Shown one piece after another: positions 1-24,777 of a stretch of 24,777 nucleotides of DNA. Each line of letters begins with the position of its first letter. The first letter of the stretch is position 1. A program made the translations under genes and the position numbers. Origin of the DNA: an uncultured Lachnospiraceae bacterium (GTDB lineage: Bacteria > Bacillota > Clostridia > Lachnospirales > Lachnospiraceae); assembly GCA_934338765.1 (NCBI GenBank), contig CAKRHL010000012.1, forward strand, positions 1-24,777, given 5' to 3'. Under the pieces are notes generated by a model. That model was not told the origin of the DNA and made no database searches. It saw nothing but the letters and a program-made list of their open reading frames with translations.

Positions 1-144
1 CTTGCTCCCGCACTGGAAGATGGTGCTGCACTGGCACTTGCCCCCGGTTTGCTGCTTGCTCCCGCACTGGAGGATGGTGCCGCACTGGCACTTGCCCCCG
101 GCTTGCTGCTTGCTCCCGCACTGGCACTTGCCCCCGGCTTTGCC
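1..144 (-). repeat. 54-bp tandem repeat coding the GH5 linker
   Basis: Two nearly identical 54-bp units (1-54 and 55-108) differ at only a few third positions, and a third unit from 109 lacks an internal 18 bp. Each unit encodes 18 linker residues of the type SSKPGASASAAPSSSAGA. Unit lengths are multiples of three, so gain or loss keeps the frame. The array continues past the left edge. Confidence 0.85.
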
Positions 145-2174
145 GTTGCACCGGAGGACGGCTTTGGTGTTACCTTTGTATCGGTTTCCTCCTCAATATC
201 CTGATGAGCACGATATGTATTGATCAGCCAGATACCTGTTGTTGCAAGATCTGACGCAACATAACCGCCCGTCGTCTTACTGCATGATGTTTTCAGATAA
301 GAAGCCGACTCTCCCTTATTACACAAACTCCAGCAGGCATAACTGATATTATAAGAATCGCACAATTCAATCCATGCGTCTGCATTTGCCGTGTCGAAGC
401 CACCATTTCCTGACGCATCACAGATACCAAACTCCGTCACAAAGATCGGTGTCCCGTCCGCTGTGGCTTTCTTTACCTTTGCCATTTTATCCGCATAATG
501 ACTGCCGGAATAGAAATGAAACGTATAGAGGATATCTTCAAAGCCGTCATCCTTTAACGGCTTCTTGGCAACATCTTCCACGTCCTGAGACCATGTGTTG
601 GTTCCGCAGACGATCAGGGCATCACTGCCACAATCACGGATGATCCCTGCAATCTCTTTGCAATAACTGTACAGATCATCGCCATTACCCGTATACCACT
701 GCACATCCTTTGGTTCGTTACATATCTCAAAGATCACATTGTCGTAATCTTTATATTTTGTTGCATACTTCGTAAAGAAATCTTTTGCCCATGATTTCGT
801 GTCATGAGGATTTTCTGCGTGAATATGCCAGTCCACGATCACGTACATTCCCAGATCCGTCGCCGCCTGAACTCCCTCTTCAATCTTAGAATCCAAAAGA
901 TCCTTTCCGCCAACGGTATAACCATTATACTGCGTTACATAGCTTGCCAGACGAAACATATTTACTCCCCACTCGTCACGAAGACTCTGCAGAGATCCTT
1001 TGTTCGCATATCCATTAACATCACCAAAGTTTAATCCGTGGCTGCTTGCACCCCGCAGCTGATATGGATTGTCATTCTTATCCACGATAACCGGTGCATT
1101 GCCATAACCTTCCACCTTCTTGAGATGAAGCTTTCCATGCTTTCCAACCGGCGTCTGCGATAACGGGATATCCTTTGTCTGTCCGGTGATCTCATAATTC
1201 AGCTCACCCGAGGATGTCCCCTCTCCCTGCGGCGGATCACAGTTTATCGCACGGACATAAGGCTGTCCCAGTGTAACGGAGCTTGGAACAAAGCCAATCT
1301 TTTCACCGTTTCCTGCATTTGGTGTCACCGAGCTGTTGGCAGCAATCTCCCCTGCATAATAAACAATATATCCTCCAACCGTCTTATTATATGTAACACT
1401 GAGATTCCATGACTGAAAATCCTTTAACTCTTCACTTGCCGGAATCACTACCTGTACCTTAGAGATTGCGGAAGATGTATGATTAGTGATCATGATGCTG
1501 TATTCATGCCAGGTATCACTGGATGAGCTTAACTTCGTCAGGGATGCGGAGTATTTACTCTGGTCTTCCTTCGCATCAGCATCCAAACCGTCATCTGTGG
1601 TGCCGCCGGTAGAACCGCCGGTGCTGCCGCCACTTGAAGAAGAATCACTTACAAATACCTTAGCAGAAGTGATGGAATAAGAAATGCTTGATGTGTTAAC
1701 CGCATCATCTGCAAATCGTATGCCAATCTTTTTCAGCGTAGAGCCATTCCATGTCATCTGTGTCAGATCATAGTTGAGAGTGATCTCCTTGCCTGCGGAT
1801 ATCTTTGCAGCTTCACTGTTGTTCCAGTTCCATGTATTGTCCTGCGTAAAGATCATGACATCTGTACTTCCCGTATCATTACTGATGCTGTTGATCTTTA
1901 TGGTCACTTCAACTCTTGCACCGCCACTCCGTATCTTCTCCTTAGAAGATACTGCATCCGGCACATTAAACACAGTATCCGCAATATACTGTGAAATATA
2001 CTGTGAACCATATTGATCCTTCTCCATGGTCACGGGACTCTGTCCCTTCCCGACCGTCAGATCATAAGATGTCTCTGCTGCTTTTGCCTTCCGCCCCTCT
2101 GGCAGTGCCAGTCCGGACAGTACCATGGCTATAACCAGAAGCCATGATAAACTCCTTCGTTTGATTTTCTTCAT
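1..2174 (-). CDS. Secreted GH5 endoglucanase (cellulase), C-terminus beyond window edge
   Basis: Secreted glycoside hydrolase family 5 enzyme, probably an endo-beta-1,4-glucanase, acting outside the cell on cellulose or related beta-glucans. The ATG at 2174 has CAGGAGGG eight or so bases upstream, and at least 724 residues lie in the window with no stop. Residues 1-33 are a signal peptide ending AKA-AE. Residues ~35-180 are a beta-rich, carbohydrate-binding-like domain. A Gly/Ser/Thr linker follows, then a second possible binding domain (~200-320; CBM2-like is a guess). The GH5 barrel spans ~350-660 and starts with RGASSHGLNFG at 374. The acid/base is E487 in CNEP and the nucleophile E581 in VTEFG. 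After ~675 the chain is a low-complexity Ser/Ala/Pro/Gly/Lys linker that leaves the window and presumably joins another binding or anchoring module. The GH5_2-like subfamily is my reading of the motifs. Fold and catalytic role are secure; exact substrate is inferred. Confidence 0.9.
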   Translation of the reverse strand, partial: MKKIKRRSLSWLLVIAMVLSGLALPEGRKAKAAETSYDLTVGKGQSPVTMEKDQYGSQYISQYIADTVFNVPDAVSSKEKIRSGGARVEVTIKINSISNDTGSTDVMIFTQDNTWNWNNSEAAKISAGKEITLNYDLTQMTWNGSTLKKIGIRFADDAVNTSSISYSITSAKVFVSDSSSSGGSTGGSTGGTTDDGLDADAKEDQSKYSASLTKLSSSSDTWHEYSIMITNHTSSAISKVQVVIPASEELKDFQSWNLSVTYNKTVGGYIVYYAGEIAANSSVTPNAGNGEKIGFVPSSVTLGQPYVRAINCDPPQGEGTSSGELNYEITGQTKDIPLSQTPVGKHGKLHLKKVEGYGNAPVIVDKNDNPYQLRGASSHGLNFGDVNGYANKGSLQSLRDEWGVNMFRLASYVTQYNGYTVGGKDLLDSKIEEGVQAATDLGMYVIVDWHIHAENPHDTKSWAKDFFTKYATKYKDYDNVIFEICNEPKDVQWYTGNGDDLYSYCKEIAGIIRDCGSDALIVCGTNTWSQDVEDVAKKPLKDDGFEDILYTFHFYSGSHYADKMAKVKKATADGTPIFVTEFGICDASGNGGFDTANADAWIELCDSYNISYACWSLCNKGESASYLKTSCSKTTGGYVASDLATTGIWLINTYRAHQDIEEETDTKVTPKPSSGATAKPGASASAGASSKPGASASAAPSSSAGASSKPGASASAAPSSSAGA

Positions 2175-2191
2175 TTTGACCCTCCTGTTGC

Positions 2192-2220
2192 TTTATCAGG
2201 AACTCCCGACTCCTGATAAA
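2192..2220 (-). promoter_or_regulatory. Perfect inverted repeat just upstream of the GH5 ribosome-binding site
   Basis: TTTATCAGGA and TCCTGATAAA form 10-bp perfect arms around a 9-base centre. On the minus strand the hairpin ends only a few bases before the CAGGAGGG site of the GH5 gene. It could be a repressor operator or a 5'-UTR stem-loop. No T-run follows, so it is not a terminator. Confidence 0.6.
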
Positions 2221-2221
2221 A

Positions 2222-2253
2222 TAAAAAACTGCAATATTGTACAACAATACTGC
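2222..2253 (-). terminator. Rho-independent terminator between tetR-like gene and GH5 gene
   Basis: On the minus strand GCAGTATTGT pairs with ACAATATTGC (10 bp, one G-U) around a 3-base loop, followed by AG and a T-run (TTTTTTATTTT). It lies about 80 bp after the TetR-type gene stop and ahead of the GH5 gene. It may end the regulator transcript or act as an attenuator in the GH5 leader; an 11-bp segment at 2295-2305 could compete for its 3' arm. Confidence 0.7.
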
Positions 2254-2335
2254 TTCCTGCTCTGTTACCAGAAAATATTAGTATAATTGTATCAAATATT
2301 GCAGTCTGTGACTACCCTAAAAAATTGACAATCTA

Positions 2336-2938
2336 TTAATCCTTAAATAATACTGACGCCCTCTCATAAGGAATCCCGGCATATACCAAATGCATGACAC
2401 CCACGCCCTCCAGCATACGCATAGCTTCCTCCCTGGATACCGTGATCGTTCCGTCTATGATAAAGGTCACCAGTCCCTGCGTATAGATCACAACCGTATT
2501 CATAAACTCTCTCACCTTCTCTTCACTGATGCCCACAACACGGCTGAGTGCCTCCCGGAGCGATTTATTTTTCTCCTCGTCAAAAACAGCTCCGATCCCG
2601 CCAAGATTCACAAGACCTTTGGAATCCTTTCTCAGATAGCGGATGAGATTTGGCTCATCGAATGCCATATTGACGTATGTCTCACCAACGGAGAATAATG
2701 CCGCTACAGGGTTTGTCCCATTGGGTCTCATCTTGGAATTCATATAGTTGAGCGCATACCGGAAAAGCTCCTCACGGAATGCTTCCATATTACCAAAGGA
2801 CCATGAGATCGGCTGCGTAGAACATCCCAGCTCCTTGGCCAGCCGCTTAATATTTATCACTTCATAACCTTCTCTGATCACCAGCTGCAGAGCGGTGTCC
2901 AATATCTTTTCTTTGGGAATTTGTGTCTTCGGTGGCAT
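2336..2938 (-). CDS. TetR/AcrR-family transcriptional regulator
   Basis: DNA-binding repressor of about 200 residues, the usual TetR length. The start at 2938 (MPPKTQ) is chosen because AGGAGG lies 10 bases upstream; an earlier ATG at 2968 has no such site and would lie close to the operator. The N-terminus carries the TetR helix-turn-helix: an amphipathic helix (KEKILDTALQLVIREGYE), then INIKRLAKELGCSTQPISWSFGNMEAF, with the recognition helix around residues 35-45. The rest (about 60-200) is the all-helical ligand-binding and dimerisation half, which does not reveal the ligand. A consensus promoter and an overlapping palindrome directly upstream point to autoregulation. The GH5 gene downstream is a possible target, but a terminator separates them. 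The family is certain; ligand and targets are unknown. Confidence 0.9.
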   Translation of the reverse strand: MPPKTQIPKEKILDTALQLVIREGYEVINIKRLAKELGCSTQPISWSFGNMEAFREELFRYALNYMNSKMRPNGTNPVAALFSVGETYVNMAFDEPNLIRYLRKDSKGLVNLGGIGAVFDEEKNKSLREALSRVVGISEEKVREFMNTVVIYTQGLVTFIIDGTITVSREEAMRMLEGVGVMHLVYAGIPYERASVLFKD

Positions 2939-2969
2939 TACAGACGTACCTCCTATTCTGTTAATCATT

Positions 2970-2991
2970 ATATGTAACTTAATTTACATAT
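2970..2991. promoter_or_regulatory. Palindromic operator of the TetR-type regulator
   Basis: Perfect 8-bp arms ATATGTAA and TTACATAT flank a 6-base centre, giving the 22-bp spacing expected for a TetR dimer. The site overlaps the -10 box of the regulator's own promoter and lies about 30 bp upstream of its start codon. Autorepression is inferred from this position. Confidence 0.75.
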
Positions 2992-3016
2992 TAGGTGGAT
3001 ACTACGTATTTGTCAA
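2988..3016 (-). promoter_or_regulatory. Sigma-A promoter of the tetR-like gene
   Basis: On the minus strand TTGACA (3016-3011) is followed by exactly 17 bases and TAATAT (2993-2988). The -10 box is overlapped by the 22-bp palindrome. Confidence 0.8.
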
Positions 3017-3065
3017 GAAAATTCGCCATTTCAAGCTAATTAATTTGCGAAAATGATTGCGAAAG

Positions 3066-3104
3066 CAAAGAAAAACTGCTTCCCAAAAATCGGAAAACAG
3101 TTTT
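3066..3104 (-). terminator. Terminator after the small acidic ORF
   Basis: Minus-strand AAAACTGTTTTCC pairs with GGGAAGCAGTTTT (G-U and one weak position) and is followed by a T-rich tail. It starts just after the stop codon of the 56-residue protein and would end the LRR-small protein transcript. Confidence 0.6.
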
Positions 3105-3109
3105 GTCTT

Positions 3110-3280
3110 TTACCACAAATCTTCATCCACATCATCCGGTGAAAACTCTCCAAACCCTTTCAGATCATCCCCGTCCAGCAGAGAAAAACCTTTTTCTTCC
3201 ATTATCCTTTTATCTTCCTTCTCCTGTGCTTTCAAAGCTTTTTCTTCCTCTTCTCCAAAAGAAAATAAATCTCCATCCAT
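3110..3280 (-). CDS. Small acidic hypothetical protein (56 aa)
   Basis: A 56-residue, strongly acidic protein starting MDGDLFSFGEEEE and ending DDVDEDLW. The ATG at 3280 is preferred because AAAGGAAG stands at normal distance; an upstream ATG at 3307 lacks a good site. It has a charged central helix (KALKAQEKEDKRIMEEKG) and no signal peptide, membrane segment or cysteines. It lies 40 bp downstream of the leucine-rich repeat gene on the same strand, with no terminator between them and a terminator directly after, so the two are probably co-transcribed. I do not recognise the family. Clean framing by a ribosome-binding site and a terminator is the main argument that it is real. Confidence 0.55.
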   Translation of the reverse strand: MDGDLFSFGEEEEKALKAQEKEDKRIMEEKGFSLLDGDDLKGFGEFSPDDVDEDLW

Positions 3281-3320
3281 AATTTTCTTCCTTTCCCTTT
3301 CATGCACAGTATTGTCTCTG

Positions 3321-4781
3321 TTATCTCACAGCCTTTACATTACTAAAGGAGCTGAAATATTTTTTGCCAAGAACTACTTTATATACCTTGACCTTATAAT
3401 AATATTTTTTGTTTTTCTTCTGCTTTTTGAGCTTCTGGCTACACTTGCAGATATTGGCTTTTTTTATGGTCTTTACCTTTTTGAAACCGCCGTTTTTCTT
3501 ATTGGAACGATATACCACATATCCCTGTGCATCCTCTGTTTTTTTCCAGCGGATCATAAGCTTCCTGCCCTTTCTGCCGGCAGACGTAAGCTTTGTTTTC
3601 TGTACCTTGACATCCAGGGCAATGGCAGATGTGTCCACTCCTTCAAAACTTGTATTGGATATATACTTTACACCCTTTGGAATATTGATGGAATGTATGT
3701 TACGGCAGCCTGCAAATGCGCCGTCACCGATGGTTGTCAGTGTACTCGGTAAAACAACCGTATTGAGGTTCTGACAACCGTTAAATGTATTATTTTCAAT
3801 CGCCGTCACACCCTCCGGAATATTTACCGTATGGAGATTGCCGCACTTGGCAAACGCTCCCTCTTTGATCTGTCTCAACGCAGTACCAAATACGACTTCA
3901 TTGAGATTGTTACAGTCGGAAAATGCGTATGCTCCCACTGTGATGACAGTCTGGGGCAGTGTCAGATTGTGAAGATTGTCACAATTGTAAAACAGATATT
4001 CCGGGATCTCCGTGATCGTTGATCCGGAAATATCGATCTGTATATTGGAACACTCTGCAAAGGCATAGACACCCAGTTTATTGACAGAAGCCGGCAACGC
4101 TCCCTTGTCCATCAGCTTCAGATTGGTGCATTTGTAAAACGCATATGTACCAATGGTCTGCGTCCCTTCTTCCCACACACTGACTCCATTAAAATTGCGG
4201 GTATTGGCAAAGGCGTAGTCACCGATCACACGGACATTGGCAGGTATCTCAATATTCGGCGTATTGAAGCCCTCAAAGGCATATCCGCCGATATTCACAA
4301 CACCGGCAGGAATACGGTATGTACCGGAGCTCTGGTGCTTTCCTACCGGATAACGGACACACAATGTACCGTCCTTGCTCAGCAGCACTCCGTCACTGTC
4401 GCTGCAAAGGCTCGGATTGGCCGGATCCACCTCAAAGCTGCTGATGCCGTAACATCCTGCAAATGCTGTCTCATTGACAGACACGACACCTGCCGGGATC
4501 GTCACCTTTGTGATCTTGTCATGATTCTGATATGTTCCGGACAGAGCCGCAACACTGATCCCGTCCATTGTCGCAGGCACAGCCACCTCTGTATCCTGTC
4601 CCAGATATGACGTGAGTACGGCATGACCTGCCGCATCCAGCTCATAATTATACTGCCCGTCCCGGGAAACGGCAGCCCTGACGGTTGCCGTCTCTCCACA
4701 GATCACGAGCCCCAGCACCATCACCGCCGTCATCATAATAACAGCTCCGTATGTACACAGACTTCTTTTATATTGCTTCAT
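3321..4781 (-). CDS. Secreted BspA-like leucine-rich repeat protein with C-terminal Fn3-like domain
   Basis: Exported 486-residue protein, probably displayed at the cell surface or released. The start at 4781 has GAGAGGAGA upstream. Residues 1-37 form a signal peptide ending VRAAV. Residues ~45-390 are a run of BspA/TpLRR-type repeats of about 23 residues with the recurring core YAFAxCxNLxxVxIP (for example AYAFSDCNNLNEVVFG). The last ~95 residues (from VQKTKLTSAG) are very Lys-rich and match the fibronectin-III-like tail common on secreted Lachnospiraceae proteins (WKKTEDAQGYVVYRS, YYYKVKVYK). BspA-type repeats generally mediate binding to host or bacterial surface proteins; the partner here is unknown. 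There is no LPXTG motif or other covalent anchor, so the basic tail may hold it to the wall by charge. Possibly co-transcribed with the small acidic gene downstream. Confidence 0.88.
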   Translation of the reverse strand: MKQYKRSLCTYGAVIMMTAVMVLGLVICGETATVRAAVSRDGQYNYELDAAGHAVLTSYLGQDTEVAVPATMDGISVAALSGTYQNHDKITKVTIPAGVVSVNETAFAGCYGISSFEVDPANPSLCSDSDGVLLSKDGTLCVRYPVGKHQSSGTYRIPAGVVNIGGYAFEGFNTPNIEIPANVRVIGDYAFANTRNFNGVSVWEEGTQTIGTYAFYKCTNLKLMDKGALPASVNKLGVYAFAECSNIQIDISGSTITEIPEYLFYNCDNLHNLTLPQTVITVGAYAFSDCNNLNEVVFGTALRQIKEGAFAKCGNLHTVNIPEGVTAIENNTFNGCQNLNTVVLPSTLTTIGDGAFAGCRNIHSINIPKGVKYISNTSFEGVDTSAIALDVKVQKTKLTSAGRKGRKLMIRWKKTEDAQGYVVYRSNKKNGGFKKVKTIKKANICKCSQKLKKQKKNKKYYYKVKVYKVVLGKKYFSSFSNVKAVR

Positions 4782-4832
4782 ATACGGTCTCCTCTCTTAT
4801 TCTGTAATGAAATATCAAAACAACTTCTTTCA

Positions 4833-4841
4833 AGTATAACA
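4833..4841 (-). promoter_or_regulatory. Possible extended -10 promoter of the LRR gene
   Basis: On the minus strand TGT-TATACT forms an extended -10 element about 50 bp upstream of the LRR start codon. No good -35 is seen at 17 bp, which is typical of extended -10 promoters. Weak evidence. Confidence 0.35.
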
Positions 4842-4965
4842 AATAATTCCAAAAAACGATAGTTTTTTCTATTTTCCTCCTTTTCATTCCGATTCAAGGC
4901 TTTATCTATTGTTCAAAATAGGTTATACTAGATTATAGGTATATCTCGTAAAGGGCGGTAATAAA

Positions 4966-6069
4966 GTGGTAAAACGATATTTTGTACGGACACGCGACCT
5001 TCGCCGGGGGATGCGGATCGATCAGGAGATCGAAAACAGCCGGGGTCATTCCCTGATCGTGCGAGGCTCTTATCTGGACGATTACCAGATTGAGGCATTA
5101 AAAAAACTGAATATCGGCGGTGTATACATCAAAGAGGGTGAAGATGACGAGGAGTCCTCTTCTGTTGATGAGCCCACATCCGCTATCGCCAAAAACAATA
5201 TTTCCAAATTCCGCGAGGCAGATCCGGCTAAGGTAAGTCTGTCTGTCAGCGTCAAAAAACGTATCTCCGAGGGCATACAGCATCTTTACAATGATACCAG
5301 CAATCCCCACTTCGCCCAGACGACCACAACGATCACCAGCGATCTCATGCGCGCCATTGATGACAACGCCGCTGTCGCCGTAGATATCAGTGCATTAAAA
5401 ACAAGTGACGAATACACCTTTAAGCACAGCGTGGATGTCGCCACCATGTCTATGATCGTTGCCAAAAACATGAATATGTCCCAGCAGGATGTTTACAACA
5501 TCGGTATCGCAGGGCTTCTTCACGATATGGGCAAGTCCAGGATCCCTTTAAATATCTTAAACAAACCGGGACGGCTCACGGATGAGGAGTTTGCCGTGAT
5601 AAAACAACATTCGCTGTTGGGCTACCGCATTATCAAAGAAAAAAATGAATTTAATGACAATATCTGTTTTGCGGTATTACAGCACCACGAAAAAATGAAC
5701 GGTTCCGGATATCCTATGGGCGTCAGCAGTGACAAGATCGTACCCTATGCCAAGATATTATCTGTGGTAGATGTCTACGATGCTCTCGTCACCGAACGAC
5801 CGTACAAAAAGGCATTCTCCCAGCGCACCGCTGTAGAAATGGTCATGTCCATGTCTGGTGAGCTGGATATCACTGCTATGCGCAGCTTCCTTTCCAGTGT
5901 TATCCTGTATCCGGTGGACTCTACCGTGGAGCTGAGCAACGGCGAGAAGGCCCGGGTGGTCAAAAACAGTGCTTTGTCTGTTCTCCGGCCTACCGTAGTA
6001 GGACTGCAGAGCGGCAGGGTTTACAATCTTGCGGAGGATCTCTCCTGTGCCAGCATTGTCATTCTTTAA
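4966..6069 (+). CDS. HD-GYP domain cyclic-di-GMP phosphodiesterase
   Basis: Predicted cytoplasmic c-di-GMP phosphodiesterase of 367 residues. The start is GTG at 4966, eight bases after AGGGCGG. Residues 1-60 form the small N-terminal beta domain often fused to HD-GYP proteins (VRTRDLRRGMRIDQEI). A Ser/Glu/Asp linker follows, and the HD-GYP domain spans ~120-320. Metal and signature residues are all present: H154 (KHS), HDMGK at 186-190, H215, HH at 240-241 and GSGYP at 246-250. The last ~45 residues form a beta tail (STVELSNGEKARVV). No receiver or sensor domain and no membrane segment are present. It stands alone as the only plus-strand gene for several kb. A weak promoter is possible (TTTATC, 17 bp, TATACT at 4924). 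HD-GYP function is well established for the family; the signal controlling it is unknown. Confidence 0.92.
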   Translation: MVKRYFVRTRDLRRGMRIDQEIENSRGHSLIVRGSYLDDYQIEALKKLNIGGVYIKEGEDDEESSSVDEPTSAIAKNNISKFREADPAKVSLSVSVKKRISEGIQHLYNDTSNPHFAQTTTTITSDLMRAIDDNAAVAVDISALKTSDEYTFKHSVDVATMSMIVAKNMNMSQQDVYNIGIAGLLHDMGKSRIPLNILNKPGRLTDEEFAVIKQHSLLGYRIIKEKNEFNDNICFAVLQHHEKMNGSGYPMGVSSDKIVPYAKILSVVDVYDALVTERPYKKAFSQRTAVEMVMSMSGELDITAMRSFLSSVILYPVDSTVELSNGEKARVVKNSALSVLRPTVVGLQSGRVYNLAEDLSCASIVIL

Positions 6070-6086
6070 TTCTTTTGTATAATAAA

Positions 6087-6114
6087 CGAAAAAGGGACCT
6101 GCTTATGCAGGTCC
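6087..6114 (-). terminator. Terminator whose loop contains the stop codon of the DUF1858 gene
   Basis: GGACCTGC and GCAGGTCC form a perfect 8-bp stem with a 4-base loop, followed on the minus strand by CTTTTTCG. The 5' arm is coding sequence (the last codons GGA CCT GCA) and the TAA stop is read from the loop. Confidence 0.85.
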
Positions 6115-6306
6115 GTTAATATGTTCATCCAGTTTCCGGATCAACTCATCCACATCACAGGAGTGCACCTGACACGCCTGTTCCAGCGTTTCCCTTGGGG
6201 ACATGTGACAGGACACACAATGCATGCCCATTTCATTAAAACATTTCTCTGCTGAGGGATATACCTGCAGCACCGCTCCGATCAGGGAATATTTTGTAAT
6301 TACCAT
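6103..6306 (-). CDS. DUF1858 redox-disulfide domain protein
   Basis: Single-domain protein of 67 residues, typical of the DUF1858 / hybrid-cluster-protein-associated redox disulfide family (TIGR03980-like). The start at 6306 is chosen for the TGGAG site 6-8 bases upstream; an in-frame ATG at 6318 has no such site. The family signature is GMHCVSCHMSPRETLEQAC, with C30 and C33 forming the redox CxxC followed by His and a third Cys at 45. The C-terminal helix is VDELIRKLDEHI. The family is linked with nitrosative or oxidative stress enzymes by domain fusions elsewhere, but no hybrid cluster protein gene lies in this window. The exact role is unknown. The gene is monocistronic by appearance, with a terminator overlapping its stop codon. 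Confidence 0.85.
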   Translation of the reverse strand: MVITKYSLIGAVLQVYPSAEKCFNEMGMHCVSCHMSPRETLEQACQVHSCDVDELIRKLDEHINGPA

Positions 6307-6388
6307 AAGCATCTCCATTCTGCCGCTGTCCGCGGCGCAATCTCCGAAAAGTATCTGTATCCGTCAATAATTTCAGCTGCATATATTT

Positions 6389-7345
6389 TTACAGATATGC
6401 AGCGAAAATATATGCCACTGCCACCAGTACGATCTGATAAATGCAAAAACGGAATACCACCTGTGTATCAGACCACTCTTTGTTTTTGCGGACATGATCA
6501 TGAAGCGGCGTCAACGTATTTTTCAAAATGCAGATCCCAAAAAATCTCTTCAGAAAGATCTTTACCAGCCCGATCCCTCCATCTATGATAACCACCAATG
6601 CAAGAATTATGTATGCAAAAGGATGACCTGATTTCATGGCGATCACCGCCAGATAAAAACCCAGTGCACGGGAACCGGCATCTCCCATCAACATAGAACT
6701 CGGTTTGGAGTTAAAATACAGATACGCCAGAAGCACGCCCATAAACATCAGACTTGCGATCCCATACTGTCCCAGCTCTTCGGAAAAGATCACGGTAAAG
6801 CCGCCAAGCACTACCATACACAGGCTGGCGCAAAGTCCATCCACGCCGTCCGTACAGTTTGTCACATTAACAGATACCCACAGAAGCACAACGCCTAATA
6901 TAAAATAGACAGGAACAGGGATAGAAATGCTGTTTCCAAATATCATAATGTCTGTGGAATTGTTCGAAACAAAGGTCCACATTGCCACAAGAGATAAGAT
7001 CAGATCGATGGCACCCTTTTTATAGTCATTCCATGGCTTATCGGAAGCATCGTCCAGATAGCCGCTAAGCATCATTGCAAAAAGAAGAATACAGTAGATC
7101 ACATATTCTCTGGTGATCGGAAGAAACAACAGAGAACACACGATAAATGCACAGACAAAGGTAAGTCCCACTCCCCGGAGTTTCCCCTTGGAAAGCGCTC
7201 CGTTTACCGCAAATGCCCTACCCTGATCCTTTGGCAGAAACGGAAACGGGAATTTAAGCATGAGAAAAGTCAGCAGAAACGATGCCAGCACCCCCAGCAT
7301 AGCGATCTGATTGGTTGTAAATACATCTTTTAGTATATAATACAT
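6389..7345 (-). CDS. Divergent MraY-like phospho-N-acetylmuramoyl-pentapeptide transferase
   Basis: Integral membrane sugar-phosphate transferase of 318 residues with about ten hydrophobic segments. MraY enzymes transfer phospho-MurNAc-pentapeptide to undecaprenyl phosphate to make lipid I. Visible motifs are GYLDDASDK (D98, D99), NCTDGVDGL (N163, D166, D169) and GDAGSRALGF (221-230), plus the loop TPLHDHVRKNKEW (279-291). Two differences from canonical MraY stand out: the N-terminal PTMGG motif is absent (the region reads LSKGKLRGVG), and the HHH loop reads HDH. The gene stands alone, away from any division/wall cluster, so it may be a second MraY paralogue or a related enzyme with another nucleotide-sugar substrate. 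The ribosome-binding site is GGAAAGG, 7 bases before the ATG. Two stem-loops precede it. The superfamily is certain; the MraY substrate is likely but not proven. Confidence 0.8.
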   Translation of the reverse strand: MYYILKDVFTTNQIAMLGVLASFLLTFLMLKFPFPFLPKDQGRAFAVNGALSKGKLRGVGLTFVCAFIVCSLLFLPITREYVIYCILLFAMMLSGYLDDASDKPWNDYKKGAIDLILSLVAMWTFVSNNSTDIMIFGNSISIPVPVYFILGVVLLWVSVNVTNCTDGVDGLCASLCMVVLGGFTVIFSEELGQYGIASLMFMGVLLAYLYFNSKPSSMLMGDAGSRALGFYLAVIAMKSGHPFAYIILALVVIIDGGIGLVKIFLKRFFGICILKNTLTPLHDHVRKNKEWSDTQVVFRFCIYQIVLVAVAYIFAAYL

Positions 7346-7359
7346 AATTTATCCTTTCC

Positions 7360-7406
7360 TCCGCTTGTCTATACAAGCAGACAGGCATGAAAGCGTTCTT
7401 CCATGC
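7360..7406 (-). promoter_or_regulatory. Two consecutive stem-loops in the leader of the mraY-like gene
   Basis: On the minus strand GCATGGAAG/CTTTCATGC (9 bp, loop AACG; 7406-7385) is followed directly by TCTGCTTGT/ACAAGCGGA (9 bp with one wobble, loop ATAG; 7381-7360). The second stem ends against the GGAAAGG ribosome-binding site. No T-run follows either stem. The first may mark the 3' end of the upstream gene's transcript, or both may be a structured 5' leader. Confidence 0.5.
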
Positions 7407-7462
7407 CCTTTGTATTTGTTTGATCATAAATGATGACAGTTATAAGATGCACTCCTGCTAAA

Positions 7463-7987
7463 TTACTGCATGATCAGGGAAAATACACCCCAGATGCAGA
7501 CTGCCGTAACGACAATAATGACAAACGCAATGATCCGGTTCTTCCACGCAGCCTTTGTCTCCTGACGGACGATCTGCTTTTTGCACTGCCCGATCCGTTC
7601 CGCAGAATCCTTGTAATCCGCAAAGCGCTCCAGCTCCGATATCGCGGTGCGGTAATCCATCTTGGTCACCGCAGTATCACAAAGCTTCACTGCTGCCTGA
7701 TACGCTTTTTCCCTGCCTTTGTTTTCATAAGCCTCTGCTTTTTTCCGGCAGTCTGCCGCCTGTTTCGCGCTGTCCTTATACGTGCTGATCCCGTCAAACA
7801 TATCTGCCGCATCCAGCAGTGTCCTGACTCCCTGCTCGTAACGCTCTACACACACAAGAGAATCTCTCAACTCTGCGGCACTGCGATATTTTGCCTCCTC
7901 GCCGGTGAGCTCCTCATCCTCAAAGGAATCCTCATCCGGCACGGCAATTCTATTCTTATCTTCCTCTGTCTCTTCAATGATTATCAT
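7463..7987 (-). CDS. Tail-anchored helical-repeat membrane protein
   Basis: A 174-residue protein with an acidic N-terminus (MIIIEETEEDKNRI, FEDEELTGEE), a central run of paired helices and one C-terminal hydrophobic segment (~154-172, IIAFVIIVVTAVCIWGVFSLI). There is no signal peptide, so it is probably tail-anchored with its bulk in the cytoplasm. The helices carry a short repeated pattern, STYKDSAKQAADCRKKA and ADYKDSAERIGQCKKQI, of the TPR-like YKDSxxxxxxC type common in Lachnospiraceae. Such repeats usually mediate protein contacts; no partner can be named. A near-perfect promoter lies at 8041-8069. The ATG at 7987 has only a poor ribosome-binding site, and the strong AAGGAGGTAAC at 8040-8030 is 43 bases away, so the real start is uncertain. 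No upstream in-frame ATG, GTG or TTG exists before a stop. Confidence 0.75.
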   Translation of the reverse strand: MIIIEETEEDKNRIAVPDEDSFEDEELTGEEAKYRSAAELRDSLVCVERYEQGVRTLLDAADMFDGISTYKDSAKQAADCRKKAEAYENKGREKAYQAAVKLCDTAVTKMDYRTAISELERFADYKDSAERIGQCKKQIVRQETKAAWKNRIIAFVIIVVTAVCIWGVFSLIMQ

Positions 7988-8040
7988 ATCATATACCGAT
8001 CTTTCTGTTTCGATTTATATCCTTATAAAGTTACCTCCTT

Positions 8041-8069
8041 ATAATAAGCAGAAAACCCCTGCTTGTCAA
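8041..8069 (-). promoter_or_regulatory. Consensus promoter nested in the upstream gene's terminator
   Basis: On the minus strand TTGACA (8069-8064), 17 bases, TATTAT (8046-8041). The -35 box is in the loop of the terminator hairpin of the sulfotransferase gene and the spacer includes its 3' arm and T-run. It would drive the tail-anchored protein gene. Confidence 0.8.
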
Positions 8070-8076
8070 CGCAGGG
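8052..8076 (-). terminator. Terminator of the sulfotransferase gene
   Basis: Minus-strand CCCTGC pairs with GCAGGG around an 8-base loop (GTTGACAA), followed by GTTTTC. It lies 25 bp after the sulfotransferase stop codon. Confidence 0.65.
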
Positions 8077-8101
8077 ATCTTCATTATATTTTATATCATT
8101 G

Positions 8102-9247
8102 TCACAGCAGATCTGCTTCTCCGGTGATCGTCCGGCATTTATCAACAATCCGGCGGACAATACCTCTTTGTCTGGCTTCCAGCCGTTTCACTTCTGCCCG
8201 CTGCAGCTCCAGCTCTTTTTTCATATCCAGCAGCGCCTTTCCAAAGAACAGTACCGTATCCTCATATTGAAGAGTATTGTCCCTCGTCCATTTCGGCAGC
8301 TCCCGCATCTTTTCCTCCTTTTCATCAAAAAGAGTGTCACACTCCATATATTCCCGGGCGATCCGGTGATTGATCTCCCGGAAGCTCTCCATATATTTCC
8401 GGCGGTCCTCCGGAGAAAACATAGAGCTTTCAAACTGCTTCTTTTCTTCTCTGGAACAATCTACTGCAATTTTTCCCAGCCACTTCTGTTCCTTTCCCCA
8501 TTGCTCCGGCTCCTCCGAAAGAATCTGATTTAAGATCCGTTTGATCTCCGCATAATTATTGTTCAGACTGAGATTCACCTTTGTCTCCAGAGGTTGAAAC
8601 AGCTCCGTATGCTCTATACCGATCAGATGCAGAAATTCAATGCACAGATCAAACTTTTCCTCCCGATAAGGCTGAACAATAATGTTTTCCCTCCCCATTT
8701 CTTCTGCCAGCTCTTCCAGATGTTTATAATAATTTAGTTCAATATATTTCGGCGTCCTTTTTACCATCTTTTTCCAGGTCCATGTCACGCCGCGTTTGCG
8801 GATCTGCTGCTTCCAGTAGGATTCCAGATAATAATCCTGACGTCGTAAATATACGATCAGCTTAAGATCTATATCTCTTTCTTTGCAAAATGTCCTTATC
8901 AATCGCAGACATTCCGGCTTATGAGGTTTATATGCATTCCAGATCGCTTCATCACTAAGGATCACTGTATCTGCTTTTTCAAAGGTCTTTTCCAGCAACT
9001 CCAGGGATTTTTTGTTCATATTTTTCGTCTGAACCGGATCCTCCCGTCCCTGTTCATCCGTAAGCTTTCCGATCAGAAAATGGGCGTTGCGTCCTGGCGA
9101 GATCAAAGGATACCTTCCCGGCATAATGGGATATGCGGCTCCGTACCGTGCCAATGCTTCCTCGTTTTGCATCAGAAACACCTGCAGTGAACTTGTTCCT
9201 GTCTTTGGCATACCAATATGCAGATATAATTTTTTTGTATGATCCAT
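8102..9247 (-). CDS. PAPS-dependent sulfotransferase family protein
   Basis: Cytoplasmic 381-residue enzyme of the Sulfotransfer superfamily, expected to move a sulfuryl group from PAPS to an acceptor such as a glycan. The N-terminus has the 5'-phosphosulfate loop LHIGMPKTGTSSLQ (K15, T16, S19, S20), and the 3'-phosphate site is at LRRQDYYLESYW (R135/R136, S143). The middle is mixed alpha/beta. Residues ~335-370 (KKELELQRAEVKRLEARQR) form a basic coiled-coil tail. GAGGAG lies 8 bases before the ATG at 9247. No sulfate-activation genes (ATP sulfurylase, APS kinase) and no capsule cluster are in the window, so PAPS supply and acceptor cannot be deduced. Related bacterial enzymes sulfate surface polysaccharides or Nod factors. 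Family assignment is good; substrate unknown. Confidence 0.8.
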   Translation of the reverse strand: MDHTKKLYLHIGMPKTGTSSLQVFLMQNEEALARYGAAYPIMPGRYPLISPGRNAHFLIGKLTDEQGREDPVQTKNMNKKSLELLEKTFEKADTVILSDEAIWNAYKPHKPECLRLIRTFCKERDIDLKLIVYLRRQDYYLESYWKQQIRKRGVTWTWKKMVKRTPKYIELNYYKHLEELAEEMGRENIIVQPYREEKFDLCIEFLHLIGIEHTELFQPLETKVNLSLNNNYAEIKRILNQILSEEPEQWGKEQKWLGKIAVDCSREEKKQFESSMFSPEDRRKYMESFREINHRIAREYMECDTLFDEKEEKMRELPKWTRDNTLQYEDTVLFFGKALLDMKKELELQRAEVKRLEARQRGIVRRIVDKCRTITGEADLL

Positions 9248-9291
9248 TGCTGTGCACTCCTCTTCTTTTGTGGCATTGGATTAATCTTATC

Positions 9292-9305
9292 TGCCAAAAA
9301 TGGCA
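9292..9305. promoter_or_regulatory. TGCCA-AAAA-TGGCA inverted repeat in a divergent promoter region
   Basis: Perfect 5-bp arms with a 4-base centre lie between the divergent sulfotransferase and AEC permease genes. The half-site GTGGCA recurs on both sides (TTGTGGCATT from 9268, TTGTGGCAAT from 9319). Three spaced copies suggest a regulator-binding region, but no regulator gene lies next to it. On the plus strand, TTGGAA, 17 bases and GATATT form a weak promoter candidate for the permease. Confidence 0.35.
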
Positions 9306-9412
9306 TAAATATTGGAAATTTGTGGCAATTTTATGATATTTTGCGTATGATTTTCTCCATATCCACCATACTATTTTTAGATTAAAATAATGAAAATCTG
9401 GATGGTGGATAT

Positions 9413-10333
9413 ATGAATATATTTTTTTCCGCATTTCAACAAATGCTTTTTATGTTTTTGTTTATGATCTTGGGCTACGTGCTGCGAAAAAAGAAATGGA
9501 TCCCTGACAATTCCAGCTCTGTTTTATCCAAGCTGGAAAATCTGATATTTATGCCATGTCTTGTATTGAACACATTTATGACCCGGTGTACAGTAGAAAA
9601 TCTCACGGAAAAAATGCCCTTTATTTTATACAGCATTGCTTCCCTGGTCATCGCTCTGGCACTTGCCGTGCTGTTGACGCCGTTTTTTTCACAAAAAAAA
9701 GAGGAGAACGGAATTTACCGCTACTCCTTTATGGTTGCCAATATCGCCTTTATGGGAAATGCTGTGGTGGAAGGGATCTTTGGAGATGATGTGCTCTTTG
9801 ACTATCTGATGTTTACTCTGCCGATCAATCTGTTCTTAAACAGCGTCGGCATCTCATGGCTGATGCCTGATAATGGCAGTCTGTCCCGGTGGCAGAAATG
9901 GCTTGGTCCCATTAACCTCGCCTCGATCCTCGGTGTGGTTCTTGGGATCACCGGTGTGATCCTGCCCGCACCGCTTCCTGCTGTCATTGTCTCCGGAAGC
10001 AGCTGTATGGCACCTGTCGCCATGATCCTGACGGGTTTTATCATCGGCGGCTATCCTCCGGGCAGGCTGCTCTCTGCCGGAAAGATCTATGTAGTCGCTC
10101 TGTACCGGCTGCTTTTTATGCCGTTGCTCTTTGCCCTGCTCGCCAGGCTGATCCACCTGTCCCTTGATATCCGTCATGTCCTGATATGCGCATATGCCAT
10201 GCCTCTGGGACTAAATACCATCGTAATTCCGGCAGCCTATGACAGCGATACCACCATCGGTGCATCTATGGCTCTAATTTCCAATATCCTCGCCCTTGTC
10301 ACGATCCCTGTTGTATTTTCCCTGTTTTTGTAG
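9413..10333 (+). CDS. AEC-family permease (auxin efflux carrier type)
   Basis: Membrane transporter of 306 residues with about ten predicted membrane segments, the usual size for AEC proteins. The N-terminal stretch FLFMILGYVLRKKKWIP and the following SSSVLSKLENLIFMPCLVLNTF are characteristic (first helix, basic turn, then the helix carrying the conserved Pro). Other conserved patches are ANIAFMGNAVVEGIFG, the second-half repeat start INLASILGVVLGITG, and AYAMPLGLNTIVIPAAYDSD near the C-terminus. The ATG at 9413 follows GGTGG. Bacterial AEC members move organic acids such as malate or malonate; nothing here reveals the substrate. The gene is transcribed divergently from the sulfotransferase and ends 15 bp before the convergent zinc-ribbon gene, with no visible terminator. 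Confidence 0.85.
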   Translation: MNIFFSAFQQMLFMFLFMILGYVLRKKKWIPDNSSSVLSKLENLIFMPCLVLNTFMTRCTVENLTEKMPFILYSIASLVIALALAVLLTPFFSQKKEENGIYRYSFMVANIAFMGNAVVEGIFGDDVLFDYLMFTLPINLFLNSVGISWLMPDNGSLSRWQKWLGPINLASILGVVLGITGVILPAPLPAVIVSGSSCMAPVAMILTGFIIGGYPPGRLLSAGKIYVVALYRLLFMPLLFALLARLIHLSLDIRHVLICAYAMPLGLNTIVIPAAYDSDTTIGASMALISNILALVTIPVVFSLFL

Positions 10334-10348
10334 GCTTCTAAATCCGCA

Positions 10349-10759
10349 CTATTTGTCCTTATTAAAGAAACGCATCTCCGACTTCTGCTCTGCATACTGT
10401 TTTGCTACGATCTGCAGTCCCTGCAGTCTGTGGCACTCCGGACACAGTGTACCAAAATCGATAGGCTTGCCGCATATCTGGCAGTGAACAGCTGATACCG
10501 TCTGTCCGGCATCTCCCTTATACTGTATTCTCCCCTCCCGGATCCACTTTCTCACCTTGGATACCGGAATATCAAAATGCTCTGCTACATCCAGTTCTTT
10601 AACGTCATTCTCTCTGATAAAATCCTTTACCTCCGCAAAGAGATTTGTTTCCTTGCAGGTCGGACAAATATCATCCTCATCATAAACATCCGGAAGGACC
10701 CTGCCACACTGCGTACATCGAGGCGCCTCTTCAAACAGCTCTCTTGATCTTGCAATCAT
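10349..10759 (-). CDS. Zinc-ribbon / helix-turn-helix protein, YvyF (TIGR03826)-like
   Basis: Small cytoplasmic protein of 136 residues with two zinc ribbons flanking a HTH-like segment. Cysteines occur as C15xxC18 and C32xxC35 (CTQCGR, CPTC) and again as C93xxC96 and C106xxC109 (CQICGK, CPEC). Between them, residues ~55-80 (LDVAEHFDIPVSKVRKWIREGRIQY) resemble MerR/excisionase-type DNA-binding helices. The layout matches the YvyF/TIGR03826 family found in Firmicute flagellar operons, but no flagellar gene lies nearby. The start at 10759 has AAAGGAGGTG in front of it; the open frame extends further up to 10969, but that part overlaps a regulator remnant and is not coding. A promoter (TTGCAG, 17 bp, TATATT) is placed correctly for this start. 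Function is unknown; DNA or RNA binding is inferred. Confidence 0.75.
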   Translation of the reverse strand: MIARSRELFEEAPRCTQCGRVLPDVYDEDDICPTCKETNLFAEVKDFIRENDVKELDVAEHFDIPVSKVRKWIREGRIQYKGDAGQTVSAVHCQICGKPIDFGTLCPECHRLQGLQIVAKQYAEQKSEMRFFNKDK

Positions 10760-10799
10760 GGGAGCACCTCCTTTTCTATAAAATAAATCACTTATACTA

Positions 10800-10828
10800 A
10801 ATATACCGCATATACCGTTTCTCTGCAA
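10800..10828 (-). promoter_or_regulatory. Promoter of the zinc-ribbon gene
   Basis: Minus-strand TTGCAG (10828-10823), 17 bases, TATATT (10805-10800), about 40 bp upstream of the start codon at 10759. Confidence 0.55.
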
Positions 10829-10860
10829 GAATGAGTTTTGACCTGCTGCCACGGATCCTG

Positions 10861-10965
10861 TCATGAATGCTGCCATCCGCTTCTCTCCCGTCTGTATTCC
10901 ATCGGTGTCGTACCATAGATCCTCCGAAAAATTCTCGAAAAATAACTGTTGCTTTGAAATCCCCA
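10861..10965 (-). pseudogene. AraC-family regulator remnant (C-terminal HTH only)
   Basis: Directly after the TGA stop of the M56-like gene, the same frame reads 34 codons to its own TGA. They include FQSNSYFSRIFRRIYG and TTPMEYRRER, the hallmark second helix-turn-helix and C-terminal end of AraC/XylS regulators (consensus GFxxxSYFSRxFKKxxGxSPxEYR). The normal 3' end of such a gene is therefore intact, while the first HTH and the sensor half are missing. It has no start codon or ribosome-binding site. The simplest reading is a deletion or recombination scar that joined the M56-like gene to the tail of a former araC-type gene. Confidence 0.75.
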
Positions 10966-13044
10966 TCATTCCCGGCTATACTGCAGGGAGGTCTCTTCTC
11001 CGGACGACAGACTGTACCTGTAGGTTCCCTTGACCGCCACATCGTCCTTGGCGCTTGCCGCAAAATTGATCTTCAATACATCATCCTGATCGATCTCCAT
11101 CAGAGAATACACGACCGCTCCATCCTTTTCAAATGAAACATCCTTTGACGCACCATATTTTTTGAAAATATTCTGTAATGCTTCATTACCGCTCTGCGGC
11201 CGATAACAAAGTCTCCCATTTTCAATATCATACAGGGAAAAGGTTCTTCCCGCTGTTCCATTATAAGTCAACAAAGCATATTTTTTCTGATCGTTATCCG
11301 ATGGCGCCCATTGCAGATCAAGATAATACCCCTCAACATCCGTCATGGTTTTTGTCCCCGTCCGCCGGTCCAGCCCATCCGGATTGATCTTGACTTTTTC
11401 AATGGCGAGTCCGCCGTTATCCTGTGTGCTGACGGCAACATTCATAACCTCTTTGCCCTTGTCATTTTTGAGGGAATAATACTTAGGTGTATCCTGTGTC
11501 TCCGCACTCTTCCGGCTTCGTCGTTTCTCAAGCTCCTCCTCTGTCATTTCCTGCTGTTCGTATCTTCCTTTTGCAGTATCCCAGACATAATATGTCGTTT
11601 CATCCTCCTCTGTCACTGTGATCACGCCTCCTGCCCCCTGCACATAGGACAACACCATAGAACCCTCCTGCAGCGACGTAACCTGATCCAGATAGATTGC
11701 CGGACTCACAACCGACAGCGAATCTTTCTCTATATTAATAATATAGTAGTTATATTTCTTTTCAGCATTTTTTCCGGTCCTTTGTCCCACGGCAATCTCC
11801 ATGGTGCCGTCCTCATTATAGTCTGCCGTTTTCAGCGATACATTCTCCGGAAATTGCTGCGTATCCGTACCGGCAAAAACCTTTGTAAGGGCAAGCTCCG
11901 TCAGTTTCTTTCCCTGCTCATCCTTTAACCGGAGCTTCCCCGCTCCCTTATATCCTTTTCCTTTTTGAAAGGTCCCCCCGGTCATCACCAGCTCCAGACG
12001 AACGGCACTTCCACTGGAAACCTGAGTTTCGCAGCCGGCAATGACATGGTTTGTTATGTTTTTTGCCCGGCTGCTGTCAAAAAGCTTATCCTGATCCGTT
12101 CCGGCTCCCTTATTTCCCTGAAATGCAGATAGAGCAAACGCCCAAAAGACCAATAATGTCACCACAAATGATGCGAGTCCCGACTGCCATAACGGCTTTT
12201 TCCTGATATACAAGAGGTTGCCCGCTCTTCGGAACAAATCCCCCTCATAACCGGTCACAAGTGACGGCGATATTTTGCGTTCCTTATCCTGCTTCATATT
12301 GGCAAGCACCTGTGCACATTGCGCCGGCTCCATACCTGTTTTTTTCACAAAAGCTGCATCGCAGGCCGTATTCTGATCACGCCAGAGCAGATAATATGCA
12401 AGCCACAATGCAGGATTCCACCAATGAATACAACATACCAGAAATGCAAGCCCCCTCCACAGATCATCTCCCCTCCGTCTGCGCAGTGCTTCATAGGCAA
12501 CGACGTCCTTCATCTCCCGCGCCAGAAGTCCTTCCGGAAGATATACTCTGCTGTTTACGAGGCCGCACCTGACGGGAAAGACAGTCATTGGCGACTCATA
12601 TATCCGGTCAAACAGGCACCGGGAATTTTGCTTCAACTTTCTCCTCAGCCGCAGCTGCTTCCACATCACTCCCATGAGCAAAAGCAGCATCCCCCCAAGC
12701 CATATGAGCACACAGATCCGATATGCTCTACCGGCACATATCGCCCCCTCAAACACATATCTCCACCCGGTCAAAAGACCTTTATCCGGCGAAATCTGAA
12801 GTCCCAGAGACCGAAGCAGTGTATGAAACCGGCGGTTCCACGGATCATATATACACACAGGGCTGCTCATGCCCAGAGGACAAACCGCCCGCAAAAACAG
12901 GATCCACCACAACACCAGCGTAAGTCCCTTAGAGAGATTGCGAAAAAGGAAACGTAAAAACAGGATCCCCGGAAGCAGCACAAGCGCCATACAGCTCATG
13001 GAGAATACCGTATAAAACAGTCGATATAATATATCCATAATCAT
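10966..13044 (-). CDS. BlaR1/M56-like membrane protein with degenerate zinc site
   Basis: Membrane protein of 692 residues related to the M56 (BlaR1/MecR1) peptidases. The ATG at 13044 (MIMDILYRLF) has GGGAGG 8 bases upstream; the frame continues to 13128 without a site. The N-terminal half has four hydrophobic segments (~12-36, 42-60, 110-128, 325-345) and the M56 landmarks LWWILFLRAVCP, VFPVRCGLVNSRVYLP and HWWNPALWLAYYLL. At the expected HExxH motif it reads YEALR (184-188). The ExACD motif after HWWNP reads NTACD, so the third ligand is also gone; proteolysis is unlikely. After the last helix, residues ~350-692 form a long beta-rich extracytoplasmic domain (for example TADYNEDGTMEIAVGQ) that is not a penicillin-binding domain. 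M56 genes usually follow a BlaI-type repressor; none is here, and the divergent neighbour is nadE. It may be a receptor or scaffold without protease activity. Confidence 0.8.
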   Translation of the reverse strand: MIMDILYRLFYTVFSMSCMALVLLPGILFLRFLFRNLSKGLTLVLWWILFLRAVCPLGMSSPVCIYDPWNRRFHTLLRSLGLQISPDKGLLTGWRYVFEGAICAGRAYRICVLIWLGGMLLLLMGVMWKQLRLRRKLKQNSRCLFDRIYESPMTVFPVRCGLVNSRVYLPEGLLAREMKDVVAYEALRRRRGDDLWRGLAFLVCCIHWWNPALWLAYYLLWRDQNTACDAAFVKKTGMEPAQCAQVLANMKQDKERKISPSLVTGYEGDLFRRAGNLLYIRKKPLWQSGLASFVVTLLVFWAFALSAFQGNKGAGTDQDKLFDSSRAKNITNHVIAGCETQVSSGSAVRLELVMTGGTFQKGKGYKGAGKLRLKDEQGKKLTELALTKVFAGTDTQQFPENVSLKTADYNEDGTMEIAVGQRTGKNAEKKYNYYIINIEKDSLSVVSPAIYLDQVTSLQEGSMVLSYVQGAGGVITVTEEDETTYYVWDTAKGRYEQQEMTEEELEKRRSRKSAETQDTPKYYSLKNDKGKEVMNVAVSTQDNGGLAIEKVKINPDGLDRRTGTKTMTDVEGYYLDLQWAPSDNDQKKYALLTYNGTAGRTFSLYDIENGRLCYRPQSGNEALQNIFKKYGASKDVSFEKDGAVVYSLMEIDQDDVLKINFAASAKDDVAVKGTYRYSLSSGEETSLQYSRE

Positions 13045-13072
13045 TGTACATTCCTCCCTTCGTCTGCAACCT

Positions 13073-13108
13073 CCGGACCACAGGCATAATATTGTAACCC
13101 GGACCACA
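13073..13108. repeat. 10-bp direct repeat upstream of the M56-like gene
   Basis: CCGGACCACA occurs at 13073-13082 and again at 13099-13108, 26 bp apart start to start, about 30-65 bp upstream of the M56-like start codon. It could be a tandem activator or repressor site; no regulator is adjacent. Confidence 0.45.
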
Positions 13109-13186
13109 ACCGCTTTATTACACAACAAAAACTATCATAACATATCTCTGTGTGATATGAAATACTCAAAGGGCCGGGGACAATGA

Positions 13187-13214
13187 TTGCTTTTTCCTTT
13201 CTTTTGGGTATAAT
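13187..13214 (+). promoter_or_regulatory. nadE promoter
   Basis: TTGCTT (13187-13192), 16 bases, TATAAT (13209-13214), about 43 bp before the nadE start codon. Confidence 0.65.
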
Positions 13215-13256
13215 TAGAACTAATCGTTAATTTATTAAGGAAAGGATGGCATCATT

Positions 13257-15206
13257 ATGAAAGATGGATTTATCAAGGTTGCTGCCGTTACACCGGACAT
13301 CGAAGTAGGAAATACCGCTTACAACACCGAGCAGATCCTTCACTGCATGGAACGTGCAGAAAAGGAATGTGCAAAGGTTTTGGTTTTTCCGGAGCTTTGT
13401 ATCTCGGGATATACCTGTAACGACCTCTTTTTACAAAACATCCTTCTGGATGGCTGTCTGGAAGGTCTGGAGCAGATCCGTTCAGCCTCCGGCACAGGGG
13501 ATATGCTGGTCGTTGTGGGACTTCCTTTCCTGTACAATGCACGCTTATACAACGTTGCTGCTATCATTTATCACGGAGAGGTTCTGGGACTCGTGCCGAA
13601 GCAGCACATTCCAAATTATTCCGAGTTCTATGAGGCAAGACACTTTGCACCGGCTCCTGCCGAAAACGAACTGGTGGACATTCCGGCATTGGGCAGCCAC
13701 GGAAAACAGATCCCTTTTGGAGCAAAGCTCCTGTTTGCCGCAGATAATCTGCCGGATTTCGTACTTGGCATTGATATCTGTGAAGATCTATGGATGCCGA
13801 TCCCGCCATCCTGCCACCATGCCATGGCATCCGCCACGGTAATTGCAAATCTTTCCGCCAGTGATGAGACCACAGGCAAGGAAATTTACCGTCGGGAGCT
13901 GGTCAGCAACCAGTCCGCACGTCTGATCTGCGGATACATTTATGCTGATGCCGGAGAGGGAGAGTCCTCCACCGATCTGGTCTTTGCCGGACACAACCTG
14001 ATCGCAGAAAATGGCAGTATCCTCTCCCAGTCCGAGCGCTTTCATAATGAAATGACAGTGTCGGAGCTTGATCTGGGACGTCTGGTCAGCGAACGCCGCC
14101 GCATGGGTACTTTTGAGATCACACCGCCTGCACAGGCCGGTTACAGGGTATGCCACTTCTCCTTCCGGGATATCACAGACACGAAGCTGACACGGTTCTA
14201 CTCCCGTACTCCGTTTGTACCAAGCGCCAAGGCGGATCGCGACCGCCGTTGCAACGAAATCTTTAATATCCAGGCAATGGGACTCAAAAAACGTCTGGCA
14301 CACACCCACTGTAAGAGTGCCGTTATCGGTATCTCCGGCGGACTTGACTCTACACTGGCACTTCTTGTCACCGCACGGGCATTTGACCTGCTTGGTCTGG
14401 ATCGTTCCGGCATCAAAGCCATCACCATGCCATGCTTTGGAACCACTGACCGCACCATGAGAAATGCCTGCACGCTGACACAAAAGCTTGGGGCCTCCCT
14501 GCAGGAGATCCCGATCCATGAAGCAGTCAATCTGCATTTCCGTGATATTGGCCACGATCCCGAGGTACATGATGTCACCTACGAAAACTCTCAGGCACGC
14601 CAACGTACACTGATCCTGATGAATGTTGCCAATCAGGAAAACGGTATGGTGATCGGTACCGGAGATATGTCTGAGCTGGCTCTGGGCTGGGCTACCTACA
14701 ACGGCGACCATATGTCAATGTACGGCGTCAACTGTTCCATCCCCAAAATGCTGGTACGTTATCTCGTTCTTTATTATGCCGAAACCACGGATGACGAGGA
14801 GCTGCGCACAGTCCTTCTTGACATTCTGGATACCCCGGTCAGCCCGGAGCTCCTCCCTCCAAAGGATGGAGAGATCTCCCAGAAAACAGAGGATCTGGTG
14901 GGACCATACGAGCTGCATGACTTTTATCTGTATTATATGATGCGTTTCGGGTACACCCCATCCAAGATATATCGTCTTGCCTGCTACACCTTTGAAGGCA
15001 CTTATGACAGGGACACGATCTACAAATGGCTCCGCACCTTCTACTGGAGATTTTTTGCCCAGCAGTTTAAGCGTTCCTGTCTGCCGGATGGACCGAAGGT
15101 CGGAAGTGTAGCACTTTCCCCACGGGGCGACTGGCGTATGCCTAGTGATGCTTCCGTGGCAATGTGGATGCGGGATCTGGATCAGATCAAACCGGACTCC
15201 TTATAA
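13257..15206 (+). CDS. nadE: Glutamine-dependent NAD+ synthetase
   Basis: Cytoplasmic enzyme of 649 residues that makes NAD+ from nicotinic acid adenine dinucleotide, ATP and ammonia taken from glutamine. Residues 1-~290 are the nitrilase-type glutaminase domain with the full catalytic triad: E46 (FPELCISGY), K115 (VPKQHIPNY) and C175 (GIDICEDLW). Residues ~320-640 are the synthetase domain, with the ATP pyrophosphatase loop SGGLDST at 360-366 and GTGDMSELALGWATYNGDHM further on. Length and order match the long two-domain bacterial type. The start at 13257 follows AAAGGATGG, and a promoter lies at 13187-13214. The gene is divergent from the M56-like gene and followed by the serine acetyltransferase gene after 120 bp. 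No truncation or unusual residue was seen. Confidence 0.97.
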   Translation: MKDGFIKVAAVTPDIEVGNTAYNTEQILHCMERAEKECAKVLVFPELCISGYTCNDLFLQNILLDGCLEGLEQIRSASGTGDMLVVVGLPFLYNARLYNVAAIIYHGEVLGLVPKQHIPNYSEFYEARHFAPAPAENELVDIPALGSHGKQIPFGAKLLFAADNLPDFVLGIDICEDLWMPIPPSCHHAMASATVIANLSASDETTGKEIYRRELVSNQSARLICGYIYADAGEGESSTDLVFAGHNLIAENGSILSQSERFHNEMTVSELDLGRLVSERRRMGTFEITPPAQAGYRVCHFSFRDITDTKLTRFYSRTPFVPSAKADRDRRCNEIFNIQAMGLKKRLAHTHCKSAVIGISGGLDSTLALLVTARAFDLLGLDRSGIKAITMPCFGTTDRTMRNACTLTQKLGASLQEIPIHEAVNLHFRDIGHDPEVHDVTYENSQARQRTLILMNVANQENGMVIGTGDMSELALGWATYNGDHMSMYGVNCSIPKMLVRYLVLYYAETTDDEELRTVLLDILDTPVSPELLPPKDGEISQKTEDLVGPYELHDFYLYYMMRFGYTPSKIYRLACYTFEGTYDRDTIYKWLRTFYWRFFAQQFKRSCLPDGPKVGSVALSPRGDWRMPSDASVAMWMRDLDQIKPDSL

Positions 15207-15326
15207 TAAATATATCAAAGCAAAATACCTTTCGCCCCCAATAGCATAATATATATTTAATGAAATATATTCTAAATAAAACGTGTAAGATCACTTAGGA
15301 TCACATACACAGAAACGAGGACTCAA

Positions 15327-16280
15327 ATGGATAAAATTATTGAAAATAACGTAAATGACATTGTTGATACTATTTTAAAGGATTATACCCACGATCGCTC
15401 CATCGACAAGATGAAGCTATTCACCCAGCCGGACCGCTTTGTGATCATCAAGATCATTGACAATCTGATGAAGATTATGTATCCGGGATATTTCCGTGAT
15501 ACCTCCCACAAAATATATATCATGGAAAACAGCACCCGTGTTCTGATCGAAGATACCCTGTTTCGTCTGAATAAACAGATCGAGCTGGCATTGAAATATT
15601 CTCCGGACTACGAAAATGCCGATGACTGCGAGCTTCATGTGGAGGCTCAACGTCTCACCGTGGCATTTTTCCACACAGTACCAAAGGTACGTGCTCTTCT
15701 GGAAACCGATCTGCAGGCTGCCTTTGACGGCGATCCTGCTGCCTACTCCAAGGAAGAGGTGATCCTGTCCTATCCGGGACTTCAGGCGATCACCATCAAC
15801 CGTCTCGCCCATGAACTGTTCCTGTTACATGTGCCTCTGATTCCGCGTATTATGACAGAATACGCTCACAGCACCACCGGTATTGATATTCATCCCGGTG
15901 CCACCATCGGAGAATACTTCTTTATCGACCACGGAACCGGCATTGTCGTTGGAGAGACTACAACCATCGGAAAAAATGTTAAAATTTATCAGGGCGTTAC
16001 GCTTGGTGCACTCTCTACCCGTGGTGGCCAGAAGCTTCAGGGCAAAAAACGCCACCCTACGATCGGCGACAACGTCACCATCTATGCCGGTGCATCCATC
16101 CTGGGCGGAGACAGCATCATCGGAGAAAACTGTGTGATCGGAAGTAATGTATTTATTACCACCTCTATCCCTGCCGGTACAAAGGTAAATATCAAGAATC
16201 AGGAGTTAAAATATCATCAGGGACAGAAAACAGTCAATGAACCTGTGGATCCGGATGAGACCTGGTTTTATATTATTTAA
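15327..16280 (+). CDS. cysE: Serine O-acetyltransferase (EpsC/CysE type)
   Basis: Cytoplasmic enzyme of 317 residues that makes O-acetylserine from serine and acetyl-CoA, the first step of cysteine synthesis. Residues 1-170 form the helical N-terminal domain. From about 184 the left-handed beta-helix begins with IDIHPGATIGEYFFIDHGTG; H202 in the DHGTGIVVGET motif corresponds to the catalytic His of CysE. Hexapeptide repeats run through VKIYQGVTLGALS and VTIYAGASILGG, and the C-terminal tail is VDPDETWFYII. The long N-terminal helical domain is the form often called EpsC in Clostridia. GAGG stands 5 bases before the ATG. The tail does not show the typical Ile-terminal decapeptide clearly enough to predict cysteine synthase binding, although it does end in Ile. 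A perfect terminator follows. Confidence 0.93.
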   Translation: MDKIIENNVNDIVDTILKDYTHDRSIDKMKLFTQPDRFVIIKIIDNLMKIMYPGYFRDTSHKIYIMENSTRVLIEDTLFRLNKQIELALKYSPDYENADDCELHVEAQRLTVAFFHTVPKVRALLETDLQAAFDGDPAAYSKEEVILSYPGLQAITINRLAHELFLLHVPLIPRIMTEYAHSTTGIDIHPGATIGEYFFIDHGTGIVVGETTTIGKNVKIYQGVTLGALSTRGGQKLQGKKRHPTIGDNVTIYAGASILGGDSIIGENCVIGSNVFITTSIPAGTKVNIKNQELKYHQGQKTVNEPVDPDETWFYII

Positions 16281-16290
16281 TAGGGTTATC

Positions 16291-16320
16291 AAAAGGGCAA
16301 GACCAGCGTTTTGCCCTTTT
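16291..16320 (+). terminator. Terminator after cysE
   Basis: AAAAGGGCAA and TTGCCCTTTT form a perfect 10-bp stem with a 10-base loop, 10 bp after the cysE stop codon. It lies before the convergent anti-sigma-like gene and could serve both directions. Confidence 0.9.
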
Positions 16321-16345
16321 CTATTGGAATCCACAAAAATTTCTT

Positions 16346-17149
16346 TTACTTTTCCATCAGGTACAAATAATATTTTCCATTCTTTTGTTCCACTTTTATC
16401 TTCCCTTTTATCTTTTCCCCTGTGTCCTTATTTTCTTTTGTGACAGAGATAGACGGCGATACTGTTTTGTCCACTATATCTGTAACCCGAAGAGAACAGC
16501 CAATCTGTGTACCGGATGCGCAGGTTACTTTTGATTTCCTGTTTCCCTGTAATACAATCTTATTTTTTTCTTTATAATTTTCTGCGATCAGCTCCATTGA
16601 AACACCGGAAGCCTTTAATGCATAGCCGGTCTGATCATCTGTTTCCCCAAACTGTAATGTAAACTGTATCTTTTTATCCTTTCCTTCGCCCGTAATATTG
16701 GTATAGAGAAGCTGTCTCTCTCCTGTCAGAAGCTGTTCCCCGTCAGAAACATAATCATTATCTGCTGTATTGTTTCCTGGCACCGAATCAGAATATGCGT
16801 ATTGCGTCACATCCTCACCCATTCCGGATGCCATGCACCAGATATCCAGCTCTTCCTCTGAAGCTGTCCGCAACTGGTCTGACCCCTTTAAGGCAGCTTT
16901 CTCTTGTGTCTTATCTGTATCTGCCATCTGCCTTTGTAAAAATGAGCGATCACTTCCATACAGTACAACTATACTTATAACTGCTGCCGCTGCCAGACCG
17001 CTAAATACCTCTATACGATGTTTCCGTTTCCTTTTCTGTTTCCTCTTTATCCCTTCAAAATCCAGAGCATCACAGATCATCTGCTCCGGCAATTCTCCAA
17101 TGGCATCTGCAATCTGCTCTGCCCTTTTGTTTGTATCATGTTTCTTCAC
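16346..17149 (-). CDS. Membrane anti-sigma-like protein, partner of the adjacent ECF sigma factor
   Basis: Single-pass membrane protein of 267 residues. Residues 1-45 are a cytoplasmic segment (AEQIADAIGELPEQMICDAL, then a very basic KRKQKRKRKHR), ~48-64 the membrane helix (FSGLAAAAVISIVVLYG), and 65-267 an extracytoplasmic domain rich in polar beta strands. The start is GTG at 17149 with AAGGAGG 9 bases upstream; it overlaps the sigma factor stop (GTGA), so the two are translationally coupled. Position, coupling and topology argue for an anti-sigma role, with the short cytoplasmic part holding the sigma factor. It lacks a visible HxxxCxxC zinc motif. The outer domain is of unknown fold and is a candidate sensor. 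Third gene of the serpin-sigma operon. Anti-sigma function is inferred from context, not from a recognised domain. Confidence 0.7.
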   Translation of the reverse strand: MKKHDTNKRAEQIADAIGELPEQMICDALDFEGIKRKQKRKRKHRIEVFSGLAAAAVISIVVLYGSDRSFLQRQMADTDKTQEKAALKGSDQLRTASEEELDIWCMASGMGEDVTQYAYSDSVPGNNTADNDYVSDGEQLLTGERQLLYTNITGEGKDKKIQFTLQFGETDDQTGYALKASGVSMELIAENYKEKNKIVLQGNRKSKVTCASGTQIGCSLRVTDIVDKTVSPSISVTKENKDTGEKIKGKIKVEQKNGKYYLYLMEK

Positions 17150-17718
17150 AGATAAACCGCCTCCTTCTCCAGCCAGCCCTTCAGATCCTTACGCATCCGG
17201 CTGAGTGTTGACCGCACAGTCCCCTCTCTCATTCCAAGCTTCTCTGCAATCTCCTTTGTAGGCATCATATAAAAATATCTCTGCAAAAAGATCGCCCTGT
17301 TTCTCTCCGGCTGCCGGTCGAGAAATGCTGCAATGCTTGCCGACAATTCCTTAAGCTCGATCTGCTCCTCCACTGTCCTTCCGTCGGTAACGCAATCCTG
17401 TAATTCTTCCAGAGCAATATCCACACTGTTCCCCCCTCGTCGTGCTGTATGCATATATCTGTACCTGTTTAAAGACAGATTACGAATGATCTTTGCCAAA
17501 AATCCGGGCAATACTGCCGGTCGTTTCGGAGGAATGGCATTCCATGTCTGAAGCCATGTATCATTAACACATTCCCTGGCATCCTCCTCGTCATGAACGA
17601 TCCGATAGGATATACTATGACAATAGTTATTATATTTATCAGATAATCCTTTAAGCCCCTGTTCTTTCCGATCCCAGATCATCTGAATAATTTTCTCGTC
17701 TTCCATACACTTCTCCAT
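17146..17718 (-). CDS. ECF-type RNA polymerase sigma factor (serpin operon)
   Basis: Extracytoplasmic-function sigma factor of about 190 residues. Region 2 is at ~15-90 (YNNYCHSISYRIVHDEEDAREC, DTWLQTWNAIPP, FLAKIIRNLSLNRYR). Region 4 is at ~130-185 with the HTH PTKEIAEKLGMREGTVRSTLSRMRKDL. Between them is a short acidic linker (EELQDCVTDG). The start is taken at 17718 (MEKCMEDEK) after AGAGGGG; the ATG at 17706 is a fair alternative. It begins 23 bp after the serpin gene stop, with no terminator in between, and overlaps the anti-sigma-like gene by 4 bp. Hence the serpin gene, sigma gene and anti-sigma-like gene form one transcript. Target promoters cannot be read directly. Confidence 0.9.
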   Translation of the reverse strand: MEKCMEDEKIIQMIWDRKEQGLKGLSDKYNNYCHSISYRIVHDEEDARECVNDTWLQTWNAIPPKRPAVLPGFLAKIIRNLSLNRYRYMHTARRGGNSVDIALEELQDCVTDGRTVEEQIELKELSASIAAFLDRQPERNRAIFLQRYFYMMPTKEIAEKLGMREGTVRSTLSRMRKDLKGWLEKEAVYL

Positions 17719-17741
17719 ACGGGCACATCCCCTCTTTCCGG

Positions 17742-19226
17742 TTACTCAATCCGGCTCACTGCACCTACAAACAATGGTGCTCCCTGATTGTCTGACAACA
17801 TCATGATGAAAGGCCGGTTGCACTTCATTTTCATCTGTATGTCCGGGATCATCATTGATTCCTTTATTGTAATCTCTGTATAGGATGCCACACTACAGCC
17901 ATTCTCGTCAACCTTTACTGCCCCTGCCTGTCTTGCCCGGCTTACATAGAGATCCGGCACAGATGTTTCTTTGTCCTTATGCTTCCATATGCGTCCAAAG
18001 TCTGCTTTTTCCACCTGAAACGCATCCTTAATCCCCATTTCCTGCAGCATTGGGATAAGATCCATATCTGACTGAAATTGAAGCTTCGGCAGAGACAGCT
18101 TAACAAGACCCTGCTTCCACTTTGAGCATTCCGGATCACACAGCTCCAGGATCTCCCTGATACTCTCTGTGCTGCTTATCTGATCAAAGGATACTCCCTT
18201 TCCCGGAAGCACCAGCGTCATCCGCGTATTTTTCATAGGGATGGATACTGCCTGAAAGCGTTTATTTTCCATACATAAACCATCCCAGGAGGTATTCATA
18301 AAATCACATGTCACCTTATCCAGCTTTTCCTCTTCTGTGGTATTGCCACAGGTATAATAATTGCGTCCATAGAATACATCCTTGCGTGTGTCCTTCCGGT
18401 TAAATACCTGCTCCTCCCATTCATCCTTAAAATTTGCAGCGGACAGAAGCATCATTGCCATATCCGCCTCTGTTTTTATATTGGAAGAAATCTCCTTTCG
18501 AAGCTTCCCTCCTGTCTGATGATCCAGCCAATTCTGTATCTCTTCATCAAAAGCCGGATCTCCCATTCTGCCGGAATCGCACTTTGCGTTATAACTGTTC
18601 TTCAAAATATCTGTCATACTATTCGAATAATCATACCGGTCACTAAACCAGACCGAATTTCCAAAAGAGCAGACACCGGAAGCCTCTTTGCCATACAGCC
18701 ACTGTGAAACCTGACGGATCGCCGTCTGTCGTCTGTCCCCTTTGCACTTTTGCTCCTCAGCAGAAACGCACATATGATTCTTTACCGATGTCTCTTCATC
18801 CAGTCCACCCAGTCCATCCTGCAGCTGCCGCCTCGTCTCTCCATCTCCCATCTCCGACAACATTCCCAATGCCATATAAAGATTTACCGGAGAGTACAAT
18901 ACCGCCCCCTGTCTGGGATTCTCCCCCCAGTTTAGCTGTAAAAATTTCGAAATGGATGTCTCACAATACACCTTATATTGCTTTTCAAAATCGGATTCCG
19001 TGATTTCATCTTCATCATTTGCACTAATGTCTGTCCCAAGTTCACTCCCGGCAGAATCCACGGGTGTTGATCTGCCTCCTGCTTCTTCCGGAACCGCAGT
19101 CTCCTTCCCCAACACCGTACCTCTGCCATTCAGCTCAGTTCCCGATTTCCTGCCGCACCCTGCCGTACCGATCAAAGAAAATGCCAATAGTAATATTAAA
19201 ACCTGATTTCTCCTCCAATACTTCAT
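17742..19226 (-). CDS. Serpin-family lipoprotein (protease inhibitor)
   Basis: Surface lipoprotein of 494 residues with a complete serpin fold. The start at 19226 (MKYWRRN) is chosen for AAGGGGG 8 bases upstream; a further ATG at 19247 is less likely. The signal peptide ends in the lipobox TAGC, with C24 as lipidation site, followed by a polar linker to ~95. Serpin landmarks run in order: YSPVNLYMALGML, QNWLDHQTGGKL, LSAANFKDEWEEQVF, VSIPMKNTRMTLVLPG and the C-terminal NRPFIMMLSDNQGAPLFVG. The reactive loop is about residues 443-468. Its hinge (VDENGCSVASYTEI) is less Ala-rich than in strong inhibitors, and by spacing from the hinge Gly the scissile bond falls near S457-M458. Bacterial serpins are known to inhibit host or microbial serine proteases. 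Here it is the first gene of an operon with an ECF sigma factor and its membrane partner, which suggests proteolytic-stress defence or signalling. Confidence 0.9.
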   Translation of the reverse strand: MKYWRRNQVLILLLAFSLIGTAGCGRKSGTELNGRGTVLGKETAVPEEAGGRSTPVDSAGSELGTDISANDEDEITESDFEKQYKVYCETSISKFLQLNWGENPRQGAVLYSPVNLYMALGMLSEMGDGETRRQLQDGLGGLDEETSVKNHMCVSAEEQKCKGDRRQTAIRQVSQWLYGKEASGVCSFGNSVWFSDRYDYSNSMTDILKNSYNAKCDSGRMGDPAFDEEIQNWLDHQTGGKLRKEISSNIKTEADMAMMLLSAANFKDEWEEQVFNRKDTRKDVFYGRNYYTCGNTTEEEKLDKVTCDFMNTSWDGLCMENKRFQAVSIPMKNTRMTLVLPGKGVSFDQISSTESIREILELCDPECSKWKQGLVKLSLPKLQFQSDMDLIPMLQEMGIKDAFQVEKADFGRIWKHKDKETSVPDLYVSRARQAGAVKVDENGCSVASYTEITIKESMMIPDIQMKMKCNRPFIMMLSDNQGAPLFVGAVSRIE

Positions 19227-19270
19227 CTGAAAATCCCCCTTTGTCATATTTTAGAATGATGCATTTGATA

Positions 19271-19287
19271 GAACACGGTAATTGTTC
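19271..19287. promoter_or_regulatory. GAACA-N7-TGTTC inverted repeat upstream of the serpin gene
   Basis: Perfect 5-bp arms about 45-60 bp before the serpin start. On the minus strand it overlaps a weak promoter candidate (TTGTGG, 16 bases, TATCAA) and a GGAAC that resembles an ECF -35 core. It is the only regulatory-looking element between the terminator of the next operon and the serpin gene. Confidence 0.4.
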
Positions 19288-19290
19288 CAC

Positions 19291-19327
19291 AAAAAAACGC
19301 ATCTACCTATATAGACACGTTTTTTTT
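19291..19327 (-). terminator. Terminator of the sigma/anti-sigma/TM2 operon
   Basis: Minus-strand ACGTGTCTA pairs with TAGATGCGT around a 6-base loop; the two G-U wobbles pair only in minus-strand RNA. An A-run precedes and a T-run of seven follows. It lies about 55 bp after the stop codon of the last gene of that operon. Confidence 0.8.
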
Positions 19328-19382
19328 AAAAATGCTGCAATAAATATGCAAGATTCAATCTACCGATGTTTATTTACTATCT

Positions 19383-19688
19383 TTACATACGAAACCAAAC
19401 CTCCTGCGGCACATTTGTCACAAGCCAGTCTGCCCCCGCCATACACATGGAAAATCCTGTCAAAAGAAACAATATAATGATCGCAGCAAAATCATATTTT
19501 CCTGCTTTGTCTGATGCCAGACAGGTATAAAATAATATTTCTATCCCCAGACCGATCAGAATCAACGGCCATAAATGAAAGATTAATTCATAATTCAAAA
19601 AACCTCCAAAGATATGTACCAAAAACAGTACACCGAATACTACCAGACAAACTCCCATGGTGATCGTTCCAATCCTGCGCTCTCTCAT
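19383..19688 (-). CDS. Small LiaI/LiaF-like membrane protein (DUF5668-type)
   Basis: Hydrophobic protein of 101 residues with three to four membrane segments (~8-28, 32-52, 66-86). The opening RIGTITMGVCLVVFGVLFLVH and the pair LIFHLWPLILIGLGIEILFY match the LiaI/LiaF-type transmembrane module, in which FxxxWPxxLIxxGxxxL is typical. That module occurs in cell-envelope stress systems of Firmicutes. Its start overlaps the stop of the preceding TM2-like gene (19685-19688, ATGA), so it is translationally coupled. Last gene of the four-gene sigma operon. Function is inferred as membrane-stress related; no enzymatic motif is present. Confidence 0.75.
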   Translation of the reverse strand: MRERRIGTITMGVCLVVFGVLFLVHIFGGFLNYELIFHLWPLILIGLGIEILFYTCLASDKAGKYDFAAIIILFLLTGFSMCMAGADWLVTNVPQEVWFRM

Positions 19689-20236
19689 TCGTCCTCTCTC
19701 CCTTCCAGATATTTATCATCGTCATCCTGCAGATCTGATTTTTTGCCAAGGATCATTTTAATACCAAGTCCAATGATCAAAAAGGAGATCAGCATCTGCG
19801 GAATATAACGGGTCAGGATCTGGCTCAGCTCATAGGAAAGATAAATGCCGCACTGTGCCATAATCTCCACCACATCATTTCCCAACAGATAAATTCCAAA
19901 CAAGATCAAAAATACGGCTGCAAATTTTTTGCCCTTGCCCACAGATAGTTTTGGCAGCTCCTGTACATTTTCCAGCAATACATAATGATCCTCCAATGCC
20001 GCAAACTCTTCATCCGGCATGGAATTTTTATTGACCGCATCAAAAAATGCATAAAACCAGACAACGATCGCCAGCAAGCCAAGCACATCCACATACAGCC
20101 AGCTTGATAATACCAGAACTCCGATAAAAAGCAGCATCAGACTGACACCCTCCTTAAAAAATCCCAGATACATCTGTCCCGCTCCCGGAATACAGGATAA
20201 AATAAATGTCATAAATTTTCCTCTTTTTCGCTTCAT
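19685..20236 (-). CDS. TM2-domain / LiaF-like membrane protein
   Basis: Membrane protein of 183 residues. The start at 20236 (MKRKRGKF) has TAGGAGGAC upstream; the longer frame to 20266 lacks a site. Residues ~8-60 show the TM2-type pattern FILSCIPGAGQMYLGFFKEG, then GVSLMLLFIGVLVL, with a polar loop between hydrophobic stretches. Residues ~85-105 are a soluble loop, and ~108-170 are two further hydrophobic segments (FAAVFLILFGIYLLGN, MLISFLIIGLGIKMILG) like the LiaI/LiaF module. The C-terminus is acidic (DLQDDDDKYLEGREDE). It sits between the anti-sigma gene and a small related protein with which it overlaps by 4 bp. A role as envelope-stress effector or sensor is inferred from context. Confidence 0.75.
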   Translation of the reverse strand: MKRKRGKFMTFILSCIPGAGQMYLGFFKEGVSLMLLFIGVLVLSSWLYVDVLGLLAIVVWFYAFFDAVNKNSMPDEEFAALEDHYVLLENVQELPKLSVGKGKKFAAVFLILFGIYLLGNDVVEIMAQCGIYLSYELSQILTRYIPQMLISFLIIGLGIKMILGKKSDLQDDDDKYLEGREDE

Positions 20237-20285
20237 AATAGTCCTCCTAATTTCCAATATTTTCAAAATTTTACGTTAAATAAAT

Positions 20286-20825
20286 TTATTGCTTCTTTTT
20301 CATAAACCAGTTACTGATGTCCCACTTGCTTTCCTGCTGCTTTTTTTCTACAAACTTTTCTCTCTGCTCCTTCTGTTTCTGCCTTTCCTTCTCTAACCGC
20401 TGCTGGTAAGCAAGCTTTTCAGAATCCTGCTTTGGTATGATCCTCTCCGGATCACACCTGGAAACAGATGTCCCCACATCGGAAATGATATGAGACTGTG
20501 TCGTTACCGGCAGCCCCCGTTCTCCCTGAAAATTCACTGTCACCATAAGGCCCAGTGCCATACAGACGCCCAATGCCACTCTGGTACAATACCGGTAATA
20601 TTCTCTCTGTTTCTGCTTCCGGTCAGGAATCTTTGCTGCTTTCTCCAAAATTCCTGCTGTTACTCCCCGAGGCAGCGATATCATTTCCACCTCCGGGAGT
20701 CCTGACGCCAGCCTTCCGGCACAGTATTCGCACTGTGCCGCATGCTGCAATAATTCCATTTCTTCCTTTGCATCCAACTGATGCTTATAATATTTCGCGA
20801 TCTGCTGATCCGTAATATGTGCCAT
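20286..20825 (-). CDS. Zinc-finger anti-sigma factor
   Basis: Membrane-bound anti-sigma factor of 179 residues. The N-terminal domain contains H28, C32 and C35 (QHAAQCEYC), the HxxxCxxC core of the zinc-binding anti-sigma domain, which clamps ECF sigma factors in the cytoplasm. One membrane helix follows at ~81-98 (TRVALGVCMALGLMVTV). The outer part (~100-179) ends in a highly charged helical stretch (LEKERQKQKEQREKF) and a basic tail. The gene starts 13 bp after the sigma factor stop. Signal-dependent proteolysis of such proteins frees the sigma factor in studied relatives; whether that applies here is unknown. Confidence 0.82.
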   Translation of the reverse strand: MAHITDQQIAKYYKHQLDAKEEMELLQHAAQCEYCAGRLASGLPEVEMISLPRGVTAGILEKAAKIPDRKQKQREYYRYCTRVALGVCMALGLMVTVNFQGERGLPVTTQSHIISDVGTSVSRCDPERIIPKQDSEKLAYQQRLEKERQKQKEQREKFVEKKQQESKWDISNWFMKKKQ

Positions 20826-20838
20826 AATGCGCCTCCTT

Positions 20839-21363
20839 TCATGGTCTGACCATCTTTGGTCCCAGTTTTTTCTGAAGCATTTTCTTTGCTCTTAAAACCT
20901 GTGTCTGTACTGTCTTTAATTTGATCCCCTTCTGTTCTGCGATCTCCCGCGCGGTCCTGTCGCAGCAATAAAATTCATAGGCAATCTGTCCATATGGGGG
21001 CTTCAGATCGCGGCACGCTCTCGCAAGCTCCTCCTTCACTTCCTCCTCCAGAAGCCGTTCCTCCGGTGATGAAACTGTGCCGGCCCTGCTTTCCAGCACC
21101 TCCGATTCCGAAGGCATTTCTTTCCTTCCTTTTCGTTTCAAAAAGTCCAGACATTTATTCGTCGCAATCTTTGTCAAAAATGCTTTTTCATTCTGCCCGT
21201 CAAAACGATCCAGAACTTTATAATATGTAAGAAATGTTTCCTGTGTCGCATCCTGCGCCTCAAAATAATCACCCACCATACGATAGCAGATGGAAAAGAT
21301 CAGCCTCTCATATTTTTCCAGGGCTCTCTCCAACTGCGCTGTCTGTATGGAATTGTCCGTCAA
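20839..21363 (-). CDS. ECF-type RNA polymerase sigma factor (TM2/LiaF operon)
   Basis: ECF sigma factor of 174 residues. Region 2 covers ~10-80 (YERLIFSICYRMVGDYFEAQDATQ-type core, FLTKIATNKCLDFLKRKGRK) and region 4 ~115-170 (REIAEQKGIKLKTVQTQVLRAKKML). The start codon is TTG at 21363, fixed by the excellent AAAGGAGGTGAT 9 bases upstream; the nearby ATG is in another frame. The gene heads a four-gene operon with its zinc-finger anti-sigma. A strong housekeeping promoter is present (21393-21420). An overlapping TGAAGG, 17 bases, CGTT could be an ECF autoregulatory promoter, which is common for this class. The second ECF system in the window is unrelated in detail (different anti-sigma type). 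Confidence 0.9.
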   Translation of the reverse strand: MTDNSIQTAQLERALEKYERLIFSICYRMVGDYFEAQDATQETFLTYYKVLDRFDGQNEKAFLTKIATNKCLDFLKRKGRKEMPSESEVLESRAGTVSSPEERLLEEEVKEELARACRDLKPPYGQIAYEFYCCDRTAREIAEQKGIKLKTVQTQVLRAKKMLQKKLGPKMVRP

Positions 21364-21392
21364 GTCTCATCACCTCCTTTCTCACCCCTCTC

Positions 21393-21420
21393 ATTATATA
21401 CAAACGAGGGGATTTGGCAA
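21393..21420 (-). promoter_or_regulatory. Promoter of the ECF sigma operon
   Basis: Minus-strand TTGCCA (21420-21415), 16 bases, TATAAT (21398-21393), about 30 bp before the TTG start. An ECF-like TGAAGG (21429-21424), 17 bases, CGTT (21406-21403) overlaps it; this second reading is tentative. Confidence 0.65.
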
Positions 21421-21458
21421 AAACCTTCAGTTTTTTCAAATTTTATTTAAAAATATTT

Positions 21459-21487
21459 TTGACATTCCCCGTTTCTTATGTTAGTAT
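21459..21487 (+). promoter_or_regulatory. Promoter of the MATE gene leader
   Basis: TTGACA (21459-21464), exactly 17 bases, TAGTAT (21482-21487). The start of transcription would be near 21494, giving a leader of about 155 bases before the MATE start codon. Confidence 0.8.
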
Positions 21488-21506
21488 AAAACCCGTTCTA
21501 AAACTT

Positions 21507-21530
21507 ATGTGGATTTTTCTAAATGTGTGA
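21507..21530 (+). CDS. Possible leader peptide of the MATE attenuator (7 aa)
   Basis: ATG at 21507 opens a seven-codon frame, MWIFLNV, ending with TGA at 21528-21530. Its start overlaps the antiterminator candidate and its end overlaps the first hairpin, as in ribosome-controlled attenuators of resistance genes. No good Shine-Dalgarno site is visible and the predicted 5' end is only about 13 bases upstream, so translation is unproven. Confidence 0.4.
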   Translation: MWIFLNV

Positions 21531-21546
21531 GTACACATTTACTTTT

Positions 21547-21580
21547 CGCCGCATGGCCATCCGGTCATGTGGCGTTTTTC
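21547..21580 (+). terminator. Intrinsic terminator within the MATE leader
   Basis: CGCCGCATGGCC pairs with GGTCATGTGGCG (12 bp, two G-U) around loop ATCC, followed by TTTTTC. It lies between the MATE promoter and start codon, and no other plus-strand gene lies upstream that it could terminate. Confidence 0.9.
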
Positions 21581-21648
21581 GTTTATAGGAAAATGACGCA
21601 ACAAAAAACAAAACGATGTTTTCATTTCACAGGAAAGGAAGAAAGATT

Positions 21649-22995
21649 ATGGTGAAAAACACAGATCAGACTTATATGAAAACCCGGCCGGTGCTGCGGC
21701 TGCTTCTGACTATGGCACTGCCTATGGTTATTTCCATGCTTGTAAATTCTCTGTACAATATTGTGGACAGTTTTTTTGTGGCAAAGATCAGCGAAGATGC
21801 CATGACCGCATTATCTCTGGTCTATCCCATGCAGAATCTGATCAATGCAGTAATGATCGGGTTTGGTGTCGGAATCAACGCTGTGATCTCCTTTTATCTG
21901 GGTGCGCAGAATCAGGAGAAGGCAGACCGTGCCGCAACCCAGGGTGTCATCCTCAGCACAGTTCACGGGATCCTTTTAATGGTATTCTGCCTGCTGACGA
22001 TCCATCCGTTTTTGAAAATGTTTACTTCGGATACAGTAACGATCCGGCTGGGACTGCGTTATTCCCATATTGTATTTGCTTTCTCCGTCATGTTTGCCTG
22101 GGAGCTTGTCTTCGAAAAGGTGTTTCAGGCAGTGGGACGCATGGCCGTTTCCATGGTTTGCATGATGATCGGATGCATTGCCAATATTATCCTGGATCCA
22201 ATCCTGATATTTGGACTCGGACCTTTTCCACGCATGGAGATCGAGGGGGCTGCCCTTGCCACAGGACTTGGCCAGACCATCAGTGCCTTGTCCTACGTCA
22301 TCATTTATTTCTGCCGTCCGTTATCTGTCCGCATCCGACGTGACTGTGTGCGTCCCGACCGCCGGATCTGCCGCAAACTGTACGCCATTGGCATTCCTGC
22401 TTCCCTGAATCTGGCACTCCCATCCCTGCTGATCTCCTCCCTCAATGTCATACTGGCGGCATATTCCCAGACCTATGTCTTTATTCTGGGCGTCTACTAC
22501 AAATTACAGACATTCTTGTACCTTACCGCCAATGGCGTCATTCAGGGAATGCGTCCTTTGCTGAGCTACAATTATGGTGCTGGGGAGCATGACCGGGTTC
22601 GCAGTATTTTTAAAGATGCGCTGATCATTGTTTTTCTGATCCTGCTTGGCGGTATGCTGCTCTGCCTGACAATTCCCGGGCAGCTTATGGGACTTTTTTC
22701 GGACAATCCGGACACGATCCGCTCCGGTGCTCTGGCTCTGCGTATTATCAGTGCCGGCTTTATGACCTCCTCCCTTTCCGTCACCGCTTCCGGTGCTTTG
22801 GAAGCATTAGGCAAAGGACTCTCCTCACTGATCATCTCCTTATGCCGCTATGCGGTGTTGATCATTCCGATTGCTTTTATCGCCAGCCGCATCCTGGGAG
22901 CTGTTGGCGTATGGCATGCCTTTTGGATCGCCGAGGCTCTTACCGCCGTTCTGGCTGTCCTGATTTTTGGACATACATTAAAGCAGGCAGAGTAA
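21649..22995 (+). CDS. MATE-family multidrug/metabolite exporter
   Basis: Membrane exporter of 448 residues with 12 predicted membrane segments, the normal MATE size. The start at 21649 (MVKNTDQ) follows AAAGGAAG; the open frame begins at 21616 but that ATG has no site. Two MatE halves are visible: residues ~15-230, starting PVLRLLLTMALPMVISMLVNS with the LYNIVDSFFVAKI hallmark, and ~235-445, with IGIPASLNLALPSLLISSLN and VIQGMRPLLSYNYGAGEHDR. The second-half signature GMRPLLSYNYGA marks the DinF/NorM-like Firmicute branch. Such pumps use proton or sodium gradients to export drugs or metabolites. The leader carries a promoter and an attenuator, which suggests induction by a translation-inhibiting compound or another signal. 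The stop codon lies in the loop of the following hairpin. Confidence 0.93.
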   Translation: MVKNTDQTYMKTRPVLRLLLTMALPMVISMLVNSLYNIVDSFFVAKISEDAMTALSLVYPMQNLINAVMIGFGVGINAVISFYLGAQNQEKADRAATQGVILSTVHGILLMVFCLLTIHPFLKMFTSDTVTIRLGLRYSHIVFAFSVMFAWELVFEKVFQAVGRMAVSMVCMMIGCIANIILDPILIFGLGPFPRMEIEGAALATGLGQTISALSYVIIYFCRPLSVRIRRDCVRPDRRICRKLYAIGIPASLNLALPSLLISSLNVILAAYSQTYVFILGVYYKLQTFLYLTANGVIQGMRPLLSYNYGAGEHDRVRSIFKDALIIVFLILLGGMLLCLTIPGQLMGLFSDNPDTIRSGALALRIISAGFMTSSLSVTASGALEALGKGLSSLIISLCRYAVLIIPIAFIASRILGAVGVWHAFWIAEALTAVLAVLIFGHTLKQAE

Positions 22996-23010
22996 TACTC
23001 CGCCTGCTTT
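22980..23010 (+). terminator. Hairpin between the convergent MATE and GH29 genes
   Basis: AAAGCAGGC/GCCTGCTTT (9 bp), one mismatch and GAGT/ACTC (4 bp) enclose AAT. The MATE stop codon TAA is in the apex. The T-tracts are weak (CTTTAATAT), but the stem is strong and symmetric, so it may terminate both converging transcripts. Confidence 0.7.
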
Positions 23011-23034
23011 AATATAATAATATTGGGATTTCTA

Positions 23035-24399
23035 TTACTTGTATTGCAATGTGATCACCGTATCAGATCTATCCGGACACTTCTTTGGAACTTTTATCGT
23101 GATCTTGTTATTCTTTACGGAATATTTTAATACTTTTCCATTCTGCAGAATTGAAACCTTCTGCAGCTTTTTGTTTTTCAGCTTCGCTGCCACAAGCTTC
23201 TGATTCTTTGGCCATTTTATTACGTGGGCATATACCTTATTTTCCTTCCGGGTATAACGTCCCCAGGATGGCTTTTTCTTAAATGGTGTCCCTGAACATC
23301 CGTAGATACTTTCCCCATTTTTCTTCATCCATGCGCCGATGCCGGACAAAACCTTTTTGGTTCCCTCTGTCACTGATCCAGTCCCTTTCGGACCAATATT
23401 GAGCAGATAATTTCCATCCTTTGATGCGACCTCCACCAGATCCTGTACCATATATCGTACATCATAATATGCCTTCTCACAGTTCTTATTGTAGCCCCAT
23501 GCTCCATTCATAGTCTGGCAGGTTTCCCACGATCTGGACGGTGCCTTTTCCGGAATATTCTGCTCCGGACATTCAAAGTCACCGAGCCCAAACCCACGGC
23601 ACACACGTTCATTCACAATAATACTCTGTTTCAGGGATTTTACATATTGGTAAAGATCTTCTCCATCCGCTTTCGTCCACCACTGGGATAAGGTCGGTGC
23701 ATCCTTGCGGTAAGTCCAGTCACCGTCAAACCACATAACCGCCGGATCGTATGTATCCACAAGCTCCTTTAGCTGTGCTTTCATATCATTGATATATGAC
23801 GTGCGGGCCTCCCATGATTTCATCTGGGTAAAATTCCCTTTTATAGTCTGAGAAGAATGATTCCAGTCAATAATGGAATAATACAGTCCAAACTTGATAC
23901 CTGCATCATCACAGGCATTTTTCAGTTCCATGATAATATCACGTCCCGTGCTGCCAAACGGAGTATACTGCTGCAAACTGAAAATTTTCTGACCGGTATG
24001 ATCTTTAAAACTTGCCACCTTGGTATCCCACATCGCAAGACCTTCATGATGCTTTGCCGTAAATACCAGATACTTCATACCTGCCTTTTTGGCATAGGAA
24101 ACAATCTCCTTTGCATCAAATTGTGTGGGATTAAACTTCGCCGATATGGTCTCCTGATATTTCTCCTTGGATATCCCCTGGGTCTGCATTGCCCATTCAC
24201 CCTGACCATATTCGGAATAAGAGCCAAAGTGGATAAACATGCCAAACTTGTCCTCAGCCCACCACTTCATATTGTCCGGAACATTGTACGCCGATACCAC
24301 TGCTCCGCTCTGCACCACTCCTGTCAGCAGACAGAAAATCAATGCAAAACTAAGAAAAATTCTTCCTGTTGAAATAAGTCTTTTTGAGTTGTTGTTCAT
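23035..24399 (-). CDS. Secreted GH29 alpha-L-fucosidase
   Basis: Exported glycosidase of 454 residues that removes alpha-L-fucose from glycans such as mucin or plant xyloglucan. Residues 1-37 form a signal peptide (FLSFALIFCLLTGVV) ending near VSA-YN. The GH29 barrel (~40-365) has KWWAEDKFGMFIHFG, TAKHHEGLAMWDT (H117, H118) and the nucleophile D225 in VMWFDGDW. The C-terminal half contains YLLNIGPKGTGSV and a beta domain, which turns very Lys-rich from ~375 (KKKPSWGRYTRKENKVYAHV, KLKNKKLQKVS). The acid/base residue of GH29 is not conserved enough to place. The start at 24399 follows GGAGAG. There is no transporter or fucose catabolism gene nearby, so the freed sugar's fate is not shown. The Lys-rich tail resembles that of the LRR protein in this window. 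Confidence 0.93.
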   Translation of the reverse strand: MNNNSKRLISTGRIFLSFALIFCLLTGVVQSGAVVSAYNVPDNMKWWAEDKFGMFIHFGSYSEYGQGEWAMQTQGISKEKYQETISAKFNPTQFDAKEIVSYAKKAGMKYLVFTAKHHEGLAMWDTKVASFKDHTGQKIFSLQQYTPFGSTGRDIIMELKNACDDAGIKFGLYYSIIDWNHSSQTIKGNFTQMKSWEARTSYINDMKAQLKELVDTYDPAVMWFDGDWTYRKDAPTLSQWWTKADGEDLYQYVKSLKQSIIVNERVCRGFGLGDFECPEQNIPEKAPSRSWETCQTMNGAWGYNKNCEKAYYDVRYMVQDLVEVASKDGNYLLNIGPKGTGSVTEGTKKVLSGIGAWMKKNGESIYGCSGTPFKKKPSWGRYTRKENKVYAHVIKWPKNQKLVAAKLKNKKLQKVSILQNGKVLKYSVKNNKITIKVPKKCPDRSDTVITLQYK

Positions 24400-24461
24400 A
24401 TTTTTTTCTCTCCTCTAACTTCTTCTTTTCCAAGAAATATCAAAATTGTGAAAATTAGTTA

Positions 24462-24777
24462 TCAGCTTTTTTCTGACTCCATTTTCAGTGCAAATGCCTC
24501 ACAGGACAATCCCGCTTCCTCTGCTGCATCTGCAACGCTGAGAAGTCCCTTCCGGACTAACTGTACCAGCATGTCCATTCTTCCCTGCTTTCGTCCAATT
24601 TCTTCACCACGTTTTTGTCCAATTTCTTCACCACGTCTTCTACCAATTTCTTCACCACGTTTTTGTCCAACCTCCTCGCCTTTCCGTTCTCTTGTCTTCA
24701 TCATATCCTCTACCGCCTGACACACATTGACCACCTCCGTTTTTTCATCAATTGCAAAATCTGTATGTGTTATTGTC
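24462..24777 (-). CDS. Rpn-family PD-(D/E)XK nuclease/transposase-like protein, 3' part only
   Basis: C-terminal ~105 residues of a larger protein whose start lies beyond the right edge; the frame is open to position 24776. The visible sequence reads IDEKTEVVNVCQAVEDMMK, then a charged repeat region (units of EEIGQKRG and EEIGRRRG), then a helical tail (MLVQLVRKGLLSVADAAEEAGLSCEAFALKM). This tail and the preceding Arg/Glu/Gly repeats are characteristic of the Rpn/PDDEXK_2 family in Clostridia (recombination-promoting nucleases, formerly called transposases). The nuclease core is outside the window, so activity cannot be judged. An internal GTG at 24725 with GGAGG 8 bases upstream could yield a separate 87-residue C-terminal product. 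Confidence 0.75.
   Translation of the reverse strand, partial: TITHTDFAIDEKTEVVNVCQAVEDMMKTRERKGEEVGQKRGEEIGRRRGEEIGQKRGEEIGRKQGRMDMLVQLVRKGLLSVADAAEEAGLSCEAFALKMESEKS
24595..24690 (-). repeat. 24-bp in-frame repeats in the rpn-type gene
   Basis: Three close copies (24595-24618, 24619-24642, 24643-24666) share CCAATTTCTTCACCACGT, and a fourth (24667-24690) is more diverged. Each encodes eight residues (GEEIG plus basic residues). The 24-bp period keeps frame on slippage. Confidence 0.9.

Follow-up and report, generated by a model that had tools for sequence, protein, structure and literature searches.

The association of serpins with sigma/anti-sigma systems is well supported by relatives in which a short anti-sigma-like N-terminus and a membrane helix are fused to a serpin ectodomain next to an ECF sigma factor gene. 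The window analyzed here, the whole stretch of 24,777 nucleotides from an uncultured Lachnospiraceae bacterium, carries what looks like a split version of such a serpin-bearing anti-sigma system, because its membrane protein, P0001, matches the N-terminal profile of the fused proteins.

A serpin, an ECF sigma factor and a membrane protein in one operon

As a gene arrangement, the serpin, ECF sigma factor and membrane protein genes form a real operon on the minus strand, with 23 bp between the serpin stop and the sigma start and a 4-bp overlap (17146-17149) between the sigma and membrane protein genes. These coordinates agree with the first-pass annotation, which had described the same three genes, gap and overlap and a single-pass membrane protein. 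It had also claimed that there was no internal terminator, and a minus-strand scan of 16346-19226 returned one weak hairpin, which lies within the serpin gene. The features are as follows.

17742..19226, minus strand: serpin lipoprotein gene, 494 amino acids from the likely ATG at 19226 (the open reading frame opens at 19247); PF00079, AlphaFold2 serpin fold, lipobox TAGC
17841..17906, minus strand: serpin hinge and reactive-centre loop, ENGCSVASYT followed by EITIKESMMIPD; 13 close sequences all have an identical hinge
17146..17718, minus strand: ECF sigma factor, 190 amino acids; Sigma70_r2, Sigma70_r4_2 and TIGR02937; copy in genome G002 91% identical
16346..17149, minus strand: anti-sigma-like single-pass membrane protein P0001, 267 amino acids, N-terminal motif AEQIADAIGELPEQMICDAL; matches the fused-serpin N-terminal profile (E 1.2e-6) and aligns with it
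19305..19316, minus strand: GTCTATATAGGT, a candidate promoter element lying some 80-90 bp upstream of the serpin start

The serpin open reading frame (17742-19247) matches PF00079 with an E value of 4.5e-52 over residues 112-498, covering profile positions 19-368 of 370. Translation likely starts at the ATG at 19226, which comes after AAAGGGGG and opens the lipoprotein signal LIGTAGC; the length of a close ortholog (P0145, 494 amino acids) agrees with this start. The AlphaFold2 model has a serpin fold (pLDDT 75) with the reactive loop as an inserted strand, and Foldseek matched it at low rmsd to cleaved serpins, with latent serpins and miropin also among the matches.

Serpins fused or adjacent to anti-sigma-like proteins in relatives

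Serpins were found in 105 of 299 genomes of the same family. The first 20 regions comprised 16 chosen for close sigma and serpin matches and 4 chosen for other reasons; later sampling took in nearly all other listed serpin places in family genomes, leaving out about 8 (on G076:C16, G241:C22, G092:C166, G092:C51, G201:C48, and G118:C36). A separate search of genome contigs, which yielded only two loci, was set aside. The resulting 145 serpin entries, drawn among the matches listed, exclude the duplicate loci L061 and L066 and three open reading frames of <300 amino acids, count L148 twice, for overlapping frames that probably belong to a single broken gene, and carry one class label assigned by hand (L002).

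Fused proteins account for 24 of the 145 listed entries. With start codons picked by eye, 20 of these 24 begin ≤130 bp from an ECF sigma gene and directly after it, in 17 genomes of 17 genera, and 9 fused entries share the 4-bp overlap with sigma seen in the window. The remaining four lie 1,548 bp (L054), 2,276 bp (L057, second copy), and 736 bp (L064) from a sigma gene or have none in their stretch (L068). A fused protein was also found in Hominifimenecus sp. rT4P-3. The order sigma/anti-sigma/serpin was found in 9 of the 145 listed entries, a number that is probably too low because the flanks of loci L006-L035 extend just 1.5 kb and contig ends cut some of the loci short. Seven listed entries, including the window, have the order serpin/sigma, and three of the other six come from outside the window's genus; one of the seven (L081), with a sigma gene and a weak anti-sigma-like match upstream and a sigma gene downstream, was counted once, in this class. 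The other 105 showed none of these linkages.

The first-pass annotation had held that the absence of a conserved neighborhood in relatives would speak against its reading. The serpin/sigma/anti-sigma order recurs within the genus (L001 and L065/L183), window-type order is found in L001, L065, and L013/L061, and serpins are repeatedly fused or adjacent to anti-sigma-like proteins, both within the family and across other families of its class, where two fusions (L149 and L156) each overlap sigma by 4 bp. The link between serpin and anti-sigma factor is thus backed more strongly by fusions and neighborhoods than it had been by the window's letters alone. A point against coupling is that no sigma gene lies within the stretch covered for one fused protein (L150/L184). 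The window serpin belongs to a clade of 4 that sits in a marked set of 39 entries, 15 of them fused. An AxA signal-peptidase-like site after the helix (AEAxYPEM), common to many fused proteins, was dropped as an argument for cleavage because free lipoprotein serpins from the clade of those proteins have nearly the same motif.

That these genes are chance neighbors is hardly credible. Many serpins do stand alone, and the nearest sigma factor outside has no serpin beside it. However, at the sigma70-family density observed (406 matches in 58.8 Mb), about 0.1 sigma-before-serpin pairs (≤130 bp) and about 0.2 serpin-before-sigma pairs (≤300 bp) are expected among the 145 entries, figures that are arithmetic from genomes chosen for carrying the systems, compared to 20 fusions directly after sigma and 6 serpin-before-sigma pairs besides the window. 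Set against sigma density, the counts in relatives show that the arrangement exceeds chance.

The serpin hinge

In the window hinge, P15 Gly and P8 Thr are present, P12 is Val, and only two of the four P12-P9 residues are Ala, Gly, Ser, or Thr; the L001 and L065 hinges share the P12 Val and the two of four small residues. As read from its sequence (CSVASYT), this hinge is less canonical than those of the fused relatives, 23 of 24 of which have at least three small residues at P12-P9, by a rule that takes the best-scoring candidate in range and so favors good hinges. The hinges of unlinked serpins look no less inhibitory than those of the fused proteins (93 of the 96 found); the rule returned none in 9 of the 105 unlinked entries or in L002 and read L065 in a shifted register (its true hinge is CSVASYT). 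Changes at P12 can turn serpins into substrates. Like the hormone-binding serpins of animals, the serpin domain might have lost inhibition and act as a sensor that binds a ligand or is simply cleaved; the unusual window hinge and an Ile at P8 in three fused entries would suggest this. We consider this very unlikely: the small-residue hinge is kept in nearly all fused entries, and the window hinge is invariant in the 13 close sequences (mean variability of 0.00 versus 0.094 in the rest of the core). A hypervariable, arms-race loop was also considered and rejected, the region around P1 ranking only 77 of 375 windows in variability.

P0001 is a putative anti-sigma factor

P0001 (GTG start at 17149, 267 amino acids) has a single hydrophobic stretch near residues 48-65 and an outer domain, of about 200 residues according to the first-pass annotation, whose fold was not assigned by profile; a single-chain model had a pLDDT of 33 and was unusable. 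An anti-sigma factor lacking a zinc motif had been proposed, and P0001 indeed gave no zinc-finger match (zf-HC2, HxxxCxxC type) in Pfam/NCBIfam profile searches. This is not odd, because P0001 appears from its sequence to belong to an anti-sigma-like group whose conserved N-terminal motif is of a different, non-zinc kind (LxxAIGxIDDxxIxxA type). Members of this group have the N-terminal motif and a helix and are encoded by a gene overlapping or adjoining that of an ECF sigma factor, as found for P0001 with its 4-bp overlap.

A profile of the fused-serpin N-termini that includes the helix matched P0001 (E 1.2e-6) and its orthologs in L001 (1.2e-8), L002 (3.8e-7), and L065 (3e-8); it also matched seemingly unrelated proteins (L184 6347-7501, 3.0e-5; L039 89-433, 2.1e-3). 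A profile of the motif only (the first 24 residues, no helix) matched P0001 weakly (E 0.23), at a score that 0 of 500 shuffles reached. In a search of 2,678 sequences with the motif-only profile, the best 12 non-fused matches, two of which are duplicates, were all encoded directly after a sigma gene, with P0001 at rank 10. P0001 is therefore likely, on sequence grounds, to be the anti-sigma factor of the adjacent sigma.

The sigma factor

The sigma factor (17146-17718) matches Sigma70_r2 and Sigma70_r4_2 over cut-off and TIGR02937 with 78.9 bits, and its 190 amino acids hold regions 2 and 4 only, as in the ECF type. In G002, identities to the window are 91% for sigma, 74% for the serpin, 60% for the anti-sigma-like protein, and 83-97% for seven neighbors. 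Serpin and anti-sigma thus diverge together while sigma stays close, which we count in favor of coupling; an M56 gene, a neighbor with no known tie, has likewise diverged (53%), which counts against that argument. The closest sigma factor outside (G195, 58%) is adjoined by another lipoprotein and no serpin. A single clade of serpin-linked sigma factors was considered and rejected, as these sigma factors fall into two far clades; clustering of the fused label among sigma factors was no tighter than expected by shuffling, with 227 of 500 shuffles giving a value as low. Elsewhere in the window, a second sigma/anti-sigma pair has a weak zf-HC2 match below cut-off (20286-20825).

A proposed protease-sensing module

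Gene order, fusions, a conserved hinge, and a common N-terminal profile are what the three genes and their relatives present, and we take a putative protease-sensing module resembling RsiV as the best reading. We put the chance that the three genes form one module coupling contact with an outside protease to an ECF sigma inside at about even. The first-pass annotation had suggested a circuit in which the serpin might guard the anti-sigma ectodomain or the sigma factor might raise serpin levels upon contact with proteases. In the module proposed here, the short N-terminus of P0001 would bind sigma, and its helix would cross the membrane. The serpin would be the outer domain of the anti-sigma factor itself in many relatives, and in the window it would be a separate lipoprotein, most likely acting in trans on the anti-sigma outer domain. 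A target protease would attack the exposed serpin loop, and the large shape change on cleavage or trapping could alter the anti-sigma factor, directly if fused and by contact if split. The altered anti-sigma factor might then be opened to site-1 and site-2 proteolysis, freeing sigma, which would raise its own operon and with it more serpin.

Alternatively, the serpin could be output only, a protective product of a sigma factor that answers some other envelope signal through the anti-sigma outer domain. The window serpin is a separate lipoprotein beside an anti-sigma-like protein with its own outer domain, 105 of the 145 listed family serpins have no such sigma gene, and anti-sigma-like proteins bearing other outer domains are likewise found as partners of sigma factors in this group. 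We nevertheless find this somewhat unlikely, because in 24 entries the serpin physically is the outer domain, a position that suits a sensor rather than a product.

The serpin could also act as a brake that inhibits the site-1 protease of the anti-sigma factor and keeps sigma off until outside proteases have used it up. This would agree with the inhibitory-type hinges of relatives and with a serpin encoded beside sigma and anti-sigma, but the fused form would put the trap on the substrate itself, and we know of no signal peptidase trapped by a serpin. In the nearest analogue, RsiV, the site-1 protease is a signal peptidase, according to the available text of PMC5014341, and we hold the brake to be distinctly unlikely.

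The sensing module could be more general: serpins of Clostridia, fused or split, might be transmembrane receptors in which the one-shot shape change of the trap senses a protease covalently and irreversibly and thereby releases sigma. Different ECF lineages would have recruited such receptors on many occasions. This is tentative, and we would not call it probable. To our knowledge, no serpin is a receptor of such a class, and in the literature searched we found no description pairing a serpin with a sigma or anti-sigma factor.

Relation to known systems

In the sigmaV/RsiV system of Bacillus subtilis and relatives, a sigma gene is likewise accompanied by a membrane anti-sigma factor, and RsiV is a lysozyme receptor with an outer domain that both binds the attacking enzyme and inhibits it, in the text available of PMC5014341. 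RsiV differs in binding lysozyme and in having an outer domain that is not a serpin; no Pfam/NCBIfam match to an RsiV-type outer domain was found in P0001 or the fused proteins examined. The sigmaI/RsgI systems of Clostridium thermocellum similarly combine one kind of N-terminal part with swappable outer sensors (CBM, GH10, PA14, and S1C peptidase-like), as far as the accessible part of PMC12203970 describes. Unlike those, the systems here have an ECF-type sigma and a serpin or unassigned outer domain, and the RsgI N-terminal domain gave no match in P0001 or the fused proteins examined.

In Bifidobacterium breve, a serpin gene also adjoins its regulator, putative in our case, and is switched on by a protease (papain) through an adjacent two-component system; that system uses a histidine kinase and response regulator, and the accessible portion of PMC8012564 tells of no fusion. 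No such kinase and regulator pair was found among the window open reading frames searched. Siropins of the gut, described in the available text of PMC6718151 as inhibiting both neutrophil elastase and proteinase 3, and miropin, one of the Foldseek matches, share the serpin fold with the window protein. In contrast to the role proposed here, they are described as inhibitors, and no word starting with "sigma" was found in the main texts, as available, of the serpin papers searched (PMC6718151 among them).

The review PMC6718151, in its available part, calls the physiological functions of bacterial serpins elusive and notes a lack of data on how they are regulated. For a set of Clostridia, a serpin as an anti-sigma outer domain would offer an answer open to direct testing: these bacteria may feel host, dietary, or microbial proteases and respond by transcription. 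If true, it would carry the RsiV principle, an inhibitor-like receptor for the enzyme that attacks, over from lysozyme to proteases and provide natural parts for protease biosensors.

A candidate upstream element

Fixed ECF-like promoter patterns gave almost nothing upstream. A de novo search over 30 upstream stretches gave no clean consensus and a weak motif (log-likelihood of 94.6 versus 59.6-66.6 in six shuffles). GTCTATATARGT had 7 matches across loci that total 926,252 bases, a sum that counts overlapping loci, and these correspond to 5 distinct operons, every one just upstream of a serpin/sigma operon. We keep the 12-mer GTCTATATAGGT as a lead, a candidate promoter element; it also lies within an inverted repeat with A/T flanks (about 19291-19327), which might instead act as a terminator for the upstream gene. 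It had no match in G001, whose contig begins inside the serpin (reversed control pattern, 0), and one in G003, within a glycosyltransferase-like frame by inspection (reversed control, 3). In G002, it occurs once, at the orthologous operon, and the reversed control pattern occurs 3 times.

A serpin, sigma factor and membrane protein operon in the window and its relatives

The first-pass annotation described a serpin gene followed after 23 bp by a sigma factor gene, with a 4-bp overlap between the latter and the gene of a single-pass membrane protein, and the coordinates bear out this layout throughout:

17742-19226, minus strand: serpin lipoprotein gene (the ORF opens at 19247; ATG at 19226 preferred)
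17146-17718, minus strand: ECF sigma gene, 23 bp after the serpin gene
16346-17149, minus strand: gene of the single-pass membrane protein P0001 (267 residues), overlapping the sigma gene by 4 bp

The ATG at 19226 was taken as the serpin start because a good ribosome site precedes it and the lipoprotein signal begins there. The operon had also been said to lack an internal terminator; this held between the genes, where a minus-strand scan listed none, and was qualified by the sole site listed, a weak one within the serpin gene.

The closest genome has 27% of the sampled words in common with the window, and the nearest named records are the Lachnospiraceae MAGs SUG799 (G002) and RUG13384 (G001), the prefix RUG denoting rumen genomes. 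The gene order of the operon recurs in two relatives. In the G002 locus L001, all three genes follow as in the window (identities of 74% for the serpin, 91% for the sigma factor and 60% for the membrane protein), within a neighborhood of 83 to 97% identity in seven adjoining genes and 53% in an M56 peptidase gene. In G003 (locus L183), the order is serpin, sigma (62% identity) and the beginning of an anti-sigma-like gene; here, these genes sit elsewhere in the genome, adjoining a long ORF that we take, from its first residues, for a putative alanyl-tRNA synthetase gene. In G001, a natural deletion has put serpin and sigma in one frame, with loss of the loop and the sigma start. This in-frame deletion (locus L002, 1-1588; protein P0156) cuts the serpin just before the hinge, joins it to sigma at about residue 45, and leaves the anti-sigma-like gene open; in the protein database, the joined form is represented by P0156 (6 members, 2 contigs). 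In G195 (L181, 2760-3701), the closest outside sigma gene precedes an anti-sigma-like gene and a lipoprotein-like gene without a serpin match; the latter occupies the position where other loci have the serpin.

Serpins fused to anti-sigma-like N termini

Of the 299 genomes in the family sample, 105 carry PF00079 serpins. Loci were fetched for nearly all listed matches, and 144 serpin ORFs plus that of the window were classified (145 rows). In 24 rows, spread over 19 genomes, the serpin is fused: a short N terminus of the type MKKEDLFEALEDIDEKSVKEA is followed by basic residues, a membrane helix and the serpin domain. For 20 of these 24 (17 genomes, 17 genera), an ECF sigma gene ends ≤130 bp from the start of the fused gene on the same strand, with an overlap of exactly 4 bp in 9 cases. 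Nine further rows have the order sigma, separate anti-sigma-like gene, serpin. In another seven, among them the window and three relatives from its genus, the sigma gene comes ≤115 bp after the serpin gene (the two are joined in L002); 105 rows show none of these layouts. By chance, about 0.1 (sigma before serpin) and 0.2 (serpin before sigma) neighbors of such kinds would be expected among 145 rows, given the density of sigma70-family matches (406 across 19 genomes, 58.8 Mb).

Fused proteins also occur in further families of the same class, with a 4-bp overlap with the sigma gene in both L149 and L156; for a third (L150), no sigma gene was found either in the locus or in L184, a longer stretch. 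Among named organisms, Hominifimenecus sp. rT4P-3 (Lachnospiraceae) has a fused protein, P0045, annotated at source only as "serpin family protein." Some genomes encode several distinct fused proteins (G042 in L073, L074 and L085; G133 in L067 and L068), as if for different proteases. In one protein, P0140, an ABC-transporter ATPase domain and a serpin of this type share a reading frame (1 member sequence, 2 contigs); P0140 is perhaps a chimera.

A profile of the fused N termini, helix included, matched P0001 (E = 1.2e-6). It also matched the P0001 counterparts of L001, L002, L065 and L061 (1.2e-8 to 3.8e-7), serpin-free proteins encoded directly after sigma genes and, at weaker levels, seemingly unrelated proteins (3.0e-5 and 2.1e-3). 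Because the helix supplies part of the P0001 score and unrelated-looking proteins match, a second profile was built from only the first 24 residues. Among 2,678 sequences, its best 12 nonfused matches were all encoded directly after a sigma gene, and P0001 ranked 10th among nonfused matches (E = 0.23). The N-terminal motif is thus a good marker of anti-sigma-like proteins, and in P0001 it is by itself a weak match that gains from the gene position. None of 500 shuffles of the first 45 residues of P0001 reached its score with either profile.

In the serpin tree (FastTree), the window, L001, L002 and L065 form one group within a well-supported set of 39 rows, to which 15 of the 24 fused rows belong. 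The fused label requires at least 8 changes on well-supported branches; therefore, fusion or splitting occurred repeatedly. The serpin-linked sigma factors fall into two far clades with mixed labels. Serpins thus look like an outer module that recurs across many sigma/anti-sigma pairs and not like one inherited cluster.

The serpin hinge and a proposed protease sensor

At least three of the four hinge positions P12 to P9 are small residues in 23 of 24 fused rows, and P8 is Thr or Ser in 21 of 24. Hinges of the unlinked rows are alike (93 of the 96 with a hinge found, out of 105). The window hinge, ENGCSVASYT, has Val at P12 and small residues at two of the four positions; it is invariant across 13 close sequences (mean variability of 0.00 versus 0.094 in the remaining core) and nearly unchanged in relatives of about 36 to 46% identity. 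P14, more usually Thr or Val, is Cys without exception in the window's serpin group (GCS) and is also Cys in several fused proteins, e.g., GCTAAAYT. In the AlphaFold2 model (pLDDT 75), the loop forms an inserted strand of a serpin core, and cleaved serpins and miropin are among the low-rmsd matches from Foldseek. The loop can thus be modeled as insertable, and the window's protein is a candidate protease trap.

Three known systems bear on such a sensor: RsiV, which binds and inhibits lysozyme and on binding becomes accessible first to signal peptidase and next to RasP (PMC5014341); RsgI anti-sigma factors with exchangeable outer sensor domains (PMC12203970); and, as told in PMC8012564, serpin induction by papain via an adjoining two-component system in Bifidobacterium breve. 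Each half of a serpin-sensor idea thus has a known precedent; in the fused proteins, the anti-sigma-like protein has the serpin itself as its outer domain. On both grounds, we think that the serpin acts as a protease sensor whose change of shape leads to sigma release. For the window, we envisage action of the serpin in trans on the outer domain of P0001: P0001 would bind sigma, the serpin would touch P0001, a protease would be the signal, and proteolysis would free sigma to drive its own operon. Searches of an open-access library showed no paper in which a serpin and an anti-sigma factor are joined; a mention may exist in the ECF reclassification or in subscription papers. Sensor domains on anti-sigma proteins are as such already known.

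A candidate regulatory element and other window genes

Across 926,252 bases of locus and window sequence, with each overlapping locus counted in full, there are 7 copies of the 12-mer GTCTATATARGT. All copies lie about 25 to 95 bp upstream of the first gene of a serpin/sigma operon and represent 5 distinct operons, those of the window, L001 (= L003), L013 (= L061), L111 and L156. Genome-wide, G002 has a single copy, at the serpin operon, and G003 a single copy, within a putative coding region; none was found in the G001 genome. The reversed control pattern occurs 3 times each in G002 and G003. The window copy lies in an inverted repeat flanked by A and T and could belong to a terminator. As a candidate element for autoregulation, GTCTATATARGT is a lead, no more.

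Two further gene pairs of the window were noted:

20286-21363, minus strand: second ECF sigma factor and a protein with weak resemblance to zf-HC2, close to the serpin operon
10349-13128, minus strand: M56 peptidase gene of BlaR1 type (720 aa) and, overlapping it, a gene that gave weak zinc-ribbon matches

In G002, the serpin operon and the second sigma pair are separated by an additional sigma/anti-sigma-like pair (L182, 5778-7672). No BlaI-like repressor was found among the window ORFs searched. The M56 protein is 53% identical in G002, versus 89% for the adjoining NAD synthase.
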